A stretch of DNA of 64,000 nt from Candidatus Saccharimonadota bacterium (GTDB lineage: Bacteria > Patescibacteriota > Saccharimonadia > Saccharimonadales > Saccharimonadaceae): contig JAFUCJ010000006.1 in the NCBI GenBank assembly GCA_017459705.1, forward strand, positions 62,001-126,000. The letters run 5' to 3'. Both the position numbers and the translations under genes were made by a program. The notes below the pieces were generated by a model, which ran no database searches, had not been told where the DNA came from, and saw only the letters and a program-made list of their open reading frames with translations. Every line of letters begins with the position of its first letter. Positions within the stretch are counted from its first letter, which is position 1. Of this stretch, positions 1 to 64,000 are shown one piece after another.

Positions 1-1811
1 GGTGTCCGGTTGATCAGACAGTGCTGGCAAATGAACAGGTAGAAAACGGCAAATGTTGGCGGTGTGGGCATGAGGTCGAGAAAAAGAAAATGAAACAGTG
101 GTTTTTCAAAATCACCGAATATGCTGACGAATTGCTTGACGAGATTGATGCCCTGGATTGGCCGGATAAGATTAAAACCATGCAGAAAAACTGGATTGGG
201 CGCTCGGTGGGGGCGGAAATTGATTTTGAAGTGACCGGCGGTGCGTCGAAAATTACAGTTTTCACTACTAGGCCCGACACGATTAAAGGTGCAACTTTCC
301 TCGTAGTGGCGCCAGAGTATGCGGGGCTGATGGCTCTCACTAACGATGATACGCGCGAAGCGGTACTGGCATATAAGACGGCGGCGATTAAAAAATCCGA
401 GATCGAACGTCAAGAAAATAAGGAAAAAACCGGTGTGTTTACCGGTTCGTACGCGATAAATCCGGCGACGAAGGAGCAGATTCCAGTGTATGTGGCGGAT
501 TATGTATTATCTGGGTATGGTACGGGTGCGATAATGGCGGTGCCGGCGATGGACGAACGCGACCGAGAATTTGCCGAAGCATTGAAACTACCAATTGTTG
601 ACACCGAGTTGGTGGACAGGGATTTGTACGGTACGCCAAAGGTTACTTATCGGATGCGTGATTGGCTGATTTCGCGTCAGCGATATTGGGGCTGCCCGAT
701 TCCGATAGCTTATGACAAAGATGGCGATCCGCATCCAATACCAGAGGAGCAACTACCGGTGATAATTCCAGAGGTTGATGATTATCGTCCGGACAATTCG
801 GGGCGAAGCGCCCTTGCTAAGGCAAAAGATTGGTTGAAAGTTGAGCTATTTAACGAAAAAACTGGTCAGGTCGAAGAAATGACGCGCGAAACGGACACTT
901 TGGATGGTTACGCGTGTTCGTCATGGTATCTGTGGAGATATGCCTCGCCGCATGATACTATGCATGCTTGGGACCCAGAAGCAATCAAATATTGGGAGCC
1001 AGTCGATATATATGTGGGGGCAGATCATGCGGTGGCACACCTATTGTATGTGAGATTCTGGTGTAAGTTTTTTGCGGATGCAGGATACTTACCGTTTAGA
1101 GAGCCTATCAAAAAACTAGTCTATCACGGCTACATCAATGCGCCAGATGGTAAAAAGATGAGCAAAAGCAAGGGGAATGTGATTGATCCGCTCGACGTAA
1201 TCAATGACGGTTATGGGGCGGATACGCTAAGAACTTATGAAATGTTTATCGGGCCAGTAGAACTTGATGCGGCGTGGGATCCACGATCGGTCGGCGGTGT
1301 GTATCGGTTCTTGAATCGGTGCTATAATCTGATGACTGGGATTTCTGATTCGGTGTCCGGTGAGGATACTGCTGCTATTCGGCATAAAACCGTCAAGAAA
1401 GTCACGACCGACATCTACAAGTGTAATTTCAATACGGCGGTGGCGGCGTTGATGGAGTATGTGAATGAACTCTATAAAGTTGGAGCGAGCAGAGATGATT
1501 TGATTGCGCTAACGAAACTCTTGAAGCCATTTGCTCCGCATCTCGCGAGCGAAATGCTAGAACGCCTTGATGCAGACGATGAATGGCCGACATGGGACGA
1601 GAAATATCTAACGGCTGATACCGTGGAGGTAGTGGTGCAGGTCAACGGGAAATTGCGCGCAAAGTTGGCTATCCCGACGGAAGAAGCGACGGATGAAGTG
1701 CGAGTGAAAGAATTGGCGCTAGGAGATGAGCGTGTGCGAAAATATATTGCAGACGGCGTAAAAAAGGCTATTTTCGTTCCGAAAGCGCGGATACTAAATC
1801 TAGTGGTATAA
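1..1811 (+). CDS. leuS: leucyl-tRNA synthetase, 5'-truncated by window edge
   Basis: Class I aminoacyl-tRNA synthetase charging tRNA-Leu in the cytoplasm. The reading frame is open from base 3 with no start, so the N-terminal HIGH half lies outside the window. Visible parts are the Zn-type pair CWRCG near the beginning, the CP1 editing domain (TTRPDT, then GTGAIMAVPAMDERD), the catalytic return RQRYWGCPIP, the KMSKS loop (KKMSKSKGN at about 1150-1180), the anticodon-binding helical domain and the C-terminal domain (VVVQVNGKLRAKL). About 600 residues are present, consistent with the missing portion of an 800-residue family member. The 3' end overlaps the convergent tsaC by 12 nt. Confidence 0.97.
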   Translation, partial: CPVDQTVLANEQVENGKCWRCGHEVEKKKMKQWFFKITEYADELLDEIDALDWPDKIKTMQKNWIGRSVGAEIDFEVTGGASKITVFTTRPDTIKGATFLVVAPEYAGLMALTNDDTREAVLAYKTAAIKKSEIERQENKEKTGVFTGSYAINPATKEQIPVYVADYVLSGYGTGAIMAVPAMDERDREFAEALKLPIVDTELVDRDLYGTPKVTYRMRDWLISRQRYWGCPIPIAYDKDGDPHPIPEEQLPVIIPEVDDYRPDNSGRSALAKAKDWLKVELFNEKTGQVEEMTRETDTLDGYACSSWYLWRYASPHDTMHAWDPEAIKYWEPVDIYVGADHAVAHLLYVRFWCKFFADAGYLPFREPIKKLVYHGYINAPDGKKMSKSKGNVIDPLDVINDGYGADTLRTYEMFIGPVELDAAWDPRSVGGVYRFLNRCYNLMTGISDSVSGEDTAAIRHKTVKKVTTDIYKCNFNTAVAALMEYVNELYKVGASRDDLIALTKLLKPFAPHLASEMLERLDADDEWPTWDEKYLTADTVEVVVQVNGKLRAKLAIPTEEATDEVRVKELALGDERVRKYIADGVKKAIFVPKARILNLVV

Positions 1812-2333
1812 AGTGGGGTCAATATGGAGATTGCCCTGACGAATGATGCGGGGGTGCTTTCCGGTGAAGTCGATAATAGTGGATGGTAAGTGTCCAGTGA
1901 CGGATTTCGGAGTGCCGCCGCGTGGATTAGCGGAAGTGAGAAGGAGAGGGCCGGTTTCGGGTAGAAGCTCGGCGAAAAGTGGGTAATCTGGAATACGGAT
2001 GCCGATACCGTTAAATCTGCCGCGCCTCATGATTTCATCAAAATAGAAATGATGAAAATCTGGGTTTTTGGGTAGAATGATAGTGAGTTCGCCAGGTATG
2101 TATCGGTCAATGAGCGATTTGGCGACGGGTGGGGTGATGACGTATTTACTGATGGCGGAGACGGATTCCGGAACGAGAGTGAAGATTTTGTCGGAATCGA
2201 AATCGCGCTCTTTGAGTTGCATGAGGTCGATAATGGCCTGTTTTGAGTTGAGCGATACAGCATAACCGTTGACGGTTTCGGTCGGGAGAGTGACTATTTT
2301 ACCGGCGAGGAGGTCGGAACTTTGACTTTTCAT
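1800..2333 (-). CDS. tsaC: L-threonylcarbamoyladenylate synthase (YrdC/Sua5 family)
   Basis: Makes threonylcarbamoyl-AMP from Thr, bicarbonate and ATP for the universal t6A37 modification of ANN-decoding tRNAs. The 177-aa protein has the YrdC signature near the N terminus (LPTETVNGYA, where PTETVYGL is typical) and the SANPRGG loop near residue 135. It is the short TsaC form without the Sua5 C-terminal domain. The start lies 7 nt from a TATAAT on the minus strand (2346-2341), so the mRNA is probably leaderless. It is divergent from the SpoU gene with only 23 bp between the start codons. Confidence 0.9.
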   Translation of the reverse strand: MKSQSSDLLAGKIVTLPTETVNGYAVSLNSKQAIIDLMQLKERDFDSDKIFTLVPESVSAISKYVITPPVAKSLIDRYIPGELTIILPKNPDFHHFYFDEIMRRGRFNGIGIRIPDYPLFAELLPETGPLLLTSANPRGGTPKSVTGHLPSTIIDFTGKHPRIIRQGNLHIDPTLYH

Positions 2334-2340
2334 GTTATTT

Positions 2341-2350
2341 ATTATATCAT
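2341..2350. promoter_or_regulatory. overlapping divergent -10 boxes for tsaC and the SpoU gene
   Basis: In the 23 bp between the two start codons, a minus-strand TATAAT (2346-2341) lies 7 nt from the tsaC ATG, and a plus-strand TATCAT (2345-2350) lies 6 nt from the ATG at 2357. The two hexamers share bases, so polymerase binding should be mutually exclusive, and both transcripts would begin at or next to the start codon. No Shine-Dalgarno sequence fits in the gap. The -35 elements would lie inside the opposite gene. Confidence 0.6.
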
Positions 2351-2356
2351 ATTTTT

Positions 2357-2863
2357 ATGAAATTGATAGTTGTGTTACATAATATACGGTCGTGTTACAA
2401 CGTTGGGGCGATTCTGAGGACTTGTGAGGGGCTTGGAGTGTCCCAAGTGGTTTTGTCGGGATATACGCCGAGAGTGCACGATTCGAAATTGTTGCCGCAT
2501 CTCCGAGAGAAACTAGATAAAGAAATACATAAAACGGCGCTAGGTGCCGAAAATATGTTGGATATTTATGCGTCTGATGATATAATCCTAGAATTGCAAA
2601 GAATGAAAGAGGATGGTTGGCAGGTAGTGGGGCTGGAGAACAATATCATGCAGGATAATCTGTTACTATTGAATGATTCTAAACTTGGGCAGAAACTTTC
2701 GGACAAAGTTGTATTGATTCTAGGAGAGGAAGTGAGCGGGATAGATTATTCGCTGTATGATATAATTGATTGGTTTGTGGAGATTCCGATGTGTGGCCAG
2801 AAAGAGTCGTTTAATGTGTCGGTAGCTGCTGGTATTGCGATTTATGGTATAATGAATATATGA
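2357..2863 (+). CDS. SpoU/TrmH-family RNA 2'-O-methyltransferase
   Basis: A 168-aa SPOUT-fold methyltransferase expected to transfer a methyl group from SAM to a ribose in tRNA or rRNA. All three SpoU motifs are visible: NVGAILRTCEGLG near residue 14, LILGEEVSGID near residue 115, and the knot motif EIPMCGQKESFNVSVAAG near residue 140. There is no N-terminal substrate-binding domain, as in TrmL-like minimal members. The stop overlaps the glutaredoxin start by 4 nt (ATGA). The start follows a TATCAT hexamer by 6 nt, suggesting a leaderless message. The exact target nucleotide cannot be read from the sequence. Confidence 0.88.
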   Translation: MKLIVVLHNIRSCYNVGAILRTCEGLGVSQVVLSGYTPRVHDSKLLPHLREKLDKEIHKTALGAENMLDIYASDDIILELQRMKEDGWQVVGLENNIMQDNLLLLNDSKLGQKLSDKVVLILGEEVSGIDYSLYDIIDWFVEIPMCGQKESFNVSVAAGIAIYGIMNI

Positions 2864-3066
2864 TTAAGATATATACGACTGCAACTTGCGCATATTGCCA
2901 CGCCTTGATGGATTGGCTGGACGAAAAAGGGATAAAATACGAAGAGGTGGATGCGACGAAGTATCCTGAAATATCTACTGTGCCGGTGACGGAGATTGGT
3001 GATATGCGGATAGTGGGGTTTGATCGGCCCGCAATCAAGAAAGCCCTTGCGAAAAATGCGATTTAG
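2860..3066 (+). CDS. glutaredoxin-like thioredoxin-fold protein
   Basis: A 68-aa minimal glutaredoxin or NrdH-type redoxin. The redox motif CAYC is at residues 10-13, followed by the amphipathic helix ALMDWLDEKG and the cis-Pro segment STVPVTEIG near residue 45, which binds thiol substrates. Such proteins reduce disulfides in ribonucleotide reductase or mixed disulfides; with a class III reductase at 58 kb, a formate or thiol electron source is possible, but no link is shown. It has its own TATAAT (2848-2853) 6 nt before the ATG, inside the 3' end of the SpoU gene. Confidence 0.85.
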   Translation: MIKIYTTATCAYCHALMDWLDEKGIKYEEVDATKYPEISTVPVTEIGDMRIVGFDRPAIKKALAKNAI

Positions 3067-3107
3067 TGGTAAAATGGTTTAAAGTTTATATATAATTAAG
3101 GAGTAAA

Positions 3108-3278
3108 ATGCCTGAACCGAAAAAGCAGAGCAGTCCGCGGAAGACCGGCCTTCGCCGCAGTCATCTCCGTTTGACGTTGGCTCGTAGAGTGAACAAAACG
3201 TCTCCTGTCAAAGTTTTTGAGACAAAGAAGAAGACGCCAAATCTAAAAGTTAAAACAATAAAAAAGAAAGAAGCTTAA
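3108..3278 (+). CDS. rpmF: probable ribosomal protein bL32, zinc-free form
   Basis: A 56-aa very basic protein preceded by a strong AAGGAG site 4 nt before the ATG. It begins MPEPKKQSSPRKTGLRRSH, resembling the L32 N terminus (VPKRKTSKSRRDMRRAH). The zinc ribbon of canonical L32 is absent: there is no cysteine, and the C terminus is a Lys-rich tail. The location just upstream of nusB and near rnc fits the rpmF-rnc linkage of many bacteria. The assignment rests on the N-terminal pattern, size, charge and context; a generic basic protein remains possible. Confidence 0.65.
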   Translation: MPEPKKQSSPRKTGLRRSHLRLTLARRVNKTSPVKVFETKKKTPNLKVKTIKKKEA

Positions 3279-3281
3279 CGT

Positions 3282-3884
3282 ATGGCTAGTAATCGACATT
3301 TAGGTAGGGTAATTGTTTTGCAGAGTTTGTACGAATACGAACTGCGCACCCTCGCGAAAGACCCACAAGTCGATCTAGACATAATTATTGCCAAAAATAT
3401 TGAACCATACGAGAAAACTCTCGGCGATACTGAGTTTGTTTATGCTTTGACGCATGCGGTACGCGATAATTTTGTGCCGCTTGATCAAGCGTTGCAACCG
3501 ATGGCGCCGGAGTGGCCGATTAGTTCGATTGCGGCAATAGACAGAAATGTTTTAAGGATGGGATTATATGAGCTATCGGAATGTCGGGATAAAGTTCCGC
3601 CAAAGGTAGCGATTAACGAAGCTGTCGAGCTGGCGAAGGCTTTTGGTTCTGATAATTCGTCGAGGTTTATCAACGGCGTACTCGGAACGGCATATCGTGA
3701 GCTAGGCATTAGCGAAGAAAGCAACAATGGATCAAATGATAAAAAGGCGACCGAACGCAGGACGTCGGATGCCGGGGGGGTCGACGAATCGGATGGGGCA
3801 GGTGCCGGCGCAAAAGACATCGACGAAGCAAACGCCGATACGAAAGGTGACGAACTACAAGGTAGCGAGAGAAACGCGCAGTAG
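3282..3884 (+). CDS. nusB: transcription antitermination factor NusB with acidic C-terminal extension
   Basis: NusB joins NusA, NusE (uS10) and NusG in rRNA antitermination and ribosome assembly. The first about 140 residues match the all-helical NusB fold: RVIVLQSLYEYE near residue 10, ERY-like helices, DRNVLRMGLYEL near residue 85, and AINEAVELAKAFG with SSRFINGVLG near residue 120. Residues about 145-200 are an extra hydrophilic tail rich in Asp, Glu, Gly and Ala. The last 158 nt overlap the next gene out of frame, so the tail and the NUDIX N terminus are encoded by the same DNA. Confidence 0.92.
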   Translation: MASNRHLGRVIVLQSLYEYELRTLAKDPQVDLDIIIAKNIEPYEKTLGDTEFVYALTHAVRDNFVPLDQALQPMAPEWPISSIAAIDRNVLRMGLYELSECRDKVPPKVAINEAVELAKAFGSDNSSRFINGVLGTAYRELGISEESNNGSNDKKATERRTSDAGGVDESDGAGAGAKDIDEANADTKGDELQGSERNAQ

Positions 3885-4437
3885 TGAGCCGACCGAACGT
3901 CGGACATATAAAGTCCCTGAGGCTTTACCGACGGAACGGGTTAAGGACTCGCCTTTCAAAAAAATAACTTCGGCGGTTTTTCGCAAAAAAACTGCTATTC
4001 AAGAGATTGTGCGAGAACCGACTTCTGGTGGGATTGTTTTTCGGTTGACGGCTGACCGGAAGGATATTGAGATATTATTGATTCAGGATTCCAAAGGGCG
4101 ATGGACAATTCCAAAGGGTCATATCGAGCCGGGCGAAACTGCAAAAATGACGGCGCGACGTGAGATTGAGGAAGAAACTGGTCTGAAAAACTTCGACGTA
4201 CTAACATGGCTTGGCAAGATCCATTTCAAATATCGACGTGCAGATAAATTGGTGTTAATGACGACACAGATTTATCTGGTGCAGTCGATTGACGCGAGGG
4301 AATTGCCAACTGGCGAGAAATGGATGCGGGGTATTCGGTGGTTTCCTTTTGCGGAGGCTTTGAATCTAGTAGAATATGAAGACATTGAGAAGTTAATGCT
4401 AATTGCAAAGAAACGAATTCGGGCGGGCGAGTTCTAA
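3727..4437 (+). CDS. NUDIX hydrolase with basic N-terminal extension
   Basis: A 236-aa protein whose C-terminal 140 residues form a NUDIX domain. The box GHIEPGETAKMTARREIEEE near residue 137 fits GX5EX7REUXEEXGU. These enzymes hydrolyse nucleoside diphosphates linked to X, for example Ap4A or oxidised dNTPs; the substrate is not predictable here. The first about 85 residues are basic and low in complexity (many Arg, Thr, Lys), and the first 50 are encoded over the nusB tail in another frame. Alternative in-frame ATGs are at 3736, 3769 and 3793, so the true start may be later. Confidence 0.85.
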   Translation: MDQMIKRRPNAGRRMPGGSTNRMGQVPAQKTSTKQTPIRKVTNYKVARETRSSEPTERRTYKVPEALPTERVKDSPFKKITSAVFRKKTAIQEIVREPTSGGIVFRLTADRKDIEILLIQDSKGRWTIPKGHIEPGETAKMTARREIEEETGLKNFDVLTWLGKIHFKYRRADKLVLMTTQIYLVQSIDARELPTGEKWMRGIRWFPFAEALNLVEYEDIEKLMLIAKKRIRAGEF

Positions 4438-4468
4438 CCATGATATTTTATTGCATAAAGGAGGAGTT

Positions 4469-5194
4469 TTGGATAAGTTGAAAATTGATGTGACGCCGTA
4501 CGAAGAGTTTGCCAAAGAAAAATTGGGGTTTTCTTTTCACGATATTGGTTTGCTTGTAACGGCGCTGACTCACCGGAGTTATGTGAATGAACATCGTGAA
4601 ACGGTGCATGACCATAATGAGCGACTGGAGTTTCTGGGGGATGCTGTGCTCGAAATTGTAACCTCGGATTTCTTATATCGTAATTTTGATGAGCCTGAGG
4701 GGATTATGACGGCGCTCAGGTCGGCGTTGGTGCGAACTGAGTCGATTGGTGCGGCTGGTTACGAGCTGGGGTATGAGCCGCTAGTGCGCCTCTCACATGG
4801 CGAGAAAAACGGTTCGGAGCGGGCGCACGAAGTGATTATGGCGGACTGCTTCGAAGCGGTGATCGGAGCGATTTACCTTGACCAAGGCTACGAGGTGGCG
4901 AAAGATTTTATTTTCAAACATATTATTGTAAAAATTGACGAGATTGTTGAAGAGGGGCTGTGGCGTGATCCGAAATCTTATGCACAGGAGTTAATCCAAA
5001 AGGCTGAGGGCACGACGCCGCAGTATCATACTCTGCGCGAGGAAGGGCCGGATCATAATAAATCTTTTACAGTGGGGATGTACGTTAATAATAAGTTGAT
5101 TGCAACAGGTATGGGACACTCGAAGCAGGATGCCCAAACTGATGCGGCGAAGCAGGCGGTACGCATATATCGGAAGCGTCTGGCCGTGGATTAA
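4469..5194 (+). CDS. rnc: ribonuclease III
   Basis: Double-strand-specific endoribonuclease that processes rRNA precursors and structured mRNAs. The catalytic signature NERLEFLGDAVLE lies near residue 44, and the second acidic cluster ADCFEAVIGAIYLDQG near residue 112. A double-stranded RNA-binding domain follows (residues about 165-235). The TTG at 4469 is chosen because an AAAGGAGG site precedes it by 6 nt; the longer ATG frame from 4403 overlaps the NUDIX gene and has no such site. The resulting 241 aa is the normal family length. Confidence 0.95.
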   Translation: MDKLKIDVTPYEEFAKEKLGFSFHDIGLLVTALTHRSYVNEHRETVHDHNERLEFLGDAVLEIVTSDFLYRNFDEPEGIMTALRSALVRTESIGAAGYELGYEPLVRLSHGEKNGSERAHEVIMADCFEAVIGAIYLDQGYEVAKDFIFKHIIVKIDEIVEEGLWRDPKSYAQELIQKAEGTTPQYHTLREEGPDHNKSFTVGMYVNNKLIATGMGHSKQDAQTDAAKQAVRIYRKRLAVD

Positions 5195-5261
5195 TCGGGT
5201 ATCTTGTGAAAAATAACAAACCGTGATATAATGGATGGAGTTAATAAATTAAGGAGAAAAA

Positions 5262-5618
5262 ATGCTTGCGATTCGTATGCAACGTAATGGCCGAGCACAT
5301 CTACCGATGTATCGGATAGTCGTCCAAGAAGCGCAACGTCACCCACTTTCGGGACGCGTTGTGGCAGAGGTCGGCAATTACAACCCAGCCACTAAAAAAC
5401 TCGTCCTCGATAAGGAATCGGTGGAAAAATATCTTAAAAACGGTGCTCAGCCATCTAGTCGAGTAGCGTTTATCTTGGAAAAAAACGGTGTAAAGTTGCC
5501 TGATTGGTATAAGAAGGCTCCCGCTAAAAAGGTGGCGCCGAAACACGCTGATAAACTTCGTAAGAATCAGCCAAAAGAAGAGCCTGAGGCTCCCGCCGAA
5601 GCTCCGGCCGAAGCATAA
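5262..5618 (+). CDS. rpsP: ribosomal protein bS16 with Ala/Pro/Glu tail
   Basis: 30S subunit protein. The core (MLAIRMQRNGRAHLPMYRIVV, then VEVGNYNP-like and LKNGAQPS segments) occupies residues 1-85, the usual length. Residues about 85-118 are a Lys-rich then Ala-Pro-Glu repeat tail (EAPAEAPAEA), a common low-complexity extension. An AAGGAG site lies 6 nt upstream, and TGATATAAT precedes it at about 5224. A terminator follows at 5621, so bS16 may be made from its own transcript although khpA comes next, as in many bacteria. Confidence 0.96.
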   Translation: MLAIRMQRNGRAHLPMYRIVVQEAQRHPLSGRVVAEVGNYNPATKKLVLDKESVEKYLKNGAQPSSRVAFILEKNGVKLPDWYKKAPAKKVAPKHADKLRKNQPKEEPEAPAEAPAEA

Positions 5619-5620
5619 GA

Positions 5621-5650
5621 AATTAGCCCTTGTATGGGGGCTAATTTTTT
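5621..5650 (+). terminator. intrinsic terminator after rpsP
   Basis: Stem AATTAGCCC (5621-5629) pairs with GGGCTAATT (5638-5646), followed by a T run. It begins two bases after the rpsP stop. Confidence 0.85.
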
Positions 5651-5686
5651 GTTATAATATGAAAAACAACTTAAAATGGAGAAAAC

Positions 5687-6130
5687 ATGGCTACTATTGA
5701 CCAACAATTCGTAGAATATATCGTTAAAACCTTAGTCAACAATCCAGATAAAGTGTCGGTGGATCGTAAAATTGATGAAAAAGGAGTATTACTGTCGTTA
5801 ACCGTCGACCCGGAGGACGTTGGGCGGGTTATCGGTAGGCGCGGTGTAACGGCGCAGTCGATTCGTATGCTACTTAGAGCACTCGGCACAAAACAGGATG
5901 CGCGGTATAATTTGAAAATTGTGAATACCGATGAAGAAGGTGATGAGACTCCGCGCCGTAAATGGCATGATGGCGGTACGGATGGTGATGACGAAGCGGC
6001 AGCCGTAGCAAATGCGATGAGCGATAATGATGAAACTGCCGAAGAGGCTGTTGGCGAGACTTCCGAGTCGTCGGAGTTGGCAGAAAAGACTCGTGCAGAA
6101 CTTGCGGATTTGGATGACCTCGACATATAA
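5687..6130 (+). CDS. khpA: KH-domain RNA-binding protein KhpA-like
   Basis: Small single-KH RNA-binding protein encoded next to rpsP, as in Firmicutes (YlqC) and most bacteria. The KH core has the GxxG-type loop VGRVIGRRGVTAQSIR near residue 46. The KH part spans about residues 1-85. Residues 86-147 are a strongly acidic Asp/Glu/Ala/Ser tail that typical 80-residue KhpA lacks. A promoter-like TATAAT lies at about 5654. Its role in other bacteria is global RNA binding with KhpB, affecting cell elongation; here that is inferred from homology only. Confidence 0.87.
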   Translation: MATIDQQFVEYIVKTLVNNPDKVSVDRKIDEKGVLLSLTVDPEDVGRVIGRRGVTAQSIRMLLRALGTKQDARYNLKIVNTDEEGDETPRRKWHDGGTDGDDEAAAVANAMSDNDETAEEAVGETSESSELAEKTRAELADLDDLDI

Positions 6131-6145
6131 AAATCAAAAAAGTGC

Positions 6146-6173
6146 TTGACTTTTGATTACGCTCGTGTATAAT
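6146..6173 (+). promoter_or_regulatory. rpoBC promoter with 7-bp inverted repeat at the start site
   Basis: TTGACT (6146-6151), a 16-nt spacer and TATAAT (6168-6173). The next bases form a perfect inverted repeat, AGTTAGT (6174-6180) and ACTAACT (6187-6193), which would sit at the 5' end of the transcript as a cap hairpin or act as an operator. The rpoB start is over 300 nt downstream, unusually far for this compact genome. Confidence 0.75.
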
Positions 6174-6488
6174 AGTTAGTAAGTCAACTAACTGCGAGTC
6201 GGCTTATAACATAAATAATCATAAAGTTGAGAGCTTATCTATGTTCAAAAAATCGCTTAATTCAGGGAGCGATTTTTTGGTTTTGGACTTGTTTAATTTT
6301 GTTTTTTGTGATAAACTGGATATTAAGAAGTAGTGTGCCGTGTTTTTGGAGCTGATGGAGCTGGCGACTCCCGAAGCGAAACTAGGCAGTAATCTTCGGC
6401 GCTGAGATAATCAAGAGCGACTATGATGAGTGTGGGCGCTTCCGTGATTGTCGAAAAGATTAATAACACTAATAACAAAAGAGGTAGG
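6174..6488 (+). promoter_or_regulatory. long rpoBC leader with terminator-like hairpin
   Basis: The region between the promoter and rpoB holds no recognised gene. At 6247-6278 a perfect 11-bp stem, AAAAAATCGCT with AGCGATTTTTT, ends in six T, the form of an intrinsic terminator. A 30-codon open frame (ATG 6241 to TAG 6333) runs through this hairpin. The arrangement suggests premature termination controlling rpoB-rpoC, or a separate RNA of about 100 nt. Bases 6334-6488 carry no obvious structure before the GAGGTAGG ribosome site. Confidence 0.55.
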
Positions 6489-9400
6489 ATGGCTACGAAA
6501 CCAGTCTTGAACGAACGAAAGTTCTTCACCGAAGGTGACCAGGCTCTCCCGATTCCGGATTTGACAGGGCATCAAACGGATTCGTGGGAAGACTTTGTCA
6601 AAAATGGACTGCGAGAGGTTTTTGCTGAACTGAACCCGATAGATGACTATACGGGTCAAAAGTTCTCTCTCCGGTTTAAGGATTATTATTTTAAGGAGCC
6701 CAAGGAAGACGAGAAAACTGCAAAGTATAATCTCGGAACTTACGAGGCGCCACTTCACGTACTAGTGGAACTTGAAAATAAAGTAACCGGCGAGAAAAAA
6801 GAACAGGATATTTACTTTGGTGATTATCCGTGGATGACTGATCGTGCGACGTTTATTATTAACGGTACGGAGCGCGTAATAGTGTCACAGTTGATTCGCT
6901 CTGCGGGAGTGTTCTTTAATGCCGAGACGATTGGCATGAGGCGCTATTATGGGGCGAAGGTGATACCGGGTCGTGGTGCGTGGCTTGAATTTGAAACTGC
7001 GGCAAATGGGACAATCAACGTCAAGATTGACCGTCGACGCAAATTGCCAGTGACGACATTCCTTCGGGCGCTCGGTATGACGAAGTCGGAAATCAAAGAG
7101 GCCTTCAAGGATGCTGATAACGGTGAAAGGAAGTACATCGATATTACGCTCGACAAGGATACGACTTCAAGTCAGGGCGAAGCGTTGCTCGAAGTTTATC
7201 GTAGAATTCGTCCGGGCGATCTCGCTACGGTTGAAAACGCAAAATCGATGATTGAGAAAATGTTCTTCGACCCGAGGCGCTATGATTATTCTAATGTTGG
7301 GCGATTTAAGATTAACCGTCGGCTCAATATGGACACGCCAAATACACCAAAGTTCCGTACCTTGCAGATGCAAGATATGGTGGCAATTATTTCGGAGATT
7401 ATTCGCCTAAATAACACTCAGGAAGCTCCGGATGATATTGATTCGCTCTCTAATCGTCGTGTGAAGTTGGTAGGTGAATTGGTGCAACGCCAGTTCCGCC
7501 TGGGTATGCTTCGTTTACAGCGTAATATTCTTGACCGTATGTCAATGGCGAATCCAGAGGATGTAACTCCTTCACAGCTTTTGAACTCACGTCCGGTTGT
7601 GGCGGCAGTGAAAGAGTTTTTCTCTACTTCGCAACTTTCGCAGTTGATGGACGAGGTTAATCCGTTTTCCGAATTGGCCCACAAGCGCCGTTTGTCCTCA
7701 ATGGGTCCTGGCGGTTTGACTCGTGAGCGAGCTGGATTTGACGTCCGCGATGCTCACCCGACTCATTATGGTCGTATCTGTACGGTAGAGACGCCAGAGG
7801 GTGGTAACGTGGGGTTGGTGCTAAACTTCGCGACCTATGCCCGCATCAATGAATACGGCTTCATCGAGGCTCCGTATCGAGTCGTGAAAGACGGTAAGGT
7901 TACGGATGAGATCGTCTATGTAGATGCCGATACGGAAAATGACATGGTGATTGCCGATGCATCAGTTAAATTAGACAAAGACGGTCGATTTGAGGAAGAA
8001 TGGGTTTCAGCTCGCGTGCATGGGGCGCCAGCGCATGTTGAAGCGAAAAAAGTTACTCATATCGATGCGGCTCACAAAGAGATTCTTGGGGTATCGGCAG
8101 GTTTGATTCCGTTCGTCGAGAAGAATCGCGTTGACCGTTCGTTGATGGCTTGCGCCATGCAGAAGCAGGCGGTGCCGCTACTCCGTCACGATAATCCGAT
8201 CGTCGGAACTGGTATTGAGCGTGACGTTGCGAAAAATACCTCACAGCTTATCGTGGCGTCCGGAAATGGCACGGTGGTTAAAGCTGATGGCGTATCCGTG
8301 GTAGTGAACTATGAAAATGGTGGCGAACGCGAATATAAATTGCAACATTTTGAGAAAACTAACGACGATCGTTGCTACAATCAACGTACAGTTGTCGCGC
8401 GCGGACAAAAAGTTAAAAAGGGTGACACTCTGATTGAAGGGGCGTCGGTCAACGATGGCGAGCTTGCTCTCGGACGCGATCTCTTGGTGGCGTTTATGCC
8501 GTGGCGCGGGTACAACATGGACGATGCGATTGTGATTTCGAATCGTTTGGTTGAAGATGACATGTTGACTTCAATTAACATTAAAGATTTCGACGTAGAA
8601 GTGCGCGAGACTAAACTTGGTCCAGAGCAAGTGACGCGGGATATTCCAAATGTTTCTGAACACTCACTTCGACATTTGGGCGAAGATGGCATTGTGACGG
8701 TCGGCTCTGAGGTCAAAAATGGTGATATTCTCGTCGGTAAGATTACCCCGAAAGGCGAACAGGAGCTTTCGAGTGAGGAACGGTTGCTCCGGGCTATCTT
8801 TGGTGAAAAGGCTAAGGATGTGCGCGATACTTCGATTCGGATGAACGGCTCTTCGACCGGCAAGGTTGTAGATGTGCGTATTTACACACGCGAACAGGGT
8901 CATGAGCTCAAAGCTGGCGTGATTATGCAAATCAAAATCTTCGTAGCGGAAATGCGTAAGATTGGCGTAGGTGATAAGTTGGCTGGTCGTCATGGTAACA
9001 AGGGTGTGGTTTCGAGAGTGTTACCAGTAGAAGACATGCCATTTATGGCGGACGGGACGCCGGTGGATATCGTGCTCTCGCCAATGGGCGTGCCTTCACG
9101 TATGAATCTGGGTCAGTTATTTGAGACTCACCTTGGCATGGCGGCGAAAGCCCTCGGTTACAAGGTGGCCACGCCATCATTTAACGGTGTGCCGGATGAG
9201 GTGATTTCTGATGAACTTGAAAAGGCGGGCTTTGCTCGTGATGGTCGCGTGCAACTTTATGACGGATTGACTGGCGAGCCATTCAACGAACGTACTTCGG
9301 TGGGGATTATGCACATACTGAAGTTGCATCACATGGTTGAAGATAAGATTCACGCACGTTCGACTGGACCATATACTATGGTGACACAACAGCCACTTGG

Positions 9401-9911
9401 TGGTAAAGCTCAGAACGGCGGTCAGCGGTTCGGGGAAATGGAGGTTTGGGCGCTTGAAGCCTATGGCGCAGCGACTACCCTTCAGGAGATGCTTACGATC
9501 AAATCAGATGATGTTTACGGTCGTGCGAAGGCTTACGAGGCAATTATCAAACATGAACCGATTGAGGGTCCGAAATTGCCGGAGGGCTTTAACGTGTTGG
9601 TGAAAGAATTGCAAGGGCTTGGTCTAAAAGTTGATTTGCTCGATCATGGTGAATCGACGGACGCAAGCGATGTAATCGAGAAGACCTCGCGTGAAATTGA
9701 AAAAGACAAAGACGATTCTGCTATTTACGATCAACACAAGAAAGATACGGCGCCACAAATCGTAGATCTTGACGACGACGAAGCGGTGGCGATGATGGCG
9801 GAAGAAGGTATTGAAATAACAGAGGCGGACGAGTCCGAAACGGATGGTGACACTGTTGAAATGACAGAAGAGCTTGATGAGGGCACGGTTGACCTCGGGG
9901 AGGAGTTCTAA
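6489..9911 (+). CDS. rpoB: RNA polymerase beta subunit
   Basis: Catalytic core subunit of RNA polymerase. The ATG at 6489 is chosen over upstream in-frame codons because GAGGTAGG directly precedes it and the protein then begins MATKPVLNERKFF with the expected beta N terminus. The 1140-aa product has the fork and rifampicin region (PFSELAHKRRLSSMGPGG, near residue 393), the active-site segment GYNMDDAIVIS near residue 675, the lysine-rich GRHGNKGVVS near residue 835, and the C-terminal clamp segment GGKAQNGGQRFGEMEVWALE. An acidic tail follows. rpoC begins 1 nt after the stop. rplJ and rplL, usually upstream, are not adjacent here. Confidence 0.98.
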   Translation: MATKPVLNERKFFTEGDQALPIPDLTGHQTDSWEDFVKNGLREVFAELNPIDDYTGQKFSLRFKDYYFKEPKEDEKTAKYNLGTYEAPLHVLVELENKVTGEKKEQDIYFGDYPWMTDRATFIINGTERVIVSQLIRSAGVFFNAETIGMRRYYGAKVIPGRGAWLEFETAANGTINVKIDRRRKLPVTTFLRALGMTKSEIKEAFKDADNGERKYIDITLDKDTTSSQGEALLEVYRRIRPGDLATVENAKSMIEKMFFDPRRYDYSNVGRFKINRRLNMDTPNTPKFRTLQMQDMVAIISEIIRLNNTQEAPDDIDSLSNRRVKLVGELVQRQFRLGMLRLQRNILDRMSMANPEDVTPSQLLNSRPVVAAVKEFFSTSQLSQLMDEVNPFSELAHKRRLSSMGPGGLTRERAGFDVRDAHPTHYGRICTVETPEGGNVGLVLNFATYARINEYGFIEAPYRVVKDGKVTDEIVYVDADTENDMVIADASVKLDKDGRFEEEWVSARVHGAPAHVEAKKVTHIDAAHKEILGVSAGLIPFVEKNRVDRSLMACAMQKQAVPLLRHDNPIVGTGIERDVAKNTSQLIVASGNGTVVKADGVSVVVNYENGGEREYKLQHFEKTNDDRCYNQRTVVARGQKVKKGDTLIEGASVNDGELALGRDLLVAFMPWRGYNMDDAIVISNRLVEDDMLTSINIKDFDVEVRETKLGPEQVTRDIPNVSEHSLRHLGEDGIVTVGSEVKNGDILVGKITPKGEQELSSEERLLRAIFGEKAKDVRDTSIRMNGSSTGKVVDVRIYTREQGHELKAGVIMQIKIFVAEMRKIGVGDKLAGRHGNKGVVSRVLPVEDMPFMADGTPVDIVLSPMGVPSRMNLGQLFETHLGMAAKALGYKVATPSFNGVPDEVISDELEKAGFARDGRVQLYDGLTGEPFNERTSVGIMHILKLHHMVEDKIHARSTGPYTMVTQQPLGGKAQNGGQRFGEMEVWALEAYGAATTLQEMLTIKSDDVYGRAKAYEAIIKHEPIEGPKLPEGFNVLVKELQGLGLKVDLLDHGESTDASDVIEKTSREIEKDKDDSAIYDQHKKDTAPQIVDLDDDEAVAMMAEEGIEITEADESETDGDTVEMTEELDEGTVDLGEEF

Positions 9912-9912
9912 A

Positions 9913-12900
9913 ATGGCGTGGATGGATAATTTTATCAGCGCATCAGACTTTGACTCTATTCGGTTGTCGGTAGCGAGTCGCGACGATATCTTGAATTGGA
10001 GTTATGGTGAAGTCACAAAGCCAGAGACGATAAACTATCGTACTCAAAAACCAGAACGTGATGGCTTGTTCTGCGAGAGGATTTTCGGCCCAACGAAGGA
10101 TATTAATCCGCACGATTCGAAATTGAAGGGTGTCCGTTCGCGTGAAGCGGCGGTTGATAAAGAGGGCAACCTCGTTACGAAGTCAATTACGCGGCGTGAG
10201 CGCATGGGGCACATAGCACTTGCGGCACCGGTGGCGCACATTTGGTTTATGCGCGGTGTGCCGTCAGCGTTGTCTTTGTTGCTCGACATTACGGTAAAGA
10301 ATATCGAAAAAGTTGTTTACTTTGCAACATATCTCATGACCGACGCGAAGACCGAGGAGATTGCAAAAACATTAGAATCTCTTGAATCGCAAACGAGCGC
10401 GGCTCGCGAGGCGATTGAAATTCGCTACGCAAAAGAAGCAGAGAAAGAAGGCGCCGATACGAAGTCGCTCGCCGAAGAACGTACGAAGGAACTTGAAGAA
10501 CTTGAAAGCGATTACCAATATCGTAAGGGTTTGCTTGAATCATTCAAGAAAGGCGGCGTGATCACCGAGGTCGAATATCGCAATATCCCAGAAGAATATG
10601 AAGATTTAATCACGGTAGAAATGGGCGCGACGGCGGTCAAGAGACTTCTCGATGAGATTGACTTGGACAAGTTGATTGAGGATCTGCATGCCGAGGAAGC
10701 CGAGTCGAAGGGGCAGAAGGAAAAGAAAATCCAGAAACGTCTCAAAACTCTGGAAGGTATGCAGGCGGCTGGTATCAAGCCGGAAGACCTCGTTTTGACG
10801 GTAATTCCAGTAATTCCACCAGATTTGCGGCCGATGATTGCACTCCCTGGTGGACGGTTTGCGACATCAGATCTCAACGATTTATATCGTCGAGTAATCA
10901 ACCGTAACAATCGGCTTAAAAAGTTGTTGGACTTGAATGCGCCGGAAGTGATTTGTCGCAATGAGATGCGGATGTTGCAAGAGGCTGTGGATGCATTGAT
11001 AGATAATTCGGCGGCACATGGTACGCGTGGTGCTAATTCGACTAACGGTCGTCGAAAGTTGAAATCGTTGTCTGATTTGCTAAAAGGTAAGCAAGGTCGT
11101 TTCCGTCAGAATCTCCTCGGTAAGCGTGTCGATTACTCTGGCCGTTCGGTGATTGTGGTCGGTCCGGAACTGACGCTCAATGAGTGTGGTTTGCCGAAGC
11201 AGATGGCGCTCGAACTGTTTAAGCCATTCGTGATTTCTTGGTTGATTGGTAACGAATATGCAACGAATATCCGCTCGGCTTCACGTTTGATCGAAGCGAA
11301 GGAAACGGTAGTCTGGGATGCGCTTGATGAGGTGATTAAGGGGAAGTATGTTCTCTTGAACCGTGCTCCGTCGCTTCACAGGTTGTCTTTGCAGGCGTTC
11401 CAACCACGGTTGATCGACGGCAAGGCGATTAAATTGCATCCACTTGTGGCGTCTGGGTTTAACGCGGACTATGATGGTGACCAGATGGCAGTGCATTTGC
11501 CACTATCTGACGCTGCGCAGGCTGAGGCGAGGGAATTGATGTCGGCGTCGAAGAATCTGTTGAAGCCGGCAGACGGTGCGCCGGTGCTGGCAATTTATCA
11601 GGACGTGGTGCTTGGCGCATACTATCTTACTTATGACAAACCAGGAACCGATCAGGGTGAGCCAAAGGCGTTTTCGTCAGTTTATGAAGCGGAACTAGCC
11701 TATGATCAGGGCGTTATTCAGTTACAGACTCCGATTCGGGTATTCGCCAAGAAAGAGATTCGCAATACGACGCTTGGGCGAGTGATCTTCAATGAGATTT
11801 TGCCGAAAGATTATCCATACGATAATTCCGTGCAGACGAAGAAGCATTTGTCGAAAGTGATGGCGGATATCTTTGATTTGTATGGTGCAGAAGTAATGGT
11901 GCATACGGCTGATGCGCTGAAAGATTTGGCGTTTGAGTATGAAACGATTGCTTCTATCTCGACGGCGAAGGATGACTACCCGACCTATCCTGAGATTGAC
12001 GACTTTATCGCTGAGGGCGATGCGAAAACTGCTTTGATTCAAGAGCAATATAATGACGGATTGGTAACTGATGAGGAGCGTTATAAACTCACGATTGCTA
12101 ACTGGCGCGATATTGATAAGCGGATTTCGGAGTTCCTATCATCGAAACTCGCCGAGATGGACACTGATATCGCGGTGATGGTTAACTCTGGTGCTCGTGG
12201 TAACATTTCGAACATCAAGCTCGCGTCGGCGGAAATTGGTATCATGGTCGATATCAACAACAACGAGATTGAGCTTCCGGTGAAATCTTCGTATAAGAAG
12301 GGTCTTAATACGTTGGAGTCGTTTATTGCGACACGAGGTGCGCGTCAGGGTCAGGTTTCTACGGCACTTCGTACGGCGGACTCCGGTTATCTTACGCGTC
12401 GTCTTGTTGACGTGTCACAAGATGTATTTACTACCGACGAAGAAGCGGAGGATCCTGGCTTTACCGTATACAAGTATGAATCTGAGCTTTCTGGTATTTC
12501 ATTCGTAGCCAGAATTACCGGTCGTTATACGGCGGAAGTTGTGCCCGGCTATCTCGAAGCCGATGAGCTGATTACGAAAGAAGTTGCAGAACAAATAGAT
12601 GCTGACCCGGCAGTTGAGTCGGTCAAGATTCAGTCGATTCTGTCAACTACGGCAGTAGATGGTGTGCCGAGAAGGGCGTACGGTGTAGATATGTCGACGC
12701 GTGCTCTAGTGGCGGCAAATGAGCCAGTAGGTGTTATCGCGGCGCAGTCGCTTGGCGAACCTGGTACCCAGTTGACGCTCGATACGAAACACGGTTCTGG
12801 TGTGGCGGGTTCTGGCGCAATCGCACGAGGTCTGCCTCGCGTCGAGGAGCTTCTCGAAGCGCGAACGCCGAAAGGTCAGGCTTATATCACGCCGGTTGAT

Positions 12901-13746
12901 GGTGTAGTGGAGATTTGGGAAGATGGCAATCGTTATATCGTCCAAATCACGCCGCAGGCGGGTGATATTGACAGAATCCCGCTAGAAGGCCGAGAGCCAG
13001 AAGTCAAGGATGGCGAGAAAGTCAAAACTGGCACTACGCTTATTAAGAAGACCGAGGGCAAGGCGGCCGTCAAGGCGAAGCATGACGGAATCGTGCAGCT
13101 AGTGAAAGATGCGATAATCTTGGTCGGTTCGGATGCTACACCGGTGAAGGTGGAGATTCCGGGCGAAGCAGAGCTAGTCGTGAAATCCAACGATTCTGTT
13201 ATGGCAGGCGATCGTTTGACAACTGGCTCTCTGAATTTGCAAGACTTACTACGCTATAAGGGTGTAGAAGAAACCGAACGCTATATCATGAATGATGTTC
13301 TTTCGGTTTACTCTGCACAGGGACACGAGATTTCGCCGAAACACCTTGAAATCTTGGTGCGCCAGATGTTCTCGCGCGTACAGATTGATGAACCGGGTGA
13401 TTCCGACTTTGTGTCTGGCGACATTACCTCGAAAGCGTCTGTCGTGACTGAAAACAAGCGTCTAGAAGCTGAGGGCAAGACACCAGCCACTTATACCAAT
13501 TTGCTTCTTGGTATTACTAAGGTTTCGATCTTCTCAGATTCGTTCTTGTCGGCGGCATCGTTCCAGGATACTACGCGTGTGCTTATCAATGCGGCAATCA
13601 ATGGCCGTGTTGACCATCTGCGTGGTCTCAAAGAAAACGTCATTATCGGTCGCAAGATTCCGGTAGGTACTGGAGCAGCTCCGATAGCGGATTTTGAGAC
13701 GCCAGCCGAGCACGAACCGACTGAGCAAGATTTAGAAAACTTGTAA
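9913..13746 (+). CDS. rpoC: RNA polymerase beta-prime subunit
   Basis: Second catalytic subunit. The ATG at 9913 follows GGGGAGGAG overlapping the rpoB end; the upstream alternative at 9874 lies within rpoB. The 1277-aa product carries the bridge to the active site [15 protein letters not shown] near residue 516 with the metal-binding triad DYDGD, the zipper/lid region [18 protein letters not shown] near residue 395, and the trigger-loop/bridge-helix region [17 protein letters not shown] near residue 940. The N-terminal four-cysteine zinc finger typical of beta-prime is not visible: residues after [19 protein letters not shown] go on to NPHDSKLKG without it. Residues about 145-235 carry a charged helical insertion. 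Confidence 0.98.
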
Positions 13747-13757
13747 AAATGTCAAAA

Positions 13758-13790
13758 AGTAAAAGCCCACTTCGAGTGGGTTTTTACTTT
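13758..13790 (+). terminator. intrinsic terminator of rpoBC
   Basis: Stem built on CCCACT-TCG-AGTGGG with flanking A/T pairs, then a T run. It closes the rpoB-rpoC operon before secY. Confidence 0.88.
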
Positions 13791-13848
13791 AATTATTCCA
13801 ATATTTGTCAAAGTGTGCTATACTTATAGAAGATAGACAAGAGGTTTT

Positions 13849-15276
13849 ATGCATTTTCTAAATATTTTCAAATCCCTGAAGAATAAAGATATGTTACGGC
13901 GAGTTCTGATCGTGCTTGGTATTTTGGTGGCCTACCGGTTGTTAGCACAAATACCCGTGCCAATGGGTGATGCGTCGACATTTAAAGAAGCCGTATCAAA
14001 TCTGATGCAAAAGTCTGATTTTTCGAACTTCTTGAATCTAATCTCGGGTGGTGGACTGGCATCGTTTTCAATAATTTTGGTGGGACTCTCACCGTATATT
14101 ACTGGCTCGATTGTAGTTCAGTTAATGACGAAGGCGATCCCGCGACTTGAAGAGTTGTCGAACGATGGCGAAACTGGTCGGCGTAAGATTAATCAATGGA
14201 CCCGTATCTTGACGGTCCCGCTAGCTATCATCCAATCAATTGCTTACATTTTTATCTTGTATCAGTCGGTAGTGTCGGCAAATGTGGCTACGGAGTTCGT
14301 GCCAACGACTGGTGACTGGATTCTTTCGGTGGTGTCGATGACAGCTGGATCGTTGATATTGATGTGGATGGGAGAATTGATTACGGAACAAGGAATTGGC
14401 AATGGTATCTCGACGTTGATTTTCGCTTCGATTATTTCCCAGTTGCCGACAACGATGGCGTCACTAGGTACGGCGTTATTCGATACTAGCGAAGGGTCGC
14501 TCAACCTATTTGGATGGCTGGAATTGCCGGTGAATCCGACCGTATTCTGGATTATTCTAGGCTTCGTGATTGCTATGATTGTGGTGATTTACTTCTTGGT
14601 TAAGTTGAACGAGGCGCAGAGAATCGTAACGATAAATTACGCTAAGCGAGTACGTGGTAATTCGTCTTACGGCGGAATAAAGTCGATTCTGCCAATTAAG
14701 TTAATTGCCGCTGGGGTGGTGCCGGTGATTTTCGCTACGGCCTTTCTCTCATTGCCGGCGCTAATTGGACAGGTAATTACTTCTTTTGATCCGGGAAATG
14801 AAATCGGGCAGAACTTGATGACGATTTTCTCGGCGCCAAGTGCAGCTAACTTTGCCACGATGTATCCTGATGGCATAACTGGTCAGTGGTTTGTGTATCC
14901 TGCGATGTACTTCGTGCTAGTGTTTGCGTTTACATATTTCTATACTTCGATCATATTTAATACGAAGGAGATTGCTGAAAACTTGCAAAAGCAAGGTGGC
15001 TTTATTGAGGGTGTAAGACCCGGAAGCAAGACGGCGGAGTATTTGGGTAAAGTTGTGAATCGTCTAGATTTGTTCGGAGCGTTGGCACTTGGTGTAATCG
15101 CGATGTTGCCGTTTATTACTGATTATGTGTTTATATTAACTACTGGTGCTCCGATTGGTTTGTCGATTTCGGGTACTGGGCTTCTCATTGTGGTAACGGT
15201 GGCGTTAGAGAATCTAAGGTCGGTGGATTCCAGAGCCCTAATGATAACTTACGATGATTTCAAAAATGAGTCTTAA
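13849..15276 (+). CDS. secY: preprotein translocase subunit SecY
   Basis: Central channel of the Sec translocon. The 475-aa protein has ten predicted membrane segments, beginning with an N-terminal amphipathic stretch then VLIVLGILVAYRLLAQIPVP, with the plug region after it. Conserved parts include SPYITGSIVVQL, the NDGETGRRKINQWTR cytosolic loop, WMGELITEQGIGNG near residue 180, and the C5 loop KQGGFIEGVRPG near residue 382. It lies outside the usual spc position before adk or infA. An AGAGG site precedes the ATG. The stop overlaps the sortase start by 11 nt, so the two may be translationally coupled. Confidence 0.97.
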   Translation: MHFLNIFKSLKNKDMLRRVLIVLGILVAYRLLAQIPVPMGDASTFKEAVSNLMQKSDFSNFLNLISGGGLASFSIILVGLSPYITGSIVVQLMTKAIPRLEELSNDGETGRRKINQWTRILTVPLAIIQSIAYIFILYQSVVSANVATEFVPTTGDWILSVVSMTAGSLILMWMGELITEQGIGNGISTLIFASIISQLPTTMASLGTALFDTSEGSLNLFGWLELPVNPTVFWIILGFVIAMIVVIYFLVKLNEAQRIVTINYAKRVRGNSSYGGIKSILPIKLIAAGVVPVIFATAFLSLPALIGQVITSFDPGNEIGQNLMTIFSAPSAANFATMYPDGITGQWFVYPAMYFVLVFAFTYFYTSIIFNTKEIAENLQKQGGFIEGVRPGSKTAEYLGKVVNRLDLFGALALGVIAMLPFITDYVFILTTGAPIGLSISGTGLLIVVTVALENLRSVDSRALMITYDDFKNES

Positions 15277-15961
15277 ATTGAATCTGAGTCCAAAAAAATG
15301 TTGGAAGTGGGGGATTCTAGGTGTTGTTTTGATACTGTTCTTGATATTCTTCGTGCGCTTAGTAACATGGGAGGACGCGTACTATCGTGAGAAGGAGGGT
15401 AGCGAACGTGATATTGTCGAACGTCAGGTGGAGACTGAACATGAAGAATTAGACGAGACGGTGCCTACTACTGAGGAGGTAGCGGAATATACGGTGGCGC
15501 CAAGTTTGCCGCGATATCTTTCAATTGAGAAGCTTGGTATAACTAATTCTCGTGTATTACCGATGAGTATAAATGAGAAGGGCGCGCTTGATACGCCGAA
15601 TAATATCTTTGATGTAGGATGGTATGAATTGTCAGGGAAACCGGGCGAGGGTAAGACGATGCTGATCGATGGACATAATGGCGGACCTAATGTTTATGGC
15701 GTATTTAAGTATCTACCAAACTTAGTGAGTGACGATGTGATCGTAATTGAGCGTGGCGATGGGCAGAAGTTTCGCTACTCCGTCGTGGAGAACAAAGAAG
15801 TTCCGCTAGACGATTCGGATAGTTATATGGCGACGGCGATGCGTAGCCCGGAGAGGGGTAGAGAGTCATTGACTCTCATAAGCTGTTCGGGGGATTGGTC
15901 ATGGGAAAGATATACATATTTGTCGCGGCAATTCGTGCGTGCAGTATTAATCGAATCCTAA
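15266..15961 (+). CDS. class D/E-type sortase
   Basis: Membrane-anchored cysteine transpeptidase that links surface proteins to the envelope. From the ATG at 15266 it is 231 aa: a basic N terminus, one membrane helix (residues about 15-35), an acidic linker (about 40-75), then the sortase barrel. The catalytic His is in LIDGHNGG, the Cys in TLISCSGDW and the Arg in the following YLSRQFVRA segment. It overlaps secY by 11 nt, an unusual partner that places sortase next to the export channel. Likely substrates in this window are the two VP(D/N)TG proteins at 54.7 and 56.2 kb. An upstream ATG at 15254 is possible. Confidence 0.85.
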   Translation: MSLKLNLSPKKCWKWGILGVVLILFLIFFVRLVTWEDAYYREKEGSERDIVERQVETEHEELDETVPTTEEVAEYTVAPSLPRYLSIEKLGITNSRVLPMSINEKGALDTPNNIFDVGWYELSGKPGEGKTMLIDGHNGGPNVYGVFKYLPNLVSDDVIVIERGDGQKFRYSVVENKEVPLDDSDSYMATAMRSPERGRESLTLISCSGDWSWERYTYLSRQFVRAVLIES

Positions 15962-15977
15962 AAGTTACGAAAATATC

Positions 15978-16006
15978 TTGTAAACAGCGTAAAACTATGC
16001 TATAAT
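15978..16006 (+). promoter_or_regulatory. promoter of the infA-ribosomal operon
   Basis: TTGTAA (15978-15983), a 17-nt spacer and TATAAT (16001-16006), 13 nt before the infA ATG. It should drive infA through rpsI. Confidence 0.7.
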
Positions 16007-16019
16007 GAAAAGGTAATTT

Positions 16020-16244
16020 ATGGCTAGTCAAAAGGAAGTAATTAAACTTACGGGTACTGTTGTTGAAGCATTGCCTAATACCCAGTTTCGGGTTGAACTC
16101 GAGAATGGTCATGTTATTGTTGCCCACATGAGCGGACGTATGCGTAAAAACTACATTCGTTTGGTTCCGGGCGACAAGGTGGAGGTGGAATTAACCCCAT
16201 ACGATCTCACGAAGGGGCGTATTTCGTTCCGCCTAAAAGATTAA
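16020..16244 (+). CDS. infA: translation initiation factor IF-1
   Basis: A 74-aa OB-fold protein that occupies the ribosomal A site during initiation. The family core is clear: [39 protein letters not shown] and [18 protein letters not shown]. The start is followed by rpmJ and rpsM as in most bacteria. An AAAGG site lies close to the ATG. Confidence 0.97.
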
Positions 16245-16353
16245 TATTAACCGCTGTAATTTTACGAAATTGAATTGCTGACTGGAAGTCTTTTCGGTTT
16301 TGCGATGATACAGAAGTGAATTGCAGCATAATAGGAAAGGATATTTTAACACT

Positions 16354-16470
16354 ATGAAGGTACGTGCCAGTGTTAAGAAAATCTCGCCTGATGATATTAT
16401 TGTGCGTCGTAAGGGCGTACTTCGTGTCATCAATAAGAAAAAACCTAAGAACAAGCAAAGGCAGGGTTAA
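16354..16470 (+). CDS. rpmJ: ribosomal protein bL36, zinc-free form
   Basis: A 38-aa basic protein between infA and rpsM, the conserved rpmJ position. It begins [14 protein letters not shown], matching the L36 start [11 protein letters not shown], but the four zinc ligands (three Cys and a His in the C+ form) are absent: the first Cys position is Ser, and the later ones are replaced by Asp and Arg/Lys-rich sequence. It ends [11 protein letters not shown]. The ribosome site AGGAAAGGA is about 13 nt upstream. Too short for most gene callers. Confidence 0.9.
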
Positions 16471-16472
16471 AC

Positions 16473-16859
16473 ATGGCTAGAATAGCTAGTGTCGTGATTC
16501 CGTCCGAAAAGCAAGTGTGGATTGCTCTCACTTACGTTTATGGTATCGGTCGCACGACCAGTAAAAAAATCCTTGCGGAGGCTAAAATCGAGCCTACCAC
16601 TCGGGTGAAAGATCTCACCGAGGCTGACGAACAAAAAATCAACGACATTATTTCAGCGAAATATCATGTTGAGGGTGATTTACGGCGCCTCGTGAGCAAC
16701 AATATCAAACGTTTAAAGGATATTAATTCCTACAAAGGTGTCCGCCACAAGGCTAAATTACCAGTCAACGGCCAACGTACTCGTACGAATGCACGTACTC
16801 GTAAGGGTAAGGCGATCGCGGTCGGTGGTGCACAACCAAAGGCAGCAAGTAAAACCTAG
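16473..16859 (+). CDS. rpsM: ribosomal protein uS13
   Basis: 30S head protein that contacts tRNA and forms bridges to the large subunit. The 128-aa product has the helix-two-turn-helix region [18 protein letters not shown] near residue 21 and the basic C-terminal signature [16 protein letters not shown] near residue 98. It starts 2 nt after rpmJ and is followed 9 nt later by rpsK, in the usual alpha-operon order. Confidence 0.97.
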
Positions 16860-16868
16860 GAGTAAAAT

Positions 16869-17312
16869 ATGGCAGAAGAAGATATTAAAAAGACAACTGC
16901 TACGCCAGAAGCTACTGAAACGGCGGCTCCTACGCGTAAGCAAGCAAGGAAAGGTAAGCGAATTGTCAACGCTGGTGCCGTGCATATTCAAGCTACCTTC
17001 AACAATACAATAATTAGTGTTACTGATAGAACCGGAGCTGTGCTTTCGGCGTCATCAGCCGGAGCGAACGGTTTTCGTGGCTCGAAAAAAGGTACTGCGT
17101 TTGCGGCAGGCGTAGCGGCAGAAAAAGCGCTCGACATTGCTAAGAAAAATCATGCCTTGAACTCGGTTGATGTGTACGTTTCTGGAATCGGCTTGGGCCG
17201 CGATGCAGCGATTCGCGCAATTTCGACAGTTGGCATTAAGATTGATTCAATAACTGATGTAACTCCGATTGCACACGGAGGGGTCAGACCGAAGGGTGAA
17301 AGGAAACCGTAA
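16869..17312 (+). CDS. rpsK: ribosomal protein uS11
   Basis: 30S platform protein. Residues 1-30 are a variable Thr/Ala/Lys-rich extension. The core begins at GAVHIQATFNNTIISVTDR and includes SSAGANGFRGSKKGTAFAAG and the C-terminal TPIAHGGVRPKGERKP. The 147-aa length is slightly long because of the extension. The stop shares one base with the rpsD start. Confidence 0.97.
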   Translation: MAEEDIKKTTATPEATETAAPTRKQARKGKRIVNAGAVHIQATFNNTIISVTDRTGAVLSASSAGANGFRGSKKGTAFAAGVAAEKALDIAKKNHALNSVDVYVSGIGLGRDAAIRAISTVGIKIDSITDVTPIAHGGVRPKGERKP

Positions 17313-17929
17313 TGGCACGCGATAATTCTCCAATTGTAAAACAAAGCCGTCGTGAGGGCTATGCGCTGGCGCCGAAGGCCCATAAGGTGATGGCGAAGAA
17401 GTCTGGTATTCCAGGCGAGCACGGTAATATGCGCGTACGCGGCGGTAGCCTATATCTTACGCAGCTTCGTGAGAAGCAGAAAGTACGTCGTACTTATGGT
17501 CTTCTCGAAAAGCAATTTGCAAAATTAATGAAAGAGGCTCAGAAGGCTGATGGCCTAACTGGTGAAAAACTCCTTGAATTTTTGGAGAGGCGAGCGGACA
17601 ATGTCGTATTTAGGGCAGGTTTCGCTACGACTCGTCGCCAGGCAAGGCAATTAGTGAGCCACGGACATTTTCTATTGAACGGCAAGCGTTTTGATATTCC
17701 GTCAATTCGTTTGAACCCGGGTGATGTTCTAGAAGTACGTCCAAAGTCTGAAAAGTCTGAATATTTTAAGAATCTCCCAAATATAATGGGGGCGGCGGCC
17801 GCCACTCCTCTCTCCTGGCTCAAAGCCGACGGTAAGAAGATGAAAATTGAAGTGACTGCTCTTCCGAAGCGTGAAGAAGCAGAGGCGAACATCAATGAAC
17901 AACTAATCGTTGAGTACTACTCACGTTAA
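17312..17929 (+). CDS. rpsD: ribosomal protein uS4
   Basis: Primary 16S rRNA-binding protein of the 30S body. The 205-aa product begins MARDNSPIVKQSRREGY, has the RVRGGSLYLTQLREKQKVR-type region near residue 45, and an S4 RNA-binding domain (ERRADNVVFRAGFATTRRQARQLVSHGHFLLNG) near residues 90-125. The N-terminal zinc cysteines of some S4 forms are absent. rpoA follows after 12 nt. Confidence 0.97.
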   Translation: MARDNSPIVKQSRREGYALAPKAHKVMAKKSGIPGEHGNMRVRGGSLYLTQLREKQKVRRTYGLLEKQFAKLMKEAQKADGLTGEKLLEFLERRADNVVFRAGFATTRRQARQLVSHGHFLLNGKRFDIPSIRLNPGDVLEVRPKSEKSEYFKNLPNIMGAAAATPLSWLKADGKKMKIEVTALPKREEAEANINEQLIVEYYSR

Positions 17930-17941
17930 GGAGACGAATAA

Positions 17942-18892
17942 ATGACGACAAAAAATATTCACGAAGCAGAACTTGCTGAGGTGCGGGAAATCGACGAAAA
18001 CAGTGCTGAGTTTGTGATTCGGCCACTTTATTATGGCTATGGTAATACACTTGGCAATTCGCTTCGTCGGGTGCTTCTTTCTAGCGTGAAAGGTGCAGCA
18101 ATTACTGCCTTTTCGATTGAAGGAACAACGCATGAATTTACCGCAATTCCGGGCATTCGCGAGGATGTGGTCGACATCATGTTGAATTTGAAAAATATTC
18201 GTTTCAAGATGCATACTGAAAATCCGGTGGAACTTTCGCTTGAAGTTAAGGGTGAAAATCAGACCGAAAAAGATGGCGACAAACGTGTCGTCGCGGGCGA
18301 TATTAAATTGCCGGCTGAGGTTGAGGTTGCTAACCCAAATCAAGTGATTTGCCACATTGACGATCCGAAATACACCTTGAAGATGCATTTCGTGGTGGAA
18401 TCAGGTCGTGGTTATCTCACCATTGAGCGAGCAAGCGAAGATCGCATCCATTCTGATATGATTGCGATTGACGCCGTGTTTACTCCGGTTCTCAGAGTGC
18501 GCTATAAGGTGGAGAATACTCGTGTCGGGCAAGATACAAATTTGCAACAGTTGACACTTACGGTGGATACTGACGGTACGATTACTCCGCGCGAGGCATT
18601 TGAGGAAGCGGCGGCGATTTTGGTAAATCAGTACACCGCTCTTGCAGGTTCAACTAAGGTCGAATCGACGCCTGCGCCCGGTAGCAACAAAGAAGACGAA
18701 GATGCGGGGCTTTTGCTCCCGATTGACGAGCTGAATCTTTCGGCTCGAACGGCCAATGCGCTTCTAAACAATGACATTAAGACGATTCGTGACCTCGTCA
18801 CATTGTCGGAAAGTGATTTGAAAGACCTCAAAGGTTTTGGTCAGAAGGCGTTGGACGAAGTTAAAGAAAAATTAACGGAGTTAAACATTTAA
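17942..18892 (+). CDS. rpoA: RNA polymerase alpha subunit
   Basis: Assembly platform of RNA polymerase. The 316-aa protein has the N-terminal dimerisation domain (YGNTLGNSLRRVLLSS near residue 31, GAAITAFSIEG, EFTAIPGIREDV) and the C-terminal domain (ELNLSARTANALLNN, then LKGFGQKALDEVKEKL near residue 300) that binds UP elements and activators. A mostly disordered, acidic linker (residues about 238-257) joins them. The start has GGAGACG 7 nt upstream. rplQ begins 1 nt after the stop. Confidence 0.98.
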   Translation: MTTKNIHEAELAEVREIDENSAEFVIRPLYYGYGNTLGNSLRRVLLSSVKGAAITAFSIEGTTHEFTAIPGIREDVVDIMLNLKNIRFKMHTENPVELSLEVKGENQTEKDGDKRVVAGDIKLPAEVEVANPNQVICHIDDPKYTLKMHFVVESGRGYLTIERASEDRIHSDMIAIDAVFTPVLRVRYKVENTRVGQDTNLQQLTLTVDTDGTITPREAFEEAAAILVNQYTALAGSTKVESTPAPGSNKEDEDAGLLLPIDELNLSARTANALLNNDIKTIRDLVTLSESDLKDLKGFGQKALDEVKEKLTELNI

Positions 18893-18893
18893 T

Positions 18894-19316
18894 ATGCACC
18901 GACACGGATATAAAGGCCGGAAGTTCGGCCGAGAAACTGACCAGAGATTGGCACTCCGTAGAGGATTGATGTGCTCTCTGATTAAATATCAAACTATAAC
19001 TACGACTTTGGCGAAGGCGAAAGAGATTCGTCGTGATCTAGAAAAGTTGATTACGCTCGCGAAGAAAGGTAACTTGGCTTCGCGACGCCTAGTGATTGCT
19101 CGACTAAATGACGTACAATGCGGCGACCTCTTGGTTGACGTAATTGCGCCGCAGGTTAAGCGTGATTCTGGATATCTCAGAATCGAGCATGCGGGCTATC
19201 GCCGTGGTGATAATTCCGAGATGGGTACTATTTCGTTTGTGGACGAGATTTCGTTCGATGAGCCAACCCAAGAGGAAAAGACCGACAAGAAGTCGGCTAA
19301 GAAGGAGGACAAGTAA
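18894..19316 (+). CDS. rplQ: ribosomal protein bL17
   Basis: 50S protein near the exit tunnel. It begins MHRHGYKGRKFGRETDQR, with LRRGLMCSLIKYQTITTTLAKAKE and the C-terminal segment YLRIEHAGYRRGDNSEM. Residues about 118-140 are a Lys/Glu tail. The rplM start overlaps the stop by one base. Confidence 0.97.
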   Translation: MHRHGYKGRKFGRETDQRLALRRGLMCSLIKYQTITTTLAKAKEIRRDLEKLITLAKKGNLASRRLVIARLNDVQCGDLLVDVIAPQVKRDSGYLRIEHAGYRRGDNSEMGTISFVDEISFDEPTQEEKTDKKSAKKEDK

Positions 19317-19741
19317 TGAAAACTTATTCTCAAAAGTCTAGCGAAATCAAGCGTGAATGGTGGGTGATTGACGCGTCGACTTTGCCGCTAGGTAAATTGG
19401 CGGTCGTAATCGCTGATAAGCTGATGGGCAAAAGCAAGGTGACCTATACGCCACACATCGACAACGGCGATTATGTGGTGGTAACCAATGCGAAAAATAT
19501 TCAAGTAACTGGGAACAAAATGGTCGATAAGAAATACTATCGCCACAGTGGTTTTCCTGGCGGACTCACCGAGCTAAAACTTGAAGAAGTCATCGAGAAG
19601 GATCCTGCGGTCGCGGTTCGTGAAGCCGTCAAGGGTATGCTTCCGAAGAATAAATTGGCAGCCGACCGTCTAGCTCGTCTTCGTGTATTTGAAGGAGCGG
19701 AGCACGCACATGCGGCACAAAACCCAAAGGAGATTAAGTAA
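19316..19741 (+). CDS. rplM: ribosomal protein uL13
   Basis: 50S early assembly protein. The 141-aa product contains WWVIDASTLPLGKLAV, the GDYVVVTNAKNI segment, KKYYRHSGFPGGL near residue 76 and the AVREAVKGMLPKNKL motif. It is directly followed by rpsI, the universal rplM-rpsI pair, with a one-base overlap. Confidence 0.97.
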   Translation: MKTYSQKSSEIKREWWVIDASTLPLGKLAVVIADKLMGKSKVTYTPHIDNGDYVVVTNAKNIQVTGNKMVDKKYYRHSGFPGGLTELKLEEVIEKDPAVAVREAVKGMLPKNKLAADRLARLRVFEGAEHAHAAQNPKEIK

Positions 19742-20142
19742 TGGCAGACGCAAAAAAATATGTTTACGGTCTGGGGCGCCGCAAGGCGGCTACTGCTACG
19801 GCACGTCTCTATGCCGGTAAAGGCGGAATGACCATCAATGGTAAGCAGGCACTAGACTATTTGTCTGGTAATAAGACTTATCTTGCTGAGGTTACTGATC
19901 CGCTAGCAATTGCTGGTAAACAGAAAGACTACGATATTACAATCGTGGTTAAGGGCGGTGGTCTGGCTGGTCAGGTGGACGCAATCAAACTGGCCATCTC
20001 GAAGGCTCTCGTGCTTGAAGCACCGGATCTTCGCCCTATGTTGAAAAAAGCTGGTCTTACTTCTCGCGATCCGCGCGAAAAGGAGCGCAAAAAGTACGGC
20101 TTACGTTCAGCTCGCAAGAAAGAACAGTTCAGCAAGCGTTAG
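19741..20142 (+). CDS. rpsI: ribosomal protein uS9
   Basis: 30S head protein whose C-terminal tail reaches the P-site tRNA. It begins with YVYGLGRRKAATATARLY, has GGGLAGQVDAIKLAISKAL near residue 78, and ends with the tail KKYGLRSARKKEQFSKR, whose final KR is conserved. It ends the ribosomal operon; a terminator follows at 20191. Confidence 0.97.
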   Translation: MADAKKYVYGLGRRKAATATARLYAGKGGMTINGKQALDYLSGNKTYLAEVTDPLAIAGKQKDYDITIVVKGGGLAGQVDAIKLAISKALVLEAPDLRPMLKKAGLTSRDPREKERKKYGLRSARKKEQFSKR

Positions 20143-20190
20143 TCTATATAAGTTGTGGGACTCTGTGGGACTCTGCAATTTATAGGACGG

Positions 20191-20220
20191 AAAAGCACCC
20201 CCGAATGGGGGCGCTTTTTG
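20191..20220. terminator. bidirectional terminator between rpsI and the SleB-like gene
   Basis: AAAAGCACCCCC and GGGGGCGCTTTTT form a stem around GAAT. T runs occur on both strands, serving rpsI on plus and the convergent wall-hydrolase gene on minus. A 10-bp tandem repeat GTGGGACTCT lies just upstream at about 20153-20173. Confidence 0.85.
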
Positions 20221-21099
20221 TTAGAGGACGGCATCCATCAACGCCTCCATGATGGAAGCGTTGATGGTGACGAGGTCTGGCTTGTCACCCTGATAAGGGT
20301 TGGCGATTGGTTTGTGGTGGTCGAAGTTGTGGCGCGTCCCCCACACGCCATTCTCTAGCCAATAAAACTGGTTGTGCCAACCGGCTTCCGCCGCCGTTTC
20401 AAAGAAACAGATGTGCGCTGGCAGGGTGCGACCTACATCGGTCGCTCCGCAGCGCTCGAGGTACCATCGTCCGGCGACGTCGTTGACGAGAGCGAGATTC
20501 CGCTCCGTCACCGGCACTTCGGGGTGGTACTCGTACTGCCCGGGCTTGGTCAGAATTTGCTCCAATGAGCCACCGAACCAGGCAATTCCTGAGTCGTCCC
20601 GATCAAACATGGTCCAGATGCACATAGACCTCTCGGCGTCGGAGACGACGCATTCTGCCTCGCTGAACAAGATTTGTGCCATCATTTGGCGGATGTAGAG
20701 CGGGCAGGCCCGGTCAGCGTAATCCGCCGGATTCACCGTGTAAGTAACGACGGCGACGGCTTCGGACGGCTCCTGCGTGGCAGGGGCAGGCTGGTGCTTC
20801 GTGGTGGATTTTGTTCCAACCACTACCGGCATGTTGGGCGCTTTGCGTGGCGCTTGCCCATTTGTCATGTCGGATGGCATGGAGATTGCGTTCGAGATTG
20901 GAACGCTGAGCTCCACGCCCTTTTCGGCCTCATCCACGACCAGCACGTTGACGGCGCTGGCGTGTTTGCTGAGATGAACTTCGGCTACGATGGCGCCAGC
21001 GATCATGATGACCCCGATTAGCGCCGCCACGAGCAGCGGAAGGTAAGTCTCCGGATGGTGACCGACCTTTTTGGGCAGATGCTTCCCTCTGTAAAACAT
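20221..21099 (-). CDS. membrane-anchored SleB-like cell wall hydrolase
   Basis: A 292-aa protein with a basic N terminus, one membrane segment (TYLPLLVAALIGVIMIAGAI, residues about 19-40) and an extracytoplasmic domain. After a Pro/Thr linker the C-terminal about 140 residues resemble the SleB/Hydrolase_2 family: a helix ending in FSEAE, where Glu is the probable catalytic residue, then the VxNR-like WTMFDRDDSG, a short ILTKPGQYEYHP stretch, and ICFFETA. Such enzymes cut peptidoglycan glycan strands. The start is chosen for the AGAGGAGGAAAAGG site; the longer frame extends into unlikely sequence. Codon choice (GCC, CTC, ACC) resembles the 33-41 kb island more than its neighbours. Confidence 0.68.
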   Translation of the reverse strand: MFYRGKHLPKKVGHHPETYLPLLVAALIGVIMIAGAIVAEVHLSKHASAVNVLVVDEAEKGVELSVPISNAISMPSDMTNGQAPRKAPNMPVVVGTKSTTKHQPAPATQEPSEAVAVVTYTVNPADYADRACPLYIRQMMAQILFSEAECVVSDAERSMCIWTMFDRDDSGIAWFGGSLEQILTKPGQYEYHPEVPVTERNLALVNDVAGRWYLERCGATDVGRTLPAHICFFETAAEAGWHNQFYWLENGVWGTRHNFDHHKPIANPYQGDKPDLVTINASIMEALMDAVL

Positions 21100-21192
21100 A
21101 TCCTTTTCCTCCTCTTTTAATGTACAAAGTTTGACCTTATCATTACGATTATAGCACAAAATTGCTGAAATGTCAATGTCGCTAGCGGTAAA

Positions 21193-21218
21193 CAAAAAGC
21201 CGAGAGTGTGATCTCGGT
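21193..21218 (-). terminator. terminator of tRNA-Ala(CGC)
   Basis: On the minus strand CCGAGA pairs with TCTCGG around a short loop, followed by a run of five T. It lies just after the encoded CCA. Confidence 0.75.
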
Positions 21219-21225
21219 CTAGACG

Positions 21226-21301
21226 TGGTGGAGTATGCGGGACTTAAACCCGCGACCTCCGCAATGCGAATGCGGCGCTCTATCAGCTGAGCTAATACCC
21301 C
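21226..21301 (-). tRNA. tRNA-Ala(CGC)
   Basis: A 76-nt cloverleaf on the minus strand: acceptor GGGGTAT with ATACTCC including the G3:U70 identity pair for alanine, D arm GCTC/GAGC, anticodon stem CCGCA/TGCGG with loop TTCGCAT (anticodon CGC), T arm GCGGG/CCCGC and an encoded CCA. A TGATATAAT extended -10 lies just upstream at about 21309-21317. Confidence 0.95.
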
Positions 21302-21370
21302 ATGTAGATATTATATCATATTTTGCGAAAAAATGGGTAAAGTTGTAGAAAATGACGCAAAAATGAGATG

Positions 21371-21396
21371 AAAAAGGAGCGCCGCGAAGCGCTCCT
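21371..21396 (-). terminator. terminator of the SLH-protein gene
   Basis: GGAGCGC and GCGCTCC form a GC-rich stem followed by TTTTT on the minus strand. Confidence 0.85.
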
Positions 21397-21416
21397 AAAA
21401 GTGCAAAGGACTGGAT

Positions 21417-22013
21417 TTATGAGAGCTCACAGAGCCCCAGAATGAGGTTGCAAGCTTCGATGCGCGTGAAGCTGTCGTGCGTATCGAAGCCGGCGTAGCC
21501 GCGGTCTGCTGCCCACCGCAGAGCGTCGTCGCGGATTTCGGGCGTCGGATATGTTCCAGATTGGGGCAGGTGGAGCAAGTATAGCATATTTACTGCCCAT
21601 CCTCGGGGTGCGGGGGCATCTGGGTCGAAGTCGTACCCATACACTTCGCATAGACGGGTATACAGATCGACGTCGACTCGCAAATACCACGGCTGGACGG
21701 TAGCTCCGAAGAGCCACCACTCGGCCGGCTCCCACCATTCTCCGATAGTATTTTCCGCCGGCGGCGGACCGAAGGCGTTATAGCACATCTGGGCGAATTC
21801 GCTCATGGTGATGGTGTCGTTGGGACGGAATTTGTCGCTCCCATCGCCGTGGACGATACCGAGTTCGTACGCGGTATTGACTGCGGCGGCGGTGGCGTCG
21901 GTGAAATACCCGCCTCTCCACTCGGCGTGAGTGGGCTGGGCGCCGAGGGCGGCGAGGCAAAGAAGCATCGCTGTCAGAACCAGGGGATATACTAATTTTT
22001 TGAGCCTTCTCAT
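21417..22013 (-). CDS. secreted SLH-domain-like protein
   Basis: A 198-aa exported protein. The signal peptide is clear: basic MRRLKK, a hydrophobic core with LTAMLLCLAALG, and a cut near THA-E at residue 30. It is followed by an SLH-like module (YFTDATAAAVNTAYELGIV then GDGSDKFRPNDTITMSEFA), the type that binds pyruvylated secondary wall polymers. A second, weaker SLH-like half is at the C terminus (IRDDALRWAADRGYAG, DSFTRIEACNLILGL). The middle is Trp-rich (EWWEPAEWW). An AAGGAGGG site precedes the ATG. Codon use and style are Firmicutes-like, suggesting transfer. Confidence 0.72.
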   Translation of the reverse strand: MRRLKKLVYPLVLTAMLLCLAALGAQPTHAEWRGGYFTDATAAAVNTAYELGIVHGDGSDKFRPNDTITMSEFAQMCYNAFGPPPAENTIGEWWEPAEWWLFGATVQPWYLRVDVDLYTRLCEVYGYDFDPDAPAPRGWAVNMLYLLHLPQSGTYPTPEIRDDALRWAADRGYAGFDTHDSFTRIEACNLILGLCELS

Positions 22014-22153
22014 ATAGAAAACCCTCCTTATAAAGAATACGATTTTGACCTCCCAAGGTCGCTATCTATTTCTATTATATCGCACTTTTGCTTATTTGTC
22101 AAGGAGATGATATGAACTAGTGGCAAATGGGGGCGATGCTGGACAGGGCGTTC

Positions 22154-23536
22154 TTAAATGCCTGGAACAGGGAACTTGGCAGCGAGATCGGCAACGGCGG
22201 ATTTGATTTGGGTGAGTTCTGAGGCGTAATCGGATAGTTTGGCTTCGGAGCCAGCTTCGGTACAGATATCGGCGACTTGTTTCATCCAGTCGGCAAGAAG
22301 TTGCATCTCGGCCTGGCCGAGTCCGCGGGTGGTAATGGCTGGGGTGCCGAGGCGGACGCCGGAAGGACGGAAGGCACCGCCCTTGTCGGTAGGAAGGGAG
22401 TTCGCATTGAGGGTGAGGCCCGCTTCGTCGAGGGCGCGTTCGTAGAGTTTGCCATCGATGCCGAATGACTTCACCATGTCGATAAGAATAAGATGATTAT
22501 CGGTGCCACCGCCTTGTAAAACAAAGCCATGTTTCATGAGTGCATCGGCCAAAGATTTAGCGTTTTCGACGATGCGACGAGCGTAATCTTTGAAATCTGG
22601 CGCTAAGGCTTCGCCAAAAGCGACGGCCTTGGCGGCAATAATGTGGTCCAGCGGGCCACCCTGAGTGCCAGGGAAGACGGCGCGATCGATGAGGATAGGG
22701 ATGTTTTCTAGGGTGTGGGCTGGTTTTTTAAGTGGGGAAGCGACGCGACCTTTGCTTAGAATCAGACCGCCGCGAGGACCACGCAAAGTTTTGTGTGTGG
22801 TGGTGGTCATGACGTCGAAGCCGAAGTCGAGTGGGTTGGCGTGAACGCCGCCAGCGATAAGTCCGGCGACATGGGCCATGTCGGCCATGAGAAGGATTTC
22901 GTGGCCGAATTTCTCGGTGGCTTTCTGACGGATTGCGGCTACGCGGGCAAAATCGGGGATTTTCATGAACGCCGAATAGCCAATCAGGATGATTTTGGGA
23001 TCTTCCGAGAGGGCCTTTTCTTCTAAGTCGTCGTAGTCGATGTCGCCGGATTCGGTTACGCCGTAGCCGACAAAATTGTAAATGTGGGCCGAGAGGGTGA
23101 CGGGGGCACCGTGGGTGAGGTGGCCGCCGGCTGGAAGACTCATGCCGAGAATGGTGTCACCTGGCGCCGCCCAAGCGAAGTAGACGGCGTTGTTGGCTTG
23201 GGCGCCAGAATGAGGCTGAACGTTGGCGTGGTCGGCATGGAAGAGCCGGCAAGCGCGATCGATAGCGAGACGTTCGATGCGGTCGACGTTGACTTGTCCG
23301 CCGTAATAGCGGTAATTCGGCAAGACTGCTTCGGAGATTTTGCTCTCACTCCATTCGTCGTCGTTATAACCGAGGCCATCAAAACTAGGGTAACCCTCGG
23401 AATATTTGTTGGTCATGATACTACCCATGGCATCGAGGACGGCTTTTGATACGTAATTCTCACTTGGAATAAGTTCGAGGCCTTCGGATTGCCTGATTTT
23501 TTCTTGGTCAATTAAATCAAAAACTAAATCTTTCAT
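22154..23536 (-). CDS. glyA: serine hydroxymethyltransferase
   Basis: PLP enzyme converting serine and tetrahydrofolate to glycine and 5,10-methylene-THF, the one-carbon donor for thymidylate synthase. The 460-aa protein has the PLP-lysine motif TTTTHKTLRGPRGGLIL near residue 243, the N-terminal SENYVSKAVLDAMGS with NKYSEGYP, and NVQPHSGAQANNAVYFA near residue 105. It is the last gene of the minus-strand thyA-folA-glyA group, 10 nt after folA, with AGGAG before the ATG. Confidence 0.97.
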   Translation of the reverse strand: MKDLVFDLIDQEKIRQSEGLELIPSENYVSKAVLDAMGSIMTNKYSEGYPSFDGLGYNDDEWSESKISEAVLPNYRYYGGQVNVDRIERLAIDRACRLFHADHANVQPHSGAQANNAVYFAWAAPGDTILGMSLPAGGHLTHGAPVTLSAHIYNFVGYGVTESGDIDYDDLEEKALSEDPKIILIGYSAFMKIPDFARVAAIRQKATEKFGHEILLMADMAHVAGLIAGGVHANPLDFGFDVMTTTTHKTLRGPRGGLILSKGRVASPLKKPAHTLENIPILIDRAVFPGTQGGPLDHIIAAKAVAFGEALAPDFKDYARRIVENAKSLADALMKHGFVLQGGGTDNHLILIDMVKSFGIDGKLYERALDEAGLTLNANSLPTDKGGAFRPSGVRLGTPAITTRGLGQAEMQLLADWMKQVADICTEAGSEAKLSDYASELTQIKSAVADLAAKFPVPGI

Positions 23537-23545
23537 AAAACTCCT

Positions 23546-24025
23546 TTAATTCAATGTATATTTGACGAAAGAATAGGTTAAATCATCGTCCTTTCCTTTC
23601 TTGATTATTTCGCGGGAATATTTTGATTTGTCGAAAGTGGGGAAGAATACGGTGGCGGTGGGGGCGGTAGTGTCAATTTCGGTGAGGTAGAGATGCTTTG
23701 CGTATGGTAGGGCTTCGAAATAGACCATGCCGCCGCCGATAATGAAAAGCTCTTCCTCAGAGTCCTGCCAACTTTCTAAAAATTGGCGCAGGTCGCGGAC
23801 TGGCTCGACGGTATCTGGTAAAGTTTCTGGATGACGGGTGACGACGAAGTTGGTGCGACCGGGTAAGGCGCGGCCAATACTGTCGAAAGTTTTGTGGCCC
23901 ATGAGGACGGGGTGACCCATTGTGGTCGCTTTGAAGAAACGCATGTCTTCTTTGATATGAAAAACCAAATCGTTTGCGACGCCTAGTTCGTTGTTCTTGC
24001 CGATGGCTGCTATGATACTAATCAT
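23546..24025 (-). CDS. folA: dihydrofolate reductase
   Basis: NADPH-dependent reductase regenerating tetrahydrofolate after dTMP synthesis. The 159-aa protein starts MISIIAAIGKNNELGVANDL; the acidic active-site position is in the FHIKEDMRFFKATT stretch, followed by VLMGHKTFDSIGR-ALPGRTN, GGGMVYFEALPYA and the C-terminal beta strands. It lies between thyA and glyA on the minus strand, with AAAGGATA before the ATG. Confidence 0.96.
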   Translation of the reverse strand: MISIIAAIGKNNELGVANDLVFHIKEDMRFFKATTMGHPVLMGHKTFDSIGRALPGRTNFVVTRHPETLPDTVEPVRDLRQFLESWQDSEEELFIIGGGMVYFEALPYAKHLYLTEIDTTAPTATVFFPTFDKSKYSREIIKKGKDDDLTYSFVKYTLN

Positions 24026-24118
24026 TTTATCCTTTCTCTGGGTGGGTCCTGTCGTTACATTCTCTTATGTCATAAAGTTTCGGGGCAGTCCTAAAACTTC
24101 CTCACCAGTCCATGTAAG

Positions 24119-25084
24119 TTACTCCGTAATTGGCATTTGGATAGCTCCTAGATGCCGGTAATTTTTGAGTTTAATATCGGTGAGATCGCGCGAGGAGTCG
24201 AAGTCGGCAAATTCGTGGATGTCGGGGTTGATCCAGAGGGTAGGTGGTGGTGGGAGAGTGTCGTCCTTAGTAGCGGTATCGTAGCGGGCGATTTGCTCGC
24301 GGATGCCGTCGATTTGATTGATATAGATATGGGCGTCGTTGGTGATGAAAGTGAAAAGGCCAGGGCGGGCGCCGATGCACTGGGCGACCAGATGACAGAG
24401 CACGGCATACTGGGAAATGTTAAATGGCAAGCCAAGCGGAACGTCGGTCGAGCGGGAGGTGACTAGTAGATTGAGGCGACCGTCTATAAGGTTCCACTGG
24501 GAGTTCCAGACGCAAGAAGGCAAGGCGGCGGTGGGCAGCCACTCGTTTTGCCAAAGTGACATAATCATACGACGATTGCCTGGATTTTTGCGCAGGGTTT
24601 CGATGAGGTTGTCTATGAGATTGTAGCGTTTGACAATCCAGCCGTAAGCAGTGCCGATTGTGTGGGCGAAATCAGTCGCAGGCTCCCCGGGGTGAGTTTC
24701 TGCGAATAGTTTATTTATATCGCGACCCATATATGTACCATCTTCGCTAATCTCCCATTCGTCCCAGATTTTGATGCCGCGGTCCCTCAACCAACGGACG
24801 TCGTTACTCATTTGCTGATAGATCCAGAGCATCTCGAGAGTGGAGGTTTTGAAAGCGACTTTTTTAGAAGTCAGGATAGGGAACTCCTCGGATAAATCGA
24901 ATTGGAGAATCTGGTGGGGTAGTCGGATGGTCTGGACTTCGCTGCTGCCTTGCGCGAGGTGGTCGGGGATGGCGGATGCGGCGGCGCCACCGCGCTCGTC
25001 GATTTTTTTATAGTTGATGATTTTTTCGCCATGATCTAGGATGCGCTGACAAAGGTCAATGTATTGGTCGTCGAATTTGCTCAT
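24119..25084 (-). CDS. thyA: thymidylate synthase
   Basis: Methylates dUMP to dTMP using 5,10-methylene-THF, producing DHF for folA. The 321-aa protein has the catalytic Cys in ALPSCVWNSQWNL near residue 190, the Arg cluster RKNPGNRRMIMSLWN-like near residue 168, and the substrate-contact region SRSTDVPLGLPFNISQYA. The usual DLGPVYG-like region reads TDFAHTIGTAYGWIVKRY. An insertion of about 15 residues (ERGGAAASAIPDHL) near residue 27 is longer than in E. coli ThyA. GGAGGT precedes the ATG. It heads the folate-cycle operon. Confidence 0.97.
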   Translation of the reverse strand: MSKFDDQYIDLCQRILDHGEKIINYKKIDERGGAAASAIPDHLAQGSSEVQTIRLPHQILQFDLSEEFPILTSKKVAFKTSTLEMLWIYQQMSNDVRWLRDRGIKIWDEWEISEDGTYMGRDINKLFAETHPGEPATDFAHTIGTAYGWIVKRYNLIDNLIETLRKNPGNRRMIMSLWQNEWLPTAALPSCVWNSQWNLIDGRLNLLVTSRSTDVPLGLPFNISQYAVLCHLVAQCIGARPGLFTFITNDAHIYINQIDGIREQIARYDTATKDDTLPPPPTLWINPDIHEFADFDSSRDLTDIKLKNYRHLGAIQMPITE

Positions 25085-25202
25085 ATGATTACCTCCGTTT
25101 CTAAAAGTATAACAAAAAAATATGATGATTGCAAGAACTATAATGGTGGCTACGGGATGGGGGTTATGCTTGACAAGTGCGAGAAAGATTTTGTAATGTG
25201 TC

Positions 25203-25231
25203 TTGACTAGTGTGCAGATAAATGTTATAAT
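25203..25231 (+). promoter_or_regulatory. promoter upstream of the sortase-like gene
   Basis: TTGACT (25203-25208), a 17-nt spacer and TATAAT (25226-25231). A second, extended -10 (TGATATAAT ending 25265) lies closer to the ATG at 25295, so two start sites are possible. Confidence 0.7.
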
Positions 25232-25294
25232 AAATCTATGTACTTTTTGAAATTTGTGATATAATAGGAATATAAAATAGAGTTGGGAGACAAA

Positions 25295-26011
25295 ATGAAA
25301 ATCGGAAGTGCTATTCTGGCTGTTCTGGTTTCGTCATTCATTGGGATTATGGCGAATCCCGAGATGATGTCGGCATCGGATTCAGTGCGTCTGACTGGAA
25401 TAAGTAATGTTGGCGTGACGGAAACGATTATTTCGCCGGAACTTAAAACTGAGTTTCAAATGTTGCCAGAGGCACCAGTGGTAGTAGAACCGATTTTTGA
25501 TTTGCTTTCAAATGCGGCGCCAGATGCATCGGCTACCAAGAATGTTGGTGCGGCTGATGAAGCGAGTCCGACGATTGCAATAGCCTCCAATGATGACGTT
25601 TCTACGAATGAATCGACCATGGGGCGTGATGAGATTCGATTATTTGGGAATAACGTGGAGCTAATCAAGACGGACCGGACGAATCAAGAGGCGGGCAAGG
25701 GTTTAGGAAATCGTGAGGCGACAGTAGGCTGGTACTATAATAGCGGTCAGTTTATTTATGCACATAATTATATGCACGTTTTTGGCGTGTTGGGGGCGAG
25801 GTATGATGCTGGGGCGTTAGTGGGGGAGCGGATTGCTATTACGATGGATGGCGAGACGCGCGATTATAAGGTGACTGGTGCGAAAGTTTACACATATAAC
25901 GAAACATCGCAGAAGATGCTATGGCTAGTAAATGGTGGCGGTCACGACATTGCTATCATGACTTGCTATGGTGATGGGTCAAGGCTTGTGGTTTTTGTGG
26001 ACCAAATATAA
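25295..26011 (+). CDS. exported sortase-like protein
   Basis: A 238-aa protein with a signal peptide or N-terminal anchor (MKIGSAILAVLVSSFIGIM). Residues about 25-120 form a variable Ala/Ser/Asp-rich stretch. The C-terminal domain shows a sortase-like triad: His in FIYAHNYMH, Cys in IAIMTCYGDG and Arg two residues later in SRLVVF, with strands matching GERIAITMDGETRDYKV. The barrel is short and divergent compared with the sortase at 15.3 kb. The ATG at 25295 follows GGGAGA; a TTG at 25283 is less likely. Sortase membership is inferred from residue spacing, not overall similarity. Confidence 0.6.
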   Translation: MKIGSAILAVLVSSFIGIMANPEMMSASDSVRLTGISNVGVTETIISPELKTEFQMLPEAPVVVEPIFDLLSNAAPDASATKNVGAADEASPTIAIASNDDVSTNESTMGRDEIRLFGNNVELIKTDRTNQEAGKGLGNREATVGWYYNSGQFIYAHNYMHVFGVLGARYDAGALVGERIAITMDGETRDYKVTGAKVYTYNETSQKMLWLVNGGGHDIAIMTCYGDGSRLVVFVDQI

Positions 26012-26071
26012 CATAGCTATTTTCTTTTCGGCAGTTTGTGCTATAATGGTAGTAGTTAATAAGGAGGTAAT

Positions 26072-27022
26072 ATGTGTACTGGGGTGAGGTTTAGCGATGC
26101 TAAGGGTAATATGTATTTTGGGCGAAATCTCGATTGGTCGGTTGGATACGGGCAGAAAGTAGTGGTAACGCCGCGTGGTTATAAATATCAGTCGGCTTTT
26201 TTAGGTGAACAAAGTCCTAAGCACGGTGCAATTATCGGTATGGCAATCGTAGTAGCAAATACGCCGCTTTATTTTGATTGCGCAAATGAAGTGGGGCTTG
26301 CGATTGCCGGATTGAACTTCCCGGGGTATGCTTCCTATGCGCCAGAAGCAGCCTACGGTAAAACTAATGTGGCGGCGTACGAATTCCCGTTGTGGGTGAC
26401 AATGAACTTCAAATCGGTAGACGAAGTAGAGAAGGCACTTGCTGATGTAGCCATCGTGGCGAAGCCGATTAACGATAAGTTTCCAGTGTCGGAACTGCAT
26501 TTTATCATTGGAGACAGTAAACGCTCGATTGTGGTTGAGTACACCGCGAACGGCATGGAAATTTATCGTAACGATGTCGACGTGCTGACGAATCAGCCGG
26601 GCTATGGTTGGCACAAGGAAAACTTGCGCAATTACATGAATTTGTTCCCGCAGATGCCGGCAAAGATTAATTGGAGCAAGGCGGAGATGAAGGCGTTTGG
26701 TTCGGGGTCGCTGATGCGTGGGCTGCCGGGAGATTATTATTCACCATCACGTTTTGTGCGAGTGGCGTATCTCAATACGCACTATCCGGTCAAGACGACT
26801 GAGGAAGAGAACGTTTCGCGGTTGTTCCACACGCTAACTGGGGTGGCCATGGTTGATGGCGCGGCTGAAATGGCGGACGGTAAATGCGAGATTACGGTCT
26901 ATACGGGTGGATATTCGGCGGCAAGTAAAACATATTATTATAATACCTATGAGAATCCTGCGATTGTCGCAGTACCGATGAGTGACTTCGATCTCGATGC
27001 GGCGGAATTAGTTGAGAAATAA
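26072..27022 (+). CDS. choloylglycine hydrolase / penicillin V acylase family (Ntn) hydrolase
   Basis: A 316-aa N-terminal nucleophile hydrolase. It begins MCTG, so removal of Met exposes Cys2, the catalytic nucleophile. Other family residues are present: Arg18 and Asp21 in GRNLDW, Asn in LTNQPGYGWHKENLRNY near residue 173, and Arg in SPSRFVRVAYL near residue 228. The length matches bile salt hydrolases (about 315-330). These enzymes cut amide bonds of conjugated bile salts, penicillin V or acyl-homoserine lactones; Cys2 alone does not settle which. No signal peptide is present. The stop overlaps the GH25 start by 1 nt. GTGCTATAAT and AAGGAGG precede it. Confidence 0.9.
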   Translation: MCTGVRFSDAKGNMYFGRNLDWSVGYGQKVVVTPRGYKYQSAFLGEQSPKHGAIIGMAIVVANTPLYFDCANEVGLAIAGLNFPGYASYAPEAAYGKTNVAAYEFPLWVTMNFKSVDEVEKALADVAIVAKPINDKFPVSELHFIIGDSKRSIVVEYTANGMEIYRNDVDVLTNQPGYGWHKENLRNYMNLFPQMPAKINWSKAEMKAFGSGSLMRGLPGDYYSPSRFVRVAYLNTHYPVKTTEEENVSRLFHTLTGVAMVDGAAEMADGKCEITVYTGGYSAASKTYYYNTYENPAIVAVPMSDFDLDAAELVEK

Positions 27023-27747
27023 TGATGAAACGCTTGTTTACCACTCTGATTCTACTTGCCATACTCGGTGGGCTAGGATTTTGGGGGTATACAGCGGTGG
27101 TGAATCACCAGATAAACATCAACCATTGGTTCGTCGGCGGAATGACACGAGGGGTGGATTTGTCATCCTATCAAGGTGAAGTGGATATGGCGAGGCTTGC
27201 CGAGCAAAATGTGAGCTTCGCTTATATCAAAGCGACGGAAGGTGGTTCGTATAGGGATACGAAATTTGCGGCAAACTGGCGAGCGGCGGAGGAGGCTAAT
27301 CTGCCCTCTGGTGCGTATCACTTCTTTTCGTATGGGGTGAGTGGAGTGGAGCAAGCGATGAATTATATTGAAACAGTGGGGGATTTGACTGGGCGCTTGG
27401 TGCCGGTTGTAGACATGGAGCTTTCCCGGGACGAGAAGAAATCACCACCCGAGAAGTCTGAGGTGGTGGCGAGCCTGAAAAGTTTTTTGGCGGTAATAGA
27501 AGAAGAATATCAAGTAAAGCCGCTAATCTATGCAACGAAAGAATACTATGAAAAATATCTGAAAGATGATTTTTCGGCATACCCGAGATGGGTGCGAAGT
27601 GTGCTGTGGCCAGTATATATCGAAGCGGGCGATGATTGGGTGGTCTGGCAGTATGATGACCACGGTAAACTTGATGGATATAAGGGGGAAGAAGAATATA
27701 TTGATCTCAATGTAGTAAAAAATCTCGACACATTGCGGATGAAGTGA
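27022..27747 (+). CDS. membrane-anchored GH25 muramidase
   Basis: Lysozyme-type peptidoglycan hydrolase of family GH25. The 241-aa protein has an N-terminal membrane anchor (TTLILLAILGGLGFWGYTAV, residues about 6-26), then the TIM-barrel domain starting at RGVDLSSYQGEVD. Catalytic acids fit the DxE of VPVVDMEL near residue 128 and the Asp of GVDLS. The end segment WVVWQYDDHG with YIDLNVV is typical. It is translationally coupled to the upstream amide hydrolase, so both may act on the host or partner-cell surface. Confidence 0.9.
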   Translation: MMKRLFTTLILLAILGGLGFWGYTAVVNHQININHWFVGGMTRGVDLSSYQGEVDMARLAEQNVSFAYIKATEGGSYRDTKFAANWRAAEEANLPSGAYHFFSYGVSGVEQAMNYIETVGDLTGRLVPVVDMELSRDEKKSPPEKSEVVASLKSFLAVIEEEYQVKPLIYATKEYYEKYLKDDFSAYPRWVRSVLWPVYIEAGDDWVVWQYDDHGKLDGYKGEEEYIDLNVVKNLDTLRMK

Positions 27748-27764
27748 TATAATAGTGATATAAT
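27748..27764 (+). promoter_or_regulatory. duplicated -10 of tRNA-Ala(GGC)/trpS
   Basis: GTGATATAATA is repeated 11 bp apart: TATAAT at 27748-27753 and 27759-27764. Both carry the TGA extension, and the first lies at the GH25 stop codon. The second is 16 nt before the tRNA 5' end. Confidence 0.65.
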
Positions 27765-27780
27765 TAACAAGAAAGGAGAT

Positions 27781-27856
27781 GGGGTGTTAGCTCATTTGGT
27801 AGAGCGCTTCCATGGCATGGAAGAGGCGACGAGTTCGAATCTCGTACACTCCACCA
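27781..27856 (+). tRNA. tRNA-Ala(GGC)
   Basis: A 76-nt cloverleaf: acceptor GGGGTGT/ACACTCC with G3:U70, D arm GCTC/GAGC, anticodon stem CTTCC/GGAAG with loop ATGGCAT (anticodon GGC), T arm ACGAG/CTCGT and an encoded CCA. The trpS ATG begins 6 nt after the CCA, so maturation of the tRNA 3' end would leave a nearly leaderless trpS mRNA. Confidence 0.95.
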
Positions 27857-27862
27857 TTTTTA

Positions 27863-28876
27863 ATGAAGACTATTCTGACAGGACTTCGGTCCAATAGTAT
27901 GCTGACAATCGGGAACTATTTGGGGGCGCTTTTGCCGATGGTGAGGCTTGCCGAGAAACATTCAAAAGACAATCATTTTAACCTGTTTGTGCCAGATCTT
28001 CACTCGATTATTTCGGACGTGGATGGTGGAGATTTGCAAGCAAATATTCTTCGGAATATCAAGTTCTACCTCGCGGCAGGGTTGCCGTTGAATGAAAATG
28101 TGCATATTTACCGGCAGAGCCATGTGCCAGCACACTCAGAGCTGTGTTGGATTCTGAACTGCACTGCGACGATGGGCGAGCTGAACCGGATGACGCAATA
28201 TAAAGAAAAAGGCGAGGGTAAGGCTTCTGTCAACGTGGGGATTTTTGATTACCCGGTGCTGATGGCAGGAGATATTTTGCTGTATAGCGCAACTTATATA
28301 CCGGTAGGCGAGGATCAGTTCCAACATATTGAGCTGGCGCGAAATCTGGCGGAGAGATTCAATAACCGTTTCGGGGAGACTTTTGTGGTACCGGCTACTA
28401 CGCGCGAGCAGGTGGAGTTTATGGGGATGAGTGATGGGATTCGGATTCGTGATTTGATGAATCCGGAGAAAAAGATGAGCAAGTCCACTGCGGCAGAAAA
28501 CTCGAAAATTATGCTGGACGATGCACCGGCGAAAGCCGCGAAGAAAATCATGAGCGCGACGACGGACTCGATCGGGAAGATAAAGTTCGATATGTGGAAT
28601 CAGCCAGGAATATCAAATTTACTGCAAATTGAGGCCTTGGTAACTGATACGCCACTTCAAGACGTGATTTCGACTTGGACAGGCGAGACACGTTATGGTG
28701 AACTCAAAAAGAAAGTGGCCGCAAGTGTGTCGGGAATGTTGGAGGAGTTCCAGGCGCGACTCGCTGAGATTTCAGATGCGGAGGTGTACGAATTACTTGA
28801 AAAGGGAGAAAAATACGCAAACGAAGTGGCCGCGAAGAAATTATTGGACGCACAGAGAGCGGTGGGGTTGAGGTGA
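27863..28876 (+). CDS. trpS: tryptophanyl-tRNA synthetase
   Basis: Class I synthetase charging tRNA-Trp. The 337-aa product begins MKTILTGLRSNSMLTIGNYLG, where the family has TGxxPSGxxHLGN; the TIGN segment stands at the HIGH position. PDLHSIISD, the binding-pocket region DYPVLMAGDILLY and the KMSKS loop (EKKMSKSTAAEN near residue 207) are present. The ATG at 27863 is chosen because the longer frame would start inside tRNA-Ala(GGC). There is no ribosome site between the tRNA end and the ATG. Confidence 0.96.
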   Translation: MKTILTGLRSNSMLTIGNYLGALLPMVRLAEKHSKDNHFNLFVPDLHSIISDVDGGDLQANILRNIKFYLAAGLPLNENVHIYRQSHVPAHSELCWILNCTATMGELNRMTQYKEKGEGKASVNVGIFDYPVLMAGDILLYSATYIPVGEDQFQHIELARNLAERFNNRFGETFVVPATTREQVEFMGMSDGIRIRDLMNPEKKMSKSTAAENSKIMLDDAPAKAAKKIMSATTDSIGKIKFDMWNQPGISNLLQIEALVTDTPLQDVISTWTGETRYGELKKKVAASVSGMLEEFQARLAEISDAEVYELLEKGEKYANEVAAKKLLDAQRAVGLR

Positions 28877-28903
28877 TTCTGGGGGGGTGACCCTGCGCTA
28901 GCC

Positions 28904-28932
28904 TTGACAAAATTGACAGAGTGTGATATAAT
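28904..28932 (+). promoter_or_regulatory. consensus promoter of the pseudouridine synthase operon
   Basis: TTGACA (28904-28909), a 17-nt spacer and TATAAT (28927-28932) within an extended TGATATAAT. A second TTGACA lies at 28913-28918 but is too close to serve the same -10. Confidence 0.85.
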
Positions 28933-28951
28933 AAAATGATAGGGTATTCTT

Positions 28952-29869
28952 ATGATACGGACAGGAAAAAAGTTTAGCAAGCCAGAGATGTCGCGTGTGA
29001 TTAATGGCGATAAGGTGTTGTCAGAAGAGCCGGAGAAGCAGGAAAAGAAGCGGCTAGACCAGATTTTGATGGAGATATATAAGAGCTACAATCGCTCGAC
29101 GCTACAAAAGTTCATCAAAAGCGGTTTCGTGAGAGTGGATGGGGAGTTGGTGTTAAAACCAAATGCGAGATTTCCGGAGGGGGTGTATATAGACCTCGAA
29201 GTTCCGGAAGATTTGATGAAAACCGATCTAATACCGGAAATAGTATATGAAGATGCAAATGTGCTAGTGGTGAACAAACCGGCTGGACTACTTAGTGAGT
29301 TTAAGGGCGAGTACTGCCCCGAAGCAACTTTGGCGCATTACGGGATGATCGTGCATCGGTTGGATCGGGATACTTCGGGTGTGATTATTTTGGCGAAGAA
29401 TGAGGAGACCCAGACGATGCTTCGACGCCAGTTCCAGGAGCGAAAAACTCACAAGACGTATTATGCGGTGGTAGAAGGGCGTCCGAAACTAGATGCGGCA
29501 CGGATAGATTTGCCGATTGTTCGCAATATGAAGCGGCCGACGACTTTTTTGGTGGATGCTAGCGGCAAGGAATCAGAGACTTTTTACAAAGTTTTGAAAA
29601 CGGATGGAGCACATTCGCTTGTGGAGCTTCGTCCGACGACGGGGCGGACGCATCAACTGAGGGTGCATATGAAATACCTCGGTCATCCGATTGTGGGAGA
29701 CGAAGTATATGGTGGTGAAAAATCCGACCGGCTTTATTTGCACGCCGGTAAACTTGAAATTACCCTACCGGGGGGTGTGCGGCGGACATTTGAGGTGCCG
29801 ATGCCGGAGAACTTTGTGAAGTTTTTCGATAGGAAAGACAAAGACATAACTACGGCGGAGAATGCCTAG
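28952..29869 (+). CDS. RluA/RluD-family 23S rRNA pseudouridine synthase
   Basis: Isomerises uridine to pseudouridine in rRNA or tRNA. The 305-aa protein has an N-terminal charged extension, an S4 RNA-binding domain (residues about 30-80: RLDQILMEIY, FIKSGFVRVDG), then the RluA catalytic domain with the active Asp in VHRLDRDTSGV near residue 136, the LxxxxGRTHQLRVHM motif near residue 230 and GDEVYGG. The combination is typical of RluD-like enzymes acting on helix 69, but the target cannot be proved. It is followed 2 nt later by the delta-prime-like gene. Confidence 0.92.
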   Translation: MIRTGKKFSKPEMSRVINGDKVLSEEPEKQEKKRLDQILMEIYKSYNRSTLQKFIKSGFVRVDGELVLKPNARFPEGVYIDLEVPEDLMKTDLIPEIVYEDANVLVVNKPAGLLSEFKGEYCPEATLAHYGMIVHRLDRDTSGVIILAKNEETQTMLRRQFQERKTHKTYYAVVEGRPKLDAARIDLPIVRNMKRPTTFLVDASGKESETFYKVLKTDGAHSLVELRPTTGRTHQLRVHMKYLGHPIVGDEVYGGEKSDRLYLHAGKLEITLPGGVRRTFEVPMPENFVKFFDRKDKDITTAENA

Positions 29870-29871
29870 CG

Positions 29872-30534
29872 ATGTTTTTTGATTCGCTAGATGAAATAGA
29901 AAAGATTGCCGGTCGGGTGGGGACGGCGGTTTTTGTGTTGCCAAAGCGGGCTGATTTGAAAATCAAAAACGCGCTTTATTTGCAACCGGAAGATAAGACC
30001 ACTATTACGATAGAGCAAGTCCGAGAAATCTTGGCGCGACTAACGGTGAAACAAGTGGCGGAGCGGTTCGTGGTGATTCGTCCAGCGGAGTCACTGGGCG
30101 AAGAAGCGGCAAATGCGTTACTGAAAAACCTCGAAGAACCGGGCGACAAGGTGCATTTTGTACTAGTAACAGACTCGCCGTCGTCGCTGCTTGCGACAAT
30201 TTTGTCACGGGCGGCAATATATATATTGCGTGCGCCTTCGCCTTTGGAGACTGGGATTGATGCAGACGCAAAGATTAAGGATGTCGCAAAAAGGCTGATG
30301 GTGGCTAAACCGGCTGATTTACCAGGATTGGCTGATGAGATCAGTAAGAAAAAAGACGGTGTACGAGCATACGCGATGGCGGTGGTAGGGACGGCGATAG
30401 AGATGCTTTATAAGTCGTATTTTATTACTGGAAAAGATGTTTTTGTGAAAAAGTTGCCGAAGTTTTTGACTTGCTATGAAAACTTGTCGAAAAATGGTCA
30501 TGTCAAATTGCACCTGGTAGCGGATTTGATGTAA
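29872..30534 (+). CDS. holB: DNA polymerase III delta-prime-like clamp-loader subunit
   Basis: A 220-aa AAA+-derived protein resembling the delta-prime/tau family. Segments ITIEQVREILARL near residue 45, RFVVIRPAESLGEEAANALLKNLEEPGDKVHFVLVT-type sequence near residue 65 and SRAAIYILRAPSP follow the delta-prime pattern; SRA replaces the usual SRC. The Walker A loop and zinc module are missing at the N terminus, which fits a non-ATPase delta-prime. The protein is short compared with the about 330-aa norm. It sits directly behind an rRNA pseudouridine synthase instead of tmk. Confidence 0.78.
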   Translation: MFFDSLDEIEKIAGRVGTAVFVLPKRADLKIKNALYLQPEDKTTITIEQVREILARLTVKQVAERFVVIRPAESLGEEAANALLKNLEEPGDKVHFVLVTDSPSSLLATILSRAAIYILRAPSPLETGIDADAKIKDVAKRLMVAKPADLPGLADEISKKKDGVRAYAMAVVGTAIEMLYKSYFITGKDVFVKKLPKFLTCYENLSKNGHVKLHLVADLM

Positions 30535-30570
30535 TAAGTGGCTGTAATAGTAGAGCGGGAACTAAAAGCG

Positions 30571-31515
30571 CTAGGCTCGTTGCGAGCGGTTTTTGTCGAG
30601 ACGAAGTAGGTCTACAAAATCGGTAATGAGTTTGATATCGGAGAGGACTTTTTGGAGTTCGGTTTTTTCATCGAGAGGGTGGCGAGGGCTAGGTGGTTCG
30701 AAAGAATCTTTGCCGTTATTAAGGCCAATGAGCAGAGTGTTATCTAGAAAACCGAGGAGGATTTTGTTGTTATTGGCGGTAGAAATGGCCGTGACGCGCT
30801 CGATGAAAGCAGGGTCGAGAAGATAATAGGCTTCGAAGCCGTCTTCGCCGTAGGTCTTGAACGCGTGGTTGAAATCGGTGGATTCGGTGGAAATGCGAGA
30901 CATTTTGCGGCCGGTAGTCGGGTTTTTGCCGGGGATGCGGGCGCTGGAGCCGAAATGTTTGCCAATGAGTTCGAGGCGATGATCGAATTTCTTGGGGAAC
31001 TCAAAAATCATGAATCGACCCTTGAAAATTGTGAAGTAAGTGGTATGGCCATCAGAGTCGGTGGACTCGGTCTGGATGTGAGTGTCGGCTTGAATGAACT
31101 TGACGTCTTTGTATTTTGCCATGGTGAGGTCGTTGGAGCGGTAAACGTCGCCGGTGCTAATCATGCCAGTAGCGCGGAGCAGGGCGCGATCGAGACCGGC
31201 CGCGTGGTCGTAGCGAAGGTCGGTGAAAGTTGCGGCGAGCGTCTGCTGTACGAAATAGGCTTTGTAGGCTTTGCGATAGAGCGCGGCGTCTTTGCTGGTG
31301 GCGAGAGCGGCGACTATGGCGATGGCGGTGAGGCCGAAAAATGCGATGAAGACTCCGGCACCTAGAAGATAGCTAAAATTGCTATGATAGTTGGTGATGA
31401 CTATAACTAATGCGGCAAGAGCGGCAATCAAGAGGATGATAAACCCGCGACGCCAAATCCGGTGGCGTTTTTCTAGGTATTTTTGGCGGGCTGATTCGAC
31501 GTCTTGGAAAATCAT
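30571..31515 (-). CDS. DUF3137-like membrane protein
   Basis: A 314-aa protein with a basic N terminus and two membrane helices (FIILLIAALAALVIVITNY, residues about 25-45, and GAGVFIAFFGLTAIAIVAAL, about 53-73), then a large cytoplasmic domain. The domain pattern, YRKAYKAYFVQQTLAA followed by a MISTGDVYRSNDLTMAKYKDV stretch and FKGRFMIFEFPK, resembles DUF3137 proteins, whose function is unknown. A TAAAAT lies 6 nt before the ATG on the minus strand (31527-31522), so the mRNA is probably leaderless. It is divergent from the TPR gene. Confidence 0.7.
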   Translation of the reverse strand: MIFQDVESARQKYLEKRHRIWRRGFIILLIAALAALVIVITNYHSNFSYLLGAGVFIAFFGLTAIAIVAALATSKDAALYRKAYKAYFVQQTLAATFTDLRYDHAAGLDRALLRATGMISTGDVYRSNDLTMAKYKDVKFIQADTHIQTESTDSDGHTTYFTIFKGRFMIFEFPKKFDHRLELIGKHFGSSARIPGKNPTTGRKMSRISTESTDFNHAFKTYGEDGFEAYYLLDPAFIERVTAISTANNNKILLGFLDNTLLIGLNNGKDSFEPPSPRHPLDEKTELQKVLSDIKLITDFVDLLRLDKNRSQRA

Positions 31516-31562
31516 AGTTTTATTTTACCATATTATGAGCGTTTTGTGATAAAATAGAATAT

Positions 31563-32339
31563 ATGATAGCGGTGCTTTTGATTTTGGCATTTGTGGTATA
31601 TCTGACGTTTTTCTTTCCGGTGGAAGCGAAGCCAGTGAAAGAGGAAAAGAAGTCTCCGAAATATGAGGCGCAAATGAAGAAATTATGGCAGATTGCGCAA
31701 ACCTCCATGAAGGAACGCAAGCCTTTTCGTGCTGAAAAAGCCTTGCTTACGATTTTGAAGTTTGATGAGAAGAATGCTGTGGCCTATAATCGATTGGGGA
31801 TTTTGTACGCGAAGGACAAGCGATATGACGAAGCGGTGGAATGTTTTGAGATTGCGCAGTCACTTGACAACAATCCTGCTTCGATTCACAATGCGGGTTT
31901 AATTTACCTTGAAACTGGTGCGTACGAGAAAGCGGAGATGGCTTTTTTGCAGGCAATTGAGATGGAGGGTGATGTGCCGGCGCGCTATATGGCATTGGCG
32001 AAGGCGGAGGAGAAATTGGGGAATTATAAAAAGGCAGTTGAGGCACTGGAAAATGCGTATGAGTTAGACCCGAATGTGACAGTACTCAGGCAGATTCTGG
32101 CAATCTTCGAGACTACTGGTGACACGGAAGCGGCGACGGCGACAACGGCGAGGATCGAAGCGCAGGTGGCCAGGGATGGTCGTTCTAAGAGTCGGCGGAC
32201 ATTGAAAGCCGCCGCTAAAAAGACCGTTGAGAAGATCGGTACGAAGGCGCCGGTGAAAGCCGTATCTCGTGCCACCTCGAAACTTGCGCCGAAGCGGAAA
32301 CGATCGATTGCGGATGGAAAGGCAGTACACGGAACCTGA
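31563..32339 (+). CDS. membrane-anchored TPR protein
   Basis: A 258-aa protein with an N-terminal membrane segment (MIAVLLILAFVVYLTFFFPV) and at least three tetratricopeptide repeats between residues about 40 and 190 (for example AYNRLGILYAKDKRYDEAVECF, with matching helices after it). The C-terminal 60 residues are strongly basic (Lys, Arg, Ala). TPR domains mediate protein contacts; the partner is unknown. TAAAAT at 31550-31555 lies 7 nt before the ATG. A terminator follows immediately. Confidence 0.82.
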   Translation: MIAVLLILAFVVYLTFFFPVEAKPVKEEKKSPKYEAQMKKLWQIAQTSMKERKPFRAEKALLTILKFDEKNAVAYNRLGILYAKDKRYDEAVECFEIAQSLDNNPASIHNAGLIYLETGAYEKAEMAFLQAIEMEGDVPARYMALAKAEEKLGNYKKAVEALENAYELDPNVTVLRQILAIFETTGDTEAATATTARIEAQVARDGRSKSRRTLKAAAKKTVEKIGTKAPVKAVSRATSKLAPKRKRSIADGKAVHGT

Positions 32340-32340
32340 A

Positions 32341-32371
32341 AAAGCTCCTATTTTTTCCAACAGGAGCTTTT
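32341..32371. terminator. terminator after the TPR gene
   Basis: AAAGCTCCT and AGGAGCTTT form a 9-bp stem around a 12-nt loop. A T run follows on both strands. Confidence 0.7.
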
Positions 32372-32581
32372 GGCTCCTAATGGCGGAGCCGTCGTTCGCA
32401 ATTTCGTTAAACCTATTATAACTCAAATAAATAGAAAGTCAACGATTTTGAACGCGATTCAAATCGAGTATTGCCTCAGCTGTCTATCAAATCTCGCCCA
32501 AAGGCGACGAGGGATACATTCCGTATTCCTCCCTGTTATTATAACACATTTTAGCAATAAATGCTATATTTGCAAGGATGA
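32372..32581. other. intergenic stretch at the left edge of the accessory island
   Basis: About 210 bases with no convincing gene. A 240-nt open frame on the plus strand has no ribosome site and an unremarkable product. It marks the change from TPR/housekeeping genes to island genes. I found no copy here of the tRNA-Tyr 3' end seen at 41.77 kb. Confidence 0.5.
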
Positions 32582-32607
32582 AAAACCCGCTCGGAAGAGC
32601 GGGTTTT
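32582..32607. terminator. terminator of the lipoprotein operon
   Basis: AAAACCCGCTC-GGAA-GAGCGGGTTTT, a perfect 11-bp stem with T runs on both strands. It lies just after the minus-strand lipoprotein gene. Confidence 0.88.
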
Positions 32608-32626
32608 AACTTGCCCAAAGGGCGGA

Positions 32627-32890
32627 TTACTCAGTAGACAGAATGACCAGACTCGTGTGAGTCAGGTAGGTGGTTCCGTTGATGACGACCTGAAGCTGAT
32701 CGTCGTCCTCGAAGTCCCTCCACGAGGAAACCTTGCCCTCGACGAGTATCTGCCCATCGGGAGTATAGATTCTCGCGTAAGAAAACGAGTAGGTGGTATC
32801 CAGTATCTGACGATTACAGCCGGTCATCACGAGAAGCAGAACAGATACCAGCAACACAGGCGCCAGTACCTTAACCGCAGATTTTTTCAT
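32627..32890 (-). CDS. small lipoprotein of unknown function
   Basis: An 87-aa protein with a lipoprotein signal peptide: basic MKKSAVK, a hydrophobic core with LLVSVLLLV, and the lipobox VMTGC at about residues 21-25. The mature part is a small beta-rich domain (TYSFSYARIYTPDGQILVEG, then VSSWRDFEDDDQLQVVING). I recall similar small domains in gut Firmicutes and phage-related genes, but cannot confirm this without a search. It is the last gene of a three-gene minus-strand group (33.73 to 32.63 kb). The GGGGGCTATGG site before the ATG is moderate. Confidence 0.7.
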   Translation of the reverse strand: MKKSAVKVLAPVLLVSVLLLVMTGCNRQILDTTYSFSYARIYTPDGQILVEGKVSSWRDFEDDDQLQVVINGTTYLTHTSLVILSTE

Positions 32891-32906
32891 CCATAGCCCC
32901 CCTTTT

Positions 32907-33263
32907 TCAATCGCTGCTCGGTGCTTTCAGATGGAACAGCGAAAAGCAAATGGATAACAGCACTTTCGGCCAAAAGCCTACGATCATGAAGCCATTGAGA
33001 TGGTTGCTCAGGATGGTCATAGCGATGACTTCGGAGAACAGCACGAGGATAATGCCAATGATTACCAATAGCCAGTTCCCGGAGACGGCGCCGATTCCCA
33101 TAATGAGAAGACAGAGCAACCCAATGACGAGCGAAACAACCCAAATGAGGACGCTCGCCAAGATAAGCGTACCTGTGCCATCGATTTGGACTATTGCCGG
33201 GAACAGGCGAGATGCGGCCCAAAGGACCAATCCGCCGATTACGAGGTTAAGCAGAGTTCTCAT
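32907..33263 (-). CDS. small multi-pass membrane protein
   Basis: A 118-aa hydrophobic protein with about four predicted membrane segments (MRTLLNLVIGGLVLWAASRL at the start; LILASVLIWVVSLVIGLLCL, LLVIIGIILVLFSEVIAM and a C-terminal segment). The size and pattern resemble YvlD/phage-holin-IV-like proteins, an uncertain assignment. AGGAGG is placed 7 nt before the ATG. It lies between the Met-rich gene and the lipoprotein gene. Confidence 0.65.
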   Translation of the reverse strand: MRTLLNLVIGGLVLWAASRLFPAIVQIDGTGTLILASVLIWVVSLVIGLLCLLIMGIGAVSGNWLLVIIGIILVLFSEVIAMTILSNHLNGFMIVGFWPKVLLSICFSLFHLKAPSSD

Positions 33264-33286
33264 TTTTTATCCTCCTGTCGATAGAA

Positions 33287-33730
33287 TCATGCCCACTCCT
33301 TGTCATACTTGGCGCCGCGGCGTTCATAGGATTCCTTCTGGGCCTTGCACCACTCATCCCACTTGGGATGGTCCGGACCGAAGTCCTCGCCATAAGGCGG
33401 AATGCCGTCCATCTCGATAGAATCATCGATAAAGGACTGCGCGTAGCACCGGTCTTCCAGATTGTGATGGATTTCCTCCTGCGTGAAAACGCCGGAACGA
33501 ATCATTATCAGTGTGCGGGCGAACTTATTGGGATCGCGCCCACAGCAGTCGTTGTTGAGCATATACAGATGCATACCGCGAATATCCATGCTGTCCAGCA
33601 TAAGGATATCCATGAGGCCGGCGGGGCTTTCCATCATCCCCATCAGAACCATCATTGCGCCGGGGTTGCCCTCGCACATGGTCATGATCGCGTCCATTCC
33701 GCTCATGTTGCCGTTCAGTTTCTCAGCCAT
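33287..33730 (-). CDS. methionine-rich protein of unknown function
   Basis: A 147-aa soluble protein that I do not recognise. The first 60 residues hold many Met (MSGMDAIMTMCEG, MMVLMGMMESPAG, ILMLDSMDIRGMHLYML), then NNDCCGRDPNKF. The C-terminal half is charged and Trp-containing. Met/Cys-rich segments can bind metals or hydrophobic helices, but nothing here proves it. It heads the operon; TTGACT-17-TATAAT lies at 33853-33825 and GGGAGGG before the ATG. Confidence 0.65.
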   Translation of the reverse strand: MAEKLNGNMSGMDAIMTMCEGNPGAMMVLMGMMESPAGLMDILMLDSMDIRGMHLYMLNNDCCGRDPNKFARTLIMIRSGVFTQEEIHHNLEDRCYAQSFIDDSIEMDGIPPYGEDFGPDHPKWDEWCKAQKESYERRGAKYDKEWA

Positions 33731-33824
33731 TTCCTAGCCCTCCCTATAAAATTGATTTGAGAAAAAGCACAATTCTTCTGAGATTTGAATGTGCTATCTA
33801 TGACACCTCGCCATAGTTCTTATC

Positions 33825-33853
33825 ATTATATCATACATAAGCGTAAAAGTCAA
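33825..33853 (-). promoter_or_regulatory. promoter of the Met-rich/membrane/lipoprotein operon
   Basis: On the minus strand TTGACT (33853-33848), a 17-nt spacer and TATAAT (33830-33825), preceded by TGA, an extended -10. Confidence 0.82.
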
Positions 33854-33875
33854 TACCAAATAGGGGTGAAAAATA

Positions 33876-33900
33876 AAAATGCCCCCTCCGGAGAGGGGGC
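33876..33900 (-). terminator. terminator of the flotillin-like gene
   Basis: GCCCCCTC and GAGGGGGC pair around TCCG, followed by ATTTTT on the minus strand. Confidence 0.85.
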
Positions 33901-33925
33901 GGTGTGAGTTTTAAAGGGCTTACTA

Positions 33926-35608
33926 TTACTCCTCGGGAGCGTCAGCTTCCGGAGCCGAACCCTGCCCCTTAATGGGGCCCGTAACGGCGGCAACCAGCCT
34001 CTTCACGGTCTCGGTGACTTCCTCACCATTGAGAGCCTGATTCTGCATATCCGCCTGAGCGAAAATCTGGGGAATGCGCCCGAGGATGCCGGTCAGCAAA
34101 TCGCCGCCGCCTTCCTGCTTGGCGCCGCCGCCAAAGTCGTAGAACTTGGCGTTTTTGCCGACCTCGGCCATGACGGTCGCGATGTTCGTCGCAACCTGCA
34201 CACGGGTATTCTGTTCGATCTCGATCTTCTTCAGCTCGAAGTTGACCTTGTCGTTGGCCGCCTGAGCGTCAGAGAGTACACGTGCCGCTTCGGCTTCCGC
34301 CTTACCCTTGGCCTCGATGGCTTCAGCTTCAGCTTTGCCCTTTGCGGCGATGGCCGCGGCTTCAGCTTCACCCCTTACCTTGGTGGCGGTGGCTTCGGCC
34401 TCAGCCTGAACCTTCACAGCTTCGGCTTCGGCGGCCGCTTCCATCTTACGGGCGGTAGCGGAACCTTCGGCTTCGGTCTTGCGGGCCTCGGCGGTAGCAG
34501 TAGCTTCACGGGTTTTGCGAACCGCGGCAGCTTCTGCTTCGCCAGCGGCAGTCAGCTTCTTGGCTTCAGCCTGACCAGCGGCGCTGACCTTCTGGGCCTC
34601 GGCGTCACCGGCGGCTACTGCCTTTTTGCGCTCGGCTTCAGCCTGAGCAGAGATGATCGTGGTGCGTTTCGCCGTTTCAGCACGGGTCACTTCGACCTCC
34701 TGCTGTTTCATGGCGGCGAGGTTGGCCTGCTCGGCCTGCATAACGGCAACTGCGCCCTTCTTTTCCTCGAGCTGCTGGTTGATAGCCTGTTGCTCGAGTT
34801 CGCCGGCCATTTCAGACTTGGCCTGTTCGCGGGCGGTTTCTGCCTTGAACTGGGCCTTGCGGACATCGGTGTCACGCTGACGTTCAGCGATGGCGACCTG
34901 CGCATCCAGTTCTTTTTCCTGAGCGACACGATCGGTCTCAGCGCGTTTCTCACGCATGGACTGCTCGGCTTCCGCAGAGATGTTGGCGGCGTCACGCCGT
35001 CTGGTCTCGCGGTCCTTGGCCGCCAGATCCTGATAGTAGGTGCTGCCGTGGGCGTCTTCGACCTCATGGATCGAAAGGATAGTATTGAAGCCGAGGTCCT
35101 TCATCTGAGTCGCGATGGACTCCTTGACCTGATCATCGAGCTTATCCTTCCCATTCATGACTTCCTCGGGGGTCATTTTCGCGATAACGGCACGCACGCC
35201 GCCGGAAACGACATCGAGGATGACACGCTTGAGTTCATCGTCGTTCTTGTCGAGGAAATTGCAGACCGCACGCTGGAGGCTTGCGTCAGACGAAGTGTCG
35301 GGGTTGTAAGCCACGGCCCAGTCGATCTGAATCGGCACACCAGTTTGCGTCTTGGTGACATCACCCTCCACTTTGGCAGTACGGACGCACAAGTCGAAGT
35401 ATTTCGCCTTCTGGATGAAAGGAATAACGACTCGGCCGCCGGCACGCTTGATGGTGGGGTTGCCGTCCTTGTCGGTAGCGCCGACGCCGGAAACGACCAG
35501 CGCCTCGTTGCCTTTGGCGGTCTTGATCATCGCGAACAGGGCGATGATGACGACCACGACGATTGCCGCGCCAATGATGATGGGGAGAAGAGTTGCCATT
35601 GTGAACAT
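33926..35608 (-). CDS. flotillin-like SPFH-domain protein
   Basis: A 560-aa protein with an N-terminal membrane segment (LLPIIIGAAIVVVVIIALFA), then an SPFH domain (residues about 30-215: GGRVVIPFIQKAKYFDLCVR, VDW-like AVAYNPDTS, TPEEVMNGKDKL, DLGFNTILSIHEVED) and a long Ala/Glu/Lys coiled coil (about 215-480) with repeated AEAEA blocks, typical of flotillins. The end is a short Ala/Pro/Glu-rich tail. Flotillins scaffold membrane microdomains and assemble membrane complexes. Its own promoter and terminator make it monocistronic. GC-rich codons (GCC, CTG, ACC) differ from neighbouring core genes. The start is chosen at the second ATG for AGGAGG spacing. Confidence 0.9.
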   Translation of the reverse strand: MFTMATLLPIIIGAAIVVVVIIALFAMIKTAKGNEALVVSGVGATDKDGNPTIKRAGGRVVIPFIQKAKYFDLCVRTAKVEGDVTKTQTGVPIQIDWAVAYNPDTSSDASLQRAVCNFLDKNDDELKRVILDVVSGGVRAVIAKMTPEEVMNGKDKLDDQVKESIATQMKDLGFNTILSIHEVEDAHGSTYYQDLAAKDRETRRRDAANISAEAEQSMREKRAETDRVAQEKELDAQVAIAERQRDTDVRKAQFKAETAREQAKSEMAGELEQQAINQQLEEKKGAVAVMQAEQANLAAMKQQEVEVTRAETAKRTTIISAQAEAERKKAVAAGDAEAQKVSAAGQAEAKKLTAAGEAEAAAVRKTREATATAEARKTEAEGSATARKMEAAAEAEAVKVQAEAEATATKVRGEAEAAAIAAKGKAEAEAIEAKGKAEAEAARVLSDAQAANDKVNFELKKIEIEQNTRVQVATNIATVMAEVGKNAKFYDFGGGAKQEGGGDLLTGILGRIPQIFAQADMQNQALNGEEVTETVKRLVAAVTGPIKGQGSAPEADAPEE

Positions 35609-35717
35609 AACCATACCTCCTTAGAATGTTGGAAAATTGTGGACTGGGATCAGACTAGGGCAGGTACTTAGGCATTAAAACTCACAAAAATGCTAAAGAA
35701 CGCCACCCGATTAGTTC

Positions 35718-35746
35718 ATTTTACCATACTTTTGCTAAAAAGTCAA
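35718..35746 (-). promoter_or_regulatory. promoter of the flotillin-like gene
   Basis: On the minus strand TTGACT (35746-35741), a 17-nt spacer and TAAAAT (35723-35718), leaving an untranslated leader of about 100 nt. Confidence 0.75.
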
Positions 35747-35780
35747 TGATAAAATGGCGAATTACTAGGGGTAGTTAGTG

Positions 35781-35809
35781 TAGACAATTATTAGAACTTA
35801 TGGTATAAT
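35781..35809 (+). promoter_or_regulatory. promoter of the nucleotidyltransferase gene
   Basis: TAGACA (35781-35786), a 17-nt spacer and TATAAT (35804-35809) preceded by TGG. It is divergent from the flotillin promoter 35 bp away. Confidence 0.75.
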
Positions 35810-35849
35810 AAAAAAAGCACATTAACATGACCGAAAGGGGGGAAATTTT

Positions 35850-37034
35850 ATGGTTAAACTATTAAAACCTGCCATCGAACGCAGGTTAGAAAAGGCTGAT
35901 TCCGGCATAGGAACGCGAAAAAGAGTAGCTGAACATATTTGCTGCTTCCTCGAAGCGAATCCTAAGGTCGCTCGCGATATGCCACTTGAACGAGAACGGT
36001 TCTATAGCGCTTGTGAAGACCTGCTCCAAGATAGAGATTCCGAAAGGATTCTGCTATACTTGCCACTACGGTTTTTGGAAGACGCTCCGGCTACGTTCAG
36101 GAAAGCATACTGCGATGCGTGGTACAGGCTGTTGAACATAAGAGATGTGCGCGAGAACTTCCACACTGGCGATTGCTTTGAACTTGACGCAAGACCAAGT
36201 GGCGGGCTAGAGCGTGTTGTAAAATGCACCCATCTTACGCCGTGGCTCCTCAAGTTCGGGTACATCACCGCTTGGCACGTTTCGAGTATTCTCAAGGAAA
36301 ACAGCGACGACGAAGTTCTGCTTCAGAGTTTCAAGGACACATGGGATTACGTTCGTAAGAATAAGATCCTCAGTAGCGAAGATCTATATGCGCTCACCTC
36401 AAAGACTGCTCATTTACCCAAAAGAAAGAAAACAGAACCGCTCTATGTCTCAAAAAAGCGATTGGAATGGCTTGATGAACGCAATAAACCGGCGGAGCTT
36501 CTGACGCCCTCAGCTAGGCTTGAGGGGCCGTTCTCGGATAATATACCGACAATTGAAGCCCAGCTTGAAGAAATTGCGGCACGACTAAACCCGTCAGAAA
36601 TTGTTCTCGTAGGCGGTTCTCAGCTCAAAGGATACGGAACCACAAATTCCGACCTAGACGTATGGAACCTCGAACAGCTCGAAATGAGTGATGCTTTTAA
36701 ACCTGGAAGTCCCCACGCCACACATGTCTACTTCAATACGATATGGCTTGGCGGACGATCTGTAGCAGACGAGTTGGAGCATATTGCTAATCACATAACG
36801 GACATTTATACCGACTCAGTAATGTACGCTACGCGACCGGAAATCAGACGCCAAGCAATTGAGCGTTTAGAAAGCGACCTGCTCCAATATAGGCTGTTAC
36901 ACAAAGGTTTCTCCAGATTTACTGGCATAGATGAGTTCTGCATTCCGCCCGAAATGGACGGCGATTGTCCGTTCTACTGCGATGAGTACCGCAGGATTGC
37001 AACTATGCTTTACGCGAAATACGTTTGGCTATAG
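35850..37034 (+). CDS. protein with Pol-beta-type nucleotidyltransferase signature
   Basis: A 394-aa protein not recognised as a whole. Near residue 252 it has EIVLVGGSQLKGYGTTNSDLD: a GGS helix cap followed by the DxD that binds two metals in Pol-beta-fold nucleotidyltransferases. The N-terminal about 200 residues are helical and rich in Arg/Glu/Leu. The C-terminal part contains HVYFNTIWLGG and a Cys-containing segment (CPFYCDEYRR). The third acidic residue of the active site is not obvious. Likely roles, by analogy with other NTases, are transfer of a nucleotide to protein, RNA or a small molecule. It is the only plus-strand gene of the island. Confidence 0.7.
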   Translation: MVKLLKPAIERRLEKADSGIGTRKRVAEHICCFLEANPKVARDMPLERERFYSACEDLLQDRDSERILLYLPLRFLEDAPATFRKAYCDAWYRLLNIRDVRENFHTGDCFELDARPSGGLERVVKCTHLTPWLLKFGYITAWHVSSILKENSDDEVLLQSFKDTWDYVRKNKILSSEDLYALTSKTAHLPKRKKTEPLYVSKKRLEWLDERNKPAELLTPSARLEGPFSDNIPTIEAQLEEIAARLNPSEIVLVGGSQLKGYGTTNSDLDVWNLEQLEMSDAFKPGSPHATHVYFNTIWLGGRSVADELEHIANHITDIYTDSVMYATRPEIRRQAIERLESDLLQYRLLHKGFSRFTGIDEFCIPPEMDGDCPFYCDEYRRIATMLYAKYVWL

Positions 37035-37045
37035 GCCCAAGAAAA

Positions 37046-37070
37046 AGGCCCCCGAAAGGGGGCCTAATTT
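37046..37070. terminator. bidirectional terminator between the NTase gene and the 397-aa gene
   Basis: AGGCCCCC (37046-37053), GAAA loop, GGGGGCCT (37058-37065), with T-rich sequence after it on plus and a TTTTT run on minus. Confidence 0.87.
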
Positions 37071-37090
37071 TATAGGTGCATTGGTTCTTC

Positions 37091-38284
37091 TTACAGGACG
37101 CGCTTACCGGTCAGACCGGTTATGCCGGTGGTGTCACTGCCGCCCAGCTCGTTCCAGTTTATCTGAGTACCCAGCTGCCACAGTGCAACGAAGTAGTTGA
37201 CCTCCACATCGGAAGTAACCGTATCGTGTTTGGCGAACGCCAGAACGTACTTGACTAGATTCTGCTCCAAACGGATGTAGTTGCTGGAAACGCTGGCGCC
37301 GATCTTCTTCAGCATCATCTCGCGATTCTTCACGCCGACCATGGACGGCAGGCGGGAATCTTCCAGAGTATTGCGAATAACGTTCGCGTCGTAGGCCATA
37401 GCTGCCGCAACCTGAACGCCGGTACCGCGGAAAACGCGGTTGATGGAATCGACCAGCGTGTCGCCGGCGTCATGCAGCTGAGCGGTGTCGGGTGGAGTAA
37501 TCATACTCATACCAGCAGCTCCGCCGCCGAAACCGCCGCCGATGGCCGCGATCAACATAGAGGGATCAGAGAAACTTGCACGCCAGGTCTGATACCAGCC
37601 GTCCAGCGTACGATAGCTTTCGGCGATAGCCGGCCAGAGCGTATTACGGATGCGGCTCAGGAACTCTTTGCGGCGGGCGTCCGTAATGAACGTACCGTCC
37701 AGACCGTCGATAGCGGCGAAGATGTCACCGTAGGCGCGACGGGTCAAAGACTTACGCAGAGCGAAGAAAGTCGGATCGACCTGTTCCTCGGTTTCGTCAG
37801 CATACTTCTCCATAGCCTTGGAAAGCGTATCGGGAACGTTGTAGAGACCAGCACGGTCAGCCAGAGCCGCACGAATGGCGGCGATATAGGACGATTCGTC
37901 CACCTTCAGGATGCCGCCGGTCTTCAGGGCGTTCAGCCAAGACTCGTCAGTCGGGATCGAGGGCAACAGAGCTTCAAACTGGCTCTGGATGGCGCGCGTC
38001 TCCGCGGCGGCAACAGCCGGAGCGGCGGGCTTGCTGGTGTTCTTCAACTCAGCGACGAGCTTGCGCGCTTTCGCGAGCTTCATGCCAGCGCCGGTCAGAT
38101 CGGCCACCTCGAGGGAAGCCAGATCGTCGAGTTCCTCGACACCGAGTTCGGAAACGACCTTGTCGATGGTCGCCTCGTCGGCGCCGTATTCGGCGAGCTT
38201 GGTGCGAACATCGTTCTGGGCTACAGGGGCCTTGGCGGCCTCAGTCTCAGCAGTAAGGGCAGCATTCTTAATCTCTTCACTCAT
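37091..38284 (-). CDS. island protein of unknown function (397 aa)
   Basis: I do not recognise this 397-aa cytosolic-looking protein. Residues about 1-90 are an Ala/Glu-rich region with short helices (ELGVEELDDLASLEVADLTG), reminiscent of small SAM-like or HhH-like folds. Then comes a Pro/Ala linker and a helical body (SYRTLDGWYQTWRASFSD, then a Gly-rich turn GGGFGGGAAGMSM near residue 257), and a Ser/Thr/Gly-rich end. It is the last gene of the minus-strand operon kinase-VWA-PurA-like-this, 15 nt after the PurA-like stop and with GGAGG before the ATG. Its constant company is the best clue to function. Confidence 0.75.
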   Translation of the reverse strand: MSEEIKNAALTAETEAAKAPVAQNDVRTKLAEYGADEATIDKVVSELGVEELDDLASLEVADLTGAGMKLAKARKLVAELKNTSKPAAPAVAAAETRAIQSQFEALLPSIPTDESWLNALKTGGILKVDESSYIAAIRAALADRAGLYNVPDTLSKAMEKYADETEEQVDPTFFALRKSLTRRAYGDIFAAIDGLDGTFITDARRKEFLSRIRNTLWPAIAESYRTLDGWYQTWRASFSDPSMLIAAIGGGFGGGAAGMSMITPPDTAQLHDAGDTLVDSINRVFRGTGVQVAAAMAYDANVIRNTLEDSRLPSMVGVKNREMMLKKIGASVSSNYIRLEQNLVKYVLAFAKHDTVTSDVEVNYFVALWQLGTQINWNELGGSDTTGITGLTGKRVL

Positions 38285-38298
38285 GGGTATATCCTCCT

Positions 38299-39618
38299 TT
38301 AAACTTTTTTCGAACTGATTTTATCCAGCTCGGTTGGCCCAATTGAGAGTAGTTCCAGCGGAACATTTAAGAACCCTTCGAGAGTATTCCCGACAAATTC
38401 GAAAAGTTCTCGCTTTGAGATGGGTTTCTTGATGGAATATTCAATTGTAGTAGGCTCAGCCCTTTTGAGAAAATCGACATACGATTCGCTGATCGCCGGT
38501 GTATTTTTATAATCAATACAAAGCGGCCAAATGCGATTGCACGCCAAAATCTGGTCAAACCAAGTAAGGCAAAGCCCATCGAACTTCGTTTCGCTACTTG
38601 CGTCGAGGGCATAGCGCAAAAGATTCAAATCAAGTGCTCCGGCTCGGACTATGCCTTGCCAGCGATTCTCATCTTTATGGCTACCGGGAAGCATTTGCGT
38701 TGTGAACTCCGGATCGTAAGTCGGCATGGGGCCGGCTCCGTGTCGGATTTCATAGGCGCGATGAACGGCATAGTTGATTATCTCACCGTTATACCCGGCG
38801 TTCATCAACATTTCTGCTACGAACTTCGGGAGAGTTCTAATTGCGCTGACGTGGGGTTTTAATCCAGTTTCAGCGTCAGTTAAAACTCCGTGTGAACATT
38901 CGACGACGGCCACACCATCGCCATTTAGAACCTCGCTCAAACTTTCTAAACGAAGCTTCTTGCCTACATCCTCGAATAGATCGAGACAATACGGCAGGAA
39001 TCCGTCATCATAAAGTAAGTCAAGATTCTCGGCGATTAACTCAGCGTCGCCAGGTAGGCCATCGTCTGTGGAGATTCTGGCATACCTTTCTCTGTAGCAA
39101 TCGAGCTGCCTTTGGAGTTTCCTGCGGACAACCTCACGATCCTGAAGCTCAGAGGCCCGAATCGTTGCTTCTTCGCCCAAAGCATTATGCATACGATAGG
39201 CTTGTCCAACACCAGTTCCAATCGTGCCACGCGGATTATTCCTAAGCAGAAGTTCCTCAAGTTGAGAAGAAATCCGATGAAAAGGCGTAGCGCAAATACA
39301 GGACGGGTCGACACTTAAAAGCGTGAATGGGTCATAGATTCCGAGCCGCTTTAAGGCTTCCGATTCATTCCCGAGTCCAACTGGTGAAATTACCATTTGC
39401 TCGGAAAGGAAAGTTGGTATACCCTCAAGCGTTCCGCAACCCCACTCAGAGAAATTGAAGCTTTCTCCGCTCCTGGTGCGTACGCCATGAGAGCCTTGTG
39501 CGCCTCCGCGCTTGATGACGACTGAAACGTCAATTTTGCACGAGAGCGCATGGACTATGCCGCCCTTTCCTCCGTCACCCGGACCGAGGTCAGTAACGAC
39601 GTAAATTCGCTCAAGCAT
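38299..39618 (-). CDS. adenylosuccinate-synthetase-like protein (PurA paralogue)
   Basis: A 439-aa protein with the PurA fold pattern. The P-loop-like start reads DLGPGDGGKGGIV, where true PurA has GDEGKGKIVD: Asp15 and Lys18 are kept but the Glu is Gly. Other counterparts are GGAQGSHGV, GTIGTGVGQAY near residue 133, VVECSHGVLTDAETG near residue 245, GAGPMPT near residue 315 and a shortened C-terminal domain (LDLNLLRYALDAS). True PurA joins IMP and Asp using GTP. Accessory paralogues such as phage PurZ act on other nucleotides. There are no other purine genes here, so a housekeeping role is unlikely. AGGAGG precedes the ATG. Confidence 0.82.
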   Translation of the reverse strand: MLERIYVVTDLGPGDGGKGGIVHALSCKIDVSVVIKRGGAQGSHGVRTRSGESFNFSEWGCGTLEGIPTFLSEQMVISPVGLGNESEALKRLGIYDPFTLLSVDPSCICATPFHRISSQLEELLLRNNPRGTIGTGVGQAYRMHNALGEEATIRASELQDREVVRRKLQRQLDCYRERYARISTDDGLPGDAELIAENLDLLYDDGFLPYCLDLFEDVGKKLRLESLSEVLNGDGVAVVECSHGVLTDAETGLKPHVSAIRTLPKFVAEMLMNAGYNGEIINYAVHRAYEIRHGAGPMPTYDPEFTTQMLPGSHKDENRWQGIVRAGALDLNLLRYALDASSETKFDGLCLTWFDQILACNRIWPLCIDYKNTPAISESYVDFLKRAEPTTIEYSIKKPISKRELFEFVGNTLEGFLNVPLELLSIGPTELDKISSKKV

Positions 39619-39735
39619 AACACACCTCCTAAAAGTCTGTAAAAAACCAAATTGTTAACAAATCTTGATTGCTGGAGGAGCCGAACGAAAAGAAAAACAA
39701 GTTTTTCTTTTCTGAGGCGACGCTCAGCATCCTAC

Positions 39736-40830
39736 TTACAGGTACTCGATGTGATCCGGAGTCTCTGCGGGTTCTTCTTCAGGAGAGTCGCCTGGCTGAA
39801 TCGGCCAGGTATCGCTCTTCTTGGCAAAGATATCTCCAGCTTTGGGAACCGGATGGGGCAACGCGTGACGAAGTTTCACCTGCGCGCCGATATCGATATT
39901 GGAAAGCTGAGCAATTAGCCCAGAGCTACCATACTTGCCGAGATGCTCCTTCAAGCCCACGACTTCGATGGTGCCTTCCGTCAGCCCAATGATGGCAGAA
40001 ATGACTGCCGGTAGCTGCCGGGTGGAATCGATGACGATAACGGACTTTTCGCCGCAGAGATCGCGCCACAGGTCGAGCGTATCGCCGTATCTGTAATCGC
40101 GCATTACCAGAGCAAACTGATGCGTTTTCTGCTTCAGCTCATTTACCATAGCCTTAACGGATGGAAGTTTGCGGTGTATTCCTTTCAGCTCATTCTTGAA
40201 GATCTCGTTTCCGAAAATACGCCGAATTTCTTCCTCGTGCAAGTGGTTATGGTAGGGTTCATCCGTAACGATGAAGTGATAGCCTTTGAGACCGATACGA
40301 TTTGTGTAAGCGTCGGTCAGATAAGCGCGCGCGAACATGGCATATTGAGGATCTTCCCCGTGATTACCGCGTCCGCCGCGCTGGGGCGCCATTTCCTTGA
40401 GATAGTTCACGATCTTGGGTGCTTCCATCTCAAACTGAGGGCGGCATATGACAAAGTCATCGCCGCAATCGCCGAAAATACCGAGGCAAAGCTGCGGATC
40501 ATATCCGGGTAAAACCTTGGCCACGGCATCGTACAGTTCAGGGAGAACATTCATCTCCGTGTCGACTTCGCCGCCCATAGAGCCGGTGGTGTCGCAACTG
40601 ACCTCGATGTCCATCGGGCAGCCGAGCGTAGCAATCCACTTCTTCTGATGGGGGTTCAGGCGAATCTTGGAAAAACGAATCGGCCCGATGGCAGGATCGA
40701 CAATCTCGCTGAGATGTCCGGTCCGCCGAGCGCGTTCTTCTGCCTGTCTGGTCACATCGGTGCTCTGAGTCACGCCATAATCACGGCGAGCTTTTCGGTA
40801 GTTATCTACCGAAAAAGTCCGATATCCCAT
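39736..40830 (-). CDS. VWA-domain protein
   Basis: A 364-aa soluble protein. After about 70 basic residues, a von Willebrand A domain starts with the metal-site motif DTTGSMGGEVD near residue 80 (the DxTGSM variant of MIDAS), then LCLGIFGDCGDDFVICRP and a second metal-contact candidate RGGRGNHGEDPQYAMF near residue 140. GYHFIVTDEPYHNHLH follows near residue 185. The C-terminal about 70 residues are Pro/Glu-rich. VWA proteins commonly pair with kinases, AAA+ ATPases or NTases in stress and conflict systems. AGGAGG precedes the ATG. It is second in the operon. Confidence 0.85.
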   Translation of the reverse strand: MGYRTFSVDNYRKARRDYGVTQSTDVTRQAEERARRTGHLSEIVDPAIGPIRFSKIRLNPHQKKWIATLGCPMDIEVSCDTTGSMGGEVDTEMNVLPELYDAVAKVLPGYDPQLCLGIFGDCGDDFVICRPQFEMEAPKIVNYLKEMAPQRGGRGNHGEDPQYAMFARAYLTDAYTNRIGLKGYHFIVTDEPYHNHLHEEEIRRIFGNEIFKNELKGIHRKLPSVKAMVNELKQKTHQFALVMRDYRYGDTLDLWRDLCGEKSVIVIDSTRQLPAVISAIIGLTEGTIEVVGLKEHLGKYGSSGLIAQLSNIDIGAQVKLRHALPHPVPKAGDIFAKKSDTWPIQPGDSPEEEPAETPDHIEYL

Positions 40831-40833
40831 TTT

Positions 40834-41631
40834 TCAATCCTCCTTAATAGTTTTCCAGATGATGGCGCCACGATCGCGATAAGTAAAAGGGTGGTACTGA
40901 ATTCCCCAAAGCCTCTCAACGAGTCTATAAAGGTCTCCATGTGCCTTCTCAAACGAACAGCGACCATATTTCGAGAAGTCCCTGAGCAGTTCAAGATATT
41001 CCTGCTCAGCGGGGTCATCTCCAACAACAACCCAGTCGAGGATAAACTTAGAGGTAGCTTTGACAAAGTCAGTAGCTACCACGTCAGCCATATCTCCAGA
41101 GAAGTTGTAGTAGATCAAACGGTGCCTTTCTGGTCCAATGAGATAATCATCGGGCGAGAAGATTGGATACCTGGCTATATGGTTGTCTCCATCAGCCGCT
41201 AACAGCTCGAAAAAGCTGTAGAACTTAAAGAAACGTCCCAGAATCCAGATACTGGTACGGGCGTCGATTTCGGCTTTAGCGTGCAACTTCGTCAAAGGAA
41301 TCAACTTGCCGAGGTCGACATCAGGTGTCGCGAAGACATTGATACGGCGATCTCCTTGAGTAGATTCCATGAACGAGGACAACAGGTTCGCGAACAGCCA
41401 ATCATAGTGGGAGTTGCTTCCGCCCTGGTCCGCTTCAAACTTCGCCACCTGTTCTTCGAAAGAGCGCATAATATTGAAATTGCCGGCCTCCCTTGCCAGG
41501 ATGTCGCCATCTTCAAATGTCTTCGCCACCTTCAAGATTACCGGTTGCTTGTCATCCATCGTGCCAAGGTAGATACGGAACTTAGGGGCCTCGCCAATGC
41601 GAGACCCCACTTCGATATTCCTGACTCTCAA
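40834..41631 (-). CDS. atypical protein-kinase-like protein
   Basis: A 265-aa protein, read from the TTG at 41631 because AGAAAGGAAG lies 8 nt upstream; the longer ATG frame begins at 41664. The N lobe looks kinase-like: a beta-2/3 run ending in VILKVAKT with the putative ATP-anchoring Lys near residue 34, then DILAREAGNFNIM with the partner Glu near residue 48. The usual HRD loop is not visible. HRLIYYNFSGDMADVV near residue 165 could stand for the DFG segment, so the enzyme is either very divergent or a pseudokinase. It heads the operon, directly downstream of the tRNA-derived repeat. Confidence 0.55.
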   Translation of the reverse strand: MRVRNIEVGSRIGEAPKFRIYLGTMDDKQPVILKVAKTFEDGDILAREAGNFNIMRSFEEQVAKFEADQGGSNSHYDWLFANLLSSFMESTQGDRRINVFATPDVDLGKLIPLTKLHAKAEIDARTSIWILGRFFKFYSFFELLAADGDNHIARYPIFSPDDYLIGPERHRLIYYNFSGDMADVVATDFVKATSKFILDWVVVGDDPAEQEYLELLRDFSKYGRCSFEKAHGDLYRLVERLWGIQYHPFTYRDRGAIIWKTIKED

Positions 41632-41706
41632 TCTAATCACTTCCTTTCTCAAAAGTAGAATCAAGACATTAAATAACTATGCCCCGTGAACCGGTGCATT
41701 GGGTAT

Positions 41707-41735
41707 ATTTTAGCATATTCAAGAGAAAGAGTCAA
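41707..41735 (-). promoter_or_regulatory. promoter of the kinase-VWA-PurA-like operon
   Basis: On the minus strand TTGACT (41735-41730), a 17-nt spacer and TAAAAT (41712-41707). It begins about 38 bp after the duplicated tRNA-Tyr 3' end. Confidence 0.8.
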
Positions 41736-41772
41736 GCTTGCGGAGCGTTGATGCATTTTTGTGAAACAAAAA

Positions 41773-41793
41773 TGGTGCTGGAAGTAGGACTCG
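41773..41793 (-). repeat. second copy of the tRNA-Tyr 3' end
   Basis: These 21 bases equal 41850-41870, the T-loop to CCA end of tRNA-Tyr, 77 bp away. Between the copies the minus strand reads a TTTTTTGTGC/GCACAAAAAA palindrome then AAAAAGCAGGGCATCGG and a short hairpin. This is the look of an integrase attachment duplication. Confidence 0.85.
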
Positions 41794-41849
41794 TTGGCGT
41801 CAGCCCGATGCCCTGCTTTTTGAGTATTTTTTGTGCAAAGCACAAAAAA

Positions 41850-41934
41850 TGGTGCTGGAAGTAGGACTCGAACCTACGAAGGCCGAAGCCGAGAGATTTA
41901 CAGTCTCTTGTCATTGCCACTAGACGATTCCAGC
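41850..41934 (-). tRNA. tRNA-Tyr(GTA)
   Basis: An 85-nt class II tRNA on the minus strand: acceptor GCTGGAA/TTCCAGC, anticodon stem AGAGA/TCTCT with loop CTGTAAA (anticodon GTA), a long variable arm CGGCTTCGGCC, T arm GTAGG/CCTAC, discriminator A and encoded CCA. It lies downstream of tRNA-Thr(GGT), probably co-transcribed. Confidence 0.95.
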
Positions 41935-41978
41935 ACATTCCTAAAATGTCCCGTGACCTCGTCCAGCGCTCAAACGCA

Positions 41979-42054
41979 TGGAGCCGCGACCGGGATTTGA
42001 ACCCGGGACCTCATCCTTACCATGGATGCGCTCTACCGACTGAGCTATCGCGGC
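41979..42054 (-). tRNA. tRNA-Thr(GGT)
   Basis: A 76-nt cloverleaf on the minus strand: acceptor GCCGCGA/TCGCGGC, D arm GCTC/GAGC, anticodon stem CATCC/GGATG with loop ATGGTAA (anticodon GGT), T arm CCGGG/CCCGG, discriminator T, encoded CCA. A TGGTACAAT -10 is upstream at about 42080. Confidence 0.95.
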
Positions 42055-42105
42055 AGGAGGTTCACGATATATTTATTGTACCACACTTTCTTCAAAAACT
42101 GAATA

Positions 42106-43299
42106 CTATTTATCCAATTTTGCGAACATTTTAGTCATTGTTTCGTTACCACGGATAAGTCGCTTCACTGTCAAGTCGTCAAGCTTCCCCTGCGCCGTGT
42201 CGAAATTTTTAATGGTTTTAAGTAAGGCCTCTTTGGTGTCTTCAAGGTTTTTGATACTCTTGTCGATATCGTCAATCGCCTTTTTGAAATTGGCCGTAGC
42301 GCGGTCCGAATTGAGCGCAAAACTGGACTTGAAATCCGCCAACTTCTGCTCAAAATTAGTGATGTCGATATTCTGATTCTTCACGCGAGCTAGTTCGGCC
42401 TTGGTGTCGAGAGTGGACATGGCGGCATTGCGCAAAATAGTGATAATCGGCACAAAACATTGTGGTCGTACGACATACATCTTTGGGAATCCGCTCTGAT
42501 ACGATACGTCAACAATCCCCGCATTGTAAAAATCGTTATCCGATTCGAGAAGCGAAACTAGTACTGCATATTCGCAATTCTTCTCACGGCGATCTTTATC
42601 GAGTTCTTTGAAAAAATGCTCGTTCTTGTGCTTGGTAGCGGTAGTCTCGTTCTCGTTTTTCATTTCAAACATAATACTGATGATTTCGTTGCCGGCATCG
42701 TCGGTTTCGCGATAGATATAATCGCCTTTACTGCCGGTGGCTGATACGGTATTGTCTTTGCCGAAAGTTGCGTTTTTGAATCCGGTTGCGCGAATTTTAT
42801 TAAACTCTACTTCACAATGCTGCTCGAGTGTTTCGCCGACCATTTTGGTACTCATCTGCTTTTTGAGGTCTTTATAAAAATCACGCTCGGTGGCGATTTC
42901 TTTGATGCGATATTCGTAACGGTCTTTAAGATTGGCAATCGCGTTCTCGCTTTCAACGCGTACATTTCTGAGGTCGTTTTTTAGTTCCATTAGCTCGCGC
43001 TCGCCGCTTTTCGTGGCTCGTTCGACGGCTAGTTCTCTCTCGGTATTTGCGTTGGCAATTTTGGATTTCAAATCTAAAATCTCGCGCTCTTTGTTGCTGA
43101 GCTGCTCCTTATAGGCCGAAGCGACCGCTAACTTGGTGTTTTCAATTTCTTTACGATTTGTGGTCTCAACGGCTCGTAAACGGTCTTCCAATTCTCGTGT
43201 GAATTCGGCATTCCGGACTTGGTTTTGAATCTCGGCATACGACACTTCGTCGATGGTGAAAGTTTTACCGCAATTTGGACATTTAACTTCATGACTCAT
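42106..43299 (-). CDS. DUF2130 protein
   Basis: A 397-aa protein with an N-terminal CPNCG knuckle (residues 7-11), a long coiled coil (about 30-150) and the DUF2130 core (FNKIRATGFKNATF, KGDYIYRETDDAGNEIISIMFEMKNE, EYAVLVSLLESDNDFY). The core resembles PD-(D/E)xK nuclease-like domains (Asp in KGDY, Glu-Lys in FEMKNE); its activity has not been shown here. A C-terminal coiled coil follows. TACAAT lies 6 nt before the ATG (43311-43306), suggesting a leaderless mRNA. Confidence 0.85.
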   Translation of the reverse strand: MSHEVKCPNCGKTFTIDEVSYAEIQNQVRNAEFTRELEDRLRAVETTNRKEIENTKLAVASAYKEQLSNKEREILDLKSKIANANTERELAVERATKSGERELMELKNDLRNVRVESENAIANLKDRYEYRIKEIATERDFYKDLKKQMSTKMVGETLEQHCEVEFNKIRATGFKNATFGKDNTVSATGSKGDYIYRETDDAGNEIISIMFEMKNENETTATKHKNEHFFKELDKDRREKNCEYAVLVSLLESDNDFYNAGIVDVSYQSGFPKMYVVRPQCFVPIITILRNAAMSTLDTKAELARVKNQNIDITNFEQKLADFKSSFALNSDRATANFKKAIDDIDKSIKNLEDTKEALLKTIKNFDTAQGKLDDLTVKRLIRGNETMTKMFAKLDK

Positions 43300-43408
43300 A
43301 TATTTATTGTATCATTTTTGGCACAAAAAATCAGCCCGGTTGCCATGTATGAGTCTTACCCCTCTCGGAGGGGCATTTTAAATGTATAGTGATTGTCCGC
43401 GCTCTTTA

Positions 43409-43480
43409 ACTTTAAATAATGAGAAATCGCTACTTTAAATAATTACTCCTGTTACGATGTTGCCAACACTTTAAATAATT
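43409..43480 (+). repeat. three direct repeats ACTTTAAATAAT upstream of the Y-family polymerase
   Basis: The 12-mer ACTTTAAATAAT occurs at 43409-43420, 43432-43443 and 43468-43479. The last copy overlaps the -35 position of the TATAAT at 43492-43497. The first two are 23 nt apart, the next 36 nt. No other copies were noticed nearby. They look like binding sites of a repressor or activator for the damage-tolerance operon. Confidence 0.7.
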
Positions 43481-43491
43481 AGTTTGGCGTG

Positions 43492-43497
43492 TATAAT
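43492..43497 (+). promoter_or_regulatory. -10 box of the umuC-like/yolD-like operon
   Basis: TATAAT preceded by TGTG and followed after 6 nt by the ATG at 43504, so the transcript should start at or beside the start codon. Confidence 0.7.
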
Positions 43498-43503
43498 AGA
43501 CTT

Positions 43504-44883
43504 ATGAGAAGGTCGTATATCGCAATAGATCTGAAATCTTTCTACGCATCAGTAGAATGTGTGGAGAGGGGTTTTGATCCGTTGACGACGCGGCTGGTGG
43601 TGGCGGATTTTCGTCGAACGGAGAAGACGATATGCCTTGCTGTGAGCCCGGCGTTAAAAAAGTTGCTTGGCGTGCCTGGAAGGGTGCGGTTATACGAAGT
43701 GTTGCAACGTGCGGAGCGACAGGGTGTAGATTTCGAGGTGGCGCCACCGCAAATGCGAAAATATATGGAGGTGAGCCGTAAAATCTACGAAATATATGCT
43801 TCGTTCGTGGCTATTTCGGATATACATGTCTATTCGATCGACGAGGTTTTTATTGACGCGACTCCGTATCTCAAAATGTACGATTGCTCGGCGCGTGAAC
43901 TGGCGACGCGGATGATTCGGCGAGTCTATGAAGAGACTGGCATTACGGCAACGGCTGGGGTGGGGACGAATCTATACCTAGCAAAGGTAGCGATGGATAT
44001 CATGGCGAAACGGACGGTCCCGGATGCGGATGGGGTGCGGGTGGCAGTGCTCGATGAGGTGGCTTATCGGCGGGGTCTGTGGAAGCACCGGCCTTTGACG
44101 GATTTCTGGCGAGTAGGTCCGGGGATAACGCGACGGTTGGCTGGGCTGGGTATCTATACGATGGGGGATCTGGCACGGTATTCGCTAACTGGGTCGGATA
44201 ATTTATATGCGGCGTTTGGGAAAAATGCGGAGCTTCTAATCGACCATGCGTGGGGATGGGAGCCGGTGACGATGAGCGATATTAAGTCGTACGAAGCAGA
44301 CAATCATAGCATAAGTTCGGGGCAAGTTTTGCATGAGCCATACGACTTTGGCGGGGCGAGATTAATCGTTTGGGAAATGGCAGATGCGTTAGCACTTGAA
44401 CTCTGCGAGAAAAACTTGGTTACGGACCATTTGACATTAGATATTGGATATGATAAGGAGTGCCCGGGATATAGCGGTGAGAAAGTGCGGGACTATTATG
44501 GCAGAGTAGTACCGAAGCCATCACATGGCACGATTGCGATGGAACGTCGGACGAGTTCCGGGCGGGTGATATGCGAGAAGATTTTGGAGCTTTTTGATGG
44601 ATTATGTTTGCCGGAATTGAACGTTCGGCGGATTACGATTTCTGCGGACCATGTAAAACAGAGAGAAAATAGCGAAAATGATGAGATTGAGATTTTTCAG
44701 ATGGATCTTTTTACAGATTATGAGAAAATCGAACGTGAGGAGACGCGCGATTTGAGGCTGGCGGCGGCGGAAATTGCCATCAAGAAGCGGTATGGTAAAA
44801 ATGCGATTCTGAAAGCGGCGAACTACGAGAAAGGAGCAACGATGCGGGAACGTAATAATCAAGTAGGAGGGCATAGTGCATGA
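43504..44883 (+). CDS. Y-family DNA polymerase, UmuC/UvrX-like
   Basis: Translesion polymerase of the UmuC/DinB group. The ATG at 43504 gives 459 aa beginning with the catalytic motif AIDLKSFYASVE (Asp9). The second acidic pair is in VYSIDEVFIDAT near residue 104. TAGVGTNLYLAKVAMD, the helix-hairpin-helix region and the little-finger domain follow. Near the end IFQMDLF is a beta-clamp binding motif. It is longer than DinB and resembles the Firmicutes YqjW/UvrX class. It overlaps the YolD-like gene by 4 nt (ATGA). The three upstream repeats suggest damage-inducible control. Confidence 0.92.
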   Translation: MRRSYIAIDLKSFYASVECVERGFDPLTTRLVVADFRRTEKTICLAVSPALKKLLGVPGRVRLYEVLQRAERQGVDFEVAPPQMRKYMEVSRKIYEIYASFVAISDIHVYSIDEVFIDATPYLKMYDCSARELATRMIRRVYEETGITATAGVGTNLYLAKVAMDIMAKRTVPDADGVRVAVLDEVAYRRGLWKHRPLTDFWRVGPGITRRLAGLGIYTMGDLARYSLTGSDNLYAAFGKNAELLIDHAWGWEPVTMSDIKSYEADNHSISSGQVLHEPYDFGGARLIVWEMADALALELCEKNLVTDHLTLDIGYDKECPGYSGEKVRDYYGRVVPKPSHGTIAMERRTSSGRVICEKILELFDGLCLPELNVRRITISADHVKQRENSENDEIEIFQMDLFTDYEKIEREETRDLRLAAAEIAIKKRYGKNAILKAANYEKGATMRERNNQVGGHSA

Positions 44884-45083
44884 ACTTTGAGGACGAGTGC
44901 GGTGTGATGTGCCAGGATACAGGCGATGCGGGTGTAGATTTGTACCGCCTAGAACATTACCATGACCCAAAAAGGCCGCGTATGTCAATGCGCGACCGGG
45001 CGGCACAATTTGCACCGTACAAAACTTTGGCCGGATACGAGGAAATGATTAATGACGTATCCGGAAAAGAGCCTAGCGATTAA
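44880..45083 (+). CDS. YolD-like partner of the Y-family polymerase
   Basis: A 67-aa protein starting inside the polymerase stop codon. The segment YHDPKRPRMSMRDRAAQFAPYKTLAGYEE matches the RPxMxxxDRAxxFxPFxxLxGY pattern of YolD-like proteins. These commonly accompany UvrX/YqjW-type polymerases in Firmicutes, and are thought to assist or regulate them. No separate ribosome site is needed because of the 4-nt overlap. Confidence 0.85.
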   Translation: MNFEDECGVMCQDTGDAGVDLYRLEHYHDPKRPRMSMRDRAAQFAPYKTLAGYEEMINDVSGKEPSD

Positions 45084-45595
45084 TCTTTGGCGATGGCTTT
45101 TTTGTTGTATTTGTCTTTGCTGAAAGCGATGACAAATTGGAAAATGAATGGCAGGAAGAAAAGCCCAATGGTGAAGCCAATGCCGTGGCCGAAAGCCTTG
45201 GAGAGGCGATAGGAATAAATGATGGTTACAATGAAATCAAAGATAGCCGAGATGAAAACGAAGATAACCGTAGCAATAAGCAACGGGCTCTGAGATGCAG
45301 AGAGTGTACCAGCATTATAGGCGTTGATGTCATTTTGTGCGGCTATGGTCAGCACTGCAAGCACGCAGTTGAGCAAAAAAGTAATCCAGAACCAGGCGCG
45401 CATATTGACGATTTTATATAGTGTGTAGAGACCATAGATTGGGATGATGATTTTCCAGCCTGGCTCACCGGCTTTTCTGAGGATGCGCCATCCAGCGATG
45501 ATAAGTAAGATATATAGTATGACGCCAAAGACGGCGAAAGCGCCAAACAATCCGCCAACAGCGGCAGCTTGGGCTGTGGTTAATGTAGTATTCAT
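45080..45595 (-). CDS. DUF5684-like membrane protein
   Basis: A 171-aa protein with four predicted membrane segments. The motif WRILRKAGEPGWKIIIPIY near residue 34 is typical of DUF5684 proteins, often found beside signal peptidase genes. The last membrane segment is followed by a basic tail (KDKYNKKAIAKD). The start at 45595 has GAAAGGATC upstream; a longer frame reaches 45868 but lacks sense. It is convergent with the YolD-like gene, sharing 4 nt at the stop codons. Function unknown. Confidence 0.8.
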   Translation of the reverse strand: MNTTLTTAQAAAVGGLFGAFAVFGVILYILLIIAGWRILRKAGEPGWKIIIPIYGLYTLYKIVNMRAWFWITFLLNCVLAVLTIAAQNDINAYNAGTLSASQSPLLIATVIFVFISAIFDFIVTIIYSYRLSKAFGHGIGFTIGLFFLPFIFQFVIAFSKDKYNKKAIAKD

Positions 45596-45723
45596 TAGAT
45601 CCTTTCTATTAATTATTGGAACTATTATAGCATATTTTAGGAAAAAACGATATTTATTATGGTTATTTTGTGGTTGGTTTTTGGTGGCTGGTTTGGTATA
45701 ATGAGGAAAAGAAAGGAGTAGAA

Positions 45724-46485
45724 ATGTTTGACTTACGGGGTAGAGTTGCAGTGGTAAGTGGTGCTTCGTCGGGGCTTGGGCAACAGATGGCGCTGGCTTT
45801 CGCAAGGCAGGGAGCGAATCTAGTGATTCTGGCGCGACGTGTGGAGCGGTTAGCGGAGTTTGAACCAAAGTTGCGCGAGGCGGGAGCCGAAGATGTGCTA
45901 GCAGTACGATGCGATGTGACTTCGACCGAGGATATTGAAGCGGCGGCTGCTATGACGGAGGAGAAATACGGTCGTGTGGACATTTTACTAAACTGCGCTG
46001 GCTCGTCGAAAGATAATGGGGTGCTTGATATGACTGACGAGGAGTGGGATTTCACAATTGCGACCGATGAAACGAGTGTGTTCAAAATGACGCGGGCGTT
46101 TGCGAAAATCATGAAGAAGAATCACTACGGGCGGATTATCAATATCGCGTCAATGTATGGTCTAGTCGGAAATACCGAGATTCACACAATAGCGTACCAT
46201 ACGTCGAAAGGTGCGGTGGTGAACTTTACGCGGGCCGTAGCAGCTGAACTCGCGATGGACGGGATTACATGCAATGCGATCTGCCCGGGGTATTTTTACA
46301 CGGAGTTGACGACGGCGGTGCTCGATACGCCACGATTCCAGGAGTTTGCAAAAACGCATGTGCCGATGCAACGATACGGCCGCGCAGGTGAACTGGATGC
46401 GGCGGCGGTGTTCCTGGCGTCAGAGGAAGCGTCATATGTGACTGGGCTGATAATGCCAGTTGATGGTGGCTATACATGTATATAA
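45724..46485 (+). CDS. short-chain dehydrogenase/reductase
   Basis: A 253-aa NAD(P)-dependent oxidoreductase of the SDR family. The cofactor loop is SGASSGLGQ near residue 13, NCAGSS near residue 88, the catalytic Ser in NIASMYG and Tyr/Lys in AYHTSKGA near residue 156-160. PGYFYTELT follows near residue 185. Similarity is to the FabG/gluconate-5-dehydrogenase group; the substrate is unknown. TGGTATAAT at about 45696 and AAAGGAG precede the ATG. Confidence 0.93.
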   Translation: MFDLRGRVAVVSGASSGLGQQMALAFARQGANLVILARRVERLAEFEPKLREAGAEDVLAVRCDVTSTEDIEAAAAMTEEKYGRVDILLNCAGSSKDNGVLDMTDEEWDFTIATDETSVFKMTRAFAKIMKKNHYGRIINIASMYGLVGNTEIHTIAYHTSKGAVVNFTRAVAAELAMDGITCNAICPGYFYTELTTAVLDTPRFQEFAKTHVPMQRYGRAGELDAAAVFLASEEASYVTGLIMPVDGGYTCI

Positions 46486-46497
46486 TAAGGAGAAAAT

Positions 46498-47043
46498 ATG
46501 AAAACTAAATATGATGGTACTAAGACCTATGAAAATCTAAAAAAGGCGCTGGCGGGAGAAAGTGAGGCGCGCAACAAATATGATTTCTATGCTTCAAAAG
46601 CAAAGAAAGATGGATACGAACAGATTGCGGCGATTTTTGCGGAGACGGCGCTCAACGAGAAGGAACATGCAAAATTGTGGTACAAAGAGTTGCATGGTGG
46701 GGTAGTGGAAGATACGGTTGTAAACTTGGAAGCGGCGGCGGATGGCGAGAACTACGAGTGGACAGACATGTATGCTTCGTTTGCAGAAACGGCGCGTGCG
46801 GAAGGATTTGACGAACTCGCGGAAAAGTTCGAACAAGTGGCAGCGATTGAGAAAACGCACGAGGAGCGGTATCGTAAATTGCTTGCTAACGTACGAGAAA
46901 AGAAAGTCTTTTCACGCGACGGGGATGCGATTTGGGTGTGTCGTAATTGTGGTCATGTTGTGATAGGTAAACAGGCACCAGAAGTCTGTCCGGTCTGTAA
47001 TCATCCGCAGGCGTATTTTGAGATAAAGGCCTTCAATTACTAA
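46498..47043 (+). CDS. rubrerythrin
   Basis: Non-haem di-iron peroxidase that removes hydrogen peroxide in anaerobes. The 181-aa protein has a ferritin-like four-helix bundle ([17 protein letters not shown] near residue 18; [18 protein letters not shown]; the second Glu pair near [12 protein letters not shown]) and a C-terminal rubredoxin domain with CRNCG and CPVCN near residues 143 and 163. AAGGAG precedes the ATG, 12 nt after the SDR stop. Confidence 0.96.
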
Positions 47044-47134
47044 TTACATTAATCACTAACTACTAAAAATGTGCAGTCTAAATTATGATGATAAAAAGCA
47101 CATTTTTAGTAATTATGTGATATAATATCTATAT

Positions 47135-47210
47135 GCCGCCTTAGCTCAGTTGGTAGAGCAACGGTTTTGTAAACCGTAGGTCGTCAGTTCAAGCCTGACA
47201 GGCGGCTCCA
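47135..47210 (+). tRNA. tRNA-Thr(TGT)
   Basis: A 76-nt cloverleaf: acceptor GCCGCCT/AGGCGGC, D arm GCTC/GAGC, anticodon stem ACGGT/ACCGT with loop TTTGTAA (anticodon TGT), T arm GTCAG/CTGAC, discriminator T and encoded CCA. GTGATATAAT precedes it at about 47118-47127. Confidence 0.95.
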
Positions 47211-47221
47211 CGAAATAAAAT

Positions 47222-47243
47222 CGAGCTCTTGCGCTCGTTTTTT
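47222..47243 (+). terminator. terminator of tRNA-Thr(TGT)
   Basis: CGAGC and GCTCG pair around TCTTGC, followed by a T run. Confidence 0.75.
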
Positions 47244-47264
47244 GTTTTATGGTATAATATGGTT

Positions 47265-48380
47265 ATGGATATTTTATTGGTGGTGATGGGGGTCGTGATG
47301 GTGGGAATGCTGGTATATATAATATATAGTGGGCGAAAGCCACGCGAAATGCGTGATTATAAAATGTTGGAAGAAAGGTTGATCCGGATGGAGGGCGAAG
47401 TCGCGAAGATTAATCCGGAGATTGACCGTAACTTTCGAGAGAATCGGCGTGAGATTGCGGAGAACTTGGAGCGGCTGCAAAATGGCAATGAGAAAAAACT
47501 CGAAGAGATGCGTGAAACTGTGGATGAAAAATTGAAAGCGTCGGTGGAGAAAAGGTTTAATGAGAGTTTTCGTTCGATCAGCACGCAGCTGACGCAAGTT
47601 TATCAGGGGCTTGGTGAGATGCGAAACTTGGCGAATGGAGTGGGCGATTTGAAAAAAGTGATGGAGGGGGTGAAGACAAGGGGAATCTATGGCGAGGTGC
47701 AACTAGGCGCAATTATTGAGGATGTACTAAATAAAACTCAGTACGAAGAAAACATTATTACGAAGCATGGCTCGAATGATCGCGTGGAATTCGCGGTGAG
47801 GATGCCAGGAAAAGAGACCGACGTGTACTTGCCGATCGACTCGAAGTTTCCGGTAGAGAACTATTCTAGATTAGTGGCGGCGTATGATGCCGGAGATAAA
47901 ACTGGTATCGTGACCTACCAGAAGGCACTCGCGGCCGACGTGAAAGAGCAGGCGAAGAAGATTTCGACAAAATATCTCGATCCACCAGCAACGACGGATT
48001 TTGCACTGATGTTTGTGCCGACGGAATCACTTTACGCGGAGATCATTCGTTTGCCGGGGTTATCGGACGAGATTCGTCAAAAATATAATGTTGCGATTGC
48101 GTCGCCGTCGACTTTGCCGGTGATGCTATCTGGACTGCTGATGGGATTTAGGACGGTTGCCATTGAAAAACGTTCGGCGGAAGTCTGGCAAGTGTTAGGC
48201 GCAGTTAAGACACAGTTTGGTAAGTTTGGTGATTTGCTGGAAGGTGTGCAGAAAAAATTGCAAGAATCGGCGAATAAAATTGAAAGTGCCAAAACTACGT
48301 CGCGACAGATTGAACGAAAGTTGAAGGACGTGGAGGAATTGCCGGCGGCCGAGTCGATTAAAATGATTGGTGAAGTGTAG
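47265..48380 (+). CDS. rmuC: RmuC-family protein
   Basis: A 371-aa protein with an N-terminal membrane segment (ILLVVMGVVMVGMLVYIIY), a coiled coil (about 30-115) and the RmuC domain: KTRGIYGEVQLGAIIEDVL near residue 133, VEFAVRMPGKETDVYLPIDSKFP and PPATTDFALMFVPTESLYAE. RmuC proteins resemble PD-(D/E)xK nucleases and limit inversions at short repeats in E. coli. The ATG at 47265 follows TATAAT (47253-47258) by 6 nt, suggesting a leaderless mRNA; another in-frame ATG lies 6 nt earlier. Confidence 0.9.
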   Translation: MDILLVVMGVVMVGMLVYIIYSGRKPREMRDYKMLEERLIRMEGEVAKINPEIDRNFRENRREIAENLERLQNGNEKKLEEMRETVDEKLKASVEKRFNESFRSISTQLTQVYQGLGEMRNLANGVGDLKKVMEGVKTRGIYGEVQLGAIIEDVLNKTQYEENIITKHGSNDRVEFAVRMPGKETDVYLPIDSKFPVENYSRLVAAYDAGDKTGIVTYQKALAADVKEQAKKISTKYLDPPATTDFALMFVPTESLYAEIIRLPGLSDEIRQKYNVAIASPSTLPVMLSGLLMGFRTVAIEKRSAEVWQVLGAVKTQFGKFGDLLEGVQKKLQESANKIESAKTTSRQIERKLKDVEELPAAESIKMIGEV

Positions 48381-48460
48381 ATTTGATTGTTGAGCAAAAA
48401 CGTAGCGGCCTGCGGGTGGCGGGGTTATGGTATATTGCCGCTCGTGGTGACAGGCGAAAT

Positions 48461-49129
48461 CTAGAAACCGCGGATTTTGTCGAACGGGAAGAGGCGAAGA
48501 ATAACTGGGCCAATAATGCGGCAGTACGGAATGGTGCCGAGGCCGTTGCGCGAGTCCCAAGAGTTTGAACCCTCGCGATTGTCGCCAGACACGAAAAGTT
48601 CGCCCTGCGGAACGATCATGTCGACTTCACCTGAGGTGTATTTTTTGGGTCCATCAGTATCGGAAGTGCGCCACTCGTTGTCGTAAATAAAACCGTCGGG
48701 ATGTTCATCGTTGTAGATAGTCATAACGCCGTCTTTAACGACGACGCGTTCGCCTGGGAAAGCGATGACGCGCTTGATGATATACTGATCGGATTTGTTG
48801 GGGGGAACGGTGCAGGTGGTGGGGTGCGCGACACCCTGAGCCTGATAAGCCTTGACGGCGTCTTCGTCTTCGTTGACGAAGACAATGACTTGCCCACGTT
48901 CGGGGATGTATTCGTTGCCAGTGAAGTGTGCCCACGAAACGGCGGCGCGATTGACAACAACTCGGTCGTCGTTGTGGAGGGTATTTTCCATGCTGACACC
49001 GACTACGTTGTAACTGCGATAGATATAAGTATTGAGAAAGAGAGTGCCAAGGACGATAGCCAATACAAAAATGCCGAGGCTGAGAATATCTTTGAATAAT
49101 GGGTGTTTTTGAAAAAATGTTGGCTCCAT
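48461..49129 (-). CDS. lepB: signal peptidase I
   Basis: Membrane serine protease that releases exported proteins. The 222-aa protein has an N-terminal membrane segment (residues about 13-33), the catalytic Ser in VVGVSMENTL near residue 45, the Lys in YIIKRVIAFPGE near residue 118, and the conserved SGDNREGSNSWDSR near residue 182. An insertion between the Ser and Lys (about residues 68-105) contains PPNKSDQ. TATAAT (49141-49136) lies 6 nt before the ATG. Confidence 0.95.
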   Translation of the reverse strand: MEPTFFQKHPLFKDILSLGIFVLAIVLGTLFLNTYIYRSYNVVGVSMENTLHNDDRVVVNRAAVSWAHFTGNEYIPERGQVIVFVNEDEDAVKAYQAQGVAHPTTCTVPPNKSDQYIIKRVIAFPGERVVVKDGVMTIYNDEHPDGFIYDNEWRTSDTDGPKKYTSGEVDMIVPQGELFVSGDNREGSNSWDSRNGLGTIPYCRIIGPVILRLFPFDKIRGF

Positions 49130-49190
49130 TTTTTAATTATAGCATAGGTTTTTAAGGTTTGTTTAATTTTTTTGATATAATATAATATAT

Positions 49191-49973
49191 ATGGCAGATT
49201 ATGTATTAGCAAGGAAAACTAGAAATATCACGTCGAGCGCGGTGCATGTGTTTCTCAATATTCTACTTGGGACGATTTCGGTGCTCGTGACGGTATTTAG
49301 CGGAAGTCCGATTCTCGGGATTTTGCTGGTGCTGATATCGAAATGGCGGATTTTTGCGGTGCGACGACGATATCTATGGCTGAATATTAAGGCAAATTTG
49401 GTTGATCTTATCGTGGGGATTTCGGTGGTTTTGCTTGCATACTATGCTGGTTCGGCTTTGCTGCCGGTTGATTTCTTGCTGATGGTGATTTATGTGGTGT
49501 GGTTGCTGGTAGTCAAGCCTCAGTCGAGTGAGGGCGGGGCGCTAGTGCAGTCTCTAATTGCGGTCTTCCTTGGGATTTCGGCGACGACGATTATGACGGC
49601 GAATCTCGACTCAATTGCAGGCGTAGTTTTGGCGTTTCTGGTCGGATATGCAGCAAGCCGGCATGTTTTGTCGCAGACGAGTACAAAGGATTACACGTTG
49701 ACGACGCTGATTTGCGGATTGGTGTTTGCGGAAGTGACGTGGCTTTGTAGCTCGTGGGCGATAATCTATACTTTCGGTGAAACAGGGATTCGAGTGCCAC
49801 AAGTGGCGATAATCTTGACAATCTTTGCTTTTGTTTATAATTATGCACGTCAGGCAATGGTCAAATACCAAGAGGATTTTCGATTCAGAAACATTATGGG
49901 GCCGGTGCTGTTTGGGGCGGTGATAGTAGGAATTATTGTTTTAGCGTTTAGTAACCCGATATTTAATATATAG
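49191..49973 (+). CDS. multi-pass membrane protein of unknown function
   Basis: A 260-aa protein with about seven predicted hydrophobic segments. A basic stretch (KWRIFAVRRRYLW) near residue 51 follows the first two. The pattern resembles FUSC/integral membrane transport-like proteins only loosely, so no function is assigned. TATAAT (49176-49181) lies 9 nt before the ATG, and no ribosome site is seen. The htrA gene begins 12 nt after it, so the two may form an operon. Confidence 0.75.
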   Translation: MADYVLARKTRNITSSAVHVFLNILLGTISVLVTVFSGSPILGILLVLISKWRIFAVRRRYLWLNIKANLVDLIVGISVVLLAYYAGSALLPVDFLLMVIYVVWLLVVKPQSSEGGALVQSLIAVFLGISATTIMTANLDSIAGVVLAFLVGYAASRHVLSQTSTKDYTLTTLICGLVFAEVTWLCSSWAIIYTFGETGIRVPQVAIILTIFAFVYNYARQAMVKYQEDFRFRNIMGPVLFGAVIVGIIVLAFSNPIFNI

Positions 49974-49984
49974 GAAGGAGGAAA

Positions 49985-51268
49985 ATGGGTAAGGAAGAAA
50001 ATAAGAAAGAGGAAATCGCGGAAAAAGAGGCGCGAGCAAATGAGGATAAAAAGGAAGAGCGAATAACTGAGGACAAAAAAGAAGAGCGTGCTGAGGACAA
50101 CAAGGGAGAACATATTGAGGACAAAAAAGAAGAGCACAATGAGGCAAAAAGAAGCGGTAATGGTATTGCTATCACGCTTGCTAGTGTGGCGGTTGTACTT
50201 TCTGGGGTGAGTGCGGTGTTTTCATATATGTCATATCAGAAGGCGAATGCGCCGCTAACGATTTTGAATTCCGGAGCGGATGGCAACGTGGCTAATTTCG
50301 TAGAGGGCTCCGTGGCAGATATAGTCGATAAAGTTGCGGCGAGTGTTGTGTCGATTGTGACGGAAGTGAGAACGACGAGTTATTTTGGATACAGTTCGAC
50401 GGGGCAGGCAGCGGGGACCGGAATTATCGTGACTCCTGATGGGTATATTCTGACCAACAAACATGTGATTGATGGCGCGTCGAAGATTTCAGTAGTGCTT
50501 GATGATGGTACGACTTACTCTGATGTCGAAGTGGCGGCGGTTGACCCAATGAATGACGTGGCATTTCTGAAAATCAAGGACGTGTCGGGCTTGACGGCGG
50601 CGACGCTGGGTGATTCCAAGACGATTACGGTGGGGCAACAGGTGATTGCTATCGGTAACGCCTTGGGACAATACCAAAACTCTGTAACGTCTGGTATTAT
50701 CTCTGGCACTGGGAGGTCGCTGACGGCCACAGATGCGACTGGTACGATGAGTGAACAACTGTCGGATATGATTCAGACGGACGCGGCGATTAACTCTGGC
50801 AACTCGGGCGGACCACTGGTTAACGCAGCCGGACAGGTCATCGGTATCAATACGGCGAATGGGTCGGGGACGGACAATATTGGTTTTGCGATTCCTATCG
50901 CATCGGTGAAGGGAATGTTGTCGCAACTTGTGGAGTCGGGTAAGGCTTCTCGCGCTTATATCGGAGTATATTCGACAGAAATTACACCGGAATTAGCAAA
51001 AAAATACAATTTGCCAGTGAGCGAAGGTGTGTATCTGTATAATTCGGCGACATATTCGGCGGTGATTAAAGATTCTCCGGCGGAAAAAGCGGGATTAAAA
51101 GACAAGGATATTATTACTGCGGTAAATGGCGTTAAAATCGGGTCGGCAGGATCACTATCGACTTTGATCGGAGAGTATAAGCCGGGCGATACGGTGCAAC
51201 TGACTGTAATTAGGGATGGAAAAGAAATTGGTGTCAACGTGACGCTAGGGAGTTATAGCGAAAAATAG
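49985..51268 (+). CDS. HtrA/DegP-family serine protease with PDZ domain
   Basis: A 427-aa envelope quality-control protease. Residues about 1-57 are a cytoplasmic Lys/Glu tail built from EDKKEE-like repeats; the membrane segment is about 60-83. The trypsin domain has His in TNKHVI near residue 157, Asp in PMNDVAFLKI near residue 187, and Ser in GNSGGPLVN near residue 267. A PDZ domain follows (residues about 320-420, with GVYLYNSATYSAVIKDSPAEKAG). The long charged repeat tail is unusual for the family. GGAAGGAGG precedes the ATG. Confidence 0.95.
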   Translation: MGKEENKKEEIAEKEARANEDKKEERITEDKKEERAEDNKGEHIEDKKEEHNEAKRSGNGIAITLASVAVVLSGVSAVFSYMSYQKANAPLTILNSGADGNVANFVEGSVADIVDKVAASVVSIVTEVRTTSYFGYSSTGQAAGTGIIVTPDGYILTNKHVIDGASKISVVLDDGTTYSDVEVAAVDPMNDVAFLKIKDVSGLTAATLGDSKTITVGQQVIAIGNALGQYQNSVTSGIISGTGRSLTATDATGTMSEQLSDMIQTDAAINSGNSGGPLVNAAGQVIGINTANGSGTDNIGFAIPIASVKGMLSQLVESGKASRAYIGVYSTEITPELAKKYNLPVSEGVYLYNSATYSAVIKDSPAEKAGLKDKDIITAVNGVKIGSAGSLSTLIGEYKPGDTVQLTVIRDGKEIGVNVTLGSYSEK

Positions 51269-51939
51269 AGCATGAAACCAGAGGCTTTGCGGAGGGAGAA
51301 GCCTCTTTTTCTGGCGTACTCGATGATGCGATTGTGCTGACAGGGATCGGCTTCGAGGATAAGATGTGGGACATGTATGGTGGCGGTCTGGTCGATAAGT
51401 TCTTTGATTAAGGCTAGACCACCATCGTCAGCGTAGAGGGCGATATCGGGGTCTTCGCGTGAAAGTGCGGTTTTGTCGAGCCAGGGCCAGGTACTATCGA
51501 CGTAGGGAAGATTAGCAACGACGAGGTCGGGGGCGTGGCTAGGTTCATACTTGACATTTGTGAGTAAATGTGATATAATGAAAGGTATGGGGGTGCCGTG
51601 TTTTGCGGCGTTTTTTTGTGCAATTTTGATAGTTTGTTTGTCGATGTCGACTGCGATGAGATTGGCTTCGGGGAGTTCTTTTTTGATGGTGATGGCGATA
51701 CAGCCGGAGCCGGTGCCGACATCAATGATGGTAGGGTTATTTGGCAGGACGGGTTTTGGTGCTTTGACTCCGGGGAGAAAAGGTTTGCCGGCGAGGGTAA
51801 GGACCATGTCGATAAGCTGCTCGGTTTCGGGGCGAGGAGTGAGGACGTTTTTTGTTACGAAAAAATCACGGCCGTAAAAGTCCACTAATGTAGAACGGGT
51901 CCTGTCGGACATTTTTTCCCCCATTTCGCAATGGCTCAA
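51253..51939 (-). CDS. prmC: release factor glutamine methyltransferase, short form
   Basis: Methylates the Gln of the GGQ loop in release factors. Read from the TTG at 51939 (AGGAGG 7 nt upstream) it is 228 aa: TPRPETEQLIDM, the SAM motif DVGTGSGCIAITIKKE, and VVANLPYVD, where the family has NPPY. PrmC normally has an N-terminal helical domain of about 80 residues; only about 35 residues precede the TPRPETE segment here. The longer frame starts at 52002 inside prfA but adds no domain. It lies behind prfA, as expected, and overlaps the htrA end by 16 nt. Confidence 0.85.
   Translation of the reverse strand: MSHCEMGEKMSDRTRSTLVDFYGRDFFVTKNVLTPRPETEQLIDMVLTLAGKPFLPGVKAPKPVLPNNPTIIDVGTGSGCIAITIKKELPEANLIAVDIDKQTIKIAQKNAAKHGTPIPFIISHLLTNVKYEPSHAPDLVVANLPYVDSTWPWLDKTALSREDPDIALYADDGGLALIKELIDQTATIHVPHLILEADPCQHNRIIEYARKRGFSLRKASGFMLYFSL
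51551..51579 (+). promoter_or_regulatory. consensus promoter antisense within prmC
   Basis: TTGACA (51551-51556), a 17-nt spacer and TATAAT (51574-51579) with a TGA extension. It faces plus, inside the minus-strand prmC gene. The first ATG downstream is 7 nt away (51587), opening a 291-nt frame to 51877 whose product I do not recognise. It could give an antisense RNA against prmC-prfA. Confidence 0.5.
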
Positions 51940-51976
51940 TGGGGGTCCTCCTAAATGTCCATCACTCGTTCGGATA

Positions 51977-53017
51977 TTATTGGTTTTTAAGTTCGCGTTC
52001 ATTTTTGATTAGTTCGTGAATGATGTCGTCGATGTCGCCGTCCATGACTGCTGGAATGTTGCTACGGGAATAGTGGATGCGGTGGTCGGTGACGCGGTCT
52101 TGAGGAAAATTGTAAGTGCGGATTTTTTCGCTACGGTCGCCGGTGCCGATGAGGGATTTGCGAGCGTCGGAGGCGGCTTTCATTTCTTCTTCTTTTTTGC
52201 GTTCCAAAAGACGGGAGCGGAGAATATTCATGGCCTTGACACGGTTTTGTTGTTGAGAACGTTCGTCCTGCATGGCGACGACGAGCCCGGTCGGTAAATG
52301 GGTGATACGAACGGCGGAATCGGTAGTGTTGACGCCTTGTCCGCCATGACCGCCAGAACGGTAAATGTCGATACGGAGGTCTTCGGAGTTGATTTCAAGA
52401 TCTTGCTCGGCAGCTTCGGGTAAGACTGCGACAGTGGCAGTCGAAGTATGGATGCGGCCTTGCGACTCGGTGACGGGTACGCGCTGAACGCGATGTACGC
52501 CACCTTCAAATTTGAGTCGACCGTAGGCATTGTCGCCGGAAATCTTAAAGATGACCTCCTTCATGCCGCCGGCCTCGTTTTCGTTTTGACTGATTAGCTC
52601 GCATTTGAGGTCGTGGGATTCGGCGTATTTGGTGTACATACGATACAATTCGCCAGCAAAGAGTGAGGCTTCGTCGCCACCGGCGCCGGCGCGAATTTCG
52701 AAAATGGCCGGCTTGTCGTCATCAGGGTCGCGAGGAATTAGAAGTTCTTCGAGATGGGCTTTCAGCTCTGGAACTACCTGCTTCAATCTCGCGATGTCGT
52801 CTCTTGCGATTTCGCCGAGCTCGGGATCGGAAGAAAGAGCTTCGGCTTCGGCGAGGTCGGCTTCATTCTTATTGATGGCTTCGATGGTTGTGATAATCTC
52901 GCGGAGGGTACTGGCGCGTTTAGCTTTGGTGGCGAAACTACTGTTGTTATAACTGTCTGGCTTGGCTAGAAAATCTTCAATTTCTAATAATTCATCTTTA
53001 TATTTTTGCAAATCCAT
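51977..53017 (-). CDS. prfA: peptide chain release factor 1
   Basis: Class I release factor for UAA/UAG. The 346-aa protein has the catalytic GGQ in [17 protein letters not shown] near residue 222, and the [22 protein letters not shown] segment near residue 106. The stop-codon recognition tripeptide region contains [14 protein letters not shown], in which the RF1 PxT appears as PVT. The start follows TATAAT (53029-53024) by 6 nt, so the mRNA is probably leaderless. prmC follows. Confidence 0.96.
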
Positions 53018-53053
53018 GGAATCATTATAGCATATTTTGCAGGTCTCTTGAAG

Positions 53054-53082
53054 TTGACATTTACGCGTATGTATTGTATCAT
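53054..53082 (+). promoter_or_regulatory. promoter of the fusion regulator gene
   Basis: TTGACA (53054-53059), a 17-nt spacer and TATCAT (53077-53082). The ATG is 60 nt further on. Confidence 0.75.
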
Positions 53083-53142
53083 AATATGAAGCGGGGGAGT
53101 ATTTTAATAACTTATCGCTAATTTTTGTAGAGGTGATTTATC

Positions 53143-54198
53143 ATGCAGGAACGGCAAATCCATTTTGACTCAACCAATTTGCGCAATTTGATTGAGGCTG
53201 ATAACGGGAGCATTTATGATGTAATTCATAGACGTGGCGCATTAATATTTGAGGACGTAACTGGGATTTCGTCTGCGCAGTTGCGTTCATACGCTCTTGG
53301 TGAAGTGACGCCGCCGCTTATCGATCTCATGAAAATCGCTACCTATTTCGCGGTTCCGCTGGATTTTCTGACTGGGCGATGCTCACAGAATGTGGCAGAG
53401 CATATCCTGAAACATTACGCGGTTTTTATGAAGGAACTTTTGAACGTGGATCTCTCCAAACTGGAGAGGCGTCTTAGTGCTATTAATGAGGCTTGGGATG
53501 TCGGTCCGAACGAACTTACTTGGCCGTATAATTTGATGCTTGCCGTCAATGATGGCGACCCATTTGACTATTTGGTGACAGATGATGTGATGCGGGGAAT
53601 CGAAAAGGCTTTGCAAACTTTGAACGATAGAAACCGCGAAATTATCCTGCTGCGGTTTCGTGACGGAAAAACGCTTCATGAAATCGCAGAGGTAATGGGG
53701 ATTGGTTCTTCGCGAGTTAATGCGATAGTGCTTAGTAGCTTGCGTAAACTGCGGTTGCCGAACACTTTTTTCTGCTTGATGTACGGTTGCGAATATGTTG
53801 ATAAAAACAATGAACTTTGTGAGCGGCGTGCTAAACTTGAAACGGAGGCGCAGTTTTTAAAGAGTTGGGAGAAGGAACTTGACAACAGGTTGGCTGCCTG
53901 TAGAGAAAAGGCAGAGGAACTTGCGACGTACGAAGATGCCGTGCCAAACGAGGAGCAATATCGGGCAATCTTTTCAACTGATCTTCGAGAGCTGGGCCTG
54001 TCGACGCGTGCTTACAATAGCCTACTTCGCGCCCTGCCGTGCTGTGATAGGGATTATACTTTTGGAGATGTATTCGATCTTGCGTCTAGTGGTGAGCTGA
54101 TGCAGATGCGCAACTGTGGCAAGAAAACCGCGGCCGAGATTCTCAAGCTCATTTATGAGAAGACCAGTATCTCGCTATATGAGCAAAACGGTTTATAA
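53143..54198 (+). CDS. XRE / sigma-70 region 4 / alpha-CTD-like fusion regulator
   Basis: A 351-aa predicted DNA-binding protein. Residues about 20-85 look like an XRE-type helix-turn-helix (EDVTGISSAQLRSYALGE, ending in YFAVPLDFLTG). Residues about 148-200 match sigma-70 region 4 (ALQTLNDRNREIILLRF, then GKTLHEIAEVMGIGSSRVNAI). The C-terminal about 70 residues resemble the RNA polymerase alpha C-terminal domain (LRELGLSTRAYNSLLRA, then LMQMRNCGKKTAAEILKLI). A charged linker joins the last two. Together they suggest a regulator that contacts both promoter and polymerase. AGAGGTG precedes the ATG; a terminator follows. Confidence 0.78.
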   Translation: MQERQIHFDSTNLRNLIEADNGSIYDVIHRRGALIFEDVTGISSAQLRSYALGEVTPPLIDLMKIATYFAVPLDFLTGRCSQNVAEHILKHYAVFMKELLNVDLSKLERRLSAINEAWDVGPNELTWPYNLMLAVNDGDPFDYLVTDDVMRGIEKALQTLNDRNREIILLRFRDGKTLHEIAEVMGIGSSRVNAIVLSSLRKLRLPNTFFCLMYGCEYVDKNNELCERRAKLETEAQFLKSWEKELDNRLAACREKAEELATYEDAVPNEEQYRAIFSTDLRELGLSTRAYNSLLRALPCCDRDYTFGDVFDLASSGELMQMRNCGKKTAAEILKLIYEKTSISLYEQNGL

Positions 54199-54214
54199 AA
54201 ACAGCGATAAGATG

Positions 54215-54242
54215 AAGCCCAAGCAATAGCTTGGGCTTTTCT
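54215..54242 (+). terminator. terminator of the fusion regulator gene
   Basis: AAGCCCAAGC and GCTTGGGCTT form a 10-bp stem around AATA, followed by TTCTTTT. Confidence 0.88.
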
Positions 54243-54273
54243 TTTGCAGGAAACTGTGATATAATAAGGTTAT

Positions 54274-54350
54274 GGGGATTTAGCTCAGCTGGCTGGAGCG
54301 TACGATTCACATTCGTAAGGTCATAGGTTCGAGCCCTATAATCCCCACCA
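54274..54350 (+). tRNA. tRNA-Val(CAC)
   Basis: A 77-nt cloverleaf: acceptor GGGGATT/AATCCCC, D arm GCTC/GAGC, anticodon stem TACGA/TCGTA with loop TTCACAT (anticodon CAC), T arm ATAGG/CCTAT, discriminator A, encoded CCA. GTGATATAAT lies about 10 nt upstream. The 3' end is copied again in the repeats that follow. Confidence 0.95.
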
Positions 54351-54557
54351 TTTATTATCAAAAAATGTCAAAAAAGGTAGGGCATCGGTCTCACTCCGTT
54401 CGGGGCGAGCCCTATAATCCCCACCATTTATTATCAAAAAATGTCAAAAAAGGTAGGGCATCGGTCTCACTCCGTTCGGGGCGAGCCCTATAATCCCCAC
54501 CATTTTTTTTTGTGAAAAAACGTAAAAGCAGGGCATTGGAGCTCGCTCTGCTCGGTG
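54330..54557 (+). repeat. tandem 76-bp repeats carrying the tRNA-Val 3' end
   Basis: The last 21 bases of tRNA-Val (54330-54350) recur at 54406-54426 and 54482-54502. Each is followed by a 55-nt spacer; the first two spacers are identical and the third is diverged but the same length. The spacers contain GTAGGGCATCGG (units 1 and 2) or GCAGGGCATTGG (unit 3) and a small hairpin just before the next CGAG. The array stops with CGAG at about 54558. There is no gene in 54351-54678 that I can support. Confidence 0.92.
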
Positions 54558-54678
54558 CGAGTTGTATATTGAATATAAAGCCCTATTTCTTGGTTTGGAT
54601 AAAAGTAGAAATTCGTGTATTAACATAAACTTTTTGTGGTATAATGGAGAAAGTAGGTCATATAAATAAGGAAGGTCC

Positions 54679-56208
54679 ATGGTCGCAAAATATAGTAGGA
54701 AAATAAAAATTTTGACATGTGGTTTGGTGAGTGTACTTGCGTTGTCGTTTGTGCAGTTACCAAAGGTACATGCAGTAGATAATTGCTTTGTAACGACGCC
54801 GTATCAGGAAATCACTTGGAACGATCCGCTTCGTGGCGATGCATTCTATGTGGGTGTCGCAAGCAAGTGTAAAATGAAGCTATATGACCTAGATGTAAGT
54901 TTTGCTGGTATAGAATCCGTCGAAGGTTTGATACGGCTACCCTCAGATCATAACGGATTAAGTGGCGTCGAAGAGTATGAAGATGGGCTGCGGCTAAAAT
55001 GGAGTGGGAGCAAAGATGAGCAAGAAGGTACTGACTATGTCGAGTTCGATTCATCGGATACTTCGTGGGATGATCTCCTTGGATATTGGTATTACGTTCC
55101 AATTTTGAGCCTGAATCCGCCAGAGACTTTTAAGCGTAATCTACCGATAACTATTAATTCCGCTCGCTATGAAGTTGACGGTGAGATGAAGGCGGTGGAA
55201 AATTTGGTACTTAATTCTGTTGCAGTCATAACGCCAGATAACGATAAAGAGGTTTTAATGATCAGCGGCGTAGGCAAACAAGATGTATCTTATACTGGTC
55301 AGCCGGTAGTGCTTGAAGGTGAATTAACTGTGGAAGAAAATGATGACGGTATCGCGGCGGAAGATTTGACGGAGAAATATTACTTGTATGACTATTCCGA
55401 TCTGTCCTTTACGCCAATTGATAGACCTACCGATCCTGGAAATTTGTATTTGGTTGAATATACATTTGAAAATGATAATTATAGAGCGTCGCTTAGAGTG
55501 CCTTTTACGATCAAGGATTACATCACGGTAAATACGGATATTTGGAGTGGCTTCGGGGAGGTTTCGGCACCGGCTTATATTGATAAGGGTGGCAATCTTC
55601 ACGTCGATATTGTCCCCCATGATGGCTGTGAGGTTGTATGGGTGGAGTATAATGATGACGATGTGACGGAACTTCTAAATGAAGATGATTCTCTTGATAT
55701 AGAGGGAGTGAATGAGAGTGCTAAGATTGTGGTTGCGTTTCGGTCGGTTTATCGCGTAACTGATGGCGATGGTGGTGTGTACGTTAGGGGAAGTGGCAAT
55801 AATTTGGCATTTGTAATCGATAAGGAGCCTACTAGCTATACCGCTGGGATGGTTTTAATCGCGGTGGACGGCGAATTCGTGAATCTTGATAATGATAGCA
55901 TTGTCGAACCGGAAACAAAAACCACTACGCTACTTAGTGAATACTTGGACACTTTGGCGAGTGGCACGCATACTTTTGAAATGTACTTCTTCGATTCGAA
56001 TGGTTTAGCCGGGATAGCAAGAGCTAGTTTTGCGATAGTGGAAACTACTGAGAGCGATAATGGATCTGTGCTGGCGGTGCCAGATACCGGTTTATTTACT
56101 GGTGAGAGTGGTACGGCGGGGAATGTGGGGGTTATTGCGGTAATAGTTGGCATGATTGTTAGTGTTGGAAGTTTTATAGTACTTAGAAAGAGAGCTGCAA
56201 AGGAGTAA
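54679..56208 (+). CDS. sortase-anchored surface protein
   Basis: A 509-aa exported protein. A signal peptide is present (basic MVAKYSRKIK, a hydrophobic core, cleavage near VHA-VD at residue 32). The body is acidic and rich in beta strands, without a family I recognise; a region near residue 290 (TVNTDIWSGFGEV) may be an Ig-like or MBG-like domain. The end shows a cell-wall sorting signal: AVPDTGLF near residue 470, a hydrophobic stretch and RKRAAKE. This fits a sortase substrate of VPxTG type. AAGGAAGG precedes the ATG. The lipase gene begins 1 nt after the stop. Confidence 0.82.
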   Translation: MVAKYSRKIKILTCGLVSVLALSFVQLPKVHAVDNCFVTTPYQEITWNDPLRGDAFYVGVASKCKMKLYDLDVSFAGIESVEGLIRLPSDHNGLSGVEEYEDGLRLKWSGSKDEQEGTDYVEFDSSDTSWDDLLGYWYYVPILSLNPPETFKRNLPITINSARYEVDGEMKAVENLVLNSVAVITPDNDKEVLMISGVGKQDVSYTGQPVVLEGELTVEENDDGIAAEDLTEKYYLYDYSDLSFTPIDRPTDPGNLYLVEYTFENDNYRASLRVPFTIKDYITVNTDIWSGFGEVSAPAYIDKGGNLHVDIVPHDGCEVVWVEYNDDDVTELLNEDDSLDIEGVNESAKIVVAFRSVYRVTDGDGGVYVRGSGNNLAFVIDKEPTSYTAGMVLIAVDGEFVNLDNDSIVEPETKTTTLLSEYLDTLASGTHTFEMYFFDSNGLAGIARASFAIVETTESDNGSVLAVPDTGLFTGESGTAGNVGVIAVIVGMIVSVGSFIVLRKRAAKE

Positions 56209-56209
56209 T

Positions 56210-58000
56210 ATGCGATTATCGAATTCTGCGATTGGAAAAACAGTTCTCTTCGGGGTGGTAGTGGGATTGATCCTGAATGGCTTGGTGGTTGATCACGCAA
56301 GAGCGACTAGCGTGGATGAGATAACAATTACTTATCCCTATTATGGGTTTGTCGAAGACCCGGAGAAGCCTTGGGGTTCGGTTTATGATGCTTTGGACGA
56401 AACTGGTGAGGTGCAATATAGCGATGCGTTTTTCGATGAGCCCTCGGCTGGCGAGCACGCTAAACTTCGGGCGTTATCTTATGCATTGGCACTAGCTGGG
56501 TATGAAAACCAGGCTGACGGTTATCCGGCTAACATCTCTAACCCTAATCCGAAGTTATATAATATGCTTACGCAGATGGGGTTTTTAGATCTTGAAAGTT
56601 GGGATATAACTTCGGAAGAAAATGGTCATTCGATGGGGACGACAATTGGTCACAAGACCTTGCAGGATGGGCAGGAGCTCGTAGTGGTAGCGCCACGAAA
56701 TTATAACTACATGACAGAATGGCTATCGAATTTTAATGTGGGAACGAGTGGTGACCATGCAGGATTTTCGGAATCGGCGAGATTGATCGTCGATAGGTTC
56801 AATCAGTATGTTTCGGCTCATAATTTTGAAAACTATAAAGTTTGGGCTGTTGGATATTCGCGAGGTGGGGCAGTAGTGGATTTATTTGCGAAGAGTATTA
56901 ATGCGAATATTATTGATTATGGTTTTGAGCCAGACGATTTCTATGTGTATACTTTTGGCGCGCCGAAGGCAAGCGCCGTTGAGACTAAATATGCAAATAT
57001 TCATGATGTAAAGGATGGCAACGATTTATTGCTGGGGTATTTGTTCCCAGAAGTTTGGGGCTTTTACAATACGGGAGTTTATGAGGAAATCCATCCTGCG
57101 GATGCAGAGATTGCTACGGTGATGATTGATATTTCCGATTTGGCTGATAGTGGTAGGGCGCCTAATTTGCTTATGGAAAATAAGGGTGTAACGCAGGATG
57201 TCGGTACCATGAATGGGCGAGATTTTATGGATGAGTGGTTGCAGTTTGTGACTGGGAGTGGTCTAACTCGTGAGTATTTTGATACAGAAGTGAAGCCGCC
57301 ACTTTCGGCCCTAATGAAGTTATATCAACTGAGAACGTTGGATAAACAGAGTGAATTTACGAGTTTTTTGACGGACACCGATAAAGGGATGGCTGCGATG
57401 ATGGCTGGTAATGCGTTCGCTGATTTGATGACTGGGCCGTATAGCGGTGCTACCTTGGAGGAGCGTTTGGCAAACTTTCCTCCATATCAGGATTTGGTGA
57501 AAATTATGAAAGGTACGGCCATGGCGGCCGATATTGATGAGCTTTTATCGTATCTAACTGGCTATATGGGCGTGTATGGCGATTATGAGTCTAGACTTGG
57601 TGTGACACCAAAGGTGAGTGCAGAAGAATTTGCGGTGATTAAAACGGAGTTGCCGAAATTAGTGAAAGCGCTTTCGCCGATTTTGATTGCAGATGCTATG
57701 TATACGCAAGCGACTTATGGTGAGAATTATTCTTTGTATTATACTTATTCTCTGGTCAGCAATGCTGAGAATCTAGTGATTGGGCATATCCCGGAAAGTA
57801 TTATGCCGATTTTGAAGAGCCTGATTGTGGATGGCGATGAGTGGGTGCCAGGCGTTCCCAATACTGGCTATATGAGTGCAAATCGTGAAAGCGGATGTTT
57901 GGTAGCTGTGTATGATGTCTGGGCCATTATGTCGGTTACGTTATTACTAGTAGCAACAACGGCTCTTATATTCATGGTTCGGAAAACCGATACGGTGTAA
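56210..58000 (+). CDS. surface-anchored class 3-type lipase/esterase
   Basis: A 596-aa secreted alpha/beta hydrolase. A signal peptide lies within residues 1-33 (TVLFGVVVGLILNGLVV). The lipase-like domain has the nucleophile in WAVGYSRGGAVVDLFA near residue 222, fitting GxSxG, and the following strand FYVYTFGAPKASAV, typical of class 3 lipases. The C terminus has VPNTGYM near residue 547, a hydrophobic stretch and RKTDTV, a second VPxTG sorting signal. It is in one operon with the preceding surface protein. The substrate could be host or partner-cell lipid; this is inference. Confidence 0.82.
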   Translation: MRLSNSAIGKTVLFGVVVGLILNGLVVDHARATSVDEITITYPYYGFVEDPEKPWGSVYDALDETGEVQYSDAFFDEPSAGEHAKLRALSYALALAGYENQADGYPANISNPNPKLYNMLTQMGFLDLESWDITSEENGHSMGTTIGHKTLQDGQELVVVAPRNYNYMTEWLSNFNVGTSGDHAGFSESARLIVDRFNQYVSAHNFENYKVWAVGYSRGGAVVDLFAKSINANIIDYGFEPDDFYVYTFGAPKASAVETKYANIHDVKDGNDLLLGYLFPEVWGFYNTGVYEEIHPADAEIATVMIDISDLADSGRAPNLLMENKGVTQDVGTMNGRDFMDEWLQFVTGSGLTREYFDTEVKPPLSALMKLYQLRTLDKQSEFTSFLTDTDKGMAAMMAGNAFADLMTGPYSGATLEERLANFPPYQDLVKIMKGTAMAADIDELLSYLTGYMGVYGDYESRLGVTPKVSAEEFAVIKTELPKLVKALSPILIADAMYTQATYGENYSLYYTYSLVSNAENLVIGHIPESIMPILKSLIVDGDEWVPGVPNTGYMSANRESGCLVAVYDVWAIMSVTLLLVATTALIFMVRKTDTV

Positions 58001-58220
58001 CGGTATAGACCAGTGGGACGCTCTTAGCATATATTTTGTTGTAATTTTTACAATTTTAGCATAAAGGTCTTGTAAATGCTATATTTAGTGTGGTAGAATA
58101 ATTGTAAGACGCTAAATGTAGGGTCGAACCATATTGTGAAGTGGGTGTACATGAAGATAAACAGAATATGGAATAGACCGTAAATACAAGAATAGAACAT
58201 GCATAAGGAGGTAAAAATAA
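58001..58220 (+). promoter_or_regulatory. nrdD upstream region with possible NrdR-like site
   Basis: No gene in these 220 bases. A promoter candidate is TTGTAA (58070-58075), an 18-nt spacer and TAGAAT (58094-58099). Between them, CTATATTTAG is near-palindromic and vaguely like half of an NrdR box. The nrdR gene is not in the window, so this is tentative. AAGGAGG lies 8 nt before the ATG. Confidence 0.35.
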
Positions 58221-60410
58221 ATGTTCAAGCGAATTATCAAACGTGACGGGAAGATTGTGAAATTCGACCCGGAGAAGATTACCGAGGCGATTGCGAAGGC
58301 GGGGTTGGTGACTGAGGAGTTCAAATACGACCGCGCCAAGGCGATTGCCGAGAAAGTTTTGAAAAGGGCAGAAACAAACATTAAAGAGCGGACGCCACAT
58401 GTGGAGCAGATTCAGGATATCGTCGAGGATGTCCTACTGGAATCGTCATTCAAGAAAACGGCAAAAGAATATATCCGATATCGTCAAGAACGCTCTCGAC
58501 GGCGCGAGGCGAAGTCTGATCTCATGAACATTTATCGGACGATTTCTCATGCTGATGCAAGTGAAGATTCGGATGTTAAACGTTCCAACGCGAATGTCGA
58601 CGGCAACTCCGCGATGGGTAAAATGTTGCAGTTCGGTGCGGAGGGTTCGAAAGTTTTCGCAAAAACTTTGTTGCTCCGGCCCGACATCGCGGCGGCGCAC
58701 GATAATGGCGACATACATATTCACGATCTTGATTTTTATGCGACTGGTACGCTGACTTGTTGCCAGAGCGATCCGTTTGTGCTATTTGAAAATGGCGGCT
58801 TTAATACCGGACATGGACACCTCAGGACGCCAAACTCGATTGGTTCGTATGGGGCGTTAGCGGCAATTCTCCTGCAAGCGAATCAGAACGAGCAACACGG
58901 CGGACAGTCGATCCCGAACTTCGATTACGCAATGGCGCCAGGGGTAAATAAATCTTTTCGTAAAGCATTGAAGCGTAATCTGGAAAAATACAATAAGTTT
59001 GCAGGTAAGAAAGTCTCGCTCGAAGTAAAAGACGACTATGATTACGGTGACGATAAAAAACTCGAAAAACTGAAATGGCCGAAAGAAGTCATTGAGGCGT
59101 CGAACGAAGACGTGGAGCGTGAAACTTTGCAAGCGATGGAAGGCTTTATCCATAACCTAAATACGATGCACTCGCGGGCGGGGGCGCAGGTGCCGTTTAC
59201 CTCGATTAACTTTGGCACGGATACAACCCCGGCGGGGCGACTGGTCTCGAAATATCTGCTTGAAGCAACGGAGAACGGCCTTGGTAAAGGCGAGACGCCA
59301 ATTTTCCCAATCTCGATTTTTAAGGTGAAGTCGGGAGTAAATTATGAACCGGACGATCCGAACTATGACCTTTTCAAAAAGTCGATGGAAGTATCGGCGA
59401 AGCGATTGTTCCCGAACTTCTGCTTCATCGACGCGCCGTACAATTTGAAGTACTACAAGCCGGGCGACTATCGCACTGAGATTGCTACGATGGGATGTCG
59501 GACGAGGGTCTTCGCATCGGTTTTCCCAGAATCAGATGGCATCGTGACAGGCAGAGGGAACTTGTCATTTACGACGATTAATCTGGTGCGAATCGGCATC
59601 AAACACGGCATTTGCCTTGGCGAGCGTAAGGAGGCTGACTGGGATGGATTCTATAAGGAGCTTGACGAAAAACTGGATCTCGTGAAGGATGAGCTTCTGG
59701 AAAGATTTGAGTTCCAGGCGAATCAGCATGTACGTAACTTTCCATTCCTGATGGGGCAGGGTAACTGGTTTGGGTCGGAGAAACTCGGCATGAACGATAC
59801 TTTACGCGACGTAATTAAGCATGGCACGCTCTCGATTGGCTTCATCGGCTTGGCGGAAACATTGGTCGCAATGACTGGCAAGCACCATGGTGAGGACGAG
59901 GAGTCCCGCGAGCTGGGGCTAGACATCATTACTCATATGCGCGAGAAATGCGATCAGTACTGTAAGAAGTACAAGTTGAACTTCTCGTTGCTTGCGACGC
60001 CGGCAGAGGGTATTGCGGGGCGTTTTACTAAAATTGACCGCAAAGAGTTCGGCGTAATACCAGGCGTGACGGATCGAGATTTCTATACAAATTCATTCCA
60101 TGTACCGGTATACTATCCAATTTCGGCTTTTGAAAAGATTGATATTGAGGCGCCATATCATAATCTGTGTAACGCGGGACATATTACATATATTGAGCTT
60201 GACGGTGATCCGTCGCAAAATATTGCGGCGTTTGAGGCGGTGATACGCAAGATGCATGATGCGGGAATCGGCTACGGTTCGGTAAACCATCCAGTTGATC
60301 GCGATCCGGTGTGTGGTTATTCGGGTATAATTAAGGGTGAGCGATGCCCACACTGTGGGCGATTGGAAGGAGACGTATCCTTCGAAAGGGCCTCTCACTG
60401 TGGTTGCTGA
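58221..60410 (+). CDS. nrdD: anaerobic ribonucleoside-triphosphate reductase, glycyl-radical end not seen
   Basis: Class III enzyme making dNTPs without oxygen. The 729-aa protein begins with an ATP-cone (FKRIIKRDGKIVKFDPEKI, residues 2-95), then the catalytic barrel (for example HIHDLDFYATGTLTCCQSDP and AGAQVPFTSINFGTD). Near the end come NHPVDRDPVCGYSG and RCPHCGR, the zinc region. After FER the family normally continues RIRRITGYLVG with the radical Gly; here the frame reads ASHCGC and stops. Gly728 is the only candidate for a radical site, with Cys instead of Tyr beside it. Truncation, mutation, or a lineage variant are possible. nrdG overlaps the end. Confidence 0.9.
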   Translation: MFKRIIKRDGKIVKFDPEKITEAIAKAGLVTEEFKYDRAKAIAEKVLKRAETNIKERTPHVEQIQDIVEDVLLESSFKKTAKEYIRYRQERSRRREAKSDLMNIYRTISHADASEDSDVKRSNANVDGNSAMGKMLQFGAEGSKVFAKTLLLRPDIAAAHDNGDIHIHDLDFYATGTLTCCQSDPFVLFENGGFNTGHGHLRTPNSIGSYGALAAILLQANQNEQHGGQSIPNFDYAMAPGVNKSFRKALKRNLEKYNKFAGKKVSLEVKDDYDYGDDKKLEKLKWPKEVIEASNEDVERETLQAMEGFIHNLNTMHSRAGAQVPFTSINFGTDTTPAGRLVSKYLLEATENGLGKGETPIFPISIFKVKSGVNYEPDDPNYDLFKKSMEVSAKRLFPNFCFIDAPYNLKYYKPGDYRTEIATMGCRTRVFASVFPESDGIVTGRGNLSFTTINLVRIGIKHGICLGERKEADWDGFYKELDEKLDLVKDELLERFEFQANQHVRNFPFLMGQGNWFGSEKLGMNDTLRDVIKHGTLSIGFIGLAETLVAMTGKHHGEDEESRELGLDIITHMREKCDQYCKKYKLNFSLLATPAEGIAGRFTKIDRKEFGVIPGVTDRDFYTNSFHVPVYYPISAFEKIDIEAPYHNLCNAGHITYIELDGDPSQNIAAFEAVIRKMHDAGIGYGSVNHPVDRDPVCGYSGIIKGERCPHCGRLEGDVSFERASHCGC

Positions 60411-60930
60411 ATTGCCAGCAACTCCGCAACCACCTGATGGGTTCATCCGTCTTTCGGGGCCGCTAGAGCACGATAATATTGTGAACGGCGATGGGCTGCG
60501 GGCGGTAGTCTGGACGCAGGGCTGCCCGAACCATTGCCCGGGTTGCCAGAACCCTGAAACGTGGGACTTCGCGGGCGGATTTGAGGTCGAGATTGACGAA
60601 ATCTGCCGGAGACTGAGCGAATTTCCGGGGCAGACGGGGCTAACTTTCTGCGGTGGTGAGCCTTTCGTACAGCCACGAGCCTGTAAGCAGATAGCAGACT
60701 ATGTGCGAGATAAACTCGGATGGGATGTTTGGAGCTTTTCGGGATTTACCTATGAGCAGATAAAGGAGACTGGTGGCGAAGCGTGGGAGTTTCTGAAATC
60801 GCTTGATGCCCTGATCGACGGTCCGTTTATCCTTTCGCAAAAGGATCTCAGTCTGAGGTATCGAGGTTCGCGAAATCAACGTCTCTTGCATTTGGAGCGC
60901 GGAACTGGTAAAATAGTATCACAAGAATAA
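60400..60930 (+). CDS. nrdG: anaerobic ribonucleotide reductase activating protein
   Basis: Radical-SAM enzyme that generates the glycyl radical on NrdD. The 4Fe-4S motif CxxxCxxC is in QGCPNHCPGCQNPETW, followed by TFCGGEPFVQP and a short barrel (VWSFSGFTYEQI, DALIDGPF). The start is uncertain: a GTG at 60400 has AAAGGG 10 nt upstream and overlaps nrdD by 11 nt; GTG 60337 and TTG 60412 are alternatives. The N terminus before FIRLSGPLEHDN reads as a Pro/Ala linker (ELPATPQPPDG), unlike usual NrdG. Radical activation would be pointless if NrdD truly lacked its glycyl site, which argues for a variant end. Confidence 0.9.
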   Translation: MVAELPATPQPPDGFIRLSGPLEHDNIVNGDGLRAVVWTQGCPNHCPGCQNPETWDFAGGFEVEIDEICRRLSEFPGQTGLTFCGGEPFVQPRACKQIADYVRDKLGWDVWSFSGFTYEQIKETGGEAWEFLKSLDALIDGPFILSQKDLSLRYRGSRNQRLLHLERGTGKIVSQE

Positions 60931-60940
60931 GGAGGTTGCT

Positions 60941-61801
60941 TTGAGTAGCGCGTTTACGGTAGTTCCAATGAGTCAACATATTCGCTTGGAAGCGGGTAAG
61001 GTTTATGAGGGGGAAATCACGGTGGCGAATCCAGCAGATGCGACGAGCGATTTTCATTATGCGGTAGACGTGAATCCTTATAGTGTGATTGACGAGTTCA
61101 ATACGGCAGACCTTGCGACGCAGTCTGACCGGTCGGAGATAGTGAAGTGGATTGAAATCGAGAATCCGACTGGCGTGATTAAACCGAACGAGGTGGCGAA
61201 GGTCAAATATAAAATTAACGTACCAATTACGGCGCCGGGTGGTGGTCAGTACGCGGCGCTCGGAGTGCGTTCAAACGAAGAAGCGACGGCGACAAGTGGA
61301 GCCTCGGTGCAGAATGTGTTTGAGCTGGCAAGCCTGATCTTCGCGGAGGTGGCAGGTGATACGAAACACGAGGGGCGGATTCTGGAAAATACTATTCCCG
61401 GATTTGTCACAAATGGTCAACCTGTTGTGAGTGCTTTACTTACAAACACTGGTAACGTTCATGAAACGGCGCAAGTTGAGATAAAAGTAAAAAACGCGAT
61501 TACTCAGGAAGTGATTTTTCCGAAGGATGACCAGAACGGCGAATTCAACGAATTGGTAATGCCTGGGGCGACACGTTATGTGACGCGCGAGATTAGCGAT
61601 ATGCCGATGCTAGGTGTCTTTTCGGTAACGCAAAATATCAGCTTCCTCGGCGATGTTTCGGAAAATACTGCGACGATGGTTGCTTGTCCAATATGGTTTA
61701 TGGTGTTGATGATCGTAACTCTCGGGGCGATTATTGGCGGCATCGCGGCGGGTATCGTGCGGCATCGCCACAAGAAGAAAGCAGAAGAGGCTCTGCAATA
61801 G
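60941..61801 (+). CDS. DUF916-like membrane-anchored surface protein
   Basis: A 286-aa protein starting at a TTG with a strong AAGGAGG site 5 nt upstream. The first domain (FTVVPMSQHIRLEAGKVYEG, then ITVANPADATSDFHYAVDVN) resembles the WxL-interacting DUF916 family, with an Ig-like second half. The C terminus has one membrane helix (WFMVLMIVTLGAIIGGIAAG, residues about 250-270) and a basic tail (RHRHKKKAEEALQ). No signal peptide is present at this start, which is odd for an extracellular protein. It lies between nrdG and the Fe-S genes, with no obvious functional link. Confidence 0.65.
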   Translation: MSSAFTVVPMSQHIRLEAGKVYEGEITVANPADATSDFHYAVDVNPYSVIDEFNTADLATQSDRSEIVKWIEIENPTGVIKPNEVAKVKYKINVPITAPGGGQYAALGVRSNEEATATSGASVQNVFELASLIFAEVAGDTKHEGRILENTIPGFVTNGQPVVSALLTNTGNVHETAQVEIKVKNAITQEVIFPKDDQNGEFNELVMPGATRYVTREISDMPMLGVFSVTQNISFLGDVSENTATMVACPIWFMVLMIVTLGAIIGGIAAGIVRHRHKKKAEEALQ

Positions 61802-61804
61802 CTT

Positions 61805-62941
61805 ATGGTGTATTTGGACTATGCAGCGACTTGTCCGATACTGCCGAGCGTGGCGTCAGCTATGGCGGCAGCTGAGCGAAAGTACTTCGCAAATGCATCG
61901 GCTTTGCATACTCCCGGGCATCAGGCAATGAACGAGATTGAAGATTGTCGCGAGAAGCTAGCACGGATGGTAGGGTGTGAGGCGGATGAAATTATATTTA
62001 CTTCCGGAGCGACAGAGAGTAATAATACAGTCGTGAGAACATTTGAGGGGTGCGAGATAGAGACTTCACCATTCGAGCATCATTCGGTGATTGAAGCGGC
62101 GAAGAAATATCGAGGCGAGAAGCTACCGAAACTCTATTCGTATATGCTAGCCAATAACGAAACTGGTGCGATTTTGAATTTACCGCATCCAGAAGTAAGC
62201 GCCTGTCATTTTTCCGTAAATACAGACCTATTTGCGGCCAAAAACGAGTGGGGTAAGGAGCTGGCAACAGACCGTAGAAGTGCGTATTTCCATTCGGATT
62301 TGACGCAGGCTCTCGGTAAAATACCGGTGAACGTGAAAGATTTGGGGCTAGACTATGCAACATTTAGTGCGCACAAGATAGGAGGTCCGGTGGGGGTGGG
62401 GGCTCTGTATGTACGACGGGGTGTGCCATTTTGTCCGCTACTAATCGGCGGGCGCCAAGAGGGAGGTCGGCGTGGTGGAACTTATAATACAATAGGTATT
62501 ATTGGTTTCGGGGCAGCGCTTGACGAGGTAGAACGGAATGGCGATATCGAAGAGTACAATACGCGAATTAGAAATATGCGAGATACTCTGGCGCGGATGA
62601 TTCTGAAAGATATCCCGGGTAGTTCGCTGAACACAGATCTGATGCCGGGGCGCAGTTTGCCGAACATTCTCAATGTATCATTTGCGGCGGCGGAGGGTGA
62701 ATCGATACAACTTTATCTTGATGCTGAGGAGATTGTGGTGTCAACGGGGTCAGCCTGTGCCGCGGGTGATATTAAGCCGTCACATGTGCTGATGGCACTA
62801 GCTGGTGATGCCGAAGTGGCACATTCGTCGATTAGATTTTCATTTGGGCTCGCGAATACGATGCGCGACGTGGAGGCAGTGATGCGAGTTTTGCCTGGCA
62901 TTATAAAGAAGTTACAAGGAGTGAGTACGGTTGCATTATGA
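61805..62941 (+). CDS. cysteine desulfurase (NifS/IscS-type)
   Basis: PLP enzyme taking sulfur from Cys for Fe-S clusters and thiolated tRNA. The 378-aa protein begins VYLDYAATCP, has TSGATESNN near residue 66, the PLP-Lys in FSAHKIGGPVGVGALY near residue 193, the RQEGGRRGGTYN motif near residue 217 and the sulfur-accepting Cys in STGSACAAGD near residue 318. A spacer region near residue 130 (SACHFSVNTDLFAAKNEW) is unusual. It overlaps the IscU-like gene by 4 nt (ATGA). Confidence 0.94.
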   Translation: MVYLDYAATCPILPSVASAMAAAERKYFANASALHTPGHQAMNEIEDCREKLARMVGCEADEIIFTSGATESNNTVVRTFEGCEIETSPFEHHSVIEAAKKYRGEKLPKLYSYMLANNETGAILNLPHPEVSACHFSVNTDLFAAKNEWGKELATDRRSAYFHSDLTQALGKIPVNVKDLGLDYATFSAHKIGGPVGVGALYVRRGVPFCPLLIGGRQEGGRRGGTYNTIGIIGFGAALDEVERNGDIEEYNTRIRNMRDTLARMILKDIPGSSLNTDLMPGRSLPNILNVSFAAAEGESIQLYLDAEEIVVSTGSACAAGDIKPSHVLMALAGDAEVAHSSIRFSFGLANTMRDVEAVMRVLPGIIKKLQGVSTVAL

Positions 62942-63348
62942 CAAAGCAAGATTGGGTATATTCAGAGACGGTAAAAGAACACTTTTTGAATCCGAGGAAC
63001 TTTTTGATGGGTGATGAAAGCGGGTTTTCGTATGATGCGGTGGGGACGGTAGGAAATCCGGTCTGCGGCGACCAGATGAAAATGTATATCAAGGTGGCGC
63101 GGCGGGAGGATGGTGCGGAAGTGATTGACGATATACGATGGAAGACGTATGGGTGCGCTTCGGCAATCGCTTCGACTTCGGCGCTTTCGGAAATTGCGAA
63201 GGGCAAGACTCTGGACGCGGCATTATTGATTTCGGCGGAGGATATCGACGCGTATCTCGGTAAGTTACCAAAACACAAGTTTCACTGTTCGATTCTGGGG
63301 CACGATGCACTGCGTGATGCGATCGAACAATATCGCAAAAACCATTAA
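62938..63348 (+). CDS. IscU/NifU-type Fe-S scaffold
   Basis: A 136-aa scaffold on which [2Fe-2S] clusters form. The three conserved Cys are in GNPVCGDQMK near residue 43, KTYGCASAIAS near residue 72 and KFHCSILG near residue 117. Asp in CGD is also conserved. The protein starts DWVYSETVKEHFLNPRN, as in IscU. It is coupled to the desulfurase by a 4-nt overlap. No HscA/HscB or ferredoxin genes are in the window. Confidence 0.94.
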   Translation: MTKQDWVYSETVKEHFLNPRNFLMGDESGFSYDAVGTVGNPVCGDQMKMYIKVARREDGAEVIDDIRWKTYGCASAIASTSALSEIAKGKTLDAALLISAEDIDAYLGKLPKHKFHCSILGHDALRDAIEQYRKNH

Positions 63349-63357
63349 CCTGCATGA

Positions 63358-63363
63358 TATAAT
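63358..63363 (+). promoter_or_regulatory. -10 box of gpsA, leaderless type
   Basis: TATAAT preceded by TGA and followed after 6 nt by the gpsA ATG. Confidence 0.7.
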
Positions 63364-63369
63364 AGTGAT

Positions 63370-64000
63370 ATGAAAATAACTATTCTAGGAGCGGGGGCGT
63401 TTGGGACGGCGCTGGGCGGAGTGTTAGCAGAGAAGGGCTATGATATAGATTACTATGACTCGCAGATTCAACGTAGAAGCCTAAGCGAAGCACTTTCTGG
63501 TGCACAGACGATGATATTATGTGTACCGTCGGCGGCGGTTCCGCATTTGTTGCCATATTTACCGAAAGACAAGCCAATGGTCGTGGCGACGAAAGGCATC
63601 CTGGGAAAGCAGGCTTTTTCGGAGTTTCGCGACGTAATGGTGCTATCGGGGCCGGGGTTTGCGGATGATATAAAGGCGCGTCGTGAAACATACCTGACGG
63701 CAACCGACGAGCGTGTAGTAGAGCTTTTTACGACTGATTATTTGAATTTTGATAAAACCGGCGATGTGCAGGGGGTGCTACTGTGTGGGGCACTAAAAAA
63801 CGTCTATGCGATTCTCGCTGGATGGTACGGGCTAACGCGTGGGAGTGTAGAGTGGGAGCGCTACATAACAGAGGCGGCGGAAGAAATGCAGGCGCTTATT
63901 TCAGCCAACGGCGGAGAAGCGGCGACGGTGGATTTGGCGTGTGGTATCGGTGATTTAAAATTAACATGTGGATTGCCATCGAGAAACTACGAATATGGAC
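63370..64000 (+). CDS. gpsA: NAD(P)H-dependent glycerol-3-phosphate dehydrogenase, 3'-truncated by window edge
   Basis: Makes sn-glycerol-3-phosphate from DHAP for phospholipid synthesis. The visible 210 residues begin MKITILGAGAFGTALGGVLA, the Rossmann cofactor loop, then VLSGPGFADD near residue 95 and the catalytic-domain motif LLCGALKNVYAILAG near residue 137, where Lys is the active-site residue. The frame is open to the last base. The start follows TATAAT by 6 nt and has no ribosome site. Confidence 0.95.
   Translation, partial: MKITILGAGAFGTALGGVLAEKGYDIDYYDSQIQRRSLSEALSGAQTMILCVPSAAVPHLLPYLPKDKPMVVATKGILGKQAFSEFRDVMVLSGPGFADDIKARRETYLTATDERVVELFTTDYLNFDKTGDVQGVLLCGALKNVYAILAGWYGLTRGSVEWERYITEAAEEMQALISANGGEAATVDLACGIGDLKLTCGLPSRNYEYG

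Follow-up and report, generated by a model that had tools for sequence, protein, structure and literature searches.

What places the last bases of a tRNA gene, in tandem and behind that same gene, next to sequence that is foreign to it? The window (the whole stretch of DNA analysed, 64,000 nucleotides, G000:C10:62001-126000, from a genome of 728 kb in 10 contigs) raises this question at two loci, tRNA-Val(CAC) and tRNA-Tyr(GTA). Here, we propose that the repeat at both is rtT-like, structured and non-autonomous, and that on inserting at the 3' end of a tRNA gene it copies that end, a reading to which we give about an even chance.

Repeat units in the window

A first-pass annotation had described 76-bp units behind tRNA-Val that recopy its last 21 bases and a single 77-bp unit behind tRNA-Tyr that recopies that gene's own last 21 bases. 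Both descriptions are borne out: the Val copies are exact at 54406-54426 and 54482-54502, the Tyr copy was found at 41773-41793, and the copy at the end of every intact unit of the window is identical to C56-A76 of its own tRNA at 21 of 21 positions. The tandem Val array is also there, extended by a third, decayed unit (about 54503-54592) that had been missed.

54274-54350, + strand: tRNA-Val(CAC), the host gene, with its last 21 nt (54330-54350) as the template of the copies (ARAGORN, Rfam tRNA)
54351-54405, + strand: foreign part of Val unit 1, with an A/T-rich stretch, an A-run, the antisense arm GTAGGGCATCGG (54377-54388) and an inner hairpin (sequence; fold z -2.1)
54406-54426, + strand: copy 1 of tRNA-Val C56-A76 (exact match)
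54427-54502, + strand: Val unit 2, same sequence as unit 1, with the tRNA end copy at 54482-54502 (TRF 100%; model match 54448-54491)
about 54503-54592, + strand: Val unit 3, decayed and different in sequence, with the antisense arm GCAGGGCATTGG and CGAG kept and the tRNA part eroded (sequence)
41850-41934, - strand: tRNA-Tyr(GTA), the host gene (ARAGORN)
41794-41849, - strand: foreign part of the Tyr unit, with a 10-bp A/T hairpin, an A-run, the antisense arm GCAGGGCATCGG (41805-41816) and an inner hairpin (sequence)
41773-41793, - strand: copy of tRNA-Tyr C56-A76, giving a unit of 77 bp (exact match)
41747-41772, - strand: probable remainder of hairpin 1 from one more unit, since lost (TTTTTGTTTCACAAAAATGCATCAAC; sequence compared with hairpin 1 of other units)

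Val units 1 and 2 repeat with a period of 76 at 100% identity across 176 bp (TRF score 352). A covariance model of the type-1 hairpin (45 positions), whose training set includes three of the four window units, scores these four at E 2e-7 to 2e-12 and has no other match there; matches to Val unit 1 (54372-54415, E 2e-12), Val unit 3 (54523-54567, E 1e-9) and the Tyr unit (41784-41821, E 2e-7; fold z -3.1) complete that given above for Val unit 2. Fold z is about -2 to -3 for the intact hairpins of the window, whereas the decayed unit shows no such folding. As judged by the model, the structure of the window units as a whole is not a product of chance.

A 12-mer shared by the spacers with at most one mismatch had been described as a core common to two unrelated tRNA loci. 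The sharing stands, with GCAGGGCATCGG exact at 41805-41816 (-) and differing by one mismatch at 54377, 54453 and 54528 in a scan of the window. It is not a core independent of the tRNA: the 12-mer pairs with the T-arm and changes from one tRNA to another. GCAGGGCATCGG is, read from its sequence, an imperfect reverse complement of the tRNA T-arm, predicted to form a hairpin with the copy. Taken alone the 12-mer is weak evidence for the repeat, and the window holds 9 matches with up to two mismatches where 4.7 are expected.

As a separate observation, many tRNA genes of this genome, including that at 54274-54350, have a T-run directly 3' of CCA, as if the tRNA were itself a terminator hairpin.

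Unit structure

An alignment of 22 units from five tRNA types (Val, Tyr, Trp, Gln and Ser) gives a common plan. From CCA of the host tRNA, the unit runs through hairpin 1, an A-run, the antisense T-arm (GCAGGAC-a-TCG), a three-base helix with a TC-GC-TTC-GC-TC hairpin, and CGAG, with which the sense copy begins that leads on to the next CCA. The foreign part of such a type-1 unit is about 55 bp long, to which the 21-bp copy is added, and the A-run is near-invariant in this alignment. Alignment cells within the hairpin are paired in 86.7% of cases vs 78.8% after shuffling, the covariation score is 0.290 vs 0.161 (0/500 shuffles), and controls in which the pairing is slid collapse. DNA and RNA folding energies do not separate the top strand of the hairpin from the bottom strand.

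Type-2 units are longer (about 165 nt), with the plan arm-GAGAACC-loop-GGTTCG and two further hairpins, and occur at tRNA-Tyr of several congeners and at Val-TAC in the window genome. In the base stem, the T-arm part is paired in type-1 units, and only in the long type-2 units is the acceptor part paired as well.

Other repeats and conserved stretches lie in the same position. Downstream of tRNA-Tyr at five loci (L239, L241, L253, L214 and L219) we observed a third repeat type of about 110 bp, also behind tRNAs, which has a nearly perfect outer inverted repeat (TTATTTGAG..AAAAGCCGGC ... GCCGGCTTTT..CTCAAATAA) and conserved inner motifs. Behind tRNA-Val in several congeners (L198, L203, L184, L182 and L186) there is a conserved, seemingly non-coding stretch (GGTTATAAAATAGTTTTCAACTATTTCGTAATC...TGTTAAATCCCTC) that might be a structured RNA; that it is tracrRNA-like would be a guess.

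Distribution in the genome, genus and order

In the window genome, 9 of the 46 tRNAs are followed by at least 18 nt copied from their own 3' end (Val-CAC, Tyr, Ser-CGA, Gln-CTG, Arg-CCT twice, Leu-GAG twice, Met, Ser-GGA and Ser-TGA), and weaker traces follow Ser-GCT, Phe, Gly-GCC and Val-TAC. Upstream of all 46 tRNAs, as a control, no end copies were found apart from neighbouring tRNA genes. The tRNA-Met copy was rejected as a repeat unit; it is a decayed tandem tRNA duplicate of an ordinary kind. The first-pass annotation had staked its case on the element being present at other tRNAs of the genome, and units with a preserved tRNA part do lie at Ser-CGA and Gln-CTG. Across the whole genome, exact GGGCATCGG with CGAG within the next 30 nt is confined to the Val and Tyr loci. 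All six type-1 matches of the model in the window genome sit behind tRNAs.

Across the genus, the type-1 model has 92 matches in 32 of 60 genomes. A same-strand tRNA lies within 700 nt upstream of 64 of the 87 located matches, and in 53 of these 64 the copy agrees with the end of that upstream tRNA at 18/21 positions or better; many of the remaining located matches, once re-oriented, are also behind a tRNA. Several of these counts rest on scripts with fixed thresholds and on draft assemblies in which the number of units may be off. Type-1 units have at least 16 tRNA species as hosts, which bears out the earlier view of one element type carrying a different tRNA end at each site. Among 149 genomes drawn more widely from the order, two match, both of the same genus, and about 143 genomes of the order outside that genus have none. 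Two genomes, one from a different genus of this family and one from a different family of the order, have tRNA-end copies with unrelated, longer structured spacers at 7 of 36 tRNA loci. Viral contigs scanned for type-1 and type-2 patterns gave nothing or chance matches, and a 16-base pattern scan of genome contigs was unspecific, with matches scattered over unrelated phyla.

In one draft genome, a type-1 unit with a tRNA-Tyr-like end lies behind tRNA-Thr(TGT) (L363, G023:C21), and there is no tRNA-Tyr match in that draft; this unit outlived its tRNA or was separated from it.

Junctions, filled and empty sites, and fit to the target

Where does the copy begin and end? Over 84 copies, taken from 22 tRNA types and in part from outside the type-1 family, agreement with the tRNA is 0.25 at position 55, as by chance (0.25), and 0.90-0.95 at positions 56-58, which places the junction at T55|C56. 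Positions 56 and 58 are nearly invariant in tRNAs, and so the edge looks sharper than the true start, somewhere within 56-59, can be fixed. Beyond CCA, identity continues for 0 to 24 nt or more, with a mean of 5.1 vs 1.0 for shuffled partners, due in part to tandem units; at one tRNA-Asn locus a complete 24-nt terminator is duplicated along with the end. The inner edge is thus fixed and the outer edge is not.

A filled and an empty site can be compared at tRNA-Val, where one species of the genus (G006) has exactly one 76-bp unit more than another (G044), with an identical tRNA and a like flank. The site is also empty, with a related flank, in five further species (G055, G057, G010, G036 and G026), and presence at one and the same tRNA is patchy among congeners. 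The simplest reading of the filled/empty difference is a gain; precise loss between the 21-nt repeats gives the same picture. At tRNA-Tyr of three genomes (G048, G039 and G054), different units stand in tandem, and duplication alone is therefore insufficient. The units had been described as a mobile or recombination-driven repeat that rebuilds the tRNA. With a clean filled and empty site, their behaviour is that of a repeat driven by recombination, with the tRNA kept intact; that they actively move we infer.

The antisense arm fits its target. Across 57 units at 16 tRNA types, nearly all outside the model training set, the arm scores 9.59 against the variable part of its own tRNA vs 8.07 against permuted partners (0/2000), and in a cruder test that included E. 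coli, the own tRNA ranked in the top three of about 45 for 23 of 37 units. This fit may reflect selection for pairing or a second copying step.

Genes between end copies

Among about 90 units, four small gene-bearing segments and one serine-recombinase island were found between end copies:

Tyr, G026: 323-aa ORF
Ser-CGA, G049: 258-aa ORF, with one weak partial match in 117 other genomes
Gln-TTG, G010: 101-aa ORF
Val-TAC, G010: two ORFs
Leu-GAG, G026: 5.8-kb ordinary island led by a serine recombinase

At L236 (1144-2420), L355 (2242-3257), L356 (Gln-TTG) and L352 (Val-TAC), genes of unknown family are enclosed by tRNA 3'-end copies in the manner of gene cassettes, and a Pfam scan of four of the small proteins found between end copies gave no family above the cut-off. 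Large serine recombinases occur at L353 (2299-7500), beside tRNA-Leu(GAG) and accompanied by DNA methyltransferase-like genes, and at L350 (3052-5662), near a Ser-CGA unit. We regard L353 and L350 as integrative islands of an ordinary kind, with these tRNA ends as their targets or neighbours.

Discussion

In light of these findings, how might a unit come to lie behind its tRNA? Under insertion with copying, the foreign part of about 55 bp would arrive downstream of a tRNA with its right end anchored in the T-loop, and would be joined at T55|C56 to a newly made copy of the 3' end of its target, which would keep the tRNA functional. The self-complementary TCGA motif of the T-loop could prime synthesis (by priming or template switching), and the target's 3' end and some flank would then be copied outward, rather than exchanged by a conservative recombinase. 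Such outward copying from the T-loop would let any tRNA be hit without damage and leave only one edge fixed; tandem arrays could grow by more insertions or by slippage between copies. A conservative tyrosine recombinase, judged by known tRNA-targeting integrases, would depend on cores that match and would replace the tRNA end with a foreign one.

Several points weigh against insertion. No enzyme was identified for the units and none of the viral contigs scanned held a copy; the clean empty site could also be explained by deletion between the 21-nt repeats; the inner hairpins might descend within one tRNA type, with little movement between tRNAs; and the matching arm needs selection for pairing or a second copying step. 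Known enzymes were considered as candidates. The Y1 transposase (PF01797) of REP/RAYT and IS200/IS605 is absent from 58 of the 60 genus genomes, including the window's own, and the known hairpin transposases are therefore unlikely. Integration by Cas1 or a casposase was rejected as well, with Cas1 (PF01867) in 7 genomes only, none of which has type-1 matches. An XerC-like tyrosine recombinase is nearly universal (58 of 60 genomes; G000:C8:13334-13867 in the window genome), does not lie at the arrays and is kept as a candidate.

The unit could instead be a selected RNA element, co-transcribed with the tRNA and having a part in 3' processing or a role as decoy, sponge or terminator, given that the A-run by the antisense arm gives the reverse strand the look of a hairpin and T-tract. 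Strong covariation, the near-invariant A-run and the site directly behind the tRNA agree with this, as do reports of rtT as an RNA from the tyrT transcript (PMC4986893, PMC2965389); but the patchy presence among congeners at the same tRNA and the existence of decayed copies speak against it, a consensus scan calls no reverse-strand terminator in the window, and the next open frame past the Val array appears co-directional. We consider such a role unlikely, if worth keeping in mind. The genes between end copies at five loci, together with the heterogeneous tandem units and the widespread XerC-like recombinase, recall integrons, in which case the folded hairpin would be a recombinase attachment site, the tRNA 3' end the primary site, and most units empty cassettes. 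We rate this as improbable, as the junction has no GTTRRRY core, the far edge is variable, few units hold a gene and the arrays appear to have no linked integrase. A broader version, which we find improbable but slightly less so, is a tRNA-anchored, integron-like cassette system in Saccharibacteria, in which the T-arm-mimicking hairpins would serve as attachment sites and a recombinase or T-loop-primed synthesis would insert cassettes, mostly empty and some with genes, behind many tRNAs, rebuilding the tRNA end. If it were true, E. coli rtT would be a relative of this process, or a fossil of it, in a different phylum.

Two more ordinary origins are less probable again, and we rate them alike as very improbable. 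Tandem duplication or slippage of a tRNA gene followed by loss of the tRNA body accounts for the tRNA-Met copy, and identical Val units 1 and 2 are what simple tandem duplication would give, but the units contain no tRNA body, the family-conserved foreign 55 bp sit precisely at an otherwise empty site, and the same family lies behind at least 16 tRNA species; the shared foreign sequence largely refutes this origin. Alternatively, each copy would be the attR left after loss of a tRNA-targeting island or prophage. End copies of about 20 nt are typical of att sites and serine-recombinase islands adjoin units in two genomes (G026 and G012), yet independent islands do not leave one conserved hairpin unit of 55 bp, with no integrase and no coding room, behind at least 16 tRNAs.

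Insertion with copying of the tRNA end, as we propose, has a fixed T-loop junction and a variable far edge, which make its mechanism directly testable, and the gene-bearing cases could reveal a route of gene gain in tiny genomes. In a distant phylum, at least 16 tRNA species are followed by units that have the architecture of rtT and an inner sequence unrelated to it; together with the long forms in another genus and family, this suggests that hairpin repeats that copy tRNA ends may be a general and overlooked class.

Comparison with known systems

The first-pass annotation knew of no described family of this form. The form does have a precedent, since E. coli rtT (Rfam RF00391) has the same build at tRNA-Tyr, -Lys and -Arg. 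rtT was described from one E. coli tRNA operon. Published work presents it as an RNA that is released from tRNA operons, tyrT among them, and rtT-like elements as resembling or overlapping BIMEs (PMC4986893, PMC2965389). At tyrT of E. coli MG1655, we found that the RtT units end with the tRNA-Tyr 3' end and that their base stem consists of an antisense and a sense tRNA strand; the element also lies behind tRNA-Lys genes (Rfam matches) and tRNA-Arg genes (by sequence), each time with the gene's own end and a matched arm. A literature search of partial coverage found no description of such repeats in Saccharibacteria.

Both rtT and the units described here stand behind a tRNA with a hairpin, an antisense of the T-arm/acceptor, one or more inner hairpins and an end copy that includes CCA. 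They differ in that the inner sequence is unlike, the E. coli copy starts at about position 58/59 and here at 56, and the E. coli units lie inside tRNA operons. The Rfam RtT model has no match in the window, nor, at E up to 3, in any of ten loci that bear units (E. coli control, 132-137 bits), the type-1 model has none in E. coli, and no Rfam family fits the window units or the ten loci. Because the architecture is common to both and sequence homology was found in neither direction, the units are built like rtT and membership of that family is not supported; by sequence, they appear to form a family of their own, with the behaviour of a mobile repeat.

Integron attC sites share the tandem heterogeneous units, a few of which here appear to carry a gene, and the imperfect hairpin whose 3' part is the primary site; here, however, the border is TT|CGA of the T-loop (84 copies) with no GTTRRRY core, no IntI appears to be linked, the site is in tRNA genes, most units have no genes and the far edge is variable. 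With tRNA-targeting islands (P4-like or serine-integrase), the units have in common a repeat of about 20 nt that runs from T-loop to CCA and rebuilds the tRNA, but here 55 bp with no integrase gene recur as the same unit at many tRNAs. REP/BIME elements with RAYT are likewise small intergenic hairpin repeats, and differ in the Y1 transposase, which the window's own genome, like nearly all of the genus, does not have.
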